This document shows, piece after piece, positions 1-64,000 of a stretch of 64,000 nucleotides of DNA. Source of the stretch: Thermocoleostomius sinensis A174 (GTDB lineage: Bacteria > Cyanobacteriota > Cyanobacteriia > Elainellales > Elainellaceae). The number at the start of each line of letters is the position of its first letter. The stretch's first letter is position 1. A program made the position numbers and the translations under genes. The notes beneath the pieces were generated by a model. It was not told where the DNA came from, did no database searches, and saw only the letters and a list, made by a program, of their open reading frames with translations. The stretch covers positions 783,026-847,025 of the forward strand of contig NZ_CP113797.1 in the NCBI RefSeq assembly GCF_026802175.1. Reading direction: 5' to 3'.

Positions 1-622
1 GATTGCCAGCGAGCGACCCCAGATAGACGTACATGATCGTGCCAGGAATCATACCCACACAGCCCAATATGTAATCTCGTAATGAGACTTGGGTGAGACC
101 AAAGGCATAGTTAAGCAAATTAAAGGGAAATATAGGAGAAAGACGAGTTAATAGGACAACCTTGAACCCATCGCGGCCAACTGCCTCGTCGATCGCCCGA
201 AATTTGTCATGGTTGGCAATGCGTCGAGCTACCCACTCGCGCGCCAAATAGCGTCCCACCCAAAATGCCAGCGTGGCGCCCAGTGTAGCCCCAACGAAAA
301 CATACACCGAGCCTTGGATGACGCCAAACACGACTCCGGCTCCTAGGGTCAAGATAGAACCCGGCAAAAACGCCACTGTCGCAATGATATAAATCGCGAT
401 AAAGGCGATCGCACCAACCCACCCCAACTCATCAATCCACTGCAAGCTGTCGCGCAGCCAGTCTTGAGGATTGAAGCCATTATTCATGACAGGTTGGGAC
501 CATACTGGAGTTGGGGTCAGCAGCAGCGCAATCGTCGCCAACCCCACGATCGCCATCAAGCGGGTTGATTGGGGCGACTTCAGCCACAAGGTGAGGTGTT
601 TGACAATGAAGGCAACCATCAT
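1..622 (-). CDS. TVP38/TMEM64 (DedA-like, VTT domain) membrane protein, 3' end outside window
   Basis: The frame is open from an ATG at 622 to the window edge (about 207 codons), so the C-terminus is missing. The start is a tandem ATG ATG (622 and 619) with AGGA just upstream; a shorter start at 487 would lose the first hydrophobic segment. An N-terminal signal-anchor-like stretch (LMAIVGLATIALLL) precedes a second hydrophobic helix with the FLPGS motif. The part LLTRLSPIFPFNLLNYAFG is diagnostic of the TVP38/VTT fold, and the basic stretch between helices (residues about 110-130) is typical. Family members are polytopic inner-membrane proteins, some of them lipid scramblases; the substrate here is unknown. 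Family call is firm, function is not. Confidence 0.85.
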   Translation of the reverse strand, partial: MMVAFIVKHLTLWLKSPQSTRLMAIVGLATIALLLTPTPVWSQPVMNNGFNPQDWLRDSLQWIDELGWVGAIAFIAIYIIATVAFLPGSILTLGAGVVFGVIQGSVYVFVGATLGATLAFWVGRYLAREWVARRIANHDKFRAIDEAVGRDGFKVVLLTRLSPIFPFNLLNYAFGLTQVSLRDYILGCVGMIPGTIMYVYLGSLAGN

Positions 623-775
623 TCCTAGATTCCTTGCTGCAAGAATGCCACTTGTTCAACCTCAATCGAACGGCTGATTGAGCTAGCATTCTGCCTCTAC
701 TGTAGCGGGAATTGTCGGTGCGATCGTGATGAGGGTCTGAAGGAAATCTGAGGGTTGGCTGAGCAAGCGATCGAA

Positions 776-871
776 GGTTGGGAGGTTTAGGGTTGGGAGG
801 TTTAGGGGACAGAATTCTCTGAACATCATGGACATCCGTCAATTAGTCACTAACACAATTAGTCACTAACA
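776..871. repeat. Two adjacent short tandem duplications
   Basis: A 15-bp unit (GGTTGGGAGGTTTAG) occurs twice head-to-tail at 776-790 and 791-805. A 16-bp unit (CAATTAGTCACTAACA) occurs twice at 840-855 and 856-871. The second duplication ends 12 bp from the endonuclease III stop codon. They resemble slipped-strand expansions of the STRR kind common in cyanobacteria. No gene lies in 623-883. Confidence 0.8.
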
Positions 872-883
872 ATGCAAGATCTT

Positions 884-1603
884 TCAACTTCTGCGCCGAT
901 CGATCATTCGTCGTTGCCCATGTGGACAGAGATCGAGAACAGGGCAGCGATCGCAAGCAGGGTTTTTGTAATAGCAGCATTTCTGCCCGTGCATCATCAT
1001 CACTTCGTGGTTGTCGTATACCTGTTGGGCAGTCCATTCAGCAGGCAGTTGGGCTTCTAGAATGGCATGAGCTGGACCAACACTGATGGTTCCAGCAATT
1101 AGCCCAAGTCGAACTGCAACACGGTGATGATGGCTGTCTACTGCTAAAGCCCGTCTTCGCAATCGACTAAAGGACAGGACAGCAGCACTGGTTTTAGGGC
1201 CCACACCCGGTAACGACTCTAACCAAGCTCTGGCTTCTGCAACAGGCATCTCGCTCAGAAAACTCAGCGATTCATCGTCACATTGTTCGTGAATTCGCTG
1301 TAGGACGTGTTGAAGACGAGGCGCTTTTTGTTCTGCCCACGTACACGGCGCGATCGCCTGCTCAATCATTTCAGTGGGTGCTGTCCGGACTGCTTCCCAA
1401 GTGGGAAACTGGTGAACTAATTGTTGAAAAGCCCGATGCGAGTCTGCATTTTTTGTGCGATGAGACAATAATGCCGCAATAAGTTCACTGAGCGGATCAA
1501 GATCGCTGAAATAGGGAATTGGACAGCCATAAAGGGCACACAGGCGATCGTGAATCAAAATGGCCTTGTGCTGAAGTTCTGGGTCGGGGGGCTGAAACAA
1601 CAA
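884..1603 (-). CDS. nth: Endonuclease III-type DNA glycosylase/AP lyase
   Basis: The 239-residue protein has the helix-hairpin-helix LPGVGPKTSAAVL (about residue 130) with the lyase lysine, the catalytic aspartate in VDSHHHRVAVRLG, and a C-terminal [4Fe-4S] ligand set Cys-x6-Cys-x2-Cys-x5-Cys. It should excise oxidised pyrimidines in base-excision repair. The loop after the first helices reads LLSHRTKNADSH instead of the LLSAQATD seen in classical Nth, so it may belong to a divergent cyanobacterial HhH-GPD subgroup (sometimes annotated HesB-like) with altered substrate choice. It stands alone, 344 bp from the ctpB 3' end. Superfamily is certain, exact specificity is not. Confidence 0.85.
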   Translation of the reverse strand: MLFQPPDPELQHKAILIHDRLCALYGCPIPYFSDLDPLSELIAALLSHRTKNADSHRAFQQLVHQFPTWEAVRTAPTEMIEQAIAPCTWAEQKAPRLQHVLQRIHEQCDDESLSFLSEMPVAEARAWLESLPGVGPKTSAAVLSFSRLRRRALAVDSHHHRVAVRLGLIAGTISVGPAHAILEAQLPAEWTAQQVYDNHEVMMMHGQKCCYYKNPACDRCPVLDLCPHGQRRMIDRRRS

Positions 1604-1724
1604 GCGCTGACAAATTGTGATTCGCTGTTCCTAATTTAGCAGCGTTTCCTCCTTTGGAAAAACATCCTGTTAGGGCGAGAGATTGCCTGATGCCCAAACT
1701 TCAATGCCATCATCCGCCCCAACA

Positions 1725-1773
1725 ACTATCCGAAGCTTAAGACGATAGGTAGCGATCTTAAGCTTCAGATAGT
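1725..1773. terminator. Long stem-loop between ctpB and nth
   Basis: Arms at 1725-1742 and 1756-1773 pair over 18 bp with one mismatch (C1731 opposite A1767), closing a 13-nt loop. No T-run follows on either strand. It lies past the 3' end of ctpB and upstream of nth, both leftward, so it could end ctpB transcription or stabilise its 3' end. A mobile palindrome is also possible. Confidence 0.6.
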
Positions 1774-1866
1774 GAGTCAACAGGAACCAACGCTAGTCTA
1801 ATCCGTCTAATTTAAGGGCTATACCAATTAAATCGTGACGGCAACAGATGAGACCCCTCCCAAACT

Positions 1867-1897
1867 CCCCTTACGAAGGGAAGGTGCCGCAAGCGGC
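1867..1897. repeat. Twin-hairpin intergenic repeat element
   Basis: Two small hairpins lie side by side: CCCTT-acg-AAGGG (1868-1880) and GCCGC-aa-GCGGC (1886-1897), in a C/G-rich context ('aggtgccgcaagcggcggg'). This layout matches an intergenic repeat style familiar from many filamentous cyanobacteria. With the stem-loop at 1725-1773 it accounts for most of the 344-bp gap 1604-1947; I see no gene there. Confidence 0.5.
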
Positions 1898-1947
1898 GGG
1901 GCGATCTGGCGTAAACGCTATATAGATCAGCACTATTTAGATCAGTA

Positions 1948-3291
1948 CTAGTTTTGCCGAGAAGGAGATTCTTGTTCGGCAAGCTGCACAAATGGATTGG
2001 TGGGAGGCACAATCTGACGAGCGATTGCAGGTTGTAGAGCACTGACCGCCTCTTGATAATAGGGGTCATCTGGCGTACCAATTAAGCTCCGATCGGCCGA
2101 TAGCGTTTGCCGCTGCTGGTTGGTTAAATTGACTTGAATATCAGGTGCAATGCCACGATGACTAATATCAGTGCCCCGAGGGGTGTAGTAATGGGCCACC
2201 GTCACTGCCAGTCCCGAGCCGTCCGATAAAGAATGCACAGATTGCACTAACGCTTTACCGAAGGTGCGGTTGCCCACCACGATCGCCCGCTGATTATCCA
2301 TCAACGCTCCGGTCAAAATTTCACTAGAGCTAGCCGAATGACCGTCCACTAAAACCGCCAAGGGCAATTCAGTTAATGCGGTGTGGTTCGCCGTAATTTC
2401 GTGACTGTTGCCGCTGCGGTTAACCGTTCGCACAATAGCTCCTTCTTCCAGCCACATGCGCGAAATATCGATACTGGCTTGCAACAGTCCGCCCGGATTG
2501 CCACGTAGATCTAGCACAAAGCCATCTGCTCCTTGATCGAGGAGGGTCTGAATCGCTTGCCGCATCTGTTCAGGAGCATGACTACTGAACTCGGTTAAAC
2601 GAATGTAGCCAATTTCGTGGGTGCTTTCGGCTCGCAGCGAGTACGAAACATTGGGCACTTCAATGCGTGCTCGGGTAAGCGGTAATGTCACCGCTCCTCT
2701 CCCATCTCGATCGACCCGCAGCGTAATTGGCGTTCCCGCTTCACCTTGAATTAGGCGAGACGCCTCTTCAACTGTCATGCCTCGCGTAATTCTGCCGTCA
2801 ATGGCCACAATGCGATCGCCTGGTTGAATTCCGGCCTGACTAGCGGGTGAGTTGGCGATTGGCTCAACGACCACTAAGGTTTGGGTTGCTTCATCCCGTT
2901 TGAGGCGAATCCCAATCCCTGAAAGCTCACCACTGGTTTGATTGGTAAGGGCTTGAAACTGCTTTGGGTCAAGAAATCGAGTGTATGGATCTTCTAATTG
3001 TTCCAAGGCTTGGCGGAGGGCTGTGTAGGCGTGCTCCATTGAACTGTAGTCTTGGCTCAAAAGCTCCTGACGAACCGTCATCCAATTGACTTGGTTAAAG
3101 CTGGAATCAACATATTCGCGATAAACAATTTGCCAAGCCTCATCTAGAATCGCTTTCGGACTGTTGTGAAATGTTGCCTGTGCTGTAGAACCAAGGGACG
3201 ACCCTAAAAACGACAAAGTGGCGGTTGCGGCAATGGCTCCGCTGTACAGAAGTCTGCGCAGCAGAGGGGAGAGGGAGACCGTTCGATTCAT
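1948..3291 (-). CDS. ctpB: C-terminal processing peptidase (S41, CtpA/CtpB family)
   Basis: The 447-residue protein starts with a signal peptide (hydrophobic about 16-33). It then has an N-terminal helical domain, a PDZ domain (about 115-205, with SGIGIRL and IQPGDRIVAIDG) and the S41 catalytic core. The Ser-Lys dyad is visible as Ser321 in GHSASSSE and Lys346 in TFGKALVQ. The family cleaves C-terminal tails of secreted or thylakoid-lumen proteins; CtpA matures PSII D1 in cyanobacteria, while paralogues CtpB and CtpC have other roles. Which paralogue this is cannot be settled here, so the symbol is tentative. It is a single gene read leftward. Confidence 0.87.
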   Translation of the reverse strand: MNRTVSLSPLLRRLLYSGAIAATATLSFLGSSLGSTAQATFHNSPKAILDEAWQIVYREYVDSSFNQVNWMTVRQELLSQDYSSMEHAYTALRQALEQLEDPYTRFLDPKQFQALTNQTSGELSGIGIRLKRDEATQTLVVVEPIANSPASQAGIQPGDRIVAIDGRITRGMTVEEASRLIQGEAGTPITLRVDRDGRGAVTLPLTRARIEVPNVSYSLRAESTHEIGYIRLTEFSSHAPEQMRQAIQTLLDQGADGFVLDLRGNPGGLLQASIDISRMWLEEGAIVRTVNRSGNSHEITANHTALTELPLAVLVDGHSASSSEILTGALMDNQRAIVVGNRTFGKALVQSVHSLSDGSGLAVTVAHYYTPRGTDISHRGIAPDIQVNLTNQQRQTLSADRSLIGTPDDPYYQEAVSALQPAIARQIVPPTNPFVQLAEQESPSRQN

Positions 3292-3697
3292 AGTTAGCAG
3301 TAACCCAGGGACTTAAGTGGAAGATCTAGAAAACGGGATCGAGCGATAGGCGAAACTGCGACTTTTTGCATCGCCGCTCAAGCACAGCAAGAAGCGTGTG
3401 GGCGACTCAACTGTAGCCCGATTCACAGGGAAGCACCGCTGATGGAAAGGATCAAGGGAAAAATCAGTGAGGAGATTTTAGAGGTATGCGCAAAGCTGCT
3501 ACCAGACGGAAGCTAGGCTATCCCGTAGGAAAGTAGCTGTTGTGCATTCCCCGTTTTAGCGTAATCAAGGAATAGAACTCGATTTCTTAGACAAATCTCC
3601 AGATTGCCAAGGTGGAGTAGTGGTGAACCGGGTTTAGAGGCTGCATCCCCTAACCGCTGTTCATATTATTCCCAATCCTATTGAGATCCCGGAATAG

Positions 3698-3994
3698 ACT
3701 GAAAGCATACTTTACACTCTTGCCCAAACGCTGCTTGATTCTTCAATAAAGACTCCGTATAAATACGATTCCTACACAACAGATTCCGGTACGAACCACG
3801 ATCGCTTCAGCAAGATCAAGGCCACAGAACTTACTTTTGACGAAGATGTTACGTTTGCTTTACAAACCCATTCCAAAGATCTAGGAAACGTGTTGGGGGC
3901 AACACTAAATCTTCATCTTTTTCTGGGAGGATCTAGGATGAACGATACTGCTTGGATGGCACCGTCGATCGCTGCACTTGCGACCGATCGTTGA
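3698..3994 (+). pseudogene. Start-less 98-codon open frame, possible gene remnant
   Basis: After a TAG at 3695-3697 the frame runs 98 sense codons to a TGA at 3992-3994. It has protein-like content, with stretches such as ILYTLAQTLLDSS and ATELTFDEDVTFALQTHS. The same frame reads plausibly on the other side of the TAG (HIIPNPIEIPE), back to another stop. The only ATGs are near the end (3938 and 3956). No GTG or TTG gives a sensible early start. It may be a decayed gene or a chance frame; I recognise no family. Its last codons overlap the extended ppk1 frame. Confidence 0.35.
3938..3994 (+). CDS. Possible 18-residue leader peptide upstream of ppk1
   Basis: An ATG at 3938 is preceded by GGGAGG (3925-3930) at a 7-base spacing, a better ribosome binding site than any at the ppk1 start. 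It opens the 18-codon frame MNDTAWMAPSIAALATDR, ending 43 bp before the ppk1 ATG at 4038. It is also the tail of the longer start-less frame. It could be an upstream leader that tunes ppk1 translation, or the surviving initiation site of a broken gene. No direct evidence that it is translated. Confidence 0.35.
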   Translation: MNDTAWMAPSIAALATDR

Positions 3995-4037
3995 GGTCAA
4001 GCTAGCAGGTGAGCGAATCAGACTAGACAACAGCACC

Positions 4038-6197
4038 ATGCCGGATGTGAAGAAACAATCCCCCACCATTGACTTAACGAGCAGAGAATATTACGTCAAT
4101 CGCGAACTGAGTTGGCTAGATTTCAACTACCGAGTTTTGCATGAGGCGTTTGATGAGCGTACGCTGTTACTAGAGCGGCTGAAGTTTTTAGCGATTTTTA
4201 GCTCTAACTTGGATGAGTTCTTCATGATCCGGGTGGCGATTCTAAAAGATCAAATCGATGCTTTAGAAGTCAAGCTTGCCCCCGATCGGCTTTCTCCACA
4301 GGAACAAATGACGGCGATTGTGGAGCGATTAAGTCCCCTGATTGCCCAACAACATCAGCACTTTGAACAAGAACTGCGCCCTAAGCTCAAAACTGTGGGG
4401 GTGCATCTATTAAGTTACAGTGATCTCAACAAGGAACAGCGCACCTATCTGCAAACTTTCTTTCAGAAGCGAATTTTTCCAGTTTTAACGCCACTGGGAG
4501 TCGATCCAGGGCGACCGTTTCCGCTGATGTCCAATCTCAGCCTCAATTTAGCTGTAGCGCTGAAGCGACCTCGGACGGGTCAAACCCTGTTTGCTCGGGT
4601 AAAAATTCCCAATCTGCTACCTCGCTTTATCGCTCTGCCACCAGACCTATACCCTCAAGGACAGGCGATCGTCTGGATGGGTGTCCCTCTAGAGCAAATT
4701 GTGGCGCATAATCTTTCGTCGCTATTTCGGGGCATGGAGATTTTAGAATCCAGTGTGTTTCGAGTCACCCGCGATGCCGACTTTCCAGCCCAAGAAGATG
4801 GCGCCGACGATCTACTGGTGGCGATCTCTCAAGAACTACCGAAACGACGCTTTAAAGGGGATGCCGTGCGGTTGGAAATTCAGGCGTCGGCATCCGAATT
4901 TGTGCGCGAGAAGCTGGTAGAAGGGTTAAAGCTGAGCGAGCAAGATGTTTACAACATTGATGGCTTATTGAACCTGAAAGATTTGTTTTTCTTCGGATCG
5001 ATGCCCCTACCTGACCTGAAAGACCCACCGTGGACTCCGGTGGTGCCGCCGCGCTTTCAACGGGCCGTAGAAGCAGAAAAAGTCAGTAGCTTACTGGATA
5101 CCAGCGATGTGGAAGATTGCTTTTCCATCATTCGACAGGGCGACATCTTGGTACACCATCCCTACGAGTCGTTCACGGATTCAGTGCAATTTTTCATTCG
5201 CCAAGCTGCCGATGATCCGAACGTGCAAGCTATTAAAATGACGCTGTACCGCACCTCTGGAGATTCACCGATTATTCAAGCTCTGATTCGAGCGGCTGAA
5301 AACGAGAAGCAAGTGGTGGCGTTGGTAGAAATCAAGGCGCGGTTTGACGAAGAGAGCAATATTCAATGGGCCCAAAAGCTGGAAGAGGCAGGAGTTCACG
5401 TAGTTTATGGCTTCGTGGGGCTGAAAACTCATACCAAAATTGTGTTAGTGGTACGGCAAGAAGGCGAAGACCTACGGCGCTATGTTCATGTCGGAACAGG
5501 CAATTACAATCCTAAAACTGCCAAGCTTTACACCGATTTGGGGCTGTTTAGTTGCCGTGACGAGTTGGGAGCCGATCTCACTCAGTTATTTAATTTTCTG
5601 ACGGGCTATGCCGAAGAACATGCTTATCATAAGCTGTTGGTTTCACCAATCAGTATGCGCGATCGCATGATTGAGATGATTCAGCAAGAGGTAAAGCACG
5701 TTCAGCAGGGCAAGCCGGGACATTTGATTGCCAAAATGAATTCCTTGGTCGATCCACAAATCATTACTACTCTGTATGAAGCGTCACAAGCGGGCGTAAA
5801 AATTGATTTAATTGTGCGAGGTATTTGCTGTTTAAGAGCAGGTGTAAAGGGGGTTAGCGACAATATTCGTGTGATTAGTATCATTGGTCGCTATCTTGAA
5901 CACTCGCGGATTTTCTATTTCTACAACGATGGTGACGAAAGGGTGTACATTGGGAGCGCTGATTGGATGCCGCGCAATCTCGATCGCCGGGTGGAGGCTG
6001 TGACGCCCATCGAAGATCCCGAACTCGCTAAACAATTGAAGGATTTGTTGGACCTGATGCTGAGCGATAATCGCCAAGCTTGGGAACTGCAAGCAGATGG
6101 AACCTATGTACAGCGGCAACCTGGCAAGGATGAACCCGAACGCAGTACCCACAACTTACTGATGGAACAAGCCGCCCGATCGGCAGCAATACTTTGA
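4038..6197 (+). CDS. ppk1: Polyphosphate kinase 1
   Basis: About 719 residues from the ATG at 4038; the family N-terminal motif YYVNRELSWLDFNYRVL begins about 18 residues in. The frame stays open to a TTG at 3978, but that start adds residues outside the family pattern. The catalytic domains carry the phosphohistidine site in GLKTHTK, the Mg-binding region MTLYRTSGDSPII and HVGTGNYNPKTAKLYTD, and the second histidine-domain signature SADWMPRNLDRRVE. The enzyme reversibly transfers ATP gamma-phosphate to polyphosphate at the inner membrane or polyphosphate granules. No ppx lies beside it. No strong ribosome binding site precedes ATG 4038, which makes the leader frame just upstream of interest. 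Confidence 0.95.
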   Translation: MPDVKKQSPTIDLTSREYYVNRELSWLDFNYRVLHEAFDERTLLLERLKFLAIFSSNLDEFFMIRVAILKDQIDALEVKLAPDRLSPQEQMTAIVERLSPLIAQQHQHFEQELRPKLKTVGVHLLSYSDLNKEQRTYLQTFFQKRIFPVLTPLGVDPGRPFPLMSNLSLNLAVALKRPRTGQTLFARVKIPNLLPRFIALPPDLYPQGQAIVWMGVPLEQIVAHNLSSLFRGMEILESSVFRVTRDADFPAQEDGADDLLVAISQELPKRRFKGDAVRLEIQASASEFVREKLVEGLKLSEQDVYNIDGLLNLKDLFFFGSMPLPDLKDPPWTPVVPPRFQRAVEAEKVSSLLDTSDVEDCFSIIRQGDILVHHPYESFTDSVQFFIRQAADDPNVQAIKMTLYRTSGDSPIIQALIRAAENEKQVVALVEIKARFDEESNIQWAQKLEEAGVHVVYGFVGLKTHTKIVLVVRQEGEDLRRYVHVGTGNYNPKTAKLYTDLGLFSCRDELGADLTQLFNFLTGYAEEHAYHKLLVSPISMRDRMIEMIQQEVKHVQQGKPGHLIAKMNSLVDPQIITTLYEASQAGVKIDLIVRGICCLRAGVKGVSDNIRVISIIGRYLEHSRIFYFYNDGDERVYIGSADWMPRNLDRRVEAVTPIEDPELAKQLKDLLDLMLSDNRQAWELQADGTYVQRQPGKDEPERSTHNLLMEQAARSAAIL

Positions 6198-6228
6198 AAG
6201 GCTAATGTGAGCTTTAAATGTAGGCTTG

Positions 6229-7113
6229 TTAGTTCTTTAATCCGGTTGCAGCCATGCCACGTAGAAACTGTCGCTGGCTGACCAAAAACAGCAGCACAAC
6301 GGGAATGGTGGCGATGATAACGGCAGCCATCAACACGGCCCAGCGGTTAGTGAATTGCTCTTGAAATTCTGCTAGGGCCAACTGTACAGTTCGCAGTTCT
6401 GGACGGGTAGTGAAAACGAGCGGCTTGAACAAATCGTTCCATTCACCAATGAAGGCAAACAGAAATAGCGTTACCAAGGCCGGACGGGCCAACGGTAATA
6501 CAATTCGCCACAGGATTTGAACACGATTGGCTCCGTCTAGAGCCGCAGCTTCCTCTAACTCAACGGGAATGGTTTGAAAATACTGCCGCATCAGAAAGAT
6601 GCCAAATCCGTTAGCGGCAGTGGGCAAAATTAGGGCCCAGTAGGTGTTAATTAAATGCCCCCATTTTAGAACAAGAAAAATGGGAATTACTAGAATTTGA
6701 AACGGAATCACCAGCGTCGCCAAAACAATCAGCAAAATGGCTTGTCGCCCTCGAAATGACAGTCGGGCTAAAGCATAGCCGGCCAGTGCCGAGGTGATAA
6801 TTTGAAATGCTGTCACCGCTAACGCCACGATTGTTGAGTTGGCAAACGCCAGCAAAAAATTTCCTTGCCGCCAGGCTTCTTGATAATTGGCCAATGTCCA
6901 ACCTGTGTTCATGGCTCCGATATTTGAAAGCACGTCAGCCGGGGTCAGCGACGCTCGCAGCACCACCGCCAAGGGATATAGCACGAGTATTGCCCCCAGA
7001 GCCAGCAGGATGAAGACTAGCCAAGTGCTGGCTTGCCTCATAACGGATGAAGGCTGCAAAGTAGTGGAATGAGTAACGTCTGTGAGCAGGCGATCGGTTT
7101 CACTGGAAGTCAT
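6229..7113 (-). CDS. Carbohydrate ABC transporter permease (MalG type)
   Basis: About 294 residues from the ATG at 7113; an in-frame TTG at 7137 is an alternative. Six hydrophobic segments are visible, the first at about residues 30-50. The EAA loop reads EEAAALDGANRVQILWRIVLP, the contact site for the ATPase. The IPFQILVIPIFLVLKW segment is typical of sugar-uptake (CUT1) permeases of the MalG/UgpE group. No MalF-type partner, binding protein or ATPase lies nearby, so it must work with subunits encoded elsewhere. It converges on ppk1, with 31 bp between stops. Substrate unknown. Confidence 0.88.
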   Translation of the reverse strand: MTSSETDRLLTDVTHSTTLQPSSVMRQASTWLVFILLALGAILVLYPLAVVLRASLTPADVLSNIGAMNTGWTLANYQEAWRQGNFLLAFANSTIVALAVTAFQIITSALAGYALARLSFRGRQAILLIVLATLVIPFQILVIPIFLVLKWGHLINTYWALILPTAANGFGIFLMRQYFQTIPVELEEAAALDGANRVQILWRIVLPLARPALVTLFLFAFIGEWNDLFKPLVFTTRPELRTVQLALAEFQEQFTNRWAVLMAAVIIATIPVVLLFLVSQRQFLRGMAATGLKN

Positions 7114-7385
7114 CGCTGTCTTATAGCCTTCAACCAATAGAAAGTAAACTCATCATAGAATTAAATCTATGTATTGTGTTTCATTGATAAATCAGGAGAG
7201 CGGAACGAATCGTCTATAGTAGACAAAGTTCCAATTTATTTCCTGGGTCTTATTGTAAATTCCCACCCCCTCCCGGTAGGGTGAGATCTGAACAGATTTT
7301 TGGCTATCGTAACCAGGAAATTGACCTTAGTTGTGAGGTCAGACAAACATTAGCTAGTTGTAGCAATGAGGAGACAACGGAAATT

Positions 7386-8081
7386 ATGCAGCAGCTTGAC
7401 ATCAGCCCAGAGATTGATTTTCACAGCGAAGCATACAAAGATGCCTACAGCCGCATCAACGCGATCGTCATTGAGGGCGAGCAAGAAGCATTTGCAAACT
7501 ACAATCGACTGGCTGAACTGCTGCCAGACTCGAAAGAACAATTAATCAGCTTGGCGAAGATGGAGAGTCGCCACAAGAAAGGGTTCCAAGCTTGTGGCAA
7601 AAACCTGCAAGTGACCGCCGATATGGACTTTGCTCAAAAATTCTTTGCTGATTTGCACCGCAACTTTCAGGAAGCCGCTGCCGAAGGTCGGGTTGTCACC
7701 TGTCTATTGATTCAATCACTGATTATTGAGTGCTTTGCCATTTCGGCGTACAACATTTATATTCCTGTAGCAGATGACTTCGCTCGCAAAATCACTGAAG
7801 GCGTGGTGAAAGACGAATACATGCACCTCAACTTTGGGGAAGAGTGGTTAAAGGCGAATTTTGAGGCTTCCAAAGCAGAACTGGAGGAAGCTAACAAGCA
7901 AAATCTACCCCTGGTTTGGCGGATGCTGAATGATGTGGCCGCAGATGCAGAAGTGTTAGGCATGGAAAAAGAAGCGTTAGTGGAAGATTTCATGATTAGC
8001 TACGGCGAGGCGCTTAGCAATATTGGCTTTACCACCCGTGACATTATGCGGATGTCTGCTTACGGACTATCGGCTGCCTAG
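7386..8081 (+). CDS. ado: Aldehyde-deformylating oxygenase (cyanobacterial alkane synthase)
   Basis: Starting at the ATG 7386, behind a GAGGAGA ribosome binding site, the protein has 231 residues, the usual family length. A longer frame back to 7281 adds 35 residues that do not look conserved. All six di-iron ligands fall at the textbook positions: Glu32, Glu60, His63, Glu115, Glu144 and His147. The enzyme converts fatty aldehydes to alkanes plus formate, using ferredoxin as reductant, to make C15/C17 hydrocarbons in membranes. The acyl-ACP reductase gene (aar), often directly downstream, is absent: the next gene is a convergent mannosidase. Confidence 0.96.
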
Positions 8082-8098
8082 ACCAACTTGGTAGAGAA

Positions 8099-8115
8099 GG
8101 TGGGCAGTGCCCACC
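8099..8115. terminator. GC-rich hairpin after ado
   Basis: GGTGGGC (8099-8105) and GCCCACC (8109-8115) form a 7-bp stem with an AGT loop, 18 bp past the ado stop and 12 bp before the end of the convergent mannosidase. The 'ggtgggcagtgcccaccctac' form is a frequent cyanobacterial intergenic repeat. It lacks a T-run, so its role as a terminator is inferred from position. Confidence 0.5.
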
Positions 8116-8126
8116 CTACAGCAGCA

Positions 8127-11100
8127 TTACAATTCACTCATTAGAAAGGTGGCAATTCTCCAGGGTGCGATCGGGCTAGGCGCTTGAGTAGTTGGGCGCT
8201 CTAGTAAATTAGCCGACTTCACAGCCTTAACGTTGAGCCGTTGACCCAGAATGGGGCTGAACCCACTTGACCAGTCAATGGTGGCGGACTGTCCGTGGCT
8301 TTCGTAGCAGCGGATTATCCATTGATCTGGCGATTCTTCTGATCGCTTGAAGGCCGAAAGCACAAGGTTATTGGCAGATAAGTTCACGAATTGCCCGCTA
8401 CTAGGGAGTGGAGAATGGGGAGTGGGAAGCGATGCGGTCGGTTGTGTTTGCACAATTCGCAAGGGTTGATTCAGTTCATAGCCGCGTCGGAGTGTGTGGG
8501 CAGTTTGCCAATTGCGATCGTGTGGATAGACCGCATACGTGAATTGGTGTAGGCCGCGATCGGCGTTGGGGTCGGGCCAGGCAGGGCTGCGCAGGAGCGT
8601 CAGGCGAATTTGATGCGGTTGGCAGTCATAGCCATGTTTGCCGTCGCTGAGCACGCTGAATCCGTAGGAATTGTTGCTGGCCGTGTCGCTGAGATCAGCC
8701 CAACGTAGTGCTGGCACTTCCCACTTGGCTTTTTCGTGCGCAGTTTGGGGACGGGTCGATCGCTGAATGGCGCCAAAGGGAATGTCGTAGGTGGCAGTCG
8801 CTGCATCCATATTCAGGGGAAACGCCGCTTTGACCAGCACGTGCCGTTCTTGCCAATCTACCTGCGTTTGAATTTTCAGGACGCGAGCGCCTTTGTCTAA
8901 TACATAAACTTGATGAAATGTAGATTGCCCTAGTTTGCGCACAACGCGAATGCGAGTCATGATCGCCCCCTTTGCTTCGTACTGAATACTGATTAGTTGC
9001 GGTGCAGGCAAGGGATATTGTGCATATTTCGGATCAATATTCCAGGCATCCCAGTATTGTCCGCTGTCGCGAAATGCCTGTAGTTGATTACCAGGACGGC
9101 TGAGCATGTCGCGCTTGTGGACACGATCGAACAGGCGAGATAAATTGCCCGTTGTTGGATCAACCGTGACTTGCAAAAACTCGTTCTCTAAAACAAAAAC
9201 ATTCGTTGGCCAGGGTTTTGTCACCGATCGCCCCTCTTTCTCAGGACAGAGCCAGAAGCTGCGATAGCCAACGCCGGGAATATTTTCAGCCAAGAAAGAC
9301 AAATGCCAGAAATAGCTGCCGTTACGGTTTTCAAACTCAAGCTGTGAGTCGATCGGTCGTCCGTTTAAATCGCAGATCTGCCAGTAACATTTCTGTTCCG
9401 CAAAACCGGATTGTTCTACTGAAACCGTCACCACTTCCGATCGAGTCCAGTTCAGTTGGTTGAATACCACGATCGTTCGAGCATTGGTGTGGGGAGGCGG
9501 GGGAAACTGAATTTGTTGCGCCAAGGAGTGTAATGCTCGATCGCGAATAGTTTTACCGGTTTGGGCCGCCGTTTCCCAATCCCAGTTAGCATCTATAAAC
9601 ACCTCCGGAATGGACGAGCCTGGCAAAATATCATGGAAGTGATTGAACAGCACTTGTTTCCAAGCCGTTTCGATCGCTGCTTGCGGATAGGGCTGATTCA
9701 GCAGCAGCGTGGTTAGCGACGCAAACAATTCCGCTTCGTAGAGCACATCCTCACAGCGACGATTCCACCATTTTTGGTCCGCATGAGTGGTGTAGCAGCC
9801 GCGATGGAATTCTAGGTAAAGTTCGTTGTTCCAAGTGGGGAGATTGGGAATTGAGGGTTGGGGGTTAGAGGTTGACCGGGTCTTGATTTCGTCGAGAAAG
9901 GTTTGGGCGGTGGTAAATTCCAGTTGCGGAAAGAAGGGAGACTGTTGCCACCGCCGCGCCATTTCTAACATATCGCGGGTAGGGCCGCCGCCATGATCAC
10001 CTACGCCTGGCAGCCAGAAAGCCGTTTGTTGCTTGGTTTTGGTCTCCCACGTGCGGGCATAGGTTGCCATTTTTATTGGATCAATGCCTTCGCCGATCGG
10101 AGCCGAGTTGAGGCTGAGAATCTTTGTGCCATCCAATCCTTGCCACCAAAATAGATCATGGGGAAATTGGGTGGTGTCATTCCAGCGCAGCTTTTGCGTC
10201 ACAAAGTATTCCACGTCACCTTGCTGAAGAATTTGGGGAAACTGCCAGCAGAAGCCAAACGTATCAGGCAACCAGGCAATGATGCTCACTTGACCAAACT
10301 TCTCTTTTACATAGCGTTGCCCATACAGCACTTGCCGCGCCAGCGATTCTCCGTTGACGAGATTCAGTTCCGGCTCGATCCACAGTCCCGCGATCACCTC
10401 CCATTGCCCGGCGACTATCTGGTTTTTGATGGCTGCAAATAGCTCTGGACGGTTATTTTCAATCCAGGCATAAAGTGCAGGGGTTGAGTGTCCAAAGATT
10501 AATTCAGGAAATTCTTGCTGAAGCTGGAGCACCGACTGAAATGTACGTTCTGCCACTTGCCAGGTTTCACTGACGGGCCACAGCCAGGCCAAATCCAGGT
10601 GAGCATGTCCCAATAGCTGAATTTTCCGGTGTTTGAGTAAACTGCTGAGCGGTTGAAGTTGTTGCCGCAGTGCCGTCAAACCTCGATCGAAACTGGCACG
10701 ATCGGTGACGGTCAGTACCGACCAAGGCAACGTTTCGGTTGCCGTTGCCACACTGGCTAGTTTGTCGGGAGCGAAGGTTGTGAGATAGTCCTGCAATACC
10801 GCTAGCTCATCGGCAACAAAGCTCGGTTCTGGTGGATTCAAGCTCTGATTGGGGCGTTCATAGAAACAGATCGATCGCACCAGTGCCCCATTATCGTGTC
10901 CCGGACTCACCAAACGAATTGCCACCTCGATTGCATCTTGAATGTTTACCGATGCACTCAGCAGAATGCGCGTCACCGCATCAAACAAGTCGCCTTCCTG
11001 TACCAGTTTGCCGTTGACATAAATTTGTGCGTTCTCTGCCCACCACGTCAGCCCCAGTCGCAGCGTCAACCCTTGCAGATAATAGCCTTGCAAATTATGC

Positions 11101-11363
11101 GGTACGACAATCCGCTGTCCCAGCCACAACACCTTACGACCTTTGACCCACGTGACATGACCGCGATCGTTGCGTGTCACCGTTGCCCAGCGTTGCCACG
11201 TCGTAGACTGTGTTGCTTGAGCAACTGGTAAATCTCCTAAATGCGATCGCCAACCAGCCTGAACATCCAATTGAGTTAACTGCCGCAATCGATGAATTGT
11301 GGCGGAGATCCGATCGCCCGCAGACGGATTTTTCAACGCAGCAGAAGTGGCAAAGTTCGTCAT
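8127..11363 (-). CDS. Alpha-mannosidase, glycoside hydrolase family 38
   Basis: About 1078 residues from the ATG at 11363, behind GAGGA; a longer frame to 11498 adds residues derived from a repeat-rich spacer. Catalytic-domain hallmarks: zinc ligands in LLGHAHLDLAWLWP, the nucleophile aspartate in WLPDTFGFCWQFP, and GVGDHGGGPTRD. A helical middle domain (WWNRRCEDVLYEAELFAS) and C-terminal beta-sandwich domains follow. No signal peptide is seen, so it is probably cytoplasmic. It likely trims alpha-mannosides from oligosaccharides or glycans. Two low-complexity loops (NPQPSIPNLPTW and PTASLPTPHSPLP) are encoded by heptamer repeats. It is convergent with ado. Confidence 0.93.
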   Translation of the reverse strand: MTNFATSAALKNPSAGDRISATIHRLRQLTQLDVQAGWRSHLGDLPVAQATQSTTWQRWATVTRNDRGHVTWVKGRKVLWLGQRIVVPHNLQGYYLQGLTLRLGLTWWAENAQIYVNGKLVQEGDLFDAVTRILLSASVNIQDAIEVAIRLVSPGHDNGALVRSICFYERPNQSLNPPEPSFVADELAVLQDYLTTFAPDKLASVATATETLPWSVLTVTDRASFDRGLTALRQQLQPLSSLLKHRKIQLLGHAHLDLAWLWPVSETWQVAERTFQSVLQLQQEFPELIFGHSTPALYAWIENNRPELFAAIKNQIVAGQWEVIAGLWIEPELNLVNGESLARQVLYGQRYVKEKFGQVSIIAWLPDTFGFCWQFPQILQQGDVEYFVTQKLRWNDTTQFPHDLFWWQGLDGTKILSLNSAPIGEGIDPIKMATYARTWETKTKQQTAFWLPGVGDHGGGPTRDMLEMARRWQQSPFFPQLEFTTAQTFLDEIKTRSTSNPQPSIPNLPTWNNELYLEFHRGCYTTHADQKWWNRRCEDVLYEAELFASLTTLLLNQPYPQAAIETAWKQVLFNHFHDILPGSSIPEVFIDANWDWETAAQTGKTIRDRALHSLAQQIQFPPPPHTNARTIVVFNQLNWTRSEVVTVSVEQSGFAEQKCYWQICDLNGRPIDSQLEFENRNGSYFWHLSFLAENIPGVGYRSFWLCPEKEGRSVTKPWPTNVFVLENEFLQVTVDPTTGNLSRLFDRVHKRDMLSRPGNQLQAFRDSGQYWDAWNIDPKYAQYPLPAPQLISIQYEAKGAIMTRIRVVRKLGQSTFHQVYVLDKGARVLKIQTQVDWQERHVLVKAAFPLNMDAATATYDIPFGAIQRSTRPQTAHEKAKWEVPALRWADLSDTASNNSYGFSVLSDGKHGYDCQPHQIRLTLLRSPAWPDPNADRGLHQFTYAVYPHDRNWQTAHTLRRGYELNQPLRIVQTQPTASLPTPHSPLPSSGQFVNLSANNLVLSAFKRSEESPDQWIIRCYESHGQSATIDWSSGFSPILGQRLNVKAVKSANLLERPTTQAPSPIAPWRIATFLMSEL
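8404..8427. repeat. Heptamer tandem repeat inside the mannosidase gene (C-terminal part)
   Basis: On the plus strand the units GGGAGTG / GAGAATG / GGGAGTG / GGA follow at a 7-bp period. The encoded minus-strand segment is a Pro/Ser/Thr loop (PTPHSPLPSSG) between strands of the C-terminal beta-sandwich domain. This is STRR-like DNA placed within a coding region. Confidence 0.65.
9844..9871. repeat. Heptamer tandem repeat inside the mannosidase gene (central part)
   Basis: Four 7-bp units, TTGGGAA / TTGAGGG / TTGGGGG / TTAGAGG, lie in register. On the coding strand they give the loop SNPQPSIPNLP, just before the family-conserved WNNELYLEFHRG block, and look like an insertion in a surface loop. 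Confidence 0.7.
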
Positions 11364-11434
11364 ATTCCTCGATAAGATCAGAGCAGCACTGGGTTTGTTA
11401 TACCCAACTTGCCCCACGTCGGACGAAAGATGAA

Positions 11435-11455
11435 GGATAAAAGATAAAGGATAAA
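11435..11455. repeat. STRR-like GGATAAA repeat
   Basis: The units GGATAAA / AGATAAA / GGATAAA follow each other at a 7-bp period in the spacer between the divergent mannosidase gene and the next rightward gene. Confidence 0.6.
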
Positions 11456-11566
11456 AAAGTTTGTATTTTGTTACTGAGCTTGTCCACCCGTCCTTCACTT
11501 CACCCTACTGTTGTCAAGTTTCGCGTTTCGCCTTCAGCCTCTAGCCTTTCTTACCCCCCTCCTGCC

Positions 11567-12964
11567 ATGCCTACTGGACGCTTTCAAAGTCGATTTCTGA
11601 GCTTTGTCTCGCAGCAATCATTGCGGTTTCGAGACAAAACAGGTCAAGCATGGCGGCAGATGAAGATTACGGCGGCATGGGGAGCACAGATTTTGCTGTA
11701 TCCCATCTATGCAGCGTTTCAAACTACGCGATTGGTGAGTCGTCAGATGGGGCAAGCAGTGCAACGAGTGATTCCTCAGCTACAATCCGCTAAGCCGTCG
11801 TCTCCAGTTCCCACATCAGCTTCTCACGACGCACCATTCGCATTCACCTCGGATGGACCGATTCAAAATACACTTCAGGCGATCGATGCGGTGATTCAAT
11901 CCCTACCTGCTACCTCAATTGCGACTCAGTTATGTGCTAGTGAATCAGCAGAGGGCGCGATCGAACACCGTCCTAGCGCTGCCCTTCATGCTATTGCTCA
12001 TTCAAACCCATCCCATTTATCCGTTCAACGCTTGCAGATTCATGGTGTGGCTTCTTCAATCGATACCCGCTCGTTGGTGCTTGTCACAATTGAAAACCGT
12101 ATTTTGGACATTTTGACCCCTGAACAACAACGCCACTTGCAACAACGCATGGTGGCTGAACTCGTGACCTATCACCAACAGCGCCGATCGCTTCAGTCTG
12201 CTCGATCGTTCAACTTTCTACCGCTGCCTGCCGACCGTCCCAATGCCTTTTTGCCAATTCGGGCCTTCTATCGCTTGATGGCTTGGATGCAGACAACTCC
12301 GATTGCAATTGCCACCAATCTATTTCAGGAATCGCACCTGGCCCTATTGCATGCCGCAAAAACAGAGGCAATCGCCCACCTACCAACTGCCCAATACTCC
12401 TTGCGATCGGCAGATCGTCCGTGGCTTCGTTTGAATCAAGCTTTTGATGGGGTGCTCGATCAATCGGCTATTCCATCCTCTTCAGCTTCTAGGCAGCTTT
12501 CCTCCAGTCAAGCGTCTGCCCCAGCGGCCCCTTCGATCTCACCTTCCGTCCCTCAACCTTGGCTAACATGGGAGAGCCTGTTTCAGCAACGCCCGACTCC
12601 ACCGTCTACATCCGAATGGGATTTGTTTCATCCGGCTCCTGAACATAAGCTCGTTACACGGAAATCTTCAGCCATTCGAAACCAGCGATCGACCAAGTCA
12701 TCTGGAGATGTTACTCCGTTGTCCGAAGACGTGCTATCTCCTACGGTATTTACTCCTCAACCTTCCAACCTTGCCACCGCAGACACCCCTACCACTGAAA
12801 CGGGGATTTCTACCACCTGGGTGGATATTGATGCCGAAGTCCAACTGGTTGCTTATGTCAAACACCCGCTGGAACAACTACTTGACTGGCTCGATCGCGG
12901 GATGGTTTGGATCGAAGAGAAACTTGCAAAAACCCTTTCTTGGCTGCGCGATCGGTTATCTTAA
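11567..12964 (+). CDS. Conserved hypothetical protein with disordered C-terminal half
   Basis: I do not recognise a named family. From the ATG at 11567 the protein has 465 residues; an ATG/TTG-free upstream extension to 11468 starts on a TTG and looks unlike protein. Three ordered parts are visible: an amphipathic, basic N-terminal region (about 1-75, with ITAAWGAQILLYPIYAAFQTTR, possibly membrane-associated), a helical middle (SLVLVTIENRILDILTPEQ, about 165-210), and a Trp-rich C-terminal helix (LLDWLDRGMVWIEEKL). Between them lie long Ser/Pro/Thr-rich linkers. It ends 31 bp before tlyA and may be co-transcribed with it. Probably restricted to cyanobacteria (inference). Confidence 0.65.
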   Translation: MPTGRFQSRFLSFVSQQSLRFRDKTGQAWRQMKITAAWGAQILLYPIYAAFQTTRLVSRQMGQAVQRVIPQLQSAKPSSPVPTSASHDAPFAFTSDGPIQNTLQAIDAVIQSLPATSIATQLCASESAEGAIEHRPSAALHAIAHSNPSHLSVQRLQIHGVASSIDTRSLVLVTIENRILDILTPEQQRHLQQRMVAELVTYHQQRRSLQSARSFNFLPLPADRPNAFLPIRAFYRLMAWMQTTPIAIATNLFQESHLALLHAAKTEAIAHLPTAQYSLRSADRPWLRLNQAFDGVLDQSAIPSSSASRQLSSSQASAPAAPSISPSVPQPWLTWESLFQQRPTPPSTSEWDLFHPAPEHKLVTRKSSAIRNQRSTKSSGDVTPLSEDVLSPTVFTPQPSNLATADTPTTETGISTTWVDIDAEVQLVAYVKHPLEQLLDWLDRGMVWIEEKLAKTLSWLRDRLS

Positions 12965-12995
12965 CTCCCACCCCCTAACCCCACCCCTACCTACC

Positions 12996-13832
12996 TTGAC
13001 CAAACAACGCCTCGACACCCTTCTTGTAGAACGGCAACTCTGCAACTCTCGCCAGCAGGCCCAGCGGTTGATTCGGGCAGGCGAGGTCATGGTCAATCAA
13101 CAGGTAGTGGATAAACCTGGAACCGAAATTGAAGAGGTTGCCGAGATTCAGATCAAACACCGATCGCCCTATGTTTCCAGGGGAGGGGAAAAACTTGCCA
13201 AAGCTCTACAAGAATTTAATGTGCCAGTGAGCGATCGGGTGTGTCTGGACGGTGGCATTTCGACGGGTGGCTTCACCGATTGTTTGCTGCAAGCCGGGGC
13301 AAAGCTGGTATATGGCATTGATGTGGGCTATGGGCAAGTGGCCTGGAGTTTGCGTCAAGATGCACGTTTGATTTTGCGGGAGCGCACAAACTTACGCCAT
13401 CTCACGCCCGCAGATCTGTATGCAGACAATCGACCGCTGCCTGACCTTGGTGTAGTGGATGTATCGTTTATCTCCCTCACCAAAGTTCTGTTGCCCCTTT
13501 GGCATTTGCTGCAACCGCCGCGTGAAGTGATTTTGCTGGTGAAGCCGCAGTTTGAAGTGGGGCGCGAGAAGGTCGGCAAAAAAGGTGTGGTACGTGAAAC
13601 CCGCGATCAGGCAGAGGCGATCGATCAGGTATTGCAAGCAGCGCAAGCATTGGGTTGGGACTATCACGGCTTAACCTGGTCGCCCTTATTAGGACCAGCC
13701 GGTAATATTGAATATTTGCTGTGGTTAAGTGAACCGCAACAGAGTGAGCGCGATCGATCAACGCTTGATATAGCTGCACTGGAGCAACTGACCAAAGCGG
13801 CGCAGCAGTCCTTGCGACAGTCCATGACTTAG
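12996..13832 (+). CDS. tlyA: TlyA family S4-domain rRNA 2'-O-methyltransferase
   Basis: The 278-residue protein begins at a TTG (12996) giving MTKQRLDTLLVERQL, the canonical S4 RNA-binding start; the open frame extends further upstream only through the previous gene. The S4 domain spans residues about 3-65 and ends at SPYVSRGGEKLAKAL. An FtsJ-like Rossmann methyltransferase follows, with the SAM site LDGGISTGGFTDCLL (Gly where many family members have Val/Ala) and the later motifs VVDVSFISL and LVKPQFE. Known members 2'-O-methylate 16S C1409 and/or 23S C1920 and were once called hemolysin A. Likely an operon with the hypothetical gene before it. Confidence 0.92.
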   Translation: MTKQRLDTLLVERQLCNSRQQAQRLIRAGEVMVNQQVVDKPGTEIEEVAEIQIKHRSPYVSRGGEKLAKALQEFNVPVSDRVCLDGGISTGGFTDCLLQAGAKLVYGIDVGYGQVAWSLRQDARLILRERTNLRHLTPADLYADNRPLPDLGVVDVSFISLTKVLLPLWHLLQPPREVILLVKPQFEVGREKVGKKGVVRETRDQAEAIDQVLQAAQALGWDYHGLTWSPLLGPAGNIEYLLWLSEPQQSERDRSTLDIAALEQLTKAAQQSLRQSMT

Positions 13833-13913
13833 CTGTCCCCCTACTGTTTCGTGCGCTCAAGCCTGATACAGTGGAATAGCTGTTGTATCACCGAGAGGAC
13901 CGCCGTTCCACCT

Positions 13914-14030
13914 ATGCAACGACTGTGGGATGTTCTCAATATTGTCATTTTCTTTTTGCTGATTGCGTTTATCGGCAATAGCCTATTTCGGTTGGTGATG
14001 TTCTACCTACAGGGTGCTCCAACTCCGTAA
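13914..14030 (+). CDS. 38-residue single-pass membrane miniprotein
   Basis: ATG 13914 to TAA 14030 encodes 38 residues. One strong transmembrane segment (VLNIVIFFLLIAFIGNSLF, about residues 7-25) is followed by a short amphipathic stretch and a PTP tail. GAGAGGA lies about 14 bases upstream, a loose spacing. It sits between tlyA and the DUF2470 gene, all rightward. Size and topology resemble the many small thylakoid or inner-membrane subunits of cyanobacteria, but I match no named one. Composition is clearly protein-like, so I think it is real. Confidence 0.55.
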   Translation: MQRLWDVLNIVIFFLLIAFIGNSLFRLVMFYLQGAPTP

Positions 14031-14065
14031 TAACCAATTAGTAGTCAGAAGCAGAGGAATTTATC

Positions 14066-14350
14066 ATGGCGAACGCCTTTATCCCCGAAATTAGCGATCG
14101 GATCTGTAGCCACATGAATGATGATCATGCCGATGCTGTCGCCCTGTATGCCAAGGTGTTTGGCAATGAACCCGACACGATTGCCGCCACAATGCAGAAG
14201 ATTGATGCCCAGGGGATGGATCTAACTGTGCAAACACCCGATGCCCAGAAATCTGTGCGCATTGCCTTCGATCATGATTTACAAGATGCGGAAGACGCAC
14301 ACCACACATTAATTGCTATGGTGAAGCAAGCAAGGCAGGCTGGCCCCTAA
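14066..14350 (+). CDS. DUF2470 domain protein (HugZ C-terminal-like)
   Basis: The 94-residue protein is almost entirely one DUF2470 domain: the signature ICSHMNDDHADAVALYAKVF at residues about 10-30 and a C-terminal helix ending DAHHTLIAMVKQA. In larger proteins this domain follows a split-barrel FMN/heme-binding domain (HugZ-type heme oxygenases, chloroplast glutamyl-tRNA reductase-binding protein). Here it stands alone, as is common in cyanobacteria. A role in heme/tetrapyrrole metabolism is only inferred. AGAGGA lies upstream of the ATG. The 3' end overlaps the convergent phosphatase gene by 4 bp. Confidence 0.85.
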   Translation: MANAFIPEISDRICSHMNDDHADAVALYAKVFGNEPDTIAATMQKIDAQGMDLTVQTPDAQKSVRIAFDHDLQDAEDAHHTLIAMVKQARQAGP

Positions 14351-16860
14351 GGAATGGGGGGTATCTTTCTCTTTGTTTGACTGATTGGCTGAACGATGGG
14401 CAGGGTAGGGGGTGGAAGCTCTAGGTCCAGCGGAACAGTATAGCGGCTATAAACGACTGTGCCCGGTTCCCAGGGAGCGTACCAATGCAGATCGTGATGA
14501 ACTAAGTAGGTTTCAGACTGCGCCGACCAGTGGAACTGCACCAAACCAATATTGTTGAGACCCACCACTTCGCGCCCTTCTTGCAGCCAGCGGTTATGCC
14601 AAAAGTGCTGCACAAACCAGTGTGTCAAGCGGTGTAGCCAAGTTTGGGGTGGACGAGTTGACAGGCTCGATCGCACCGACACCCTTTGAGCAGGTTGGCG
14701 CTTGCTCCATTCGATATGGTATCGCCAATCGGGAAAAGCTTGGGGCAGACGGACTGCGATATCCCAGGCTAAGTTGCCATGAGTACGGTGCAACCGCTGA
14801 ACATCGGGGAGATGAGCAGGCGGCGGCAGGGGCTTGGTAGAGCGAAAGCCCAGAAACGATCGGACTTTGAGCAATTCTACAGGTTGTGTCCATCCAGCCC
14901 AATCCTGCGGTTTTTCTGCCACCAGCGATTTAATTTTTGTGTGTACAATGCGGGTTTTAAGCTCGGCGTTTTTGATAGCGCTGGAGGTTAGTTGCACCAA
15001 AACGTGGGGTTTTTCGGATCGATCCGGTTGAATTCGATCTGCCTGTAACAAATCCACCCGATCGTTCTCCAGTTGACGAGACCAATAGTGCAGACACACG
15101 GTCGAGCCATAGTGAATATCCCCAGAGAGGACAATAATTCGATCGCGTTGCTCAAACAGGGTATTCAACAGCTTCGAGAAGGCATGCTTATTGATGTTCC
15201 AGGCATCTCCCACATCGTTGTGAAAGGTTTTGCCTTGTTTCAGGTTCCATGTTTGTACCCAATCGATCGCTTCCAGGCTCACCAAGTTGGTCGGGGCCAC
15301 AACCAAAGTAGCTTCTAGCGGAAATTGTTCGGTTTGCCGACGCTGCCTCGACGACTGCATAGTTTGTCGTAACTGGCGATCGAAGGCGGTCGGACTAAGC
15401 AACATAGGCGGTGCATTGGTGGGCTGATCGGCAGGATAGCCGCGCCAAGTTCGAGTATCAAGCACTATCGCCTCATAGCGTGGACCTCGCACAACATAGT
15501 TCCACTCCAGCGCCTCCTTAGATCGATCGAGAATCAGCACTTGCCCATCCAGGCGAAACAGGGGGATTCCGGTAGCATCGCGATCAGGAATGCCTAAATA
15601 GCGCGCAATGTTTGTCTCGGCCGCTTGATCGGTTCCCTCCGAGGCGGCCCAGCGTTGGGCCGCCAGCAGCAATGATTCTCCCCGTGCTCCTGCCTCAAAA
15701 TCTTCTGGACGGTTGCCCCAGCCTTGAAAGAGCGCATAGGCCAACATGCCGTTTTGCACCGATCGCCGCCCCAAAGACTTACCGAGCACGCGCAAACACC
15801 ATTCTCGGTTTAAGTACCAGTCATCGGTTACATCATGATCATCGAAGATCATATATGTAGCGATATTGGCCAAGGCCCGCCGCACTTTTCCTAAGGTTTG
15901 GGCAAATGTTTCAATAATTTGGCGCTCTTGTTCCCAGGTTTTCGCCGCCTTGGACGATCGACCCACGGCGTTGGCACCAGGAAAATCCGTCCACAGCACC
16001 GGCGACCAAGCAAACAAATAGGTGGCACAGTATTCCCCAAATCCGAACAAGTGGCTTTTAGCACATTCGGGTTGATCATACAGTCCGGCGGTGAATCCGC
16101 CTATATCTTCGGCAACTTGGCTCCGTTGTCCCGGCAGTAGGTGGCACGGCAGCAGCGGAGCAACCCCGGAGTGCAACGCTGGATCGATCGGCAATGCTTC
16201 CTGCCAACCAAGCAGCGTATCGCCAGCATCGGTCAGCGCCATCAATAACGGATCAGCGACTTCATCGCCATAGATCTGATCGCCAGTGAGAAACAGTTGG
16301 TGCGGTCTAGTTTGAGCGATCGTGCAGTGTTGCTCTAGTAAGTCATCGAGAATGGGTAGAGCATCCCGCGCCCCACCATGAGCTTTGCGACAAGAGCCAT
16401 GCACAATCCGCAGATAGTTCAGATCGTCGGGCGGCAGGCAAAAGCTGGGAAGCTGATGGTCAAAATAACTAACCGACATGCGGGGTAGTGCCATAGAATT
16501 AAGCGCCTGTGGTAGGCTCCATGGCTCTGACTCCGACGAGTTGCCAACCGTCGATCGCTGAAATTTCAGATCATAGACATACACCTGTCCGGGCGTTAAG
16601 CGCTGCTGGGTGGTTCGGGCGGTTACTGCCACTAGATGCAGATGTTGTCCGATGGAAATGGTGGCTCGGCTGCCCTGCATCTGCAACTGGTCGATCGATC
16701 GGCCTTCTCCTTCCGTTGCATACACCTCCAGTGTCACATCGCAGGCCTGTCGCAGTGCCACCCACACCGTCACGGCATCTGGCTCGGTTCGTCGCAGAAT
16801 GGGCCCGGCTAAAATCAGCGGCAGGTGGAATAGGCGATCACTTAGCGGAGTCCAGGACAT
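14347..16860 (-). CDS. PhoD-like metallophosphatase
   Basis: The 837-residue protein has an N-terminal beta domain (RRTEPDAVTVWVALRQ, residues about 20-110) and a PhoD-type metallophosphoesterase core. Metal-site motifs are GSCRKAHGG, LTGDQIYGDEVADPLL (Asp and Tyr ligands), MIFDDHDVTDDWYLN and VLSGDIHYGST. PhoD enzymes are Ca/Fe-dependent phosphodiesterases or alkaline phosphatases, often exported by Tat. Here no twin-arginine or signal peptide is visible, and the protein is longer than classical PhoD (about 500-580), with a C-terminal domain of about 200 residues rich in Trp. It may therefore act inside the cell. The other phosphatase of the window is at 21.7-23.9 kb. Confidence 0.85.
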   Translation of the reverse strand: MSWTPLSDRLFHLPLILAGPILRRTEPDAVTVWVALRQACDVTLEVYATEGEGRSIDQLQMQGSRATISIGQHLHLVAVTARTTQQRLTPGQVYVYDLKFQRSTVGNSSESEPWSLPQALNSMALPRMSVSYFDHQLPSFCLPPDDLNYLRIVHGSCRKAHGGARDALPILDDLLEQHCTIAQTRPHQLFLTGDQIYGDEVADPLLMALTDAGDTLLGWQEALPIDPALHSGVAPLLPCHLLPGQRSQVAEDIGGFTAGLYDQPECAKSHLFGFGEYCATYLFAWSPVLWTDFPGANAVGRSSKAAKTWEQERQIIETFAQTLGKVRRALANIATYMIFDDHDVTDDWYLNREWCLRVLGKSLGRRSVQNGMLAYALFQGWGNRPEDFEAGARGESLLLAAQRWAASEGTDQAAETNIARYLGIPDRDATGIPLFRLDGQVLILDRSKEALEWNYVVRGPRYEAIVLDTRTWRGYPADQPTNAPPMLLSPTAFDRQLRQTMQSSRQRRQTEQFPLEATLVVAPTNLVSLEAIDWVQTWNLKQGKTFHNDVGDAWNINKHAFSKLLNTLFEQRDRIIVLSGDIHYGSTVCLHYWSRQLENDRVDLLQADRIQPDRSEKPHVLVQLTSSAIKNAELKTRIVHTKIKSLVAEKPQDWAGWTQPVELLKVRSFLGFRSTKPLPPPAHLPDVQRLHRTHGNLAWDIAVRLPQAFPDWRYHIEWSKRQPAQRVSVRSSLSTRPPQTWLHRLTHWFVQHFWHNRWLQEGREVVGLNNIGLVQFHWSAQSETYLVHHDLHWYAPWEPGTVVYSRYTVPLDLELPPPTLPIVQPISQTKRKIPPIP

Positions 16861-16985
16861 AACGATATTGTTGATGAAGGAGCAACTTTTAGACGAGAGA
16901 ACCGTTTAACACCGAGCCGTTCTCAAATGTGATCTAGCTAAGCTAGCATAGAGCGTCGTGGCTTGCATTCAAAGCATTTACATCT

Positions 16986-17786
16986 ATGAAACGTCAACTG
17001 CGCCACCTGGTTCGTCTGTCAGGAACGCTGATTTCAGTGTATTACGCCCACATGTTAGAGTATCGGGCCGAGTTATTTTTTTGGGTGTTATCTGGCAGTT
17101 TGCCATTTATTTTGATGGGGGTTTGGGTTGAGGCGGCTGAGGGAGGGCAGTTTGGCTTATCGTCGCTTGAGTTTGTACGCTATTTTTTGGCGGTGTTTTT
17201 GGTGCGGCAATTTACGATCGTTTGGGTGATTTGGGACTTTGAGCGCGAAGTTGTGGAAGGGAAACTGTCCTTTCGATTGCTGCAACCGCTCGATCCAATT
17301 TGGCATCACCTATCTTCTCACTTTGCTGAACGGTTTGCCCGGCTACCATTTTCCTTCGTTTTGGTGGCGCTATTTTTCTGGCTTTACCCGGATGCTTTCT
17401 GGTTTCCCAACCTGTCAAGTTTGCTGTTGTTTGTGCTGGTAGTGTTCCTGGCATTTGTGCTGCGATTTGTCACCCAATATGCCTTCTCGATGCTGGCGTT
17501 TTGGATGGAACGGGCTAATGCGATCGAATCGTTTTGGTTTTTGCTTTACCTATTTTTGTCAGGCATTGTAGCTCCGCTGGAAATTTTTCCGCCTGCGGTG
17601 CGTCAAGTGGTGGAATGGACACCATTTCCCTACATGATTCATTTTCCTGCCAGTCTTTTAGTGGGCTTACCGACCGATTTTTGGCGCAGTTTGATGATTA
17701 TGCTGGGTTGGATTTTGTTCTTTACCCTTTTAAATCGAGTGTTGTGGCGGCTAGGATTAAAGCGATATTCCGGGATGGGCGCATAA
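16986..17786 (+). CDS. ABC-2 type transporter permease (DUF990-like)
   Basis: The 266-residue protein starts with a short basic head and has about six hydrophobic helices (about 20-40, 55-75, 110-135, 140-170, 180-205, 230-250). The fold follows the ABC-2/DUF990 pattern (YYAHMLEYRAELFFWVLSGSLPF, FVRYFLAVFLVRQFTIVWV). Such proteins are the membrane half of exporters. Neither an ATPase nor a second permease lies next to it, so partners are elsewhere. The MBOAT gene follows 54 bp downstream in the same direction; a shared role in exporting or modifying surface material is possible but unproven. Confidence 0.8.
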   Translation: MKRQLRHLVRLSGTLISVYYAHMLEYRAELFFWVLSGSLPFILMGVWVEAAEGGQFGLSSLEFVRYFLAVFLVRQFTIVWVIWDFEREVVEGKLSFRLLQPLDPIWHHLSSHFAERFARLPFSFVLVALFFWLYPDAFWFPNLSSLLLFVLVVFLAFVLRFVTQYAFSMLAFWMERANAIESFWFLLYLFLSGIVAPLEIFPPAVRQVVEWTPFPYMIHFPASLLVGLPTDFWRSLMIMLGWILFFTLLNRVLWRLGLKRYSGMGA

Positions 17787-17840
17787 CTGCTTGAAAGAGT
17801 TGGACATAATAGCGATTTTTGGACAATTGAAGAAACTAAC

Positions 17841-19442
17841 ATGCTGTTTAACTCGGTTGAGTTTATTGTTTGGTTTTTGCCAGCAACACTGCTGCTTTTT
17901 TTTCAAATTGGCAGATTTGGTTATTATCGTTTAGCCATCGCTTGGTTATTTGCAGCCTCACTAATTTTCTATAGCTGGTGGAATCCCATCAATTTAATTG
18001 TTCTCATTGGCTCTATTCTATTTAATTTTGCTATTGGTGCAGGACTTAGTCGATCGCCGCTTCACTCAAGCCTGAAACAAGCTGGATTAGCACTAGGAAT
18101 TGGATCAAACTTAGCGCTAATCGGATATTTCAAATACGCAAGTTTTCTGGCTGAAACTACTAATGCAGTTCTTCAAACAAATTTTTACTTAGGCGAGATT
18201 ATTTTACCATTAGGAATCTCGTTTTTTACCTTTCAGCAAATTGCCTATCTAATTGATAGCTATCGTGGCGAAGTGACATCTAGCTATACCTTACTAGATT
18301 ATTGCTTATTCGTAGCATTTTTCCCTCAACTGATTGCAGGTCCACTCTTGCACCACAAAGAGATTATTTCTCAATTTACTAATAAATCTATCTTTCAAAT
18401 TCAACCGAATAATTTTGCGATCGGCTTAACCATTTTTGCCATTGGATTATTTAAAAAAATTGTTTTTGCGGATACTGTTGCGGTTTATGCTAACCAAACG
18501 TTTGCGACCGTAGCCGATGGTGAATTGTTGACTCTGATTGAAGCTTGGATTGGGGCACTTTCCTATAGCTTACAGCTTTACTTTGATTTTTCTGGCTATT
18601 CTGATATGGCGATCGGTCTTGGCAAACTATTTAATTTACAACTACAAATTAACTTTAATTCGCCCTACAAAGCTACTAGCATAATTGACTTTTGGCGGCG
18701 CTGGCACATTACTTTATCGAATTACTTACGTGACTATCTCTACATTCCCTTGGGTGGCAGTCGCAAAGGCAACGTTCGCCGCTATATTAACTTAATGATC
18801 ACAATGGTGCTGTGCGGCTTGTGGCATGGGGCTGGATGGACATTTATTATTTGGGGTGGTCTACAGGGCGTTTATTTGCTAATTAATCATCGGTGGCGAT
18901 CGCTGCAACCAACCGAGTTAGAGACAGCGCTACAACACCCTCTATGGCGACATACAAGCCATTGGTTGATCACATTTGTTGCCGTTGTTGTAGGGTGGGT
19001 AATTTTTCGTGCACCCAATCTGAATATTGCAGTGGAAATGCTGAAGAGTATGGCCTGTTTTAATGGCATCTCTTTACCCGAATCATTTCAATCAGATCTT
19101 TTACAGACTTTGGGGTTTCAATTTGAGGGTTGGTTGCCGAATTTGTCGATCGAAATTGAGCAGTTGGATGATGTCAATGAAGTAGAACCTGCAATGATTT
19201 TTACAGTGCTAGCCATACAATTCATCGTGGTACGATTTCTGCCCAATACTCAACAGTGGATGAATTATGACGCATCCATATCTGAACAAGTATCTAATAT
19301 TTCGATTTTTTTTCAACAGCAATTTCAAAAAACATGGCACTGGCAACCAACTCAATTTTGGGCAATTGTTACGGCTCTAATGACGGCAACTGCATTGCTG
19401 AATCTCGCTAAAGTCAGCGAGTTTTTATATTTTGAATTTTGA
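17841..19442 (+). CDS. MBOAT family O-acyltransferase (AlgI-like)
   Basis: The 533-residue polytopic protein has the AlgI/DltB-type MBOAT core: LGISFFTFQQIAYLID, FFPQLIAGPL, YFDFSGYSDMAIG, the WRRWHITLSNYLRDY block, and the active-site histidine in CGLWHGAGWTFIIWGGL. These enzymes pass acyl groups (usually acetyl) across the membrane to polysaccharides or teichoic acids. Codons are A+T richer than in neighbouring genes. The gene is followed after 41 bp by an SGNH-like protein, the usual partner that completes transfer on the outer face. The acceptor is unknown. Confidence 0.93.
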   Translation: MLFNSVEFIVWFLPATLLLFFQIGRFGYYRLAIAWLFAASLIFYSWWNPINLIVLIGSILFNFAIGAGLSRSPLHSSLKQAGLALGIGSNLALIGYFKYASFLAETTNAVLQTNFYLGEIILPLGISFFTFQQIAYLIDSYRGEVTSSYTLLDYCLFVAFFPQLIAGPLLHHKEIISQFTNKSIFQIQPNNFAIGLTIFAIGLFKKIVFADTVAVYANQTFATVADGELLTLIEAWIGALSYSLQLYFDFSGYSDMAIGLGKLFNLQLQINFNSPYKATSIIDFWRRWHITLSNYLRDYLYIPLGGSRKGNVRRYINLMITMVLCGLWHGAGWTFIIWGGLQGVYLLINHRWRSLQPTELETALQHPLWRHTSHWLITFVAVVVGWVIFRAPNLNIAVEMLKSMACFNGISLPESFQSDLLQTLGFQFEGWLPNLSIEIEQLDDVNEVEPAMIFTVLAIQFIVVRFLPNTQQWMNYDASISEQVSNISIFFQQQFQKTWHWQPTQFWAIVTALMTATALLNLAKVSEFLYFEF

Positions 19443-19483
19443 GTTTTTTGATGAAGCGCCGCAAACATTAGCGGAGGTATAGC

Positions 19484-20515
19484 TTGGTTACTTCCTACTT
19501 AAAAACCTACTTTAAAGTGCTCATTTTAATTCTACTCACGGTTGGATTAATCAATCTCGCTATCGATCCGTTATGGTATGGACAGGGCAATCGCTTAACC
19601 GGTATTAATCCACCCTGGAACGAACGCATTTCCAAAACAAATTTACTGTTACAGCAGCCACCCTCAACTTGGAATTGCTTAATTTTTGGTACATCCCGAA
19701 CCACCCTTTTGGATGTCAATGACTTTAAAACCGATCGCTGTTTCAATTATTCATTTAGTGGTGCCAAAGCTGAAGAACTAGTCACCTATGCCACGTATGC
19801 CAAACAAAAGGGAATTCAACCGCGAACTGTCTATGTAGAAATTGAGCCAGATGAATTAAGCCAAAAACGTAAACCTAAAGATTTTCCAGCCATTACTGAT
19901 CCAATTCCTCGCTACAAGGCGTATTTCTTTTCCTTTGATAGTTTGTGGTTGTCCATTAAAACACTGATACGGGGCTATGACTTTGCTCGGTTGTACGATC
20001 GTATGTTTCAGGTTCATGTATCAGAAAACGCGCCAAAATATGAACCCAAGCTGTTAAAAGATGATGAACGAAAGCAATGCGATTTGTCGCGAATTCGCTT
20101 CTATGAATCTTTAAAGACAATCTTTCCTGATGCTCGATTTGTGGGGTTTGTAGCTCCAGTTTCCGGTTGGTACATTTTTAACAAAAGCTATTCATCAGGG
20201 TTGATGAAGTGTCAACTAGCGGGAATTCATCGGCTTAGCTCCGTCTTTGATGTAGTGTATGACTTTGCCATACCCTCGGCACTAACCACCCGAACTGATA
20301 ACACCTATGACGGTAATCACTATTACCCCGAAGTGTTTGATCAACTGGCATTGGTGTTGCAACAACCCTCACAATGGCAACTATCACACCCTGACAACAA
20401 GACGGTTGGAATTGTGGTTAATCAGTACAATGTGACCGACTATCAGCAGCTTTATGCAGCGCGACTACGCAACTTTTTGGTGCAAATTGGTGAAGCAGAA
20501 TATTGGCAAGGTTAA
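19484..20515 (+). CDS. SGNH/GDSL-like membrane-anchored partner of the MBOAT protein
   Basis: The 343-residue protein starts at TTG 19484, 7-8 bases after GGAGG. An N-terminal anchor (VLILILLTVGLINLAI, residues about 12-27) is followed by a periplasmic domain. GTSRTTLLDV (about 69-78) matches the nucleophile block seen in AlgJ/AlgX/DltD-like proteins, and NTYDGNHYYPEVFDQLA (about 280) gives the Asp-x2-His pair. This suggests a serine-hydrolase-fold acetyltransferase accepting acyl groups from the upstream MBOAT protein. The assignment rests on motif spacing and gene order; overall similarity to named families is low. Confidence 0.7.
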   Translation: MVTSYLKTYFKVLILILLTVGLINLAIDPLWYGQGNRLTGINPPWNERISKTNLLLQQPPSTWNCLIFGTSRTTLLDVNDFKTDRCFNYSFSGAKAEELVTYATYAKQKGIQPRTVYVEIEPDELSQKRKPKDFPAITDPIPRYKAYFFSFDSLWLSIKTLIRGYDFARLYDRMFQVHVSENAPKYEPKLLKDDERKQCDLSRIRFYESLKTIFPDARFVGFVAPVSGWYIFNKSYSSGLMKCQLAGIHRLSSVFDVVYDFAIPSALTTRTDNTYDGNHYYPEVFDQLALVLQQPSQWQLSHPDNKTVGIVVNQYNVTDYQQLYAARLRNFLVQIGEAEYWQG

Positions 20516-20529
20516 AGTGGGAGGATTGA

Positions 20530-21006
20530 CTACACGCCCAAAAACTCAAAGAAACCGTCGTCTAGCTCATAGCCCAACATCTGGGTCATAAATTTGAGTT
20601 GGCTGTAACGAAGGTTCCCTTGCTGTTTCATCCAGTCCATCAACACAAATACCTTGTGCATCATGAAAATTTCCAGCGCCTCTGGGTTGAATTGAATGCC
20701 TTCCGGGCTAAATTGATGGGGAACTAACATGGCGGCGTAGCGGGCTAACTCGCCGGACTCCCAGTTCAGTAAGATTGGTAGCCAGGGATAGCGAGCATCA
20801 AGGCGCACAAACCACAGACGAATTTCAGGAATTTCGGAAAGCTCTCGCGGATCGGTAGCATCGCGAGGATAATCTAGCTCGAAGCGAATTTCTTGTTCGT
20901 GAGTGGCGATCGATCCGGCTTGTTGCCATTCATTCAAAATTGTTTCGACGGGCGAAAGATCCAGCGTATTCAATTGATCGGCATTGAGTGTAATGGTGGT
21001 TGTCAT
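20530..21006 (-). CDS. CRR6 family protein (DUF1817), NDH-1 assembly factor
   Basis: The 158-residue soluble protein matches the CRR6/DUF1817 pattern as I remember it: IRLWFVRLDARYPWLPILLNW, ELARYAAMLVPHQFSPEGI, a helix-rich C-terminus and the acidic end LDDGFFEFLGV. In plants and Synechocystis CRR6 is needed to mature and assemble the NdhI subunit of the photosynthetic NDH complex. The gene is convergent with the SGNH-like gene (14 bp apart). NdhN, another subunit of this complex, is encoded at 35 kb. The family name is from recall. Confidence 0.72.
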   Translation of the reverse strand: MTTTITLNADQLNTLDLSPVETILNEWQQAGSIATHEQEIRFELDYPRDATDPRELSEIPEIRLWFVRLDARYPWLPILLNWESGELARYAAMLVPHQFSPEGIQFNPEALEIFMMHKVFVLMDWMKQQGNLRYSQLKFMTQMLGYELDDGFFEFLGV

Positions 21007-21245
21007 CCAGACTCTCTAACTTCCTTCGTGGGCAAGCTTCTGGTGGCGGCTTTTCCAATCTTACCGGACGCTTGAACTGGATATCTAGAACAATCGCTTG
21101 AAGAATAACTGAAGGCGAGGCGTGGAAGGGGTGGAACGAAGGAGCAAGTCCTAGCTAGACCGAAAGAGGATTAATTAGCATCAATTCAGCGTTCGATCGT
21201 TTTGGCTGCGCCTTTTCCTAATATATATTTCTTATATCACTCAAC

Positions 21246-21298
21246 TTTAATCTAAGCTTACATTCTGATTAACACCGTGTCGTTCTAAGGCTGATAAT
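21246..21298 (+). promoter_or_regulatory. Candidate Pho box and promoter of the alkaline phosphatase gene
   Basis: Three 8-mers at 11-bp period, TTTAATCT (21246), CTTACATT (21257) and ATTAACAC (21268), resemble the cyanobacterial SphR Pho-box unit CTTAACCT at 6, 5 and 5 of 8 positions. The last overlaps a -35-like TTAACA (21269-21274), followed after 18 bp by GATAAT (21293-21298). The layout is as expected for a SphR-activated promoter, although the gene starts about 400 bp downstream. The rest of the 688-bp gap 21007-21694 holds no gene that I can see. Confidence 0.4.
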
Positions 21299-21694
21299 CT
21301 GTTCACGTCTTCACCTCGAATCAGCTAGTTTTTACCTGGTCGGCAAGAACTCAACCTAGACCGAATTGCATTCGTCAACATTCACGTTGCAGCACCGTGT
21401 GGGCTGACGGATGCCGCAAGATTTTGTGGGATTGCGGGAGCTTCGTTGTGTGGGCGATCGGGTTAATGAGTGAGCAGAGCGGGAACCGTGATTCCGTAAA
21501 TTAAGTAGGTTCAGTGCTACAGATGGCTGCTTTGTTAGGAGATCAGTCCGCTACATGGGCTGAGGGTTACCGATTGTCTTGCAAGCACTCACTGATTCAG
21601 ATTGTGCTAGTCATCTGGCTGAACTGCCCGATTGCGTCTTGACCAGTTAACTCGCAGACGAGGCGCTATATCTGTCATAGGAGGATAGAATTTC

Positions 21695-23851
21695 ATGAAT
21701 GTGCGTTCCAATGGGGAACGAACCTGGCACTGGTTGAAAACCACCAGGTTTCTGTGTCTACTCATTTGTTGTATCTTCTATATCTATTGTGTTGTTCCGA
21801 TTTCAGCAGTTTGGGCCCAACCAGGTCAAACCCGATCGCCCGACGATCCATTGACGTTAGGAGCGGTGAACCCTGCTCCCGTGAGAATTTGGCCTGTCAA
21901 TAACACCACTCTGATTACTGGACAACGATTTGACCTGCGAGTAGAAACTACGATTCCTGCCGAGCAACCACCAATGCTGCAATCCCTGACGATTAATGGG
22001 GAAGATGTTACCCGCACCTTTCAACAGGGTATCGAGGCAGAAATGGCGATGGCCGGAGGCGAACTGGAAGTAGGAATGCCGCCCGCCGATTCTGGTTTTT
22101 TGGGTCAAACATTACGAAACTATTCGTTTGACCAACCGGGAAATTATGAAGTATCGGCGATCGTCACATTGGATGGCGAACCAATTACCGTGACGAATAC
22201 CTATCGCGTTCAAAATTTTCAACCCGCCGATGGGTTAAACAAAATCATCTTGATGATGGGCGATGGCATGGGAACCCCGTTGCGCACTGGGGCCCGCATC
22301 ATGGAATATGGCATTCAGGATGGACAACCTGCCGGACATTTGCAGATTGAGCAAATGCCAGAATTGGCGCTGGTATCAACGCATTCGCTCAACAGTTTGA
22401 TTCCCGATTCTGCCAACACCGCTGCGGCTTGGGTATCTGGAGCAAAAACCATCAACAATGCCCTCAATGCCTTTCCTGATAACACACCCGATAATCCACT
22501 TGATAATCCCCGTGTTGAAACGTTGCCGCAATACATGAAGCGCAACTATAACTGGGGCATTGGTATGGTGACGACTGCCTTCCTTACTGATGCCACACCA
22601 TCGTCCTTTGCGTCCAATATTCGCCACCGCAACCAGTATGAGTCGATCGCCCAGCAGTATTTCGACTTCTACGATGATGCGTTCTATCAACCCGCCACTG
22701 GCTACCAAAGCCTGGCCGAACTGACGCAACCCGTAGACGTATTGTTGGGTCCAGGAGCACGTCACTTCATTGGCGATGAAGGTCTGAGCGAACAGCAGTT
22801 CAAAGATGGCAGCGTGCGGCGCGATAACCAGGATTTGATTACCGTCGCTAAAGAGCAGGGCTATACCTTCGTAACCGATCTGCAAACCATGAATGCGGCT
22901 CCCAACGATCGCCCAATTTTTGGGTTATTTCTTGGGGATTTTCGCCCCGATGCAGCATTGGGACCACAAAATATTCCCTCAGCACTGGACTTGTTGGTGT
23001 CTCGCGGACAGGCAACGATTCGCGGTCGTGGAGCGGCCGATCTAAATCCACCGATTCCGCCAGAGTTCGCCACAATTCCTATGCTTGAAGAAATGACGGC
23101 TAAGGGTATTACGGTACTAAACACACTGTATCCCAATGGTTGGATGCTGCAAGTCGAATCGTCGCAGTCGGACAAGCTAGCTCATCCCCTCGACCCCGAT
23201 CGTACTCTGTACGAAGTGCTGACGTTGGATCAATCGGTGGGAGTGGCACGGGCGTTTGCGGCTCAAGAGGGTACGACGCTGATTTTGGTGACGGCTGATC
23301 ATGCTCAAGGGCAAACGGTTGGCGGCACCGTTGATACGCTAGCTATTCAAGAAGGACGAATTGATTTGCAAGAGGCGATGCGATCGTTCACAGATGCAGG
23401 GTTTAGCGACTACCGTGATCTGGATGCCAACGGCTACCCTGATGAGTCTGATCCGCCCAATAAACTAGTGCTAGGAATTTCAGCACGACCTGCCTTCCGC
23501 ACAGATTTTCTCACCGATGATATTAATCTCGATCCGGCCTTGGAAGAAGACGGGTCTACGCCCAACCCAGCCCGCAATCCCGATGGGTTACTGCTGACCG
23601 CTGACCTAGAGCGATCGACCACGGTAGCAAATCACACTGCCGATGATGTGCCCCTTGCAGCCGAAGGACCCGGTAGCTCTTTGTTCAATGGCGTGATTGA
23701 TAACATCGAAATATTTCAGCGTATGGCAGCCGCCATCAGTGGCGTTCGTGAGCGAGGACAACTAGCCGCCTTGATACCCAGCGATCGACCGTCTGTACTA
23801 GCTCAACAGACGCATCCGGCTAGTACGCATCGCACAGCTTACCACAGCTAA
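21695..23851 (+). CDS. phoA: Alkaline phosphatase (PhoA superfamily), exported
   Basis: The 718-residue protein starts at ATG 21695 after a perfect AGGAGG. A signal peptide (hydrophobic about 17-38, likely cut after VWA) leads into an N-terminal beta domain (about 55-170). The PhoA core shows the metal-binding MMGDGMG, the serine nucleophile in IPDSANTAAAWVSGAKT, and a late metal ligand in TADHAQGQTVGG. It hydrolyses phosphomonoesters outside the cytoplasm. It is longer than E. coli PhoA (471) because of the N-terminal domain and several insertions. A small anchored protein gene follows 15 bp downstream. phoA is used in the broad sense; it may be an atypical clade. Confidence 0.9.
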   Translation: MNVRSNGERTWHWLKTTRFLCLLICCIFYIYCVVPISAVWAQPGQTRSPDDPLTLGAVNPAPVRIWPVNNTTLITGQRFDLRVETTIPAEQPPMLQSLTINGEDVTRTFQQGIEAEMAMAGGELEVGMPPADSGFLGQTLRNYSFDQPGNYEVSAIVTLDGEPITVTNTYRVQNFQPADGLNKIILMMGDGMGTPLRTGARIMEYGIQDGQPAGHLQIEQMPELALVSTHSLNSLIPDSANTAAAWVSGAKTINNALNAFPDNTPDNPLDNPRVETLPQYMKRNYNWGIGMVTTAFLTDATPSSFASNIRHRNQYESIAQQYFDFYDDAFYQPATGYQSLAELTQPVDVLLGPGARHFIGDEGLSEQQFKDGSVRRDNQDLITVAKEQGYTFVTDLQTMNAAPNDRPIFGLFLGDFRPDAALGPQNIPSALDLLVSRGQATIRGRGAADLNPPIPPEFATIPMLEEMTAKGITVLNTLYPNGWMLQVESSQSDKLAHPLDPDRTLYEVLTLDQSVGVARAFAAQEGTTLILVTADHAQGQTVGGTVDTLAIQEGRIDLQEAMRSFTDAGFSDYRDLDANGYPDESDPPNKLVLGISARPAFRTDFLTDDINLDPALEEDGSTPNPARNPDGLLLTADLERSTTVANHTADDVPLAAEGPGSSLFNGVIDNIEIFQRMAAAISGVRERGQLAALIPSDRPSVLAQQTHPASTHRTAYHS

Positions 23852-23865
23852 TTGGAGAGGGAATC

Positions 23866-24297
23866 ATGCTTAATCTCAATCGAGCCATGCGTAACCGTCA
23901 AACTCAGTGGCTGCTCCTAGCGGCTACCATTCTAGTCATGACGATCGCCCTACTGCTAGCGCGTCCAGTCCTTCATTTGTGGCAAAAACCACACGGCACC
24001 AGTTTACTCTACGGCAAAGTGTCCGATACACGCCACTGGTATGATACCCACGGGCATAACCTGATTACTCATGCCAAAGTCACAATTAACTCGCTGCCAC
24101 CGCAGACTACCTACACCGACGACAGCGGGCAATTTTGGTTCAAAGGACTGCGGAATATCAACTACCAAATTGCGATTGAAAATCCCTCGGAAAACAATCG
24201 GCAATATACCTTTGTCACTCGTGTAGCTGGACGCACCGGACGCTTCTATGATCTCGCCTCAGACGAGAAACACAATCTCAAGGAAATGGATTACTAA
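23866..24297 (+). CDS. Small anchored protein with carboxypeptidase-regulatory-like beta domain
   Basis: The 143-residue protein starts after GGAGAGGG. A signal-anchor (WLLLAATILVMTIALLLARPVL, about residues 15-36) is followed by an Ig-like fold: LLYGKVSDTRHWYD, ITHAKVTINSLPP, YTDDSGQFWFKGL and YQIAIENPS fit a carboxypeptidase-regulatory/Cna-B-like domain. The gene lies 15 bp after phoA and is surely co-transcribed with it. It may tether or assist the phosphatase, or serve as a separate envelope protein; no direct evidence. I know of no named family. Confidence 0.7.
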   Translation: MLNLNRAMRNRQTQWLLLAATILVMTIALLLARPVLHLWQKPHGTSLLYGKVSDTRHWYDTHGHNLITHAKVTINSLPPQTTYTDDSGQFWFKGLRNINYQIAIENPSENNRQYTFVTRVAGRTGRFYDLASDEKHNLKEMDY

Positions 24298-24310
24298 GCT
24301 TCGGCTAGAT

Positions 24311-24443
24311 GGGTAGGTAAGTCATCAGAAAGCTCCTAGGTTTATAGAGTGTTGCTGAATAGGAGTATAAATTTGCTACCTACCCAGAATTGAGAAACTC
24401 CTGACAGCCCCAAAGTCCTCCAGTATTAGGGGATACTGGGGCT
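24311..24443. terminator. Stem-loop region after the phoA operon
   Basis: GGGTAGGTA (24311-24319) is exactly complementary to TACCTACCC (24377-24385). Just beyond it CCAGTAT (24420-24426) pairs with ATACTGG (24433-24439), extended by AGCC/GGCT (24406-24409 with 24440-24443). No long T-run follows. It may terminate the phoA operon or be a folded 3' RNA element. Confidence 0.45.
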
Positions 24444-24540
24444 GCTAGAACTATCAACACAAAGCCTGAGGTCGCACAAACTTATAACGTGCGGCTACTT
24501 AAACATGCTGAGAGCGCCTCACGTTCAAAGCTTGATTTTT

Positions 24541-24594
24541 TTGATTGTGCCTTGATTGTGCCCTGGACTGATGTCTGGATAGTGCCTGGATAGC
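24541..24594. repeat. 11-bp tandem repeat array
   Basis: TTGATTGTGCC occurs twice in perfect tandem (24541-24551, 24552-24562). Degenerate units CTGGACTGATGT, CTGGATAGTGC and CTGGATAGC follow directly. The array sits 8 bp from the 3' end of the leftward BON-like gene. It and the stem-loops before it fill the 305-bp gap 24298-24602. Confidence 0.65.
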
Positions 24595-24602
24595 AATCTG
24601 GC

Positions 24603-24965
24603 CTAGTGGCTATTGACTAACGTCAGTAACTTTAGCAAGGCATCTTTTGAAGGTTTCACGTCCAGATAGGTCTTAAGCCGATGAGCTACACTCACGCCGT
24701 TAATTTCCACATCAACAGCGCCGTTGATGTCCATAATGATGTTGACCAATTTGATGAGCAGTCGCTGGTTGGGAATCTGTCCAACTAGCACCACAACGGC
24801 ACCCCGCTGATTGATACGCAAGCCACGAATTTCGCTTGGCTCGAAGTTTTGGCTTAATGCTAACGACACTCGTTTCACTAAGCCTTTGTGATCATACTCC
24901 CCGAAAAGCCCCACCCGCTCAGGCGGAATGGTTTTGAATAATGGTGTAAAGGTAGACTGACCCAT
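24603..24965 (-). CDS. BON-domain-like small protein
   Basis: From ATG 24965 (GAAGGG 8 bases upstream) the protein has 120 residues; an upstream in-frame extension to 25016 lacks a good ribosome site. The core has a BON-like alternation: helix LVKRVSLALS, strand IRGLRINQRGAVVVLVGQIPNQ, helix LLIKLVNIIMDINGA, strand VDVEINGVSVA. There is no signal peptide, so it is probably cytoplasmic. BON domains often bind phospholipids or other proteins; the role here is unknown. Fold is inferred from pattern, not from a search. Confidence 0.6.
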   Translation of the reverse strand: MGQSTFTPLFKTIPPERVGLFGEYDHKGLVKRVSLALSQNFEPSEIRGLRINQRGAVVVLVGQIPNQRLLIKLVNIIMDINGAVDVEINGVSVAHRLKTYLDVKPSKDALLKLLTLVNSH

Positions 24966-25489
24966 CGATCGCCCTTCTGATTTACATAAAGCAGCACTTA
25001 CCGAGCGTATATGCACCCTGTCAAACCACTTTTGTCGAATGGTACAGTTTTCTTAGCTTTGATCGACCGCGTTCATTGCACCCATGAATCACAAATTGAT
25101 CTTGAATCGACTGCACCTTAAGATTCAGTAAATGTTTGTGAAACCTCTATAAAGATACAAACACTCTACCACACAAATCTGTCATCAATACTACACAAGC
25201 GTATCAATACAGAGAATCTTGCTTGAGTATACGGAGGTGTCCCCTAGCACGGATCACAGGGTAAAAAATTTCCGAAACTTAGACAGAAGGTAAGTTCTAG
25301 AGCAAATATTTGTAAAGACAAAGGAGGTTAAAGCGAATGACAATCTAGTCATTTTCGCGATTAATTTGTGTTTCTTTATACTCAGTATAGCTGGTCAATC
25401 GTTTAATAAAGCAGACAGTGCTTTGCTTTTAAGAGAAAAATGGTTGTGATTATTGATTGGTTTAACTAGCTTAAACGCCAAGACGATTG
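24966..25489. other. Gap between BON-like gene and DnaJ-pentapeptide gene
   Basis: About 524 bp, A+T rich, probably holding the leftward promoter of the BON-like gene. A perfect AAGGAGGT (25321-25328) precedes an ATG at 25337, but the frame stops after three codons. No larger gene or RNA motif recognised. Confidence 0.5.
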
Positions 25490-26353
25490 CTAGGCATGAA
25501 TGGTTCCATCGGGCATTATAACCCCAGCCAATTTAGCCCCTGTTAGCTTGACCATGAGTCGATTCGATACTCCAATGCGTGCTCCTTTCAAATTGGCGCC
25601 GCTCAGGTCTGCCCCGCTCAAATCTGCGCCAATCAAATTTGCTCCTTGCAGATTGGCTCGTCTTAAATCTGCTTCTAGCAAGTTGGCTCTAAACAGATTC
25701 GCTCCTTGCAGGTTGGCTTCTGCCAAGTTGACTCGATGCAAAAACGCATCGCTCAGATTGGCGTTGCTCAAGTTGGCCTGACTCAGGTTACGACAGGAAA
25801 GATCTTTTTCCCGCAAATCGGCTCCTGTAAAATCACTGCCGCTGAGGTCTTTGTCCTTGCGAGCGAAATTTGCCGATCGTGACCCAGATGCCGCGTAGGT
25901 TGATGGTTGCGAAGACGGTTGATAAACTCGGCTTTGTGCTGATGAAGATGAAGAAGCAGGAGAATAGGGAGTCTGAGGAGGTTGACTTCGCGAATAGGAT
26001 GGGCGCGGCGGTGGTTGATAGTAGTGGTAACGGGGCGGAACGGTCTGCGCTGAACGTGGATAGGGCGAATGGGGATAAGGAGAACGAGGTTGATACGCGG
26101 ATGAGTTAGTCGCTGAAGAGTCGGATGAGGGCGCAGAGGTTTTACGAGCAACATGATGCGATCGCAACTGATCGCGGGCTTGGTTAAATTCTTTCAGCTT
26201 GGCATGGGCTTTCTCTTGCAATCGAGGATTATCTTTGGGAAGGCGATCGGGATGCCAAACAAACACTAGGTCCTTATAGGCCTGATTCACCTCCTCTAGG
26301 GAAGCCCCCGGTTCCAGCCCTAATACTCGGTAATACCGCTCTAGATCGCTCAT
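25490..26353 (-). CDS. DnaJ-domain protein fused to C-terminal pentapeptide repeats
   Basis: From ATG 26353 the protein has 287 residues; a TTG at 26377 would add 8. Residues about 1-65 form a J domain with the HPD motif (VWHPDRLPKD). A low-complexity Ser/Pro/Tyr/Gln linker (about 70-160) follows. The C-terminal half (about 165-265) has pentapeptide repeats (DLSGSDFTGADL, ANLQGANLFRANL and so on), which fold into a right-handed beta-helix. The tail GVIMPDGTIHA is typical of cyanobacterial pentapeptide proteins. It probably recruits an Hsp70 (DnaK) to a target bound by the helix; target unknown. Confidence 0.88.
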   Translation of the reverse strand: MSDLERYYRVLGLEPGASLEEVNQAYKDLVFVWHPDRLPKDNPRLQEKAHAKLKEFNQARDQLRSHHVARKTSAPSSDSSATNSSAYQPRSPYPHSPYPRSAQTVPPRYHYYQPPPRPSYSRSQPPQTPYSPASSSSSAQSRVYQPSSQPSTYAASGSRSANFARKDKDLSGSDFTGADLREKDLSCRNLSQANLSNANLSDAFLHRVNLAEANLQGANLFRANLLEADLRRANLQGANLIGADLSGADLSGANLKGARIGVSNRLMVKLTGAKLAGVIMPDGTIHA

Positions 26354-26621
26354 CGACGCAATTAGATTGTTAGACAATTACATCTACACCATGAAAGGAT
26401 GGAATTAACGTGAAATTGTTCGAGTTGGCTGGATACCAGCTAGAGAAACTTCCAGCGAAAGAGAAGGTTTCCTCGACAGCAATAAAGGATATTTTTTATT
26501 CTACAAAGCCAGTTGCGGAAGCGATAGATGGGTTAATCTTCCAAGTAACAGCAATTGTCCCCTATGTTACCTGCGAATGCCCTAGTTAGCGTCTCGATTA
26601 CCGTGTGTAGGAGTTGTAGAA

Positions 26622-27350
26622 ATGATTAAGAATGTTGAGATTTTGTCTGATAAAGCGGCTTTGGTACAGCGATCGCTCGAGTTGGTGCTAGCTAAGATGG
26701 AAGCCGCGATCCGCGATCGGGGTCAGTTCACCCTAGCCCTATCAGGCGGCAGCACGCCCAAACCGTTGTATGAAGCTTTAGCAACTCAAGCATGTCCCTG
26801 GGACAAACTCCACATCTTCTGGGGGGATGAGCGTTATGTTCCGCCGGATCATCCCGACAGTAACGAAGGGATGGCTCGCAAAGCCTGGTTAAATCGAGTA
26901 CCCATTCCAGCCACTAATATTCACCCCATGCCCACCGATGCGTCTGATCCAGCCGAGGCAGCCCAACGCTATGAGCAAGACCTACAGCGAATCTTTCAAC
27001 TTCAGCCTGGTGAAATTCCAGCCCTAGATGTGATTTTGTTGGGCATGGGCGATGATGGGCACACGGCGTCGCTTTTTCCGCACACCGACGCTCTGCAAGT
27101 CCACGATCGACTCATTACTGTGGGCAATAAAGACGGTCAGCCGCGAATTACATTTACAGCCCCTTTAATCAATCAAGCTCGTTGTGTCATCTTTATGGTG
27201 TCTGGTGTCAGTAAACAAGCGGCGCTGTCGCAAATTTTTGCTTCTACAGCCGATGATGCTGCCTATCCTGCCCGTATGATCCAGCCAGTAGGAGAACTCT
27301 GGTGGTTGCTAGATCAAGCAGCAGGGGAAAATCTTGCAGTCGCATCTTAA
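26622..27350 (+). CDS. pgl: 6-phosphogluconolactonase
   Basis: The 242-residue protein shows the family blocks LALSGGSTPKPLYEAL (about 38-53), WDKLHIFWGDERYVPPDHPDSN (about 60-80), the DVILLGMGDDGHTASLFPH signature (about 140-158) and FTAPLINQA. It hydrolyses 6-phosphoglucono-lactone in the oxidative pentose phosphate pathway, important for respiration of glycogen in the dark. Length fits the DevB/Pgl family. A TAGGAG ribosome site lies 10-15 bases upstream of the ATG. It stands alone, divergent from the DnaJ-pentapeptide gene. Confidence 0.95.
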   Translation: MIKNVEILSDKAALVQRSLELVLAKMEAAIRDRGQFTLALSGGSTPKPLYEALATQACPWDKLHIFWGDERYVPPDHPDSNEGMARKAWLNRVPIPATNIHPMPTDASDPAEAAQRYEQDLQRIFQLQPGEIPALDVILLGMGDDGHTASLFPHTDALQVHDRLITVGNKDGQPRITFTAPLINQARCVIFMVSGVSKQAALSQIFASTADDAAYPARMIQPVGELWWLLDQAAGENLAVAS

Positions 27351-27639
27351 AGCAACGCTTTCAAAACAGGACTTCAAACCAGGTTTATTGAGAAATGAAA
27401 CGGAGCAGATCTGTAGAAATACGTAAAGCAATGACCAAACATTCACCGTCAGTCGTAATGATCGTAAGAGGGTGTTAAATCCCTGAGCCTTAACTTCCCA
27501 CAATAGGTATGATGGGGGACAAGGATCTTTAACTTGTATCGCGCATTTTGATTAGCGATCTAAAGCTAGGTAGATTCAAGCGCTGACCATTCTAACTCTG
27601 AGACATTAAGGAATTAGTGGCAATTCTGGAGAGCTTTGC

Positions 27640-28638
27640 ATGACCGTTTGTCCCAATTGCAATCACCATAACCCAGACGAAGCAGTTCATTGCGAGGCTT
27701 GTTTTACGCCTCTGCCACAGGAAATGCACTGTCCTAGCTGTGGTGCCATGGTACAGTCTGATGCGAGTTTTTGTGGGCAATGTGGTTTTCATTTGCAGGA
27801 TGCCACCCAAAGCAATGCTGTGCCGTTGCCTCCTACTGTAGCCGTATCTCCAGATAAAGCTCCTCCTACTGTTCCCATTCAGCCACCAGAAAGTTTACTT
27901 GAAAATACGGTTTATTCAAGCAGTTCAACGTCTTCCAGTTCCCCGTTGCCTTCAACTGTTACAGCCCCCAGAAGTTCACCCTCTGGTGAAGAGGGTGCAA
28001 CCGTGTCTGCACTACCACCCATCCTTGCGGCACCTGTTCCTAATTTGTCACCCGATCTTCCCCAATTGCCCCCCGAACCGATCGTAGAACCTGATCCACT
28101 CGCTGCTGAAATAGAGATGTCGTCTAATTCTGAAATTAATTATTCTTCGTCAATTCCGCCCCAAGAAACTGGTGGAATTGATACGTCTAAACCTTCTTTG
28201 CCCCACGAAGCTGCATCTCAGCCTCCTAACTCACCCCCTTCAACGGTTTCACCTCCGACGGTCGCCCAAGCTCCAATTTCCTCCGCCCCATCTCAAACGA
28301 TTCTGCAAACGCAGGTAGCACGGTTGCTGCATGTTCAAACAAATACGCCTGTAGAATTGCCGTCGAATTTAACAGTTGTTCATATCGGTAAGCCAAACGA
28401 TCGGGTTCCACCAGATGTTGATGTGTCTGGGTTCCCAAGTTCCGAAATTGTCTCCCGTGTCCATGCTGATATCCGTATTGAAGGAGACTCCTACTTCATT
28501 GAAGATGTGGGTAGTGCTAATGGGACATACATCAATAATTTGCCACTACCGTCAGGCAATCGCCATCGCTTACGTCCTGGCGATCGAATTGCGCTAGGGA
28601 AAGGAGATAAAGTTACGTTTTTGTTTCAACTTTCCTAA
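27640..28638 (+). CDS. Zinc-ribbon FHA domain protein
   Basis: The 332-residue protein has two N-terminal zinc ribbons (CPNCNHHNPDEAVHCEAC at 3-20 and CPSCGAMVQSDASFCGQC at 31-48). A long Pro/Ser/Thr linker (about 60-225) follows. The C-terminal FHA domain has the phosphothreonine-binding motifs IHVGK-like VVHIGKPNDR, SEIVSRVHADIRIE and the DVGSANGTYIN loop. It should bind phospho-Thr proteins, linking to Ser/Thr kinase signalling. GGAGAG lies upstream of the ATG. A second FHA gene follows 150 bp downstream on the same strand. Confidence 0.9.
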   Translation: MTVCPNCNHHNPDEAVHCEACFTPLPQEMHCPSCGAMVQSDASFCGQCGFHLQDATQSNAVPLPPTVAVSPDKAPPTVPIQPPESLLENTVYSSSSTSSSSPLPSTVTAPRSSPSGEEGATVSALPPILAAPVPNLSPDLPQLPPEPIVEPDPLAAEIEMSSNSEINYSSSIPPQETGGIDTSKPSLPHEAASQPPNSPPSTVSPPTVAQAPISSAPSQTILQTQVARLLHVQTNTPVELPSNLTVVHIGKPNDRVPPDVDVSGFPSSEIVSRVHADIRIEGDSYFIEDVGSANGTYINNLPLPSGNRHRLRPGDRIALGKGDKVTFLFQLS

Positions 28639-28788
28639 TTGCGCCTGATCTTCATAAGCTACGTGAATGCCTCAGTTTTATTACTGTCTTCATAAGTTAT
28701 ATAGATAAATCAGACTGATAATTCATACCTAAAGTCTATCGGCCTAGGCTCTTGATTAGGCTCATTTGATCTAGACGTAGTTTTTCGC

Positions 28789-29211
28789 GTGATTACTTTA
28801 ACCCTCTTGCATCCGCTCAAGCAGATTCCAATCCAAGTTTGGACTTTTCCAGATGAATCGAAGATTCGGATTGGTCGGTCTACTGACAACCAAGTGGTTC
28901 TCTACAGTGCTGTTGTATCTCGCCATCATGTTGAGCTACATCGTGTTGGTAATCAATGGGAAGTCGTGAACTTGGGTACAAATGGTACTTACATTGATGG
29001 CAGGCGCATCACTCAAGAACCGGTAACTGATGGGGTGATTATTCGCTTGGCGCGATCGGGACCTAATATTCAAATTCGTATCGGTGATGCGGTTTTGGAA
29101 GAATTACAAGACACGGTGAGCGCGCTTCGATCGTTGCCCACTCGGTCTGACCTTCCCCTAATTACTACGGAAATCACTCAACAAGCTCCCGAGGAAGATG
29201 ACGTTGAGTAG
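28789..29211 (+). CDS. Stand-alone FHA domain protein
   Basis: The 140-residue protein starts at GTG 28789. One FHA domain fills residues about 15-105: KIRIGRSTDNQVVL, SAVVSRHHVELHR and LGTNGTYIDGRRI are the phosphopeptide-binding loops. A short acidic tail follows (APEEDDVE). No ribosome binding site is obvious upstream, and translation may be coupled to an operon with the zinc-ribbon FHA gene before it. Binding partner unknown. Confidence 0.88.
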   Translation: MITLTLLHPLKQIPIQVWTFPDESKIRIGRSTDNQVVLYSAVVSRHHVELHRVGNQWEVVNLGTNGTYIDGRRITQEPVTDGVIIRLARSGPNIQIRIGDAVLEELQDTVSALRSLPTRSDLPLITTEITQQAPEEDDVE

Positions 29212-29424
29212 AATTAACTAACTCAGATGAGGCATTGGTGCCACTCAAATTATGGAGTTAGGCAATTCTCTTGATAGACCGTCCTAGACTCGATGCAATC
29301 GACCGAGGGTTAGTGCTTTCTATATGGGAATCATCCGCGTGAGAGTTCTAGGAGTTGGCTTCTACCTTTATGCTGAGAAGTAGAACACTCTTCATTTAAC
29401 CAGCCTGGCAATCCTCCAACCATC

Positions 29425-30597
29425 ATGCAAATTTACTTGGACTACAGTGCCACCACTCCTGTGCGTGCCGAAGCAATGGCTTTGATGCAGCAGGTGATGA
29501 CCGAACAATGGGGCAATCCTTCCAGCTTACATCAATGGGGACAGCGGGCCGCGACTGTTCTAGAAACCGCTCGGGAACAGGTGGCAGAGTTACTTCAAGC
29601 TGTGCCAGACTCGATCGTATTTACATCAGGTGGAACCGAATCCAATAATCTCGCGATTTGGGGCATTGCCCAGCAGTACACGATTCCGCAACATTTGATT
29701 ATTTCCAGCGTGGAACATTCGGCAATCTCTGAACCTGTTCGCTTGCTAGAAAAGTGGGGCTGGCAAGTCACACGCTTGCCAGTGGATGCACATGGGCGAG
29801 TCGATCCGAATGATTTACAAGCTGCATTGCGCCGAAATACTGTTTTGGTTTCAATTATCTATGGTCAAAGCGAAGTTGGGACGCTACAACCGATCGAAAC
29901 GCTAGGACAAATTGTTCGTGATCACGGGGCATTGTTTCACACCGACGCGGTGCAAGTGGCTGGACGCATTCCCATTAACCTTCAGCAGCTACCCGTTGAT
30001 TTGCTTTCGGTTTCTAGTCATAAGTTATATGGACCGCAAGGCGCTGGGGCACTTTATGTTAGACCGGGTGTAGAACTGCATCCGCTATTGAAGGGGGGGG
30101 GACAAGAGTTTAAGCTGCGATCGGGAACCCAAGCCGTTCCTCTCATAGCCGGGTTTGGACAGGCCGCAGTATTAGCGGCTCAAGAGATGATCAGCGAAAT
30201 ACCACGGTTGATACGATTGCGCGATCGCCTCTTTGATCGATTAGCCGATGTACCGATTCTGGTACCAACGGGCGATCGATTGCATCGGTTGCCTCATCAT
30301 GTCAGTTTTCATCTCAGCCATGCCGACAGCGAAACGTTGAGTGGTCAAACGATCGTGCGGCAGATGAATCTAGCTGGGATTGGAATTAGCTCTGGGTCAG
30401 CATGTCACAGCGGCAAACTGGTTCCCAGTCCGGTATTGTTGGCAATGGGTCTAAGCGATCGGCTAGCTAAGACTGGAATTCGATTAACCCTAGGACGCCA
30501 TACCACGGATGCCGATATCGATTGGACAGCAATGGTACTAAAGCAAGTCTTAAAACGCCTAGCCTCAGAACCCCTGTTGTCCTCAACAAGCCGATGA
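29425..30597 (+). CDS. Cysteine desulfurase (NifS/IscS class V aminotransferase)
   Basis: The 390-residue protein has the family start YLDYSATTPVRAEA, the GGTESNN cofactor loop (69-75), His98 in SSVEHSA, the PLP lysine at position 200 (SVSSHKLYG), and the catalytic cysteine at 327 (SSGSACHSG). It removes sulfur from cysteine as an enzyme persulfide for Fe-S cluster or thio-cofactor assembly. The active-site Cys loop is of group I (IscS/NifS) type, not SufS. No iscU/nifU lies beside it. Which physiological acceptor it serves is not determinable here. Confidence 0.92.
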   Translation: MQIYLDYSATTPVRAEAMALMQQVMTEQWGNPSSLHQWGQRAATVLETAREQVAELLQAVPDSIVFTSGGTESNNLAIWGIAQQYTIPQHLIISSVEHSAISEPVRLLEKWGWQVTRLPVDAHGRVDPNDLQAALRRNTVLVSIIYGQSEVGTLQPIETLGQIVRDHGALFHTDAVQVAGRIPINLQQLPVDLLSVSSHKLYGPQGAGALYVRPGVELHPLLKGGGQEFKLRSGTQAVPLIAGFGQAAVLAAQEMISEIPRLIRLRDRLFDRLADVPILVPTGDRLHRLPHHVSFHLSHADSETLSGQTIVRQMNLAGIGISSGSACHSGKLVPSPVLLAMGLSDRLAKTGIRLTLGRHTTDADIDWTAMVLKQVLKRLASEPLLSSTSR

Positions 30598-30687
30598 AGG
30601 ATTTACATTTGATAACATTTGATACTCTGTTTGATCTTCTTGATGTTCATCTAGGATGTAATCTCTAGGAATGCACTTATCCTGCTT

Positions 30688-31377
30688 CTACAGCTTCCAC
30701 GATGGGTCAATGTACCTCCGAACCAAGCTGATTCCCAGGACTTCTAAGGAACTCCAGCGGGGAACAGCCGGTAGGTTTAGGGTTGGCAACTCCCACAGCC
30801 CCATTGATTTATCAGGGTTCGCTCCAGTATCGTCACTCGGATCGGGCAGCAATAGCAGAGGGTTGGCTAGGTTGAACGGTGGTTGGCAGAGGTTGAGCGG
30901 CTTCCAAGACCCAGTAGGAGCATCTCGATTGATGGAAGTGCCAGGATAGGTTGTTGTTAGCAGATAGCGAGAACCGCTTTGCTGAAACTGGTGGAGAGCG
31001 CGGCAAGCGTCTTGCCAAGATAGGTGAACCAAGCAATCACGACTGATGATCAAATCAACCGAGGGCAATGGATCTTGAGTGATATCTCCTACGCGGAACT
31101 GGACGGCTGGAGACGCATAGCGCTGTTGGTTGCCCTCGATCAACTCTGGCACGATATCCATGCCCGTATAAGTAATTCCCTGACGCGGTACGTGCTGCAT
31201 CCAATTGAAATCACCACAGGGTGCATCTAATATCGATGTAACTTCAAGTTGCTGAAATAGGTCTGGCAGAGCGGCTCGCAGTGCGGCCGTACAAGCCAAT
31301 TCAGAGCCACGCCCAGACACCGATTCTTGACTCTGCCACAGATTAACTCGACGAATGTGATCGAAGACTCGTTGCAT
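30688..31377 (-). CDS. Class I SAM-dependent methyltransferase
   Basis: The 229-residue protein has a Rossmann methyltransferase core: motif I SILDAPCGDFNWMQHV (about 60-75), an acidic GMDIVPELI strand, VGDITQDPLPSVDLIISRDCLVHLS around motif IV, and QSGSRYLLTTTY. The substrate is unknown; the family is broad. It is transcribed leftward, 90 bp from the convergent cysteine desulfurase and followed upstream (on its strand) by the R3H ATPase gene. Confidence 0.85.
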   Translation of the reverse strand: MQRVFDHIRRVNLWQSQESVSGRGSELACTAALRAALPDLFQQLEVTSILDAPCGDFNWMQHVPRQGITYTGMDIVPELIEGNQQRYASPAVQFRVGDITQDPLPSVDLIISRDCLVHLSWQDACRALHQFQQSGSRYLLTTTYPGTSINRDAPTGSWKPLNLCQPPFNLANPLLLLPDPSDDTGANPDKSMGLWELPTLNLPAVPRWSSLEVLGISLVRRYIDPSWKL

Positions 31378-31472
31378 GTCAATTTGCGCGTTAACACCTA
31401 GACTTGAAGGATCTCCATCATTGTTGCATGATCAGGGTCTCATGCAGGGTAGATTGGATGCCGACTCGTGTC

Positions 31473-33353
31473 TCACGCCGGGTAAATTCGCAAACGACGA
31501 TTAGGTTCTTCGCCAAAGCTGGTGGATTTTAGCCGATAGTGTTCAACCAATTCATGCTGCATTTTGCGCACTTTGGCCGATCGCGGCAATAGTTCCACAG
31601 GCTGCCCTCTCGGAATTACAATCTGCTCTACGGCTAAGCGGGCTTCCTCCAAGGCTTCAATTTCATCCTCATCTGCACCTCGATAAAATAACGTCAAATC
31701 CATCGGTTCATCGGAGCCAGCCGTATCTAAATGAAGTAACCGCTGCAACGATCGAATCAATTGCGGCAAGCTGTTAGATTTCACTGCATGAATGGGAATT
31801 TGTCGCGTTTTGGCCAGTAGCCGTAGTTTTGAGTGGTTCTTGAGGTGCGATCGCAGTGCTAGAACGGCATCGGCACTATCGATATCTTTCGTTAGCACGA
31901 TCGGCAAGTGCATCGTTTGAATCACTTGATCCAGTTGATGACGACTGATGGCATAGGGATAGACATGCAACGGTAAGTCTTCCCCATTTGGCCCCCTGCT
32001 AGAGAACTCGTCCATTGGTTCGATCGATGCCAACGCACCATCCATTGACTCATTCAGCAATTGATCAAACTGTTGCCGATCGGTCAGTATCCGAGAAGAA
32101 CTGGTTTCCCCAATATCACTGCCCAGGTCATTGCGTTGATAGGACGGCAAGGGCGTCAACTGTCCAGACGTTCGCCAACCACTTCTTGTTGTTCCACTTT
32201 TCGCGGGATTACCAAACGGCAGCGGTCGAGCAGCAGGGGGTTGAGCAGCGATCGGAGATTCACGAGTAATGACTACCTCTCCGGCTTCATTCACAGTGCG
32301 CACTTGAGGATTCGGTTGTCGTCCGCGCAGCAAGTTATCTACAGTTTCCGACACATCTTCGTGCACCACCCACTTTTGCCGCTCTAGCATCTCAACAGCT
32401 ATGTCAAAGGTAGGTGGAGCTTTACGTTCCAAAACGCTTTTCTGGCTGCCCCGTCGCCGCGCTTCTTCGTCACCCAAGGTGACAGATTGAATACCGCCTA
32501 CCAAGTCGGACAGAGTAGGATTCTTGATCAAGTTCTCAATCCGATTGCCGTGGGCCGTGCCTACTAGTTGCACTCCTCGTTCGGCGATCGTCCGAGCCGC
32601 TAGCGCTTCCAGTTCAGTGCCAATTTCGTCAATCACGATTACTTCTGGCATGTGGTTTTCGACCGCTTCAATCATTACCTGATGCTGAAGTTCTGGACGT
32701 GCCACCTGCATTCGTCGCGCTCGGCCAATGGCTGGATGGGGCACATCTCCATCGCCGGCAATCTCGTTAGAGGTGTCAATAATGACGACGCGCTTGTTTA
32801 ACTCATCGGCTAACACGCGAGCGATCTCTCGTAGGGCTGTCGTTTTGCCTACACCGGGACGCCCCAACATGAGGATCGATCGCCCGGTTTCTACCAAATC
32901 GCGGATCATGCCGATCGTGCCAAAAATCGCCCGACCCACACGACAGGTCAGTCCAATCACTTCACCCGCCCGATTGCGAATGGCGCTGATGCGATGCAAC
33001 GTTCGTTCAATGCCTGCCCGATTATCGCCACTGAACATCCCAACTCGCTCAACTGAATGTTGTAGATCGCTTTTAGTGACCGGAACATCCGATAGATACT
33101 CCGAACCGCTCGGAAATCGTGCTTCTGGATAGCGTCCCAAATCTAAAACAACCTCCACAAGCTGATTACGATGAGGATGGGAGTCAATTTGGGACCGAAT
33201 CGGTTCCGGCAAAATTTCTAGCAGTTGATTTAAGTCGTCTGTCATTTGAACGGACATGGCAGGTGGTGTCGCAGATGCGTTAAGCCCAATGGTGTCTGAT
33301 GGTATGGCCGAATGAATTGGTTTATCTGAAGAATTTTTACCGTTAAATGTCAT
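31473..33353 (-). CDS. ycf45: R3H domain AAA ATPase (Ycf45 family)
   Basis: The 626-residue protein has an N-terminal helical part, a central AAA/RecA-like ATPase with Walker A LMLGRPGVGKTTALREI (about 160-176) and Walker B VIVIDEIGTELEALAA, and a C-terminal R3H nucleic-acid domain (KMQHELVEHYRLKSTSFGEEPNRRL). It is related to plastid Ycf45 and to SpoIIIAA-like ATPases. The biochemical role is not established. Internal starts MSVQ and MTDD (33257, 33245) are possible, since the first 32 residues are low-complexity. It lies downstream of ldpA and ndhN on the same strand, an order I recall from other cyanobacteria. Confidence 0.88.
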   Translation of the reverse strand: MTFNGKNSSDKPIHSAIPSDTIGLNASATPPAMSVQMTDDLNQLLEILPEPIRSQIDSHPHRNQLVEVVLDLGRYPEARFPSGSEYLSDVPVTKSDLQHSVERVGMFSGDNRAGIERTLHRISAIRNRAGEVIGLTCRVGRAIFGTIGMIRDLVETGRSILMLGRPGVGKTTALREIARVLADELNKRVVIIDTSNEIAGDGDVPHPAIGRARRMQVARPELQHQVMIEAVENHMPEVIVIDEIGTELEALAARTIAERGVQLVGTAHGNRIENLIKNPTLSDLVGGIQSVTLGDEEARRRGSQKSVLERKAPPTFDIAVEMLERQKWVVHEDVSETVDNLLRGRQPNPQVRTVNEAGEVVITRESPIAAQPPAARPLPFGNPAKSGTTRSGWRTSGQLTPLPSYQRNDLGSDIGETSSSRILTDRQQFDQLLNESMDGALASIEPMDEFSSRGPNGEDLPLHVYPYAISRHQLDQVIQTMHLPIVLTKDIDSADAVLALRSHLKNHSKLRLLAKTRQIPIHAVKSNSLPQLIRSLQRLLHLDTAGSDEPMDLTLFYRGADEDEIEALEEARLAVEQIVIPRGQPVELLPRSAKVRKMQHELVEHYRLKSTSFGEEPNRRLRIYPA

Positions 33354-33497
33354 GGATAATCTGGAGATCTAGGTGCAGTCAAACCTATTCAGTAAAACAA
33401 ACGGACAATTTTCAACCGAACAGAAAGCTCAGATTCGTAACGGGTGACAGGAGTCATGCAGAACTTGCAGAGCGACACTGCCCCCCGGTACTAGCCG

Positions 33498-34637
33498 CTA
33501 TCGAGGAATAGTTTGTTTTAAGGTCATAGATGCTTTTAGAGGGAACACTAAGGAATTGGCCAGATGCACAGCCTGCCAAAGCAAGGCGGGAACGGTTTCT
33601 AGTCGAAGAGGGGAGGCAGATTGGGGGGGGTGATCACGTTGAAACATTGCCGCGTTAGCCTCATTACCCCCCTGCTCCAATTGCTCTAAGATGGGAGCGA
33701 GTAAAACTCGTGCATAGCTTCCATAGGCCACTCCAGCAATGTAGCGTCCTACATCAACTTGTGACCGTAGCAGCCCAGCCGCATGTAGCTTAGCCACCGT
33801 GTGGCGATTGGTGCCGCCTGCTAGCTGAACGTGACCGGGTAAACCTGCACTTAACACTTTCTTCCCAAGCTTGACAGCCGCCCGAGTCGTACCATCTCCG
33901 ATATCGCCACTCATCGGTCTGCCGTCGGTTTGCCAAATCAACGAGCAGGGAAGTGGAGCCATCAGTTCGTAGAGAGACCACAGATAGTCAATCAAACCGT
34001 CGTCATCCGGGCAACTAATTGAGATCACCTTCAAGTTCGCGGTAAAGGGAGCGATCGCACTCCACAGTCGTTTAAAGTCGTGGAATCGTCCAACTTGCGT
34101 ATGAATTTCTACGGCATCCACATGAGCCAATACTAATGGAGCCACAACACTGGGTGCGGCTACATAAGACCGAGTGGTAATTTGTTGTACCGGGCAAATG
34201 GGCAGACAGCGTCCACAGCCATAGCAGCGGTTGTCGATGACACCTGCTTCAGACTGGTTAAATACAATCGCCTGGGCTGGACAAACCCTCTCACAGGGAC
34301 GATCGCACGCTGGAGGGCAAGCTGCTGGATCAAAAGCAGCCTTGCGGAAGTGAGGATCTTCGCCGTCGTTTAGGCTAACCATGAGCCAGGGCAAAGTTGT
34401 AGGAAAAAAGCCTTGCCGATTAGCAGCTTCAACTAACTGGCTTGCCGCTTGTAGCGCATCATAGGCGGCGTTAATTACGGCTGGATCTGCGGCGACATCA
34501 ATACAATCAGCACCAGCCAACGTATACGCAAGAGTGAGACTTCGAACGGCAGGAAGGTGTTGAAAACTGGCTCCACAAATTAGCTTAAACCAGTGGCCCT
34601 CCCTTAGGGATCGTAAGGGGTAATACAAATCAGTCAC
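33498..34637 (-). CDS. ldpA: LdpA, iron-sulfur protein of circadian clock light input
   Basis: The 379-residue protein starts at GTG 34637. Two ferredoxin-like Cys clusters (CPPACDRPCERVCP, about 108-121, and CYGCGRCLPICP, about 138-149) bind Fe-S clusters. The N-terminal part (SLREGHWFKLICGASFQHLP) and the C-terminal DGRPMSGDIGDGTTRAAVKLG region are characteristic. In Synechococcus LdpA senses redox state and adjusts clock period with light. It is transcribed leftward between ndhN and the R3H ATPase gene. Confidence 0.93.
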   Translation of the reverse strand: MTDLYYPLRSLREGHWFKLICGASFQHLPAVRSLTLAYTLAGADCIDVAADPAVINAAYDALQAASQLVEAANRQGFFPTTLPWLMVSLNDGEDPHFRKAAFDPAACPPACDRPCERVCPAQAIVFNQSEAGVIDNRCYGCGRCLPICPVQQITTRSYVAAPSVVAPLVLAHVDAVEIHTQVGRFHDFKRLWSAIAPFTANLKVISISCPDDDGLIDYLWSLYELMAPLPCSLIWQTDGRPMSGDIGDGTTRAAVKLGKKVLSAGLPGHVQLAGGTNRHTVAKLHAAGLLRSQVDVGRYIAGVAYGSYARVLLAPILEQLEQGGNEANAAMFQRDHPPQSASPLRLETVPALLWQAVHLANSLVFPLKASMTLKQTIPR

Positions 34638-34953
34638 CCTTACATACTAAAAGGCTACAGATAAAATGACTAGGTCACTTATGGCTTTAGTGTACTACAA
34701 GGGCAAGAAAACTAAATGTATCGATAATATCGCTGGTGCAAATACTGTCCAGAAAAATGATCCCCGGTAGCTTGAATCTTTGTTTTGCTCGCGTCTTTTG
34801 TTAAAACCGATCGATCTGTCGATCCTAAAACGATTAAACAAACTCCCACTGATTGAAATGGTTTTCTCTCAAATTGCAGCGCAGTAGGCGGTGGTAATGC
34901 AAAACGATTGCACGAAGCAAGAGGGGATCGCAAGCAACCAAGCCGCCCCTTTC
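34638..34953 (-). other. Spacer between ndhN and ldpA
   Basis: 316 bp with no gene or RNA motif that I recognise. It is likely transcribed as part of, or holds the promoter for, ldpA. A frame that enters from ndhN on the same strand is a shadow. Confidence 0.4.
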
Positions 34954-35430
34954 CTAGGCTGCAATCAAAAACTCTTTCAACGGTTTCCACGTAAAGACAC
35001 GCCCGCCTCCCATCTCAACCACAACCTTAAGCCGAGGCTCTATACCTGGCAAAGTGGTCAAGTACTGTAACTCCTGCTGGGACAAAATTGTTCCTTCCAT
35101 CATCCAAATCACTAAACCCTTCGCATTGGATGGCAAGCTTTCTAAGGGATACTTGGCAACAGGAGCCACATAATAGCGATAGCCAACTGCTCCTTCGCGT
35201 TCAGTATCTTTTTTCCCCAGATGCGGCGGACGCACACCATGCACATTCATTAAATAGGACGAAAGATCTCCTAAACCCCGGGCAGTGATGTTAAGAACTT
35301 CATATCCTGCTGCCCGCACACGCCGCTGATATCGACCTTCGTGTCCACCCTCTAGGGGAATTAATATGCCAACTGCCCCCGCCGTTTCCAGTTCCTTGAT
35401 AAATTTTTTGCCCGTTGTAATGAGTGCCAT
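34954..35430 (-). CDS. ndhN: NAD(P)H-quinone oxidoreductase subunit N
   Basis: The 158-residue soluble protein fits NdhN over its whole length: ALITTGKKFIKELE start, AGAVGILIPLEGGHEGRYQ, LGDLSSYLMNVHGVRPPHLGK and KGLVIWMMEGTILS. NdhN belongs to the oxygenic-photosynthesis-specific module of the NDH-1 complex at the thylakoid membrane, serving cyclic electron flow and respiration. It is read leftward, with ldpA and the R3H ATPase after it; the ribosomal cluster diverges on the other side. Confidence 0.95.
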   Translation of the reverse strand: MALITTGKKFIKELETAGAVGILIPLEGGHEGRYQRRVRAAGYEVLNITARGLGDLSSYLMNVHGVRPPHLGKKDTEREGAVGYRYYVAPVAKYPLESLPSNAKGLVIWMMEGTILSQQELQYLTTLPGIEPRLKVVVEMGGGRVFTWKPLKEFLIAA

Positions 35431-35751
35431 AGGTTTCTCGTTCAGCTACTGCGCCTTCAAAGATTTCAACTGGAATTTGGAGCGTCTACCCCCTTCCAGC
35501 AAAATCTTTAAGAAGATTATAGTGAAGCTCCGATCGCCCAATCAAGCCCTGTCACCCTTCGCTGCATCAGGATAGGTAATGATTAAGTCGTGATATTGAT
35601 ATATAACGCCATCTCTAAATCATTCTCATTCCCCTAAACCGCTTCAATCATTTATCATCAGTTACCATAAGTTACAAACTATCTAATAGTTGTTAAGCCC
35701 CCGTAACAGCCCACCCAAACCAATCTTGAGCATCATTGACTTAAAAAAATA

Positions 35752-35793
35752 TTGACACTACCCTAGACAATTTCCTATTTTTTGCTTTATGAT
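35752..35793 (+). promoter_or_regulatory. Candidate sigma70 promoter of the ribosomal protein operon
   Basis: TTGACA (35752-35757) is followed after 18 bp by TATTTT (35776-35781). An overlapping pair, TAGACA (35764-35769) and TATGAT (35788-35793), is also spaced 18 bp. Either would start a leader of roughly 480 nt before rplC. The rest of the 845-bp gap 35431-36275 includes the ndhN promoter side and the hairpin at 36072-36100, and no gene. Confidence 0.5.
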
Positions 35794-36071
35794 TAGTAGC
35801 TGTTGCCAAATTCAAGGTGACTTGTTCTCCAAGCTTTGATTGAGCGATTAGATCCACAGGTTGTATTAGGTTTGCCAAGGACCGAGCAGTGGGTGCTTGG
35901 ACTAGGATGTGTAAGCAGGCTTAATCTCTATCTAGCGATCGGGTTGTTCTTTTTGGGTCAATATTCTCGCCATCTGGGTTTTTAGCGGAGAACTGTTGGT
36001 TTGAGTCGGAAAGGATACTGATTAGATTCCACTTGTTGTACAAGTTGTTTCTATTCAAGTCCTGGCTCCTT

Positions 36072-36100
36072 AAGCTGCGCCAAGGCGCAAAGCAGCTTTT
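36072..36100 (+). terminator. Terminator-like hairpin in the rplC leader
   Basis: AAGCTGC (36072-36078) pairs with GCAGCTT (36092-36098), followed by a short T-run (TTTT to 36100). An inner alternative pairing TGCGCC/GGCGCA (36076-36081 with 36084-36089) competes for the same bases. Its place 180 nt before the start of the operon suggests attenuation; unproven. Confidence 0.45.
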
Positions 36101-36275
36101 CAATCTTCAAGCCCTCTTGGAGACTTGTGGGGATCAAAACTATTGGCAAGCAATTGATGCTGTCAAACCAGTCTAGATCTTCCGAGGTTAGTTGAATCTG
36201 GAGTTCTGTGGGCTAGTAAGTATCATTGCCAGCCCCGCTCTTTTGCAATGTGTAGAACAAGGGAGAGTCCCTACG

Positions 36276-36914
36276 GTGTCTGTTGGAATTCTTGGCACAA
36301 AACTCGGCATGACCCAAATTTTCGACGAAACAGGGGTGGCAATTCCTGTAACGATCGTTCAAGCAGGTCCATGCACTATCACTCAAATCAAGTCCAAGCA
36401 AACGGACGGCTATTCTGCTGTTCAAGTGGGCTATGGGGAAGTTGCTGAAAAAGCCTTAACTAAGCCTGAGCTAGGTCATCTTGCTAAATCTGGGGCTGCT
36501 CCCCTCCGCCATTTGCAGGAGTACCGCTTGGAGGATGCTAGTCAATATGAACTTGGTCAGCAGATTAAGGCAGATGCCTTTGAAGCAGGACAAATTGTAG
36601 ATGTAATTGGTACTAGCATTGGCCGAGGCTTTGCTGGTTATCAGAAACGGCATAACTTTAAGCGCGGTCCGATGGCCCACGGCTCTAAGAATCATCGGTT
36701 GCCAGGCTCTACAGGAGCCGGTACAACGCCTGGTCGCGTTTATCCAGGTAAACGAATGGCCGGACGCTTGGGCAATACCCAAGTGACGGTTCGTAAACTA
36801 ACAGTTGTAAGAGTAGACGCTGAGCGTAACTTGCTATTGATCAAGGGAGCCGTCCCCGGTAAGCCGGGCGCGTTGTTGAATATCCTACCAGCTAAAAAGG
36901 TGGGACGGAAGTAG
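36276..36914 (+). CDS. rplC: 50S ribosomal protein L3
   Basis: Begins at GTG 36276 ([15 protein letters not shown]), with GGGAG ten bases upstream; an open extension to 36192 is not family-like. The 212-residue protein has the central L3 extension [21 protein letters not shown], which reaches the peptidyl-transferase region. First gene of the cyanobacterial S10-spc-alpha cluster; rpsJ (S10), which starts this operon in E. coli, is not here and in cyanobacteria is usually placed after tufA. Confidence 0.96.
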
Positions 36915-36974
36915 GGCAAGGGAAGGTTTGAATTATCGGCAATTTAGCAGCCTCTATAGAAAGAGATAGAGCTT

Positions 36975-37610
36975 ATGGTTAACTGCGTAGTCAAGAACTG
37001 GCAAGGAGAGGAGGCTGGACAGGCTTCTCTGGAATTGCGGGTCGCAAAGGAAGAAAATGCGGCACACATCGTGCATCGGGCGCTGGTGCGGCAATTGAAC
37101 AATGCTCGTCAAGGGACGGCTTCTGCCAAAACGCGGGCAGAAGTCAGGGGAGGGGGACGTAAGCCCTGGCGCCAGAAAGGAACCGGACGAGCACGGGCTG
37201 GTTCAATTCGCTCGCCGTTATGGCGGGGCGGTGGTGTGATTTTTGGGCCAAAGCCCAGGGATTACTCAGTTAAGATGAACCGCAAAGAGCGTCGCCTTGC
37301 TCTGCGAACCGCCTTGCAAAGTCGGGCAGACGATTTGATTGTGGTGGAAGATTTTGCAACTCAATTGCCGCGTCCAAAAACGAAGGAGTTGGTGCAGGCA
37401 ATGTCTCGCTGGGGCGTTGAACCAGAAGCAAAGGTGCTACTGATTGTGTCAGAGCGTGATGATAATACTTATCTTTCGGCACGCAATGTCAGTCGTTTGC
37501 GATTGATCTCTGCAACTAATCTCAACATTTTTGATATTTTGGCGGCGGATCAGATTGTCGCAACTCAGTCGGCACTTGCGAAGATCCAGGAGGTATATAG
37601 CGATGGCTAG
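36975..37610 (+). CDS. rplD: 50S ribosomal protein L4
   Basis: 211 residues with the loop [20 protein letters not shown] (about 60-79) that lines the exit tunnel, and the globular part beyond. The start ATG 36975 gives [17 protein letters not shown]4 in E. coli also represses its own operon; whether this holds here is unknown. Its last 8 bp overlap rplW, so the two are translationally coupled. Confidence 0.96.
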
Positions 37611-37905
37611 ATTTGAAACCCGCGATCTCCCAGACATTGTTCATCGTCCGATCGTGACTGAGAAGGCGACTCGTCTGTTGGAAGACAATAAGTATGTCTT
37701 TGAAGTGGTTCCTAGAGCTACGAAGGATGACATCAAGGCGGCGATCGAAGATTTATTTGATGTCAAAGTTGTTCGGGTGAACACAATGAATCCGCCTCGA
37801 AAACAGCGTCGTATGGGCAGGTTTATGGGACATCGATCCCATTTCAAGCGTGCTGTGGTGACGCTGGCACCGGGTGATTCAATTACGTTGTTCCCCGAAG
37901 TTTAA
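37603..37905 (+). CDS. rplW: 50S ribosomal protein L23
   Basis: 100 residues from ATG 37603 ([21 protein letters not shown]), preceded by AGGAGG within the end of rplD. Family motif [20 protein letters not shown] is present. L23 sits at the tunnel exit and docks trigger factor and SRP. A longer frame to 37531 comes only from the rplD region. Confidence 0.96.
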
Positions 37906-37915
37906 AGGTTGCAGA

Positions 37916-37975
37916 TTTTGGATTTTGGATCTGTCCAGAATCCAAAGGAACTCAAGATCTAAAATCTAGAATTCA
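37916..37975. repeat. Imperfect inverted repeat between rplW and rplB
   Basis: GATTTTGGATTTTGGATCT (about 37916-37934) and, inverted, the segment ending AATCTAGAATTC (about 37955-37975) match at about 15 of 19 positions. The element is related in sequence to the cleaner palindrome between rpsS and rplV. Confidence 0.5.
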
Positions 37976-37988
37976 ACGAGATTGGACT

Positions 37989-38852
37989 ATGGGCATTCGT
38001 TACTATCGACCTTACACTCCTGGAACCCGGGAACGGGTGGTTTCTGATTTTGCGGAAGTCACTCGCAGCGAACCCGAAAGATCGCTGACGGTTTCTATTC
38101 ATCGCGCCAAGGGCCGCAACAACCGAGGCGTCATTACTTGTCGCCATCGCGGGGGTGGGCACAAGCGACTTTACCGCATTATTGATTTCTATCGCAATAA
38201 GCACAATATTCCAGCCAAGGTGGTGTCGATCGAATACGATCCCAACCGTAATGCTCGGATTTCACTGCTGCATTATCAAGATGGTGAGAAGCGTTACATT
38301 CTGTATCCTCAAGGGCTAACCGTGGGAACAACTGTGGTTGCTGGACCTGATGCGCCGTTTGAAGTCGGAAATGCTCTACCCTTGGGCAACATGCCCTTGG
38401 GAACTGTAGTTCACAATGTTGAACTTGTCCCGGGCAAAGGTGGGCAAATTGTGCGGGCGGCTGGAACGGGCGCCCAAGTGGTTGCTAAAGAAGGTAATTT
38501 TGTAACGCTGAGGCTGCCTTCGACGGAAGTACGAATGGTACGTCGGGAATGTTACGCAACGATCGGACAGGTGGGCAATGCCGACGTGCGAAATACCAGT
38601 TTTGGTAAAGCAGGTCGGAAACGCTGGAAAGGTCGCCGACCTGAAGTCCGGGGTAGCGTTATGAACCCAGTCGATCACCCCCATGGCGGTGGTGAGGGTC
38701 GTGCCCCGATCGGTCGTCCGGGTCCTGTCACACCTTGGGGTAAGCCAGCACTGGGGATGAAAACCCGCAAGAAGAAAAAGCTCAGCAATGCCTTGATTGT
38801 TCGTCGTCGTCGCCGTACCTCTAAGCGTGGTCGGGGCGGACGCGAATCCTAA
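37989..38852 (+). CDS. rplB: 50S ribosomal protein L2
   Basis: 287 residues with [17 protein letters not shown] at the start, [20 protein letters not shown] in the RNA-binding fold, and the C-terminal [21 protein letters not shown] loop whose histidine lies near the peptidyl-transferase centre. Standard length. It is 83 bp after rplW, separated by a repeat-like spacer. Confidence 0.97.
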
Positions 38853-38898
38853 AGGTCTTGCACGAAACTCTCCAAGCTTGATCAGAGGTTATTAAACT

Positions 38899-39177
38899 AT
38901 GTCCCGTTCACTTAAAAAAGGCCCATTCGTAGCGGATCACCTGCTTAAAAAAATTGAGGTGCTCAATGATAAAAACGAAAAACAGGTTATTAAAACCTGG
39001 TCTAGAGCATCCACAATCATTCCCCAGATGATTGGACATACGATCGCCGTTCACAACGGTCGTCAGCATGTTCCAGTTTATGTCACAGAACAAATGGTCG
39101 GGCATAAGCTTGGTGAGTTCGCCCCCACTCGTACCTTCCGAGGTCACGCTAAGAGTGACAAGAAGGCTCGTCGCTAA
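38899..39177 (+). CDS. rpsS: 30S ribosomal protein S19
   Basis: 92 residues beginning [18 protein letters not shown], with the family signature [23 protein letters not shown]19 binds the 30S head with S13. The spacer to rplV after it holds a 19-bp inverted repeat. Confidence 0.97.
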
Positions 39178-39179
39178 AT

Positions 39180-39254
39180 CAATTTTGGATTTTAGATTGG
39201 CGAGTTTAGCAATGATCAAACCAGTCAACATTCAGAATCTAGAATCCAAAATTG
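39180..39254. repeat. 19-bp inverted repeat between rpsS and rplV
   Basis: CAATTTTGGATTTTAGATT (39180-39198) is complementary to AATCTAGAATCCAAAATTG (39236-39254) at 18 of 19 positions, with a 37-nt loop. It starts 3 bp after the rpsS stop and ends 17 bp before the rplV start. In the mRNA it would form a long stem in the operon. Confidence 0.75.
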
Positions 39255-39270
39255 CTACAGGAGTAAGGTT

Positions 39271-39633
39271 ATGGCTATTGCGGATAATGAAGTAAAAGCA
39301 GTTGCTCGCTATATTCGAATGTCACCGCACAAGGTGCGCCGAGTCTTAGACCAAATTCGGGGGCGTTCTTATCGGGAAGCTTTAATTATTTTGGAGTTTA
39401 TGCCCTACAAAGCCTGTGAGCCAATTTTAAAAGTGCTGCGATCGGCGGTGGCTAACGCAGAGCACAATGAAGGCTATACTCCGGCTGATCTGGTCATCAG
39501 TCAAGCCTTTGCTGATCAAGGTCCCACACTACGGCGCTATCGTCCTCGGGCCCAAGGGCGAGCTTATCAAATTCGGAAGCCAACGTGTCATATTACGATC
39601 GCCGTTGCTCCCACTGAAACCGATGAAGCGTAA
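39271..39633 (+). CDS. rplV: 50S ribosomal protein L22
   Basis: 120 residues, with [21 protein letters not shown] near the start and the tunnel beta-hairpin [18 protein letters not shown] ribosome site TACAGGAG precedes ATG 39271. Standard for the family; the hairpin is where macrolide-resistance changes occur in other bacteria. Confidence 0.96.
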
Positions 39634-39681
39634 GTACAGCACATTAATCACCGTTTGATTCAGATAGACAGAGGACGCACC

Positions 39682-40431
39682 GTGGGACAAAAGATTCATC
39701 CAGTTGGGTTTCGTCTAGGAATTACCCAAGAACACAAATCTCGTTGGTTTGCCGATACCGATCGGTATCCCAAGCTGTTGCAAGAAGACTACATTATTCG
39801 GAATTTCCTTGAAAAAAATCCAACTAAGCTGAAGAGCTTAGAAAGCCCTGGAATTTCGCAAATCCGCATTGAGCGTAAAGCTGATCAAATCGATCTAGAG
39901 GTGCATACGGCACGTCCTGGCGTTGTTGTGGGTCGAGGCGGTCAAGGCATCGAGGAATTGCGAACTGGGTTGCAGCGAGCACTCGGCGATAGCAATCGAC
40001 AGATTCGCATTAACGTTGTGGAAGTTGCGCGGGTAGATGCTGACGCGGGTCTGATTGCGGAGTACGTCGCTCAACAGTTAGAGCGTCGGGTTTCATTCCG
40101 GCGTGTGGTTCGGCAAGCCATTCAACGGGCCCAGCGAGCCGGGGTGGAGGGCATCAAAATTCAAGTCAGCGGCCGACTGAATGGAGCCGAAATTGCCCGC
40201 ACAGAATATACGCGCGAAGGCAAAGTGCCACTCCATACTCTCAGAGCTGATATTGACTATGCGTACCGTACGGCTCAAACCATCTATGGAATTTTGGGCA
40301 TCAAGGTTTGGATCTTCAAGGGAGAAATTATTCCCGGACAAGAAGAGGTTGCCCAGCCTGCCAACAATCAACCGCGCCGTCGCCAGCAACGTCGTCGCCA
40401 GCAATACGAAGATCGATCGAACGAAGGCTAA
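39682..40431 (+). CDS. rpsC: 30S ribosomal protein S3
   Basis: 249 residues from GTG 39682 ([18 protein letters not shown] upstream). It contains the KH domain with [17 protein letters not shown] and the C-terminal domain. A basic Arg/Gln-rich tail ([15 protein letters not shown]) ends the protein, as in other cyanobacteria. S3 helps form the mRNA entry helicase. Confidence 0.96.
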
Positions 40432-40467
40432 GGCAGTGAGGAGAAAGGATTCACTAATCCGGCATTC

Positions 40468-40492
40468 CTCATCCCTCATCCTTCATCCTTCC
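40468..40492. repeat. STRR heptamer repeat between rpsC and rplP
   Basis: CTCATCC / CTCATCC / TTCATCC / TTCC follow at a 7-bp period, in the 74-bp spacer between the two genes, 13 bp before the rplP start. Confidence 0.75.
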
Positions 40493-40505
40493 AGAGGTAC
40501 TAGCC

Positions 40506-40925
40506 ATGTTAAGTCCTAGAAGAACAAAATTCCGAAAGCAGCAACGCGGGCGCATGAAGGGAATGGCGACCGTGGGTAATGAAATTAATTTTGGCGATTT
40601 TGCCTTGCAAGCGCTAGAGCCTTGCTGGATCACATCGCGTCAGATTGAAGCCAGTCGTCGTGCCATGACTCGTTACATTCGTCGGGGCGGCAAGATTTGG
40701 ATTCGTATCTTCCCGGATAAACCTGTCACCATGCGCCCAGCGGAAACCCGAATGGGATCGGGCAAAGGAAATCCAGAGTTTTGGGTTGCTGTAGTCAAAC
40801 CAGGGCGAATTCTATTTGAAGTGGCTGGTGTTCCTGAGGCAACGGCTCGCGAAGCTATGCGCTTGGCACAATATAAGCTCCCCATCAAGACCAAGTTTAT
40901 CGCCCGTCAATCGGAGGAGTCATAA
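40506..40925 (+). CDS. rplP: 50S ribosomal protein L16
   Basis: 139 residues beginning [19 protein letters not shown], with [23 protein letters not shown] and the [18 protein letters not shown] block that lies close to the A-site tRNA. The ribosome binding site CCAGAGG precedes the ATG, directly after the heptamer repeats. Confidence 0.97.
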
Positions 40926-40928
40926 CCT

Positions 40929-41174
40929 ATGCCCTTACCAAAAATTGATGAGATCCGCGACCTCAGCGATCAGGAAGTCAGCGATCAAATTGTTTCAGTC
41001 AAGAAAGAGTTGTTTCAATTGCGGTTTCAAAAGGCAACCCGTCAGCTAGAAAAACCTCATCAGTTTAAGCATTTGCGCCATCGCTTAGCCCAACTGATGA
41101 CTATCGAACGAGAACGCCAACTTGCAGCAATGAAGGCAACTCCAGACTCAGACTCAACAGCAGATGATGAATAG
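40929..41174 (+). CDS. rpmC: 50S ribosomal protein L29
   Basis: 81 residues; the helical hairpin includes the KKELFQLRFQKATRQLEKPHQFKHLRHRLAQL core. The acidic tail (SDSTADDE) is slightly longer than usual. It starts 3 bp after rplP ends, with CGGAGGAG before ATG 40929. Confidence 0.94.
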   Translation: MPLPKIDEIRDLSDQEVSDQIVSVKKELFQLRFQKATRQLEKPHQFKHLRHRLAQLMTIERERQLAAMKATPDSDSTADDE

Positions 41175-41198
41175 GCAGGTACAGGAGTAGACACTTCA

Positions 41199-41552
41199 AT
41201 GGCAGCAAAAGAGCGAGTCGGCTTAGTCGTCAGCGACAAGATGGATAAGACGGTAGTAGTAGCGGTTGAAAACCGTGCTCCTCATCCCAAATACCGCAAA
41301 ATTATGGTGCAAACCAAGCGGTATAAAGTGCACGACGAAGAAAACAAATGTCAGGTGGGCGATCGAGTCCGCATTCAAGAAACCCGTCCATTGAGCCGAA
41401 CCAAGCGGTGGGCAGTGGTGGAAATCGTTAGCCACTCGTTTGTTCCTCAAGCGAGTTCTGAACTCGCGGTTGAAGCGGCTGCACCCACTGATCCAGTAGA
41501 CCCCCCTGATGTAAACACTCCGGATGCAGGCGAAGAGGGAGAGGACGCATGA
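41199..41552 (+). CDS. rpsQ: 30S ribosomal protein S17 with acidic C-terminal extension
   Basis: 117 residues. The OB-fold core ([23 protein letters not shown] at the start, [19 protein letters not shown] in the middle) ends near residue 78. About 38 residues rich in Ala, Pro, Asp and Glu follow ([21 protein letters not shown], ending GEEGEDA). Typical S17 has 80-90 residues. The last 4 bp overlap the rplN start (ATGA). Confidence 0.94.
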
Positions 41553-41914
41553 TTCAACAAGAAACCTATTTGAACGTAGCAGACAACAGCGGTGCACGTA
41601 AGCTCATGTGCATTCGTGTTCTTGGTGGAAATCGCCGCTATGCCAACGTGGGAGATGTCATCATCGCCGTTGTCAAAGATGCGATTCCAAATATGGGCGT
41701 GAAAAAATCGGATGTGGTTCGAGCAGTCGTTGTTCGAACTAAGAAAGGATTACGGCGCGATAGTGGCATGTCCATTCGGTTTGATGATAATGCGGCTGTC
41801 ATCATTAACGCAGAAGGGAATCCTCGTGGGACACGAGTATTTGGGCCAGTGGCTCGTGAGCTACGCGATAAAAACTTCACCAAGATTGTTTCACTGGCGC
41901 CGGAGGTACTGTGA
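41549..41914 (+). CDS. rplN: 50S ribosomal protein L14
   Basis: 121 residues. Signature [21 protein letters not shown], and [20 protein letters not shown]. The protein bridges the subunits and binds L19 and silencing factor RsfS. Translationally coupled both to rpsQ upstream (ATGA overlap) and to rplX downstream (stop/start overlap). Confidence 0.96.
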
Positions 41915-42249
41915 TGACTAAAAAGGTTCGCTATAAAGTGCATGTGAAGAAGGGCGATACCGTTCAGGTCATTGCCGGACGAGAGAAAGGTAAAGTAGGC
42001 GAGATTCTGCGGGTCATTCCGGAGTCCAGCAAAGTAGTGGTTAAAGGAGTAAACGTGAGAACAAAGCATGTCAAGCCCCAGGGCGAAGGCGAGTCGGGTC
42101 AAATTACGACGTTTGAAGCACCGATTCACAGCTCTAATGTCATGCTCTACTCTACTAAACAAAAGGTGGCTAGCCGCATTTGCTACACCTTTAACGCGGA
42201 CGGACGCAAGGTGCGGATGTTGAAGAAAACAGGCGAAATCATTGATTAG
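41914..42249 (+). CDS. rplX: 50S ribosomal protein L24
   Basis: 111 residues from ATG 41914, seven bases past GGAGG and overlapping the rplN stop by one base; a GTG at 41911 is also open but closer to the ribosome site. KOW motif [22 protein letters not shown] is present. L24 starts folding of the 23S rRNA. Confidence 0.95.
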
Positions 42250-42361
42250 TCTGTAAGCGCTAGGACGAACGCTAAAGAATAGCCCGCGCGCGTCACTCTT
42301 AACCTTTTTCCTACCTTTTAGTTCCCTGACCAAGACCAGGGAGGAGTGATTCTAAAACACT

Positions 42362-42907
42362 ATGGCAACTAGACTAAAAACCCAGTATCAAGAAACGATC
42401 GTTCCCAAGCTGATGGAGCAGTTTCAGTACACCAACATCCATCAGGTTCCTAAGGTTGTAAAAGTGACAGTCAATCGGGGCTTGGGAGAAGCAGCACAAA
42501 ACGCGAAGGCAATGGAATCATCCTTGAGCGAAATTGCCATCATTACCGGACAGAAGCCCGTTGTCACCCGTGCCAAAAAAGCGATCGCGGGCTTCAAAAT
42601 CCGCAAAGGCATGCCAGTTGGCATCATGGTGACACTTCGTTCCGATCGCATGTACGCTTTTCTCGATCGGTTGATGAATTTGGCTCTTCCTCGCATTCGT
42701 GACTTCCGAGGTGTGAGTCCGAAAAGCTTTGATGGACGAGGTAATTACACCCTTGGCATTCGCGAACAGTTAATTTTTCCAGAAGTGGACTACGATTCCA
42801 TCGACCAAATTCGAGGAATGGACATTTCTATCATCACGACTGCCAATACAGATGAAGAGGGCCGTGCCCTATTAAAAGAATTAGGAATGCCCTTTCGGGA
42901 TAACTGA
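42362..42907 (+). CDS. rplE: 50S ribosomal protein L5
   Basis: 181 residues with [19 protein letters not shown] near the N-terminus, [22 protein letters not shown] in the centre and the 5S rRNA-contact part [27 protein letters not shown] lies upstream. Unlike E. coli, rpsN (S14) does not follow; S8 comes next, as in other cyanobacteria. Confidence 0.97.
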
Positions 42908-42930
42908 AACAGTTTCGCAAAGAGGAAACT

Positions 42931-43332
42931 ATGGCGGCTAACGACACAATTGCAGATATGTTAACGCGCATTCGTAACGCAAATTTAGCGCGACACCAGA
43001 CCACAGAAGTACCATCAACTCGCATGACTCAGAACATTGCCAGAGTTCTGCGCGACGAAGGGTTCATCACAGACTTTAGCGAGAGAGAAGAGGGAGCTAA
43101 GCGCATGCTGGTAATTTCCCTCAAATATAAAGGCAGAAATCGTCGTCCTATCATTACGGCGTTACAGCGCGTCAGCAAACCTGGGCTACGAGTGTATTCA
43201 AACCGGAAGGAACTCCCTAGAGTTTTGGGTGGCATTGGTATTGCCATTATTTCTACCTCTAGCGGTATTATGACCGATCGCGATGCCCGTCGGCAGGGCT
43301 TGGGTGGAGAGGTGCTTTGCTACGTCTGGTAG
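42931..43332 (+). CDS. rpsH: 30S ribosomal protein S8
   Basis: 133 residues. Begins [21 protein letters not shown]; ends with the S8 signature [32 protein letters not shown] upstream. S8 binds the 16S central domain and in E. coli represses the spc operon at L5; whether a matching mRNA site exists here is not seen. Confidence 0.97.
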
Positions 43333-43412
43333 GGCAAAAAGGTCGTTAGTTCTTCGCGTGGTAAACCCTGTAACAGTAACTAACTGCTGATATTTAGTTA
43401 GGAGAGAAAAGA

Positions 43413-43952
43413 ATGTCTCGTATTGGTAAGCGCCCTATCCCAATTCCCCAAAAAGTGACGGTCACGGTTGATGGTCAACACGTAGCTGTCAAAGGGCCCA
43501 AGGGAGAACTATCCCGCACCTTACCCGCCGAAGTGGAAGTTGTGCAGGAAGACGGCACGCTTTTTGTTAATCGCCGCAACGATTCCCGAGTCGCTCGTCA
43601 GCGCCATGGGTTGTCGCGTACCTTGGTTGCCAACATGGTTGAAGGCGTGTCTAACGGCTTTCAAAAACGCTTGGAAATTCAAGGCGTGGGCTATCGGGCA
43701 CAAGTTCAAGGACGAAATCTTGTGTTGAATGTTGGCTACAGTCACCCGGTACAGATTGAACCTCCGCAAGGGATTCAGGTGGCCGTCGAAAACAACACGA
43801 ATGTTGTAGTTTCAGGAATTGATAAGGAATTAGTTGGCAATCTTTCTGCTCGAATTCGGGCTGTGCGTCCCCCTGAGCCGTACAAGGGCAAGGGAATCCG
43901 GTATGCAGGTGAGTTTGTCAGACGTAAGGCTGGAAAGGCAGGGAAGAAATAG
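43413..43952 (+). CDS. rplF: 50S ribosomal protein L6
   Basis: 179 residues. [16 protein letters not shown] start, and the C-terminal signature [19 protein letters not shown]. Two similar beta domains typical of L6. AGGAGAG ribosome site. Confidence 0.97.
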
Positions 43953-43954
43953 AG

Positions 43955-44317
43955 ATGAGACTGAGTCGCAAGGAAGCAACCCGGCGTCGGCATGGTCGGA
44001 TTCGTCGCAAAGTCTTTGGTACGGCGGAGCGTCCCCGGCTGGCTGTTTTTCGTTCTAACCAACATATTTATGCCCAAATTATTGACGATAGCCGTCATCA
44101 CACCTTGGCAGCGGCGTCCACATTGGAAGCAGATGTGCGGTCAACAATTGAAACCGGAGCAAACTGTGAAGCATCTGCTAGGGTAGGTAAGTTGATTGCA
44201 GAGCGAGCGATCGCTCAAGGCATTCAGCAAGTTGTATTCGATCGGGGTGGAAAGCTCTATCACGGTCGCATCAAAATGCTGGCAGACGCTGCTCGAGAAG
44301 GTGGATTAGATTTCTAA
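43955..44317 (+). CDS. rplR: 50S ribosomal protein L18
   Basis: 120 residues with [25 protein letters not shown] and the C-terminal [23 protein letters not shown]. It binds 5S rRNA together with L5. The gene starts 2 bp after rplF. Confidence 0.96.
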
Positions 44318-44352
44318 CAACGTGAAGCCGCTAAGGAGAAAGGAGTAAAAGG

Positions 44353-44874
44353 ATGGCGAATCGTCGCAAGGGCAACAAAACCAAAGAAAAAGAAGCTGAT
44401 TGGCAAGAGCGGGTCGTACAGATCCGGCGAGTTACAAAAGTTGTTAAAGGCGGTAAAAAGCTCAGTTTCCGAGCAATCGTGGTGGTCGGCAACGAACGTG
44501 GTCAAGTTGGCGTAGGTGTTGGCAAAGCCAGTGATGTGATTGGGGCTGTTCGTAAAGGGGTTGTGGATGGCAAAAAACATCTGGTGACTGTGCCGTTAAC
44601 TAAAGCCAATTCCATTCCCCATCCGGTCAGTGGAGCAGGGGGAGGGGCTAAGGTGATGATGCGCCCAGCCGCACCCGGTACAGGAGTAATTGCGGGCGGA
44701 GCCGTTCGTACAGTGCTAGAGTTAGCTGGCGTTCGCAACATTTTGGCAAAACAGCTTGGCTCAGATAATCCCTTAAACAATGCTAGAGCGGCTGCTAATG
44801 CCCTAGCGTCATTGCGGACTTTTTCTGATGTTGCTGAAGAGCGTGGCATCCCGCTTGAAAACCTGTATGCATAG
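44353..44874 (+). CDS. rpsE: 30S ribosomal protein S5
   Basis: 173 residues with the double-stranded RNA-binding part [23 protein letters not shown] and the signature [25 protein letters not shown]5 contributes to decoding accuracy. Upstream GGAGAAAGGAG is a strong ribosome site. Confidence 0.97.
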
Positions 44875-44890
44875 GAACTAAGTGAAACCC

Positions 44891-45337
44891 ATGAGATTAC
44901 AAGACGCTTTACCTAAAAAAGGCTCTCAGAAACGCCGTCGCCGTGTTGGACGGGGAATTGCCGCAGGACAAGGTGCAAGCTGTGGCTTTGGAATGCGTGG
45001 TCAAAAGTCTCGTTCTGGACGACCGACTCGCCCTGGGTTTGAAGGCGGACAAATGCCCCTCTACCGTCGTATTCCTAAGCTAAAGCACTTCCCGATCGTA
45101 AATCGAACTCAGTACACCTTGATCAACGTCGAGGATCTGGCTTCGCTTGAAGCAGATACTGAAGTGAACTTGGCTACCTTAATGGAGGCTGGCATTGTCA
45201 CAACAAACGACGGTCCATTGAAAATCTTAGGCAATGGAGAGCTTACTGTTCCGCTGAAGGTGCAAGCAGCCGCTTTTACCGCTTCGGCCCGCACTAAAAT
45301 TGAAGCCGCAGGCGGCAGTTGTGAGGTGATTAATTAG
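44891..45337 (+). CDS. rplO: 50S ribosomal protein L15
   Basis: 148 residues from ATG 44891 ([20 protein letters not shown]); a GTG at 44882 is closer to the AGGA site and adds three residues, so either start is possible. The glycine/arginine-rich tail [24 protein letters not shown] winds into the 23S rRNA. rpmD (L30), which precedes rplO in E. coli, is missing, as usual in cyanobacteria. Confidence 0.96.
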
Positions 45338-45588
45338 TTGATTTCAGTGGCGCTTCCTAATTTATCTCTAAACCAACAGGTTAATCTCATTGCTTGAGTG
45401 TTAGCCTGTGTTGTTGTTATGGGGGATAAGAATATTACACTAAACAATATTGGAGTCTGCACTAATCCGGTTCCACAATTCAGTTCATCCCGTCTTAGTG
45501 TCATCAGCGCTCAACAGTTCGCTGAATTTGTGAGCGGATTTTCCATTAGTGCTATGTGATTGCCACTACGCATCGAGGTATCCCTATT

Positions 45589-46902
45589 ATGGTTGTCAGT
45601 CGAGATAAGGCTCCAACAGCACAAGAAACGTTTGTCCAGATGGCTCAAGCAGCTGGTCTTCGAGGTCGGTTGCTGGTCACTATTGGCATGTTAATTCTCG
45701 TGCGGTTGGGCATTTATATTCCAGTGCCAGGTATCGATCGGGCTGAATTTCGTCAAGCCATCCAAAGCAGTAATTTTGGTAGTTTGATTGGATTTTTAGA
45801 CATTTTGGCTGGCGGTGGAATCTCTGCACTGGGTATCTTTGCATTAGGAATCCTGCCCTATATCAATGCGTCTATTATTATGCAGTTAATGGCAGCGGCT
45901 ATTCCTAGTCTTGAAGACCTACAAAAGAATGAAGGTGAAGCGGGGCGACGAAAAATTTCTCAGATTACCCGCTATGTGGCACTAGGATGGGCAATCATCC
46001 AGAGCATTGGCATCAGTATTCTGGTCAATAATTATGCAATTAATCCTGGACCAGTGTTTATCGCCAAGGTCGCCCTGGCTTTGACAGCAGGGTCGATGTT
46101 TGTTATGTGGGTTGGTGAATTAATCACAGAACGAGGGATTGGCAATGGTGCTTCGCTGCTGATTTTCGTCAGTATTGTTTCCACCTTGCCTGCGTCAATT
46201 GGAGCCACAATTGACCAAGTTCAGAGCAACGCGAACCGTAGCTTGGTCGCAGGAGTAATTATTCTAATTCTGGTGTTCCTGGCAATGATTGTCGGGATCG
46301 TGTTTGTGCAGGAGGGCACCCGCCGGATTCCAATTATTTCCGCTCGGCGACAGGTGGGACGACGACTTTACTTAGAAAAAAGCAGTTATTTGCCGCTACG
46401 TCTGAATCAGGGAGGCGTCATGCCAATCATTTTTGCCTCTGCGGTGCTTTTTCTTCCTTTAACATTGCTGAATTTTCTACCAAATAACGAAATTTTAGCC
46501 AGAGCCATTCAGTACTTACGGCCGGGTGGATGGCTTTATGTCGCGGTGTATTTAGCATTAATTCTATTCTTTAGCTATTTCTATGCATCGCTGGTCGTTA
46601 ATCCAGTTGATATGGCGCAGAACCTGAAGAAGATGGGAGCCAGTATTCCGGGTATTCGACCTGGTAAAGCCACCAGTGAGTATTTAGAGCGAGTGCTAAA
46701 TCGTTTAACCTTCCTGGGTGCTATCTTCTTGGGACTGGTAGCTATCATTCCAACGGCGGTTGAGGGTGCAACACGTGTCACAACATTTCAGGGGTTTGGA
46801 GCGACCTCGCTGTTGATTTTAGTGGGTGTGGCGATCGATACTGCCAAGCAAATCCAAACCTATGTAATTTCTCAACGCTATGAAGGGATGGTGAAACAAT
46901 AG
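45589..46902 (+). CDS. secY: Protein translocase subunit SecY
   Basis: 437 residues from ATG 45589 (GAGG ten bases upstream); a GTG frame to 45556 is open but looks like leader. Ten hydrophobic helices; the plug/TM1-2 region LGIYIPVPGIDRAEF and FLDILAGGGISALGIFALGI are diagnostic. It forms the protein-conducting channel of plasma and thylakoid membranes. The 250-bp spacer from rplO is unusually long for the cluster and may carry an own promoter. Its stop overlaps adk by one base. Confidence 0.96.
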   Translation: MVVSRDKAPTAQETFVQMAQAAGLRGRLLVTIGMLILVRLGIYIPVPGIDRAEFRQAIQSSNFGSLIGFLDILAGGGISALGIFALGILPYINASIIMQLMAAAIPSLEDLQKNEGEAGRRKISQITRYVALGWAIIQSIGISILVNNYAINPGPVFIAKVALALTAGSMFVMWVGELITERGIGNGASLLIFVSIVSTLPASIGATIDQVQSNANRSLVAGVIILILVFLAMIVGIVFVQEGTRRIPIISARRQVGRRLYLEKSSYLPLRLNQGGVMPIIFASAVLFLPLTLLNFLPNNEILARAIQYLRPGGWLYVAVYLALILFFSYFYASLVVNPVDMAQNLKKMGASIPGIRPGKATSEYLERVLNRLTFLGAIFLGLVAIIPTAVEGATRVTTFQGFGATSLLILVGVAIDTAKQIQTYVISQRYEGMVKQ

Positions 46903-47462
46903 TGACACGATTGATCTTCCTGGGGCCTCCAGGAGCCGGTAAAGGCACTCAAGCCTATGCCTTGGCCCAAGCACAGCAAATTCCTCACATTTCGACCGGA
47001 GACATTCTGCGCACGGCGGTGGCGCTAAAAACGGAACTGGGAGAAAAAGCGCAAGCCTATATGGATAAGGGGGAACTGGTTCCAGATCATTTGATTCTGG
47101 AGATGGTGCGCGATCGACTTGGCTACGACGATGTCAAAGCCGGTTGGATTTTAGATGGCTTTCCCCGCACTGTCACCCAAGCCACCTTTTTAGATGATCT
47201 GTTGAATGACTTGCATCAGTCATGCGATTGGGTGGTCAATTTTGATGTCCCTGATGAAGTGTTAGTGGAACGCTTGTTGGGTCGGGGGCGCAAAGATGAT
47301 ACAGAAGAAGTTATCCGCAACCGTTTGTCTGTCTATCGAGAGCAAACGGCTCCGCTGATCGACTTTTATCGAGAGCGCAATAAGCTGGTTTCTGTCGATG
47401 GCAATCAGTCGATTGAAACTGTCTCTGCGGCACTGGATCAAATCGTTCATTCCAACCAGTAA
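46902..47462 (+). CDS. adk: Adenylate kinase (short form)
   Basis: 186 residues from GTG 46902. P-loop GPPGAGKGTQ (residues 7-16), GDILRTAV AMP-binding part, WILDGFPRTVTQA signature. The LID is the short type (GRGRKDDTEEV) without zinc ligands. It interconverts ATP, AMP and ADP. It shares one base with the secY stop, so is co-translated with it. Confidence 0.96.
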   Translation: MTRLIFLGPPGAGKGTQAYALAQAQQIPHISTGDILRTAVALKTELGEKAQAYMDKGELVPDHLILEMVRDRLGYDDVKAGWILDGFPRTVTQATFLDDLLNDLHQSCDWVVNFDVPDEVLVERLLGRGRKDDTEEVIRNRLSVYREQTAPLIDFYRERNKLVSVDGNQSIETVSAALDQIVHSNQ

Positions 47463-47769
47463 CTATACATTAGCTATGGGGAATTTGATGGTGAGTCAAC
47501 CAGTCCAAGTTCCCTTGTTTTTTCGCTACTTTTCTGGTCATTTTTGCGAATTGACGGCTCCGACCGTTGTTATAAACATTTGTTAGGCTGTATAAAGATG
47601 TATCGACAAGAAAAACTGTTTGAAAAGGTGCGCATAACATCAGCCAACCTTCACAAAGCTTGACCAAACCTTTATCCATCAGTTGATCTGCTTCGGTTTT
47701 GCTTGTCTATTTGATCGTCTGTCAGTGCCTAGTTGTTTGTAGTTTCATTTGTCGTTGAGGAACACTGCC
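47463..47769 (+). other. Spacer between adk and infA
   Basis: 307 bp, A+T rich. The methionine aminopeptidase gene (map), common here in other bacteria, is absent. TATAAA boxes (47571, 47591) and a TTGACG (47551) are present but at poor spacing, so a promoter is only suspected. No gene found. Confidence 0.4.
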
Positions 47770-47994
47770 TTGTCTAAACAAGATTTGATTGAAATGGAAG
47801 GAACTGTAACGGACTCCTTGCCGAATGCGATGTTTCGCGTTGATCTAGATAATGGGTTTAACGTGCTTGCTCATATTTCTGGCAAAATTCGTCGCAATTA
47901 CATCAAGATTCTGCCTGGCGATCGAGTTAAGGTAGAATTGACTCCCTACGATTTGACTAAGGGGCGTATTACCTACCGACTGCGCAAAAAGTAA
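47770..47994 (+). CDS. infA: Translation initiation factor IF-1
   Basis: 74 residues from TTG 47770 ([21 protein letters not shown]), with GAGGA about 8 bases upstream. S1-type OB fold including [21 protein letters not shown] and [20 protein letters not shown]. It blocks the A site during initiation. A GTG/TTG-rich extension to 47749 is outside the family. Confidence 0.96.
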
Positions 47995-48135
47995 GGCGAG
48001 ATCGATTCCACTCTATCGCTGACACTTCCGGGCAAAGTTGTTCATGCTGCGGAAGTCAGCAATCTGCTGTTAAAACTTGCATTTATAAATTGAAACTGCT
48101 ATCATATTACTTTTGTAGTCTTTATACTTTTGGAC

Positions 48136-48249
48136 ATGAAAGTCCGGGCATCCGTTCGCAAAATTTGTGAAAAGTGTCGCGTCATTCGCCGTCGTGGTCG
48201 AGTGATGGTGATCTGTTCAAACCCTAAGCACAAGCAGCGTCAAGGTTAA
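48136..48249 (+). CDS. rpmJ: 50S ribosomal protein L36
   Basis: 37 residues, [14 protein letters not shown] onwards. Zinc ligands Cys11, Cys14, Cys27 and His32 are intact (Cys-x2-Cys-x12-Cys-x4-His), so it is the zinc-bearing form. It lies between infA and rpsM, as in most bacteria. Confidence 0.96.
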
Positions 48250-48353
48250 CTCATAGGCTGAGTGCGGCATAGCAATCAATGGCGAGACATCGGTTGGTTG
48301 CTCTAATTTAAGTCAGAACTGTCAAGGAAAGCAAAGCTGGAGAGATTGAAAGA

Positions 48354-48734
48354 GTGGCACGAATCGCCGGAGTAGACCTTCCACGGGATAAGCGTGTTGA
48401 GATAGGTCTAACGTATATCTACGGAATTGGATTGACGAGGTCGAAAGAAGTCTTAGCCAAGACTGGCATCAACCCCGACACCCGCGTCAAGGATTTGAGT
48501 GATGCAGAGGTTGCCTCCCTGAGAGAGACGATCGAAAGTGACTATCAGGTGGAGGGAGATTTACGCCGATGGGAATCCATGAACATCAAGCGATTGATGG
48601 ACATTGGGACCTATCGGGGGCGGCGCCATCGCATGGGTCTTCCTGTTCGAGGTCAGCGAACTCGTACTAACGCTCGCACCCGTCGAGGTGGACGGCGAAC
48701 TGTTGCTGGCAAGAAGAAGGCAACGAAGAAGTAG
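48354..48734 (+). CDS. rpsM: 30S ribosomal protein S13
   Basis: 126 residues from GTG 48354, [25 protein letters not shown] at the start, and the tail signature [19 protein letters not shown]. The basic C-terminus reaches the P-site tRNA. GGAGAG upstream. Confidence 0.97.
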
Positions 48735-48932
48735 ATATGGCCACTGCGTTGCAGCAGTCAACCCAGAGTTGGCTGCTGTCTCAGACTGTTTAAACAGTTT
48801 AGGCAGCAATTTGATTAGAAATTTTAGGATCTTCAATTCCTGCTAAGAGCTAGCTCGATCGCGGATTCTGCCACCAAGAAGCTTCGTTGTGTTGAAATAC
48901 TTACTCTAACCTTTAGCTGAGATGAACTAAAC

Positions 48933-49328
48933 ATGGCACGACAAACAGGCAAAAAAACTGGAGCAAAAAAAACCAAACGTAACGTACCAAATGGGGTCGC
49001 GCACATTCAATCCACCTTCAACAACACAATCGTTACCATCACCGATGCTAATGGTGAAGCAATTTCATGGGCTTCGGCTGGTTCAAGTGGGTTCAAGGGG
49101 GCGAAAAAAGGAACCCCGTTTGCTGCTCAAACCGCCGCAGAAAATGCAGCCCGCCGCGCAACCGATCAGGGAATGCGCCAAATTGAAGTTATGGTCAGCG
49201 GGCCGGGTTCTGGACGGGAAACTGCAATTCGGGCGTTACAAGGTGCTGGCTTAGAGATCACTTTGATTCGAGACGTGACTCCGATTCCTCACAATGGTTG
49301 TCGCCCACCAAAGCGGCGACGAGTTTAA
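48933..49328 (+). CDS. rpsK: 30S ribosomal protein S11
   Basis: 131 residues; [19 protein letters not shown], and the C-terminal [18 protein letters not shown]. The latter carries the Asn-Gly site that in E. coli S11 is converted to isoaspartate. It lies on the platform by the E site. Standard length. Confidence 0.97.
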
Positions 49329-49437
49329 TCCTTGCCCGCTTCTTTACATAGACTGGGAAGCGGATCGAGCAAAGCAAGGTTATTGTTGACAGTCTAGGTC
49401 ACCACCATACGGGGCGAAGGAAAAGGGAGGTTGGACT

Positions 49438-50388
49438 GTGGCACAGTTTCAAGTTGAGTGCATAGAGTCTGATACAAGTGATGATCGGAGTTCGTATAGT
49501 AAATTTGTATTAGAGCCGTTAGAGCGGGGACAAGGCATCACGGTTGGCAATGCGCTACGGCGTGTTTTGCTTTCTAATCTGGAAGGCGCTGCCATTACGG
49601 CGGTGCGAATTGCTGGTGTCACTCATGAATTCATGACTATTCCAGGTGTCCGGGAGGATGTGCTAGACATTCTTTTGAACATGAAGGAAGTAGTGTTGAA
49701 GAGTTATTCGACACAGCCACAGATTGGTCGCTTGCGAGTAGAAGGGCCGGCTACGGTTACGGCAGGCTATTTCGAGTTGCCTTCTGAAGTGGAAGCCATT
49801 AACCCAGATCAGTACATCGCGACGTTGTCGGCAGGTTCAACCTTGGAGATGGAATTTCGCATTGAGAAGGGGGTTGGCTATCGGGCGATTGAGCGAGGCC
49901 GAGATGAAACGTCGGCGCTAGACTTTCTGCAAATTGACTCGATCTTTATGCCAGTTCGCAAAGTGAACTACAGCGTTGAAAATGCTCGGGTTGGCGGTTC
50001 TTTAGAAAAAGATCGCTTAATTATGGAAGTCTGGACGAATGGCAGCCTTACCCCTCAAGAAGCACTAAGTCAAGCGGCGAAGATCTTGGTGGATTTGTTT
50101 GATCCTTTGCGAGAAGTTGATTTCACCGATCAAGATTTCCCAGATGAGGGAGCCGAAGACCCCACCAACCAAATTCCGATCGAAGAGTTACAGCTTTCGG
50201 TTCGAGCCTACAACTGCTTGAAGCGGGCGCAGATTAATTCGGTAGCAGATCTATTGGATTATACGCAGGAAGATCTGCTAGAGATCAAAAACTTTGGTGC
50301 AAAATCAGCGGAAGAAGTCATTCAAGCCCTACAAGACCGCTTGGGGATCACATTACCCCATGACAAGTCTTCTCGTCCTAGTCCCTAA
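49438..50388 (+). CDS. rpoA: RNA polymerase alpha subunit
   Basis: 316 residues from GTG 49438, behind GGGAGG. N-terminal dimerisation domain (FVLEPLERGQGITVGNALRRVLL, about 23-45) and C-terminal DNA- and activator-contact domain (IEELQLSVRAYNCLKRAQI, LLEIKNFGAKSAEEV, about 245-300). It assembles the polymerase and links its expression with ribosomal proteins. Confidence 0.97.
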   Translation: MAQFQVECIESDTSDDRSSYSKFVLEPLERGQGITVGNALRRVLLSNLEGAAITAVRIAGVTHEFMTIPGVREDVLDILLNMKEVVLKSYSTQPQIGRLRVEGPATVTAGYFELPSEVEAINPDQYIATLSAGSTLEMEFRIEKGVGYRAIERGRDETSALDFLQIDSIFMPVRKVNYSVENARVGGSLEKDRLIMEVWTNGSLTPQEALSQAAKILVDLFDPLREVDFTDQDFPDEGAEDPTNQIPIEELQLSVRAYNCLKRAQINSVADLLDYTQEDLLEIKNFGAKSAEEVIQALQDRLGITLPHDKSSRPSP

Positions 50389-50457
50389 ATCGATGCTTCG
50401 CTGAGGCGCTCAGCTGTCGATTGCTTCACTGTTGTTTATCACTCATTTTGTACTGCT

Positions 50458-50808
50458 ATGCGTCACCGTTGTCGTGTCCCACAATTAGGTAAGCCTGCTG
50501 ATCAGCGCAAGGCCCTCCTAAGGGCGCTTACTACCGAATTGATTCGAAATGGCAGCATTACAACGACCCATGCGCGGGCTAAGGCCGTGCGAGTTGAGGC
50601 TGAACGAATGATTTCGTTGGCTAAAGATGGGTCGTTAGCGTCTCGCCGTCGTGCTTTAGGCTATCTCTATGACAAAGAACTTGTTCATACGCTGTTTGCG
50701 CAAGTGAACGAGCGCTATGGCGATCGCAATGGAGGTTACACGCGGATCTATCGAACCGTGAATCGCCGAGGCGACAATGCTGAGATGGCCATCATTGAGC
50801 TAACCTGA
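50458..50808 (+). CDS. rplQ: 50S ribosomal protein L17
   Basis: 116 residues, [29 protein letters not shown] start and [26 protein letters not shown] end. Full-length for the bacterial family. It follows rpoA as usual. Confidence 0.97.
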
Positions 50809-50827
50809 TTGATACCTAACCTCTGGC

Positions 50828-51730
50828 ATGTCTAATTTGTTTGAGCCACTGCCATCCTCTGACACGCTTTCCGAATCCAACCGCGTTGGCGATCGGAACC
50901 TGTCAGTGCAGTCACAGCGGGTAGCCCTAGTGATTCAATACTTGGGCACGCAGTTTCATGGTTGGCAACGACAACTGCATCAGCGGACTGTACAAGAGGA
51001 AATTGAGCGGGCTATTGCTTCAATGCTCGATCGCCCTGTAACACTCCATGGAGCTGGACGAACTGATGCCGGAGTGCATGCGGCGGCACAAGTGGCTCAC
51101 TTTGAAGCCCCCAGTCACATTCCGGCGTATCGCTGGACAGATATTCTCAATAGCCGCTTACCTCCAGATATTGTGATTCGGGCGGCAGCGGCGGTAGATT
51201 CAAGTTGGCACGCTCGGTTTTCAGCGTCATGGCGACGCTACCGGTACACTATTTTTACGGAAGCTCGACCAAACTTGTTTGTTCGTCCGTTTGTTTGGCA
51301 CTACTATCAACCGCTCAATGAGTATTTGATGCAGGAAGCGTTAACTCCCTTGATTGGTCGTCATCATTTGGCGGCGTTTCATCGGGCTGGGTCTAAACGT
51401 CCGCATTCTTGGGTTGAAATTCAAGCGGCTGAATGTGTGCGGCGTGGTTCTTTCATACAAATTGAGATCCAGGCAAGTGGCTTCTTATATGGCATGGTGC
51501 GGTTGCTGGTGGGGTTGTTAATTGAGGTAGGAACTGGGGATCGATCGCCAGCATCGTTCACAGACATTTGGCAACAACAGCGACGGGACTTAGTGAGGTA
51601 TGCAGCTCCTCCCCAAGGACTTTGTTTGTTGCGAGTCGGCTATCCAGAGTTTCCCTTCCCCCGAACCATCTGGTATGATAGCCAACCTCAATTTCTGTTA
51701 CCCCCCTGCATGGAGCCAATTTGTAGCTAA
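50828..51730 (+). CDS. truA: tRNA pseudouridine synthase A
   Basis: 300 residues, with a poorly conserved head of about 30. The catalytic aspartate is in HGAGRTDAGVHA (about residue 80); FHGWQRQ and QASGFLYGMVRLLVG complete the family pattern. It makes pseudouridine at tRNA positions 38-40. It is embedded between rplQ and rplM, as in many cyanobacteria and Firmicutes. The start ATG 50828 lies 20 bp after rplQ; a start at a later residue is possible. Confidence 0.94.
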   Translation: MSNLFEPLPSSDTLSESNRVGDRNLSVQSQRVALVIQYLGTQFHGWQRQLHQRTVQEEIERAIASMLDRPVTLHGAGRTDAGVHAAAQVAHFEAPSHIPAYRWTDILNSRLPPDIVIRAAAAVDSSWHARFSASWRRYRYTIFTEARPNLFVRPFVWHYYQPLNEYLMQEALTPLIGRHHLAAFHRAGSKRPHSWVEIQAAECVRRGSFIQIEIQASGFLYGMVRLLVGLLIEVGTGDRSPASFTDIWQQQRRDLVRYAAPPQGLCLLRVGYPEFPFPRTIWYDSQPQFLLPPCMEPICS

Positions 51731-51802
51731 TTCTCTCCTTCCTCTAATCATTTCAAGCGTTACTAATAAATTACTGATACTGCGTCATTGAGGACACGAC
51801 TC

Positions 51803-52258
51803 ATGAATAAGACCTATCTCCCTCCGCAGGAGTCACTAGAGCGGAAATGGTACGTTGTAGATGCTGAAAATCAACGCCTTGGTCGATTGGCCAGCGAAGT
51901 GGCAATGATTCTACGCGGCAAGAATAAACCCACCTTTACCCCTCACATGGATACTGGGGATTTTGTCATTATTATCAATGCCGAAAAGGTGGCCGTAACT
52001 GGCAAGAAACGTTCTCAAAAGCTCTATCGTCGCCATTCAGGGCGCCCAGGCGGCATGAAAACTGAAACCTTTACTCAGCTACAGGCTCGCTTACCCGAAC
52101 GCATTGTAGAGCAAGCTGTGAAAGGAATGTTGCCTAAAAACTCGCTGGGACGCCAGTTGTTTACAAAGCTGAAAGTCTATGCAGGGCCTGACCATCCCCA
52201 TCAAGCCCAACAACCTGAAACTCTGACCATTAACACTATTCCTGGAGGTGAACGCTAA
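51803..52258 (+). CDS. rplM: 50S ribosomal protein L13
   Basis: 151 residues from ATG 51803 ([21 protein letters not shown]) after [25 protein letters not shown] and the [10 protein letters not shown] loop are family features. Its stop TAA shares a base with the rpsI ATG. Confidence 0.96.
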
Positions 52259-52671
52259 TGCAAGCCATTGAAAGAACCGATCGAGTCATGTACCAAGGTA
52301 CAGGGCGCCGCAAATCGGCTGTTGCCCGCGTCCGGCTGGTACCTGGAAATGGGCAATTGTTGATTAACGGTAAACCTGGCGATCTCTATCTTCAGTTTAA
52401 CCCTACCTACTTGTCGGCGGCAAAAGCCCCCCTAGAGACCCTAGGACTAGAGACCGAGTACGACATTTTGGTCACGGTTAGCGGTGGGGGATTAACTGGA
52501 CAAGCCGATTCTATTCGCTTGGGTGTTGCTCGGGCACTGTGCCAACTCGACCCTGACAATCGCAAGCCGTTGAAAGTAGAAGGCTACTTAACGCGAGATC
52601 CACGGGCAAAAGAGCGCAAGAAGTATGGCTTGCATAAAGCTCGTAAGGCGCCGCAGTTCTCTAAGCGCTAA
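52258..52671 (+). CDS. rpsI: 30S ribosomal protein S9
   Basis: 137 residues; [19 protein letters not shown] near the start, and the P-site-reaching basic tail [26 protein letters not shown] ribosome site within rplM. Co-translated with rplM. Confidence 0.97.
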
Positions 52672-52811
52672 AATTGTGATGGATAGGCTGTTAGCATTGT
52701 TAGCTTGCGATCGATGTGTGACTTCGATGAGTAAGTGGTAACAATGGATAGCCCTGATCTGCTCACTACAGATCAGCAATACAGTTCAACTCGTTTTGAC
52801 AATCAATCATC

Positions 52812-53054
52812 ATGGCAAAATCTGGAATTCATCCGGAGTGGTATCCGGAAGCAAAAGTATACTGCAATGGCGAAGTTGTAATGACCGTTGGTTCAACCAA
52901 GCCTGAAATTCATGTAGATGTGTGGTCGGGTAATCATCCTTTCTTTACTGGAACCCAGAAAATCATCGACACTGAAGGCCGCGTTGAGCGCTTCCTGCGG
53001 AAATATGGCATGATGGATAGCGGTAAATCTGGTAAGTCTGACGCTAAAAAATAG
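52812..53054 (+). CDS. rpmE: 50S ribosomal protein L31, zinc-free type
   Basis: 80 residues. VDVWSGNHPFFTG matches the family block VDVCSxCHPFYTG but with Trp and Asn in place of the zinc cysteines; of the four usual Cys only one near YCNGE remains. It is therefore the C-minus form, which does not need zinc. A Lys/Ser-rich tail ends the protein. Confidence 0.93.
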   Translation: MAKSGIHPEWYPEAKVYCNGEVVMTVGSTKPEIHVDVWSGNHPFFTGTQKIIDTEGRVERFLRKYGMMDSGKSGKSDAKK

Positions 53055-53099
53055 CGGGGTCGGTGTTGGACGGTTTCAGCGGTCAGCGTTCGAACATAG

Positions 53100-54272
<1,173 letters not shown>

Positions 54273-54320
54273 CACTGATTGTGTTTGTTTTATCTTTGTG
54301 CTGATTGAAAGTATATTTTC

Positions 54321-54364
54321 AGCCGAGTCAAAATTCTCGACTCGGCTCATTCTCTCGATTTTTC
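54321..54364 (+). terminator. Intrinsic terminator-like hairpin after prfA
   Basis: AGCCGAGTC (54321-54329) is followed by the complementary GACTCGGCT (54339-54347), a 9-bp stem with a loop of about 9, and by T-rich DNA (TCATTCTCTCGATTTTTC). It lies 50 bp after the prfA stop and probably ends the long ribosomal transcript, and it also lies past the convergent glucosidase gene. Confidence 0.7.
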
Positions 54365-54377
54365 TAACCCCCAATTT

Positions 54378-56420
54378 CTAATTCCTAGTGATCGAACTAT
54401 GCCGAATCACTTCTGCTACTGACCAAGCTTGGGCGATGGCTCCACGAGGAGCATGAGGAGGATCGCCATCAAACATTTCGGAGATGGAATGGAAGCACGC
54501 TTGTTCGTCAAAATGGGTGAAGAGTGGTTCCCAATCAATCGGAACGGGAGCGTTGGGGTAAAACCGTTGCCACGCCCGAATAAAAGGGCCAATCAGCCAA
54601 CTCCAGACCGTACCCTGGTGATATGCACGATCGCGCTGCCAAATGCCGCCTTCATATTTGCCAACATATCGCGCATCAGATGGATCGAGAGCGCGCAATC
54701 CGTAGGGGGTTAAGAGTCGATCGCGAGCGACGTGCAGCACTCGTTGTCCAATCTGCTCTGGAAACCCACAGTAACTGAGGGAAAGGGCTATGACGGCGTT
54801 GGGGCGAATGCTGTCATCAGGATAATCATCGGGGGAAATAGCATCGTAGAAATATCCCAAAGCCGGATTCCAAAACTTTTGCAGCGAGGATTTCACCTGT
54901 TCGGTCTGATAGCTAAAGCGACGAGCTTGATTAGTCAGGGCGGCTCCGTCCATGCGGTCATCTTGTTGCAGCCGCGTGGCCCATTGCTCTGCCCAGCACA
55001 AAGCTGAATACCAAAGCGCATTAATTTCAACGGCTTTGCCCCGGCGCGGGGTCACGGGTTCTTCTTTAATTACAGCATCCATCCAGGTTAATGCTACATT
55101 AGGCGCATCCCAAGTGACTAGCCCATCAAAGGCATCCACGCGAATGTTGTACCAAGTGCCTGCCATCAACCCTTTGTAAATGCGCCAAACGATCGGGTAT
55201 TGCTCTACTAGAAACTCCCAGTCTTGGGTTGCTTCCAAATATAGCCCCAGGGTTTCAATCCACCAAAGAGCCGCATCAATGCTGTTGTAAAAAGGCTGTG
55301 TACCAGCATCCGGAAAGGCATTAGGAATCAAGCCCTGTTGGCAATACATGCCAAATGTTTGCAGCAAGCCCTTCGCTAACCCATAGCGCTGCGTCACTAA
55401 TGCCAGCCCCGGCAACGCAATCAACGTATCGCGTCCCCAATCATTGAACCAGGGATAGCCTGCAATCACGGTGGGGCTATTGATGGAGGCACGATAGACA
55501 ATAAATTGGTCGCCCGATCGCAACAAACGCTGTTGCAGGGATGCGGACTCTGGCGCAGATTGTTGAGTGTTGTCGGCTGAAACAACAGCCTCAAATGCTG
55601 TATTCAACCGCTGTTGTTCGGTTTGGATGGCTCGTTCAAATATCTCTGCACTTAGCAAATCGGGCGAAGAATCTGAGTGTCCAACCCTGGCTTCCAGAAT
55701 CACCGTTTCACCAGGCTGTAGCAGTACCGATAAAACACCTGGAGTGAACAAATCTTCGCGATCGGACAAGCCCCGTTTGGTTTCTTCGGTATAGCGATAG
55801 CCCCAGTACCACATGCCATCGCTAGAATACTTACCTTGGCTCCAACTTAATTGCCACGGCGTGCCCATCCAAGCAGGGCTTTTGGCTTGCAGCAGGATGC
55901 AATGGGGTTCAACCAGTTGCACAAATTGCAACTCCGAATCAGCATGTTGCTGATAGTGAAAAATCCGATCGCCAATCATGGGGCGCAGTTGCAGCAACGC
56001 AGCCTCGGAGCCGTCATAGCGATATTCCACCAAAATGGAATGGTAGAACTGCGGCGGTGCACCCTCCACTTCAGGAGCCAGCAACCCGTGGGGCATGATC
56101 AGCCGTCGTTGCAGTTGCCAATCATTCCAGCCCCAACTCCAGGTTGGAACCGGGTCAGGATGAAACTGTTGCAGCAGTCTATATCCCATTGGGGCGATCG
56201 CACCGCTCGTCCAGAAATTAGTGCTTAATTCAAATGATCGGCCTCGCACTTCTAAACTGGCATCAATCCGCGACAGTAGTAATGTCCGCTGGCTTGGTGG
56301 TTCGAGGGCAGCAATTAGCCAACCGTGATACGTGCGCGTATGAGCATCACAGACCGTACCGCTAGCAAAGCTCCCCAATCCATTGGTTAATAACCATTCC
56401 CTGGTATCTAGCTCTTCCAT
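54378..56420 (-). CDS. Amylo-alpha-1,6-glucosidase / glycogen-debranching type enzyme
   Basis: The 680-residue protein has an N-terminal beta-sandwich (EWLLTNGLGSFASGTVCDAHTRTYHGWLIA, the GDE_N signature) and a C-terminal (alpha/alpha)6 barrel. Barrel features are AGYPWFNDWGRDTLIALPGL (about 320), TWDAPNVALTWMDAVIKEEPVTPRRGKAVEINALWY and IWQRDRAYHQGTVWSWLIGPF. Family members cut alpha-1,6 links in glycogen limit dextrins, or act on glucosylglycerate-type compounds. No transport or glgP gene is near. Convergent with prfA. Confidence 0.92.
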   Translation of the reverse strand: MEELDTREWLLTNGLGSFASGTVCDAHTRTYHGWLIAALEPPSQRTLLLSRIDASLEVRGRSFELSTNFWTSGAIAPMGYRLLQQFHPDPVPTWSWGWNDWQLQRRLIMPHGLLAPEVEGAPPQFYHSILVEYRYDGSEAALLQLRPMIGDRIFHYQQHADSELQFVQLVEPHCILLQAKSPAWMGTPWQLSWSQGKYSSDGMWYWGYRYTEETKRGLSDREDLFTPGVLSVLLQPGETVILEARVGHSDSSPDLLSAEIFERAIQTEQQRLNTAFEAVVSADNTQQSAPESASLQQRLLRSGDQFIVYRASINSPTVIAGYPWFNDWGRDTLIALPGLALVTQRYGLAKGLLQTFGMYCQQGLIPNAFPDAGTQPFYNSIDAALWWIETLGLYLEATQDWEFLVEQYPIVWRIYKGLMAGTWYNIRVDAFDGLVTWDAPNVALTWMDAVIKEEPVTPRRGKAVEINALWYSALCWAEQWATRLQQDDRMDGAALTNQARRFSYQTEQVKSSLQKFWNPALGYFYDAISPDDYPDDSIRPNAVIALSLSYCGFPEQIGQRVLHVARDRLLTPYGLRALDPSDARYVGKYEGGIWQRDRAYHQGTVWSWLIGPFIRAWQRFYPNAPVPIDWEPLFTHFDEQACFHSISEMFDGDPPHAPRGAIAQAWSVAEVIRHSSITRN

Positions 56421-56501
56421 TCAGAACACAACTAGCTATACAACACCTGTCCTGACACAGATTACCATCCGAGTTGTTACTAGCGTGGTATTGATCGGTG
56501 C

Positions 56502-57083
56502 TCAGCCGCAATTGTTAGTTTTGCGCATGGCTCCCAGCAACGTCGAGACAAACACACAGCGCTTGGCTGGACCGCCGTCCTTCACCGTCAGCGTCAGATG
56601 TCCCAAGAGGGATGAAACGTGTCCTCGAGCGTTAAATTCAACTCGATACATCTGATTAAGCTGCGGCAACGTGGTAGGTTCAGTAATCTGAATCTTGGCA
56701 TCCAGCGTTTGCCATTGAATGTCGTTCGGAGATGCTGTCACGGGGTGAATTGACCAGCGCACCACTCCATGCACTTGTTGAAAGTTAGCCTGCCAATTTG
56801 ATTGTGTCCACTGGGCTTGGGCTTGAGCTTGCCGCAGCGTTTGAAACACTTCATCTTGAGCGGCTGCCAACAACCGTTGATGCCAAAACGATCGCCACCC
56901 AAGGGCCGCGATTGCCGCCAAAATGCCAACTAATACCACCACCGTCAACAGTTCAATCAGCGTAAAGCCACGGTCAGAGTTTTGCTTATCGACTGGGTTT
57001 AGTTGACTTAGCGGTCGCTGGGCTAGAGGCAACAACAAGTAGAAACAAGGGTGGTCGTCGTTGCAGTCCTGCTCACGGTTCAT
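56502..57083 (-). CDS. Type IV pilin-like protein (GspH/FimT type)
   Basis: 193 residues. A prepilin peptidase site RG-FTLIELLTVVVLVGILAAIAALGW lies after a leader of about 39 residues, longer than the usual 6-20. GFxxxE glutamate at +5 is present, so processing and assembly by the type IV pilus/T2S machinery are expected. The C-terminal GspH-like beta domain has a disulfide-capable pair (CVFV...NNCG). Such minor pilins start pilus assembly or DNA uptake. No other pilin gene is adjacent. RBS AGGGTG is loose. Confidence 0.87.
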   Translation of the reverse strand: MNREQDCNDDHPCFYLLLPLAQRPLSQLNPVDKQNSDRGFTLIELLTVVVLVGILAAIAALGWRSFWHQRLLAAAQDEVFQTLRQAQAQAQWTQSNWQANFQQVHGVVRWSIHPVTASPNDIQWQTLDAKIQITEPTTLPQLNQMYRVEFNARGHVSSLLGHLTLTVKDGGPAKRCVFVSTLLGAMRKTNNCG

Positions 57084-57293
57084 AACAGCACCCTAGAATT
57101 GAGTTGGTTGGAGGAGAAGAGAGAAAGGAGAAGACACAAGTTTAGAATTCCCACAAAACTGAGCAGATGCGCTCAGTCGATCAGAGATTTTTGAAATTGC
57201 AGTGAAATGAACTAGGCAGAAATTGATTAGATGAGGTATGCTGAATGTTCAAGGCAGTGAACAGGTCTGCTGTTGCATTGCTCAACTAAACCT

Positions 57294-57374
57294 GCGGATG
57301 TGGCGGAATTGGTATACGCGCACGTTTGAGGGGCGTGTGGCTTTGCCTTGCGAGTTCGAGTCTCGCCATCCGCA
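57294..57374 (+). tRNA. tRNA-Leu (anticodon GAG)
   Basis: 81 nt. Acceptor stem GCGGATG/CATCCGC, discriminator A, no encoded CCA. Anticodon stem CACGT/GCGTG closes the loop TTGAGGG with GAG at 34-36. A long variable arm (GGC-TTT-GCC) fits class II tRNA, and the T arm is GCGAG-TTCGAGT-CTCGC. It reads CUC and CUU. Confidence 0.97.
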
Positions 57375-57746
57375 TTACCAGTCATCTAGAACAAGGCAGT
57401 GTAAGGAAAGCGGTTCTAGAGAAGCTTGTTTATGATCCCAACGATCCAAGCAAAGACGCTTAGTCTATATGAGTTGGAGCGATGGTTTAATTTAACGTTG
57501 GTAACTCTAGAGCAAGCATCTGTACTATTGCTGCTCTGAGTCCTTTTCGATTAATCGCTCTCACGAATGTCAGTACGTTCTCAGCACCCTCAAACATCTG
57601 ACCGCTTGGCTGCTGCAATAACCCCGCGTTCGAAATCACGTCGCCTAGGTGGTTAGAGCGTGGATGTAACAAACCAGATACCTTTTCCCATGTCTGTCTT
57701 GGACAAAAGACTAGAATGAAGACTGAGCGGCGTGAGATCAGATGTG
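57375..57746 (+). other. Gap between tRNA-Leu and the AAA ATPase gene
   Basis: 372 bp. It contains an 8-bp perfect inverted repeat TCTAGAAC/GTTCTAGA (57385-57392, 57413-57420; loop 20) soon after the tRNA, a gene fragment at 57432-57539 (next entry) and further sequence without a gene. A 90-codon leftward frame (57487-57759) is not convincing. Confidence 0.5.
57432..57539 (+). pseudogene. Truncated 5' remnant of a SLYDLEEKFG-type nuclease-like gene
   Basis: ATG 57432 opens 35 codons ending TGA 57539. The start MIPTIQAKTLSLYELERWFNL resembles the common N-terminus (...AKTxSLYDLEEKFGL...) of a cyanobacterial PD-(D/E)XK restriction-nuclease-like family that I recall from annotation. After about 20 residues the likeness ends and the frame closes. 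The remaining domain is missing, so it looks like a decayed fragment, perhaps left by rearrangement beside the tRNA gene. Family match is from memory. Confidence 0.4.
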
Positions 57747-59570
57747 ATGAGCGATCCATTTAAAGAATTAGAAGAATTTTTAGATTTTAAGCGGCTAGAA
57801 GAACTGGTTGACGAGCGCTTAGAACAACTTCTCGATTTTGTTGAAGAGTTTGAAGAACAACTCGGCGGTGGGTTCGGGTTTGATGTACAGGTAAAATCTC
57901 GCCCAAAGCCTCCTGAACCAGAGCGTCCTTACTCGCAGCCGACAGCAACCGATACGAATCAATCAACCGTTGCCACGGCTCCCCCGGCTCCGCCCACCAC
58001 CCTCAAAGAAGTCGGAGGCTTGTCGGACGTACTGCAAGAATTGCGAGAACTGGTTGAAATTCCGCTGAAGCGGCCGAAGCTGTTGCAAAGTTTAGGATTA
58101 GAACCCGCACGCGGGGTGCTGTTGGTGGGGCCACCCGGAACCGGAAAGACCCTCACTGCCCGATCGCTGGCGGAAGACTTGGGTGTGAACTACATCGCCA
58201 TTGTTGGCCCAGAAATTATTGGCAAGTATTACGGGGAAGCCGAAGCCCGATTACGCAGCTTGTTTGAGAAAGCAAAACGATCGGCTCCTTGCATAATATT
58301 TATTGACGAAATTGACAGCCTTGCCCCCGATCGCTCCAATGTAGAAGGGGAGGTAGAAAAACGAGTCGTCGCTCAACTGCTGAGTCTGATGGACGGCTTT
58401 GCCGCTTTAAACGGCGTCATTGTGCTAGCGGCAACCAATCGTCCAGAGCATCTTGATCCAGCGTTACGGCGACCCGGACGCTTCGATCGCGAGGTGCAGT
58501 TTCGAGTGCCCGATCGCAACGGTCGCTTGGAAATTCTCAGGATCTTGACGCGATCGATGCCGTTAGATGCGTCAGTACAACTGACAAATATTGCCGATTT
58601 GGCAGTGGGCATGGTGGGGGCAGATCTGAAGGCGCTGTGCCAAAAGGCAGCGTATCTAGCGCTGCGACGACAAGTACCGAATCTGCAAACCTCAGTTTCT
58701 AGCAATCTGACTATCAACCAAACCGATTTTCAGCAAGCCCTCAAAGAGATTAAGCCCTCGGTGCTGCGATCGGTGGAGGTGGAATCACCCAACGTGGCAT
58801 GGGAGGCGATCGGCGGTCTGGAATTGGTGAAGCAAACGCTTCAGGAGTCGGTAGAAGGCGCGCTGCTGTATCCCGAACTATATCAGCGGGCCGGAGCCAA
58901 AGCCCCCAGAGGAATTTTACTGTGGGGACCACCAGGAACGGGTAAAACCTTGCTGGCTAAAGCGGTGGCGTCACAAGCACGAGCTAATTTCATAGCAGTG
59001 AACGGACCGGAGTTGCTCAGCAAATGGGTGGGGGCATCGGAACAAGCGGTGCGAGACCTGTTCACCAAAGCGCGGCAAGCGGCCCCCTGTGTGGTGTTCA
59101 TGGACGAGATTGATAGTCTGGCTCCGGCCCGAGGTAGTTTTCAAAGCGATTCTGGAGTCAGCGATCGCGTGGTGGGGCAACTGCTGACCGAGCTCGATGG
59201 GCTACAAGGCTGTGCCAATGTCCTGTTGATTGGGGCAACCAATCGACCAGAGGCGCTTGATCCAGCCTTGTTGCGGGCAGGTCGGTTGGATCTACAACTG
59301 AAGGTGGATTTACCCGATCTGCCCAGTCGGTTGGCCATTTTGCAGGTTCATAATCACGATCGCCCCTTAACGGAGGCAGTATATTTGGCAGAATGGGCCG
59401 ATCGAACCGAGGGGTGGAATGGGGCCGAACTAGCTTTATTAAGTAATCAGGCGGCCCTGCAAGCGATTCGACGTTACCGATCGCAACAACATACTGATCC
59501 AACTCTGCTGCAAATTACCCCAGAGGATTTTGAAACAGCCTATCAAACCTTGTTAACTCAGCGAGGATAA
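57747..59570 (+). CDS. Double-AAA domain ATPase (CDC48/VCP-like)
   Basis: 607 residues from ATG 57747 (an in-frame GTG at 57732 is also open). A short acidic, helical N-terminal stretch ([25 protein letters not shown]) and a Pro-rich linker stand where CDC48 has its N domain. Two AAA modules follow: Walker A GPPGTGKT at about 128-135 and about 398-405, Walker [13 protein letters not shown] and [13 protein letters not shown], and sensor [21 protein letters not shown]. It is probably a hexameric unfoldase/remodeller; substrate unknown. It stands alone, rightward. Confidence 0.92.
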
Positions 59571-59646
59571 GTTGAAAATTGGGGGATGCCCCTCCAACCC
59601 CTAGCAGGGGACGGCGGCGTCTCCTGCACCCCCTCTAGAAGGGTTG

Positions 59647-60354
59647 TCAAGTTTTGACCACTGGCACACCAATCGCGGCTTGTTGCCACAGCGCATCGAC
59701 TGTGACGAACTGATAGCCTTGATCTAACAAGCGAGGAATCAAACGATCGGCAGTTTTTGCCACATCTTCGCCGCCACAGTAACCATCGTGCAACACAATC
59801 AGCGAGCCGTTGCAGGTTTGGCTCAGCACTCGCTGAGTGACGATATCAATGCCCGGACGTACCCAATCTTCGGGAACTACGCTCCACATGACAGGGCGAT
59901 AGTTCCATTGCTGGAGATAGCGCAAGGTTTGTGGCGTGAATAAGCCATTGGGGGGACGCACATCGCGAATGTTTTGCTGCACATATGCTAGATCCACCTG
60001 GCAGGCGTGCGCGATCGCCTCTTGCGTTTTTGCCAAGCTTTGCTTCAATTCATCAGCGCTGAGCCGGGGAAACGAGTGATGCTGATAGCCGTGTAGCCCA
60101 ATCCAGTGCCCGCGCTGCCAAATTTCTTGGGCCATGTGAGGCGATCGGTGTACACAGGCCCCTAGCCAGAAAAAGCTGGCGGGGATTTCGTAGCGATCTA
60201 AAACTTCCAGGAGTTGTGGGGTGTGAGTGGGATGTGGGCCATCATCAAATGTGAGGGCGATCGTGGCAGAATTGGCATCTCCTGTCCACAAGCAAGTAGG
60301 GAAGGTGGGTCGCAGGACTTTGTGAATCAGCGGGAAGAACGGAGCAAGTTGCAT
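59647..60354 (-). CDS. Polysaccharide deacetylase (NodB homology)
   Basis: About 235 residues from ATG 60354, where the sequence becomes family-like (QLAPFFPLIHKVLRP). Longer in-frame starts are 60492 and a TTG at 60600, the last overlapping the radical SAM gene. The NodB fold shows the metal triad TFDDGPHP (Asp and His) and HGYQHHSF, WSVVPEDW, and IVLHDGYC. It removes acetyl groups from chitin-, peptidoglycan- or glycan-like polymers. The gene follows arsS on the same strand; functional link unclear. Confidence 0.85.
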   Translation of the reverse strand: MQLAPFFPLIHKVLRPTFPTCLWTGDANSATIALTFDDGPHPTHTPQLLEVLDRYEIPASFFWLGACVHRSPHMAQEIWQRGHWIGLHGYQHHSFPRLSADELKQSLAKTQEAIAHACQVDLAYVQQNIRDVRPPNGLFTPQTLRYLQQWNYRPVMWSVVPEDWVRPGIDIVTQRVLSQTCNGSLIVLHDGYCGGEDVAKTADRLIPRLLDQGYQFVTVDALWQQAAIGVPVVKT

Positions 60355-60529
60355 GAACGGAGAGAAAAATGGGGAGAAATCGTTCCATAAACCATATGTT
60401 TGACCATAGCAAATCAAAGCAATGATCGGTAAGGGCGGGTGTTTGCCCAAAGTGACACTGGCCGAAGCAACACCTATGCTGTAGGGCTGCATCCTCCCCA
60501 AGTCAATCGCTTGTGACACCGATTTGGTA

Positions 60530-61666
60530 CTATTCGATCGCTCCACCACAGGAACTTCCAGCCCCCGCCGTACAGCCAAAACAGTGCCGCCCAGTAACAA
60601 TGTGCCGCTGCGCCAACCAGTCTGGGTGGAAATTACGAATATGCGGACGCTGATCCGTCGGAGATTGCACTTCTAAATTCAACATCTGGTTAAAGTCGCA
60701 GTCAAACAAGCGCCCGTCCCAGGAGATGGACAGCGTGTTGCGACACATGAGACCGGAAACGGTAGCTGGATTAAAGGAATTGACCAACAGTTCCAAATAC
60801 CCCTCTAAGTTGCCTGATGCTTCCAGCCACTCTAAAAAGCGAGAAATCGGCATATTATTCAGGGCAATTAAGCGATCGAACGTTACCCCATGATTTTTGA
60901 GCAGTCCTGCTTTCCATTCCTGCTCCATCTTGGTCTGGTTGCTCGCTAGAAATGCCCCCACTGGATTTGACATCAACGTGAGTCGGCGTTGGGGATTACC
61001 CGTACCATACCCTACCGCATTCAGTCGATGCAGCGCTTCGATCGATTGTTCAAAGGTGCCCTGTCCGCGCTGGTTATCGGTGTTGAATTTACGATAGTGT
61101 GGCAAGGAACACACCACTTCGACGCCGCGTTCTGCTAGCCATTGAGGTAAGTCTTGCAAAGTAGGCAATAGCAGCACCGTCAGGTTACAGCGATCGATTA
61201 CATGCTTGCCCCGCGCCACACATTCATTGACTAAATAGCGAAAGTGCAGATTCAGTTCTGGTGCGCCGCCAGTGATATCGACAGTATGTGCAGTCGTTTG
61301 ATCCAGTGCTTGCAAGCAGGCTTCGATCGTTTCTCGATCCATGATTTCCCGTCGATCGGGCCCCGCATCGACATGACAATGGCGACAGGTCATGTTACAC
61401 AATTTACCAACATTAATTTGGAAGATTTCCAGTGTCGCTGGTCGAAGTTCTGCCCATCCCGCTTCTGCAATCCGTGCCGAAAACTCTCCCGCATGGGGCA
61501 GTTGCGATAAGTCAATGGCTTCTAAACTGGCAAGCTGACGACTTGGCTCAGCTAGAGGCGATCGACGGCGTTGCAAAGACGTAGTGGGCTTGGGTCCGGC
61601 TGCTATCTCATTTAAATCAACGCCATAGGGTAGGGTCATTTCAGGCGTCTGTGTATCTTCAAACAT
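60530..61666 (-). CDS. arsS: Arsenosugar biosynthesis radical SAM protein ArsS
   Basis: 378 residues from ATG 61666 (GGGGAG 11 bases upstream); ATG 61675 is an alternative. The radical SAM cluster is NMTCRHCHVDAGPDRRE (Cys-x3-Cys-x2-Cys), followed by the DITGGAPEL motif. The C-terminal domain has CRNTLSISWDGRLFDCDFN and HCFGCTAGAGSSCGGA, with extra Cys for auxiliary clusters. In the arsenosugar pathway ArsS acts with ArsM to add a deoxyadenosyl group to dimethylarsenic. ArsM is not visible in this window. The peroxidase-like partner gene lies 10-19 bp upstream. Confidence 0.93.
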   Translation of the reverse strand: MFEDTQTPEMTLPYGVDLNEIAAGPKPTTSLQRRRSPLAEPSRQLASLEAIDLSQLPHAGEFSARIAEAGWAELRPATLEIFQINVGKLCNMTCRHCHVDAGPDRREIMDRETIEACLQALDQTTAHTVDITGGAPELNLHFRYLVNECVARGKHVIDRCNLTVLLLPTLQDLPQWLAERGVEVVCSLPHYRKFNTDNQRGQGTFEQSIEALHRLNAVGYGTGNPQRRLTLMSNPVGAFLASNQTKMEQEWKAGLLKNHGVTFDRLIALNNMPISRFLEWLEASGNLEGYLELLVNSFNPATVSGLMCRNTLSISWDGRLFDCDFNQMLNLEVQSPTDQRPHIRNFHPDWLAQRHIVTGRHCFGCTAGAGSSCGGAIE

Positions 61667-61684
61667 GGAATCCATTTCTCCCCA

Positions 61685-62017
61685 TCACATTGCCAACTGC
61701 TTCACGTGATCCAGCATTTGTAATCCATGTACGAGCGACGCCCCGCCTCGGATCGCCGTAGCCACATGAATGGCCTCGGTCATTTGCTCCAAGTCAGACC
61801 CTTGCTGTAAACACTCTTTGCTATAGGCATCAATGCAATAGGGACACTGCACCGTGTGCGCCACCGCCAGCGCAATCAGCGCTTTCTCACGCACCGAAAG
61901 GGCGCCTTCTTGAAACACGGCTCCATAGTAGGCAAAAAATTTCTCGGCTAGCTCGGAATTGCCTTCACTAATTTGACCAAAATGAGCCAGGTGCTCCGGT
62001 TTATAGTATTGATCCAT
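61685..62017 (-). CDS. Arsenosugar biosynthesis-associated peroxidase-like protein (AhpD fold)
   Basis: 110 residues from ATG 62017, with AGGAG upstream; a longer frame to 62050 is open. The carboxymuconolactone decarboxylase/AhpD fold has the redox motif CPYCID (about 58-63) in AHTVQCPYCIDAYSKECL and AIRGGASLVHGLQML. It is co-transcribed with arsS, as in many bacteria, so it is thought to serve in the same pathway; activity is unproven. Confidence 0.88.
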   Translation of the reverse strand: MDQYYKPEHLAHFGQISEGNSELAEKFFAYYGAVFQEGALSVREKALIALAVAHTVQCPYCIDAYSKECLQQGSDLEQMTEAIHVATAIRGGASLVHGLQMLDHVKQLAM

Positions 62018-62440
62018 GCCGCTCCTGATGAGTATAACGACTAAGTTCAAGCAAGCTTCCAGGCAATTAGCTTCTCGCCCAAACTCTCGATCGAGATGAT
62101 CCGCTTCTTCTCAATCTACCGCGTTGTTTCGTGAAGTGCCGGGAATTGAGTAGATGAGTGCATGGATGAATCGATAGAAAGACGTGGAAAGTAGATCGGT
62201 GCAGATTCTCTATGAGGTTGCACCGTATACTTGACCCCTGCCAACCTCGCTTTATTAGAGCGAGGAGCTACAGGCGATGGGGGAATTCGATGCAACATGA
62301 CAAAGACTGGGGATGAGACTGTAGCGATCGCCCTGAATCAACAATCCCTCTTCCAGACGTAGCAACGCAGTCAGAAAGCAGACATCCTAGAATGGAGACA
62401 GTGAGATTGTTAAGAACTGTATAGGGTAACGATAGGGTTC
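62018..62440. other. Divergent spacer between the arsS operon and hslO
   Basis: 423 bp that should hold both promoters. A stem-loop CCTCGCT/AGCGAGG (62245-62251 with 62259-62265), extended by CCTG/CAGG (62237-62240 with 62271-62274), is visible. No gene recognised. Confidence 0.5.
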
Positions 62441-63343
62441 ATGGTAGATCAATTAGTTCGAGCAACGGCGGCGGACGGTGGAATTCGCGCCGTCGGGGTG
62501 ATTACAACTCGCCTGGCCGAAGAAGCAAGACAACGCCACCAGCTTTCGTATGTCGCGACGGCTGCATTGGGACGCACGATGTCCGCAGGTTTGCTATTGG
62601 CTTCCAGTATGAAGCGATCGGATGCTAGGGTAAATATCCGTGTACGTGGCAATGGCCCCTTGGGCGGTATTTTGGTAGATGCTGGATTAGATGGCACGGT
62701 GCGCGGCTATGTGGACAATCCAGATATTGAACTTCCCCCCAACAGCATTGGCAAATTAGACGTGGGCAGGGCTGTAGGGCATGAGGGCTTTCTTTACGTT
62801 GTGCGGGATATGGGCTATGGCTATCCCTACTCCAGTACAGTGGAGTTGGTTTCCGGTGAAATTGGTGATGATATTACCCACTACTTAGTTAGCTCTGAAC
62901 AAACTCCGTCAGCGCTGATGCTGGGGGTGTTTGTCAGTGCGGAAGGCGTCACCGCATCGGGGGGATTACTGCTTCAAGTGTTGCCCAAAGCTGCCAGAGA
63001 CGAAGCCCTGATTGAAACGCTGGAATCTCGTGTGGCCGCTCTCAAGGGGTTTACTCCGTTGCTGCGGGCTGGCAAAACCCTCCCTCAAATCCTGGACGAT
63101 TTGTTAGGAGACATGGAGCTAGACATTTTACCTGAAACTCAGTTGGTCCGCTTTTACTGTGGTTGCTCGTTCAACCGTGTGTTGGGTGCCTTGAAGATTC
63201 TGGGACAAGCAGAACTGCAAGATATGTTGAATGAGGGCGAAGACGCTGAGGTAACGTGCCACTTTTGCGGCGAGGTGTATAAAGCTAATAGCGACCAACT
63301 TGAGCAACTCTTGCAGGAACTTCGGGCAGAGTCATCGTCTTAG
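62441..63343 (+). CDS. hslO: Redox-regulated chaperone Hsp33
   Basis: 300 residues, DQLVRATAADGGIRAVGV start. The C-terminal zinc/redox switch has Cys-Gly-Cys (FYCGCSF) and Cys-x2-Cys (TCHFCGE), about 27 residues apart. Oxidation releases zinc and activates the holdase chaperone. Full family length; likely important under photo-oxidative stress. Start chosen at an ATG with TAACGATAGGG upstream, a weak ribosome site. Confidence 0.95.
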   Translation: MVDQLVRATAADGGIRAVGVITTRLAEEARQRHQLSYVATAALGRTMSAGLLLASSMKRSDARVNIRVRGNGPLGGILVDAGLDGTVRGYVDNPDIELPPNSIGKLDVGRAVGHEGFLYVVRDMGYGYPYSSTVELVSGEIGDDITHYLVSSEQTPSALMLGVFVSAEGVTASGGLLLQVLPKAARDEALIETLESRVAALKGFTPLLRAGKTLPQILDDLLGDMELDILPETQLVRFYCGCSFNRVLGALKILGQAELQDMLNEGEDAEVTCHFCGEVYKANSDQLEQLLQELRAESSS

Positions 63344-63497
63344 ATTCTGGTGGGATTTGTATTGCCCATCCTAAAGATTCTGTAGCGATCGATGGGAAAT
63401 GTCACGATTTTTAACCAATGTGTGCTTGAATTTTTCAGGGTCGTATAACTAGAGAGGGTTGGAAGTGTTCTATTCCAGCCAATTCAGGAGGAAGTTC

Positions 63498-63995
63498 ATG
63501 CAGGTATTGAGGCAGCACATTCGTCAAAGGTCAGGTTGCGCTGTGGTTGCTGTTTTAAGCTTGCTCGTCACAAGCTGCACTGAAAGTCGGGTGGCACAAT
63601 GCCAAAAGCTGATTGATGTGGCCAACCAGGTGGTGACTGATGTTCAAACGGTAGCTCAAAACGCCAGCGCCACCAGTACGAATGGCGATACAGCCAATCG
63701 CAATAACAATAACAGCACTGACAGCGTTGCCGTCATCACCAAAGTCGCAGAAGCCGCAGAAAAGGCCCGCGTCAACATGCAAGCCCTATCACTGGATGAC
63801 GAAACCTTGGTTGGGTTTCAGACTCGTTATGCTGATATGTATACCGAGATTCGCCAAACCACGCGTGATATGTTAGCAGCGGCTGAAGCTAGAGATCAAG
63901 AAGCAGGCAGAGAAGCCTACGATAACTTCAAAACAGCTACCAGTCGCGAGGCTGGACTGGTGGAGGAAATTAATGCCTATTGTGCCACTCGCTAG
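63498..63995 (+). CDS. Putative lipoprotein of unknown function
   Basis: 165 residues from ATG 63498, 6 bases after AGGAGG. A basic head and hydrophobic stretch end in the lipobox LVTSC (signal peptidase II cleavage, Cys at about 27). The mature part is helical with an Asn/Thr-rich linker (SATSTNGDTANRNNNNSTDS), with heptad-like helices after it and a final Cys near the end (YCATR) that may pair with an early Cys (AQCQK). I know no named family. It follows hslO, likely with its own promoter. Confidence 0.7.
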   Translation: MQVLRQHIRQRSGCAVVAVLSLLVTSCTESRVAQCQKLIDVANQVVTDVQTVAQNASATSTNGDTANRNNNNSTDSVAVITKVAEAAEKARVNMQALSLDDETLVGFQTRYADMYTEIRQTTRDMLAAAEARDQEAGREAYDNFKTATSREAGLVEEINAYCATR

Positions 63996-64000
63996 GGATA

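Follow-up and report, generated by a model that had tools for sequence, protein, structure and literature searches.

A probable O-acylation pair of MBOAT and SGNH-like proteins for a surface glycan in Thermocoleostomius sinensis A174, likely acquired as a cassette

Described MBOAT systems and the locus between the permease gene and crr6

PatA/PatB is the best-studied pair in which an MBOAT protein and a separate SGNH partner acylate peptidoglycan. As described for this pair, the Tyr of the FxYxxF motif of PatA is auto-acetylated and feeds PatB, in which Ser133 comes before His305 (PMC12148441). AlgI and AlgJ/AlgX, which acetylate alginate, likewise combine an MBOAT protein with an outer SGNH-like partner, in this case for exopolysaccharide modification. 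In AlgJ and in DHHW proteins, Asp and His precede Ser. The same order is reported for AlgX, with D174 and H176 ahead of S269 (PMC4148444). In DltB/DltD, the system for D-alanylation of teichoic acids, the acyl-shuttle motif is found on the DltX microprotein rather than on the MBOAT protein.

The stretch of T. sinensis DNA that we analyzed (64,000 nucleotides of contig NZ_CP113797.1; here, the window) has three plus-strand open reading frames within positions 16986 to 20515, encoding proteins of 266, 533, and 343 amino acids. An earlier note on this sequence had described them as three rightward genes with short gaps, an arrangement that we confirm: the first two genes are separated by 54 bp and the last two by 41 bp. 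It had also named the first two correctly. The first (16986-17786, +) encodes an ABC-2 permease (PF06182, ABC2_membrane_6, E = 4.1e-17) and the second (17841-19442, +) encodes an MBOAT acyltransferase resembling AlgI, PatA, and DltB (PF03062, E = 5.3e-33). The third gene (19484-20515, +) is predicted to encode an SGNH-like acyltransferase; it begins with TTG, and a GGAGG at 19473-19477 (+), 6 nt before this start codon, reads as its likely ribosome-binding site. The other flank of the site is formed by crr6 on the opposite strand (20530-21006, -), which encodes the NdhI maturation factor (NF038024, E = 2.1e-69).

The MBOAT protein, the inner half of the pair, scores 115.2 bits against PF03062 (cut-off, 27) and belongs to this family. 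Its profile matches the solved DltB structure (7e-38) and the protein also matches the DltB equivalog model TIGR04091, but at 166.5 bits it falls under the cut-off of 375 for that model. A further difference from DltB/DltD is that the MBOAT protein itself carries the shuttle motif: it ends in FLYFEF (19422-19439, +), an FxYxxF sequence in which Tyr530 is the expected acyl carrier by analogy with PatA. F528, Y530, and F533 are invariant in all 15 aligned MBOAT proteins (from the 16 genomes that carry the pair, with one frameshifted copy, from genome G385, omitted). Equally invariant is the candidate catalytic residue His329 (WHG, 18825-18827, +), whose role we take to be that of the corresponding His in the MBOAT family. 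The locus thus resembles PatA/PatB in having an MBOAT protein with a C-terminal FxYxxF motif and a separate partner in which Ser precedes His. In contrast, the order is reversed relative to that of AlgX, AlgJ, and DHHW proteins, since Ser71 of the third protein comes before Asp276 and His279.

The pair, its proposed mechanism, and its acceptor

Among 388 genomes, the MBOAT gene and the SGNH-like gene are found together in 16, and they are adjacent and co-oriented in every one of these carriers. The distance between them is 11 to 107 bp in the 15 carriers in which it was measured. In genome G010 the contig ends inside the SGNH-like gene. More distant partner genes also adjoin an MBOAT gene in 8 of 9 genomes, and the fetched locus of the ninth ends ~300 bp upstream. 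Based on this pairing, the motifs, and the comparisons above, we consider it probable that a surface glycan is O-acylated by a self-contained MBOAT-SGNH pair encoded at 17841-20515, which is likely an acquired cassette. The mechanistic class of the pair is fairly secure, while the acyl group and the substrate are those that we infer as follows. Cytoplasmic acyl-CoA would supply the MBOAT protein with an acyl group (acetyl, most likely), which the protein, as in PatA, would load onto Tyr530 of its own C-terminal tail. From the tail, the acyl group would then reach Ser71 of the periplasmic partner, the membrane-anchored SGNH-like protein, and this presumed enzyme, with a Ser71-His279-Asp276 triad, would transfer it to a hydroxyl of the glycan. 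The acceptor is most likely an exopolysaccharide or an O-antigen-like polymer. Cyanobacterial exopolysaccharides have been described as carrying ester-linked acetyl groups (PMC4594306), and the pair offers a testable route to these groups.

The same chemistry directed at peptidoglycan, which would make the pair a PatA/PatB equivalent, is the strongest alternative, and we regard it as unlikely. The order of Ser and His shared with PatB would fit this acceptor, and so would the gene just downstream of the pair in one carrier (G001), which encodes a protein with a peptidoglycan-binding domain. However, neither the window protein nor any of 14 aligned homologues matches the PatB-type family DUF459 at E ≤ 1, and the patchy occurrence of the apparently transferred cassette, unlike what is known of PatA/PatB, is better suited to a variable surface polymer. 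The neighbors of the pair speak for both acceptors. Glycan genes are near it in 5 of the 12 carriers in which neighbors were scanned: Wzz and Wzy_C in G025; Polysacc_synt, Wzy_C, and a Wzc-like protein in G213; a sulfotransferase in G299; and glycosyltransferases in G003 and G047. Several carriers have no glycan gene among the scanned neighbors, which include gyrA, groEL, queA, thioredoxin, and DUF genes, and the pair of the window itself lies outside any recognizable glycan cluster. No alginate genes were found among the scanned neighbors.

The outer protein

The assignment of the outer protein as SGNH-like rests first on its motifs. The GTSRT and DGNH sequences pointed out in the earlier note are present at residues 69 to 73 (19688-19702, +) and 276 to 279 (20309-20320, +), and they correspond to blocks I and V, so that the block I Ser and the block V Asp and His follow one another in the order of the SGNH superfamily. 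Ser71 is the presumed nucleophile. All 22 aligned proteins share G69, S71, and His279; this set is made up of 14 close homologues (all carriers except the truncated G010 and the frameshifted G385) and 8 of 10 distant genes (those omitted are the gene of G048 and the second one of G123). Asp276 is found in 13 of the 14 close proteins, with G111 being the homologue that lacks the block V Asp, and the 8 distant proteins have Asp in 5 cases and Glu in 3. The protein also has an N-terminal hydrophobic helix, and this is followed by a segment with the pattern N-DPLW-GN-N-ER-K-N (19553-19642, +), which may be a docking site for the MBOAT protein; between residues 24 and 53, 12 residues are invariant in all 14 close proteins.

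No Pfam or NCBIfam model, DltD included, matches the window protein at E ≤ 1, and no entry below E = 0.09 was retrieved when PDB sequences were searched with the protein itself or with two profiles. This agrees with the low likeness to AlgJ, AlgX, and DltD already remarked upon and leaves the outer half nameless in both collections, although the kind of machine to which it would belong is already known. In the best PDB match of the widest profile, a PAF acetylhydrolase, block I is aligned in register, although the E value of 0.095 is not significant. Among the 14 aligned proteins, one matches Lipase_GDSL at E = 0.14, and four resemble DUF1574 (PF07611) weakly in the block I region (E = 4.7e-5, 5.8e-4, 2.8e-3, and 0.049). 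DUF1574 is an uncharacterized family that has been placed in the SGNH clan (PMC9487903). We rejected it as the family of the outer protein, because its best score, 23.3 bits, which is also the best for any SGNH-clan family among these proteins, is below the curated cut-off of 29.1 and the window protein is not one of the four. Of 15 DUF1574 loci fetched in another scan, which covered 96 genomes, 11 had open frames of >600 amino acids and 2 had an MBOAT gene called beside them.

Structure prediction gave a partial answer to whether 19484-20515 encodes an SGNH fold. In Foldseek comparisons with both models of the protein, sialate, GDSL, and PAF-AH esterases rank high, so SGNH esterases are what it most resembles, but both models are of low confidence (mean pLDDT of 44 and 40) and are too poor for statements beyond fold resemblance. 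At E ≤ 0.001 the first model has no matches and the second (pLDDT of 40) has nine, which are seven esterase or acylhydrolase chains and two designed scaffolds. The SGNH-type matches have query TM-scores of ~0.25 to 0.41 and rmsd values of ~9 to 17 Å, and unrelated folds (CheY-like proteins, MthK, and short-chain dehydrogenases) also appear among the matches. An SGNH fold is thus a supported prediction that falls short of proof. Since the structures nearest to these models are mostly esterases, the protein could be read as an O-acetyl esterase that removes groups rather than a transferase that adds them. However, the fold is common to both and does not decide between them, while the constant pairing with an acyl-shuttle MBOAT protein and the N-terminal hydrophobic helix fit a transferase, and we consider an esterase very improbable.

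Insertion site and spread of the pair

The earlier note proposed a surface-glycan acylation and export unit of all three genes, of which the MBOAT-SGNH pair stands and the permease does not. Counting the genome of the window, the permease is present in 52 of 60 relatives, the SGNH-like gene in 9 of 60, and crr6 in 57 of 60. In five relatives the permease gene abuts the convergent crr6 (gaps of 2 to 344 bp) with no pair between them, and four of these five carry the pair at another place. None of 29 other fetched permease loci has an MBOAT gene in its flanks (≤1.5 kb), leaving the window locus as the only one of 30. The permease is therefore a mere neighbor outside the conserved unit, and a conserved three-gene operon is rejected. 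That the three genes nevertheless act as one unit, for which their common strand, their short gaps, and possible read-through from a permease promoter in this genome can be cited (no terminator-like site is predicted between the permease and MBOAT genes, by a method whose predictions are no more common than in shuffled sequence: 8 promoters versus a mean of 9.1, and 6 terminators versus 5.4), is the least probable of the alternatives given the distribution of the permease and its different GC3.

The richness in A+T noted earlier for the codons of the pair is confirmed at third positions. Among 43 nonoverlapping window open reading frames of at least 150 amino acids, the MBOAT gene has the lowest GC3 (0.327, z = -2.9) and the SGNH-like gene has the third lowest (0.381, z = -1.75), with an unrelated frame at 27640 between them (0.351), and the permease gene is unremarkable (0.488, z = +0.5). 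As a codon-usage test, however, the result is divided, since divergence over all synonymous codons, a measure that depends on gene length, fails to single out the pair (0.080 and 0.075, compared with 0.089 for the permease and 0.122 for crr6).

Most integration sites of the pair differ between carriers, and the tree of the pair rejects descent with host families (AU test, P = 1.5e-7 and 3e-11). Both observations make transfer likely, and we conclude that the pair likely spread horizontally. Together with GC3 and the pair-free sites, the trees indicate that the acquisition hinted at in the earlier note probably took place, most likely as a cassette set between the permease gene and crr6. The trees include 14 of the 16 carriers (G038, with a partial rpoB, and G385, with frameshifts, were omitted), or 13 for the SGNH-like protein, for which G010 was also omitted; the rpoB tree has 23 of 30 searched genomes, which are the 14 carriers and 9 hand-picked noncarriers, all from the family of the window genome. 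Two records, L012 and L021, were taken as one organism and counted once. The pair is also present on one Priestia megaplasmid, typed as nonmobilizable, which is the sole match to the outer protein among plasmid records; those from cyanobacteria gave no match. A phage origin was rejected: 35 viral-contig stretches fit the pattern and none was confirmed, and no phage record matched at E = 1e-5.

A bolder proposal, which we put forward tentatively and think somewhat doubtful, is that MBOAT partners with the N-DPLW-GN-N-ER-K-N segment make up a separate, undescribed family founded by the outer protein, and that with its MBOAT protein this protein forms a portable cassette that has moved across cyanobacterial families and as far as Bacillota (the one plasmid record), re-decorating the existing surface glycan of each recipient. 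Given the apparent spread of the pair across lineages, the acylation of glycans may be a surface trait that can be swapped. In the best-matching literature, in which subscription journals are thinly covered, no title or opening of an abstract dealt with this pair. At the site itself, a search for mobile-element borders found short repeats only, none of which convincingly frames the pair, and one terminator-like hairpin (19404-19421) lies within the end of the MBOAT gene.

The MBOAT gene and its neighbours

The window genome is one contig of 5.81 Mb, and is cyanobacterial to judge by crr6 and by a 53%-identical homologue in a Cyanobacteria bacterium RM1_2_2 record. At the locus lie an ABC-2 permease ORF (16986-17786, + strand, Pfam ABC2_membrane_6), an MBOAT ORF (17841-19442, + strand, Pfam MBOAT) and the ORF of its SGNH-like partner (19484-20515, + strand), which has a TTG start with GGAGG ahead of it. 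The NdhI maturation factor gene crr6 (20530-21006) follows on the opposite strand. The partner has no Pfam match at E ≤ 1 and is an outer protein that has no name in Pfam or NCBIfam.

Relatives of the partner were found in 9 of 60 genomes related to the window's, and a sample of 388 genomes from the class had 16 carriers (the window's own genome is counted in both). In 16 of 16 carriers an MBOAT gene lies immediately upstream on the same strand, in keeping with the earlier note as far as this pair goes; the spacing is 11 to 107 bp in the 15 carriers measured. The contig of carrier G010 stops within the partner gene. A profile search of the 388 genomes found weak partner relatives in nine further genomes (E = 3e-9 to 3e-4); an MBOAT gene adjoins eight of them, and the fetched locus of the ninth stops about 300 bp upstream of the gene. 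A Priestia megaterium plasmid has the same gene arrangement (profile E = 4.5e-37, from a very small set searched). The pair is probably of the MBOAT-SGNH acyltransferase kind and apparently transferable.

Both genes of the G385 pair have frameshifts (L035:9414-11775), representing a decaying copy or assembly errors. G123 has a single MBOAT gene followed by two distant SGNH-like genes in tandem (L117, L124). At two loci of other cyanobacteria (L132, L140), the gene directly before the MBOAT encodes a large protein that matches DUF1574 at its C-terminus; such proteins are perhaps a second type of MBOAT partner.

The permease had been counted as a third member of this unit, which proved wrong. 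It is present in 52 of the 60 relatives, in one of which the match is weak, and 57 of them have crr6. In five genomes the two genes are convergent without the pair between them, separated by 72 bp (G003), 213 bp (G010), 30 bp (G013), 344 bp (G030) and 2 bp (G033); the window gap is 2743 bp, with the pair inside. These five come from 29 other permease loci fetched, and because crr6 lies outside the fetched flanks in the remaining 24, the permease-crr6 order belongs to certain close relatives from three genera and not to the family as a whole. Among the 30 loci fetched, only the window's own has an MBOAT gene in the permease flanks (up to 1.5 kb). The permease is thus a neighbour of the pair and not part of the unit. 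In four of the five genomes with the bare junction the pair lies on another contig, G013 being the exception. Loss of the pair from an old permease-crr6 junction, as opposed to insertion there, is a less likely reading.

A putative acyl shuttle and its possible acceptor

The MBOAT profile matches solved DltB (E = 7e-38). PatA has been shown to auto-acetylate a Tyr within a C-terminal hexapeptide, from which PatB takes the acetyl group, and FXYXXF is given as a DltX motif said to be common to such MBOATs (PMC12148441). The window MBOAT has the C-terminus FLYFEF, of which F528, Y530 and F533 are invariant in 15 of 15 aligned proteins. By analogy, the pair likely works as PatA/PatB, and the acyl group would be passed from the Tyr of the MBOAT tail to the partner. 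Besides the MBOAT of the pair, just one more in the window genome scores above the cut-off (L036:9390-10886, around 1343255 of G000:C1); its C-terminus is YIYFDF, and by BLAST none of its called neighbours groups with the SGNH-like protein.

The partner has, in this order, an N-terminal hydrophobic helix, a very conserved N-DPLW-GN-N-ER-K-N stretch, Ser71 (in GTSR), Asn88 and Asp276/His279. The GTSRT and DGNH motifs pointed out previously hold up, with G69, S71, N88 and H279 kept in 22 of 22 aligned partners, close and distant. Ser precedes His, which is the order described for PatB (PMC12148441) and differs from that described for AlgX (PMC4148444). Direct sequence searches of solved structures with the partner gave nothing significant. 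DUF1574, which is placed in the SGNH clan (PMC9487903), gave weak matches over block I in 4 of 14 aligned proteins (E = 4.7e-5, 5.8e-4, 2.8e-3 and 0.049), all under the cut-off. Two AlphaFold models, each from a two-row alignment, were poor (mean pLDDT 43.8 and 40.0). The best Foldseek match of the first is a sialic acid esterase (E = 4.4e-3); its rows all lie above 0.001 and include CheY-like and MthK chains as well. For the second, nine rows reach 0.001, and the first 28 rows comprise 23 acylhydrolase, GDSL, sialate esterase, PAF-AH or EstL5 chains, all presumably SGNH folds, and five designed scaffolds, with short-chain dehydrogenases ranking after them. Query TM-scores of the esterase-type rows are ~0.25 to 0.41. 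Foldseek on both poor models favours SGNH-kind esterases all the same, and the partner likely has an SGNH fold.

Our best guess for the acceptor is an exopolysaccharide or O-antigen-like polymer, with peptidoglycan as the main rival. We scanned 20 neighbour proteins from 12 of the 15 other carriers, a sample that does not measure enrichment. Ten, from four carriers, were chosen for a glycan-related look. Among them are, for G025, Wzz and Wzy_C; for G213, Polysacc_synt (Wzx-like), Wzy_C and a Wzc-like protein; for G299, a sulfotransferase; and for G003, a glycosyltransferase ~6 kb from the pair. One protein of this set matches nothing. The second ten, from eight further carriers, vary in kind: gyrA, groEL, queA, thioredoxin, radical-SAM and DUF proteins occur, as do a protein with a peptidoglycan-binding domain (G001) and a single glycosyltransferase (G047). 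Cyanobacterial exopolysaccharides are said to bear ester-linked acetyl groups, and the same survey did not find AlgI in Synechocystis 6803 (PMC4594306).

Probable transfer of the pair

The GC content of 18001-20000 is 0.40, while much of the window is ~0.50. Among 43 window ORFs, the MBOAT gene has the lowest GC3 and the partner the third lowest, and the permease is ordinary; the second lowest is an unrelated ORF (27640-28638). A divergence measure taken across all synonymous codons did not distinguish the pair. On an rpoB tree of 23 genomes, whose nine non-carriers were hand-picked, 6 changes are required to explain which genomes have the pair, 4 of them forced by starred branches; its presence is not clearly clustered, since shuffled presence labels reach as few changes in 111 of 500 trials. 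In the joined-pair tree of 14 carriers, a single group of the seven carriers that belong to the window's family was rejected (p-AU 1.5e-7), as was uniting G104 and G183 (p-AU 3e-11), which bear the same family label and are each other's sister in the rpoB tree (100/98). G025, of the window's family, instead joins G047 and G213 of other families (100/99). The alternative is that a duplication followed by many losses produced this conflict, but transfer is simpler because each carrier has a single copy and the pair is present in only 16 of 388 genomes. Acquisition, at which the earlier note had hinted from A+T-rich codons, is probably right.

We found no mobile element, no convincing repeat at the borders and no phage relative that would show how the pair travelled. 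Integration sites differ between most carriers; one is common to G003 and G030, both of one genus, and Wzz/Wzc-type and Wzy_C-type neighbours occur in both G025 and G213.
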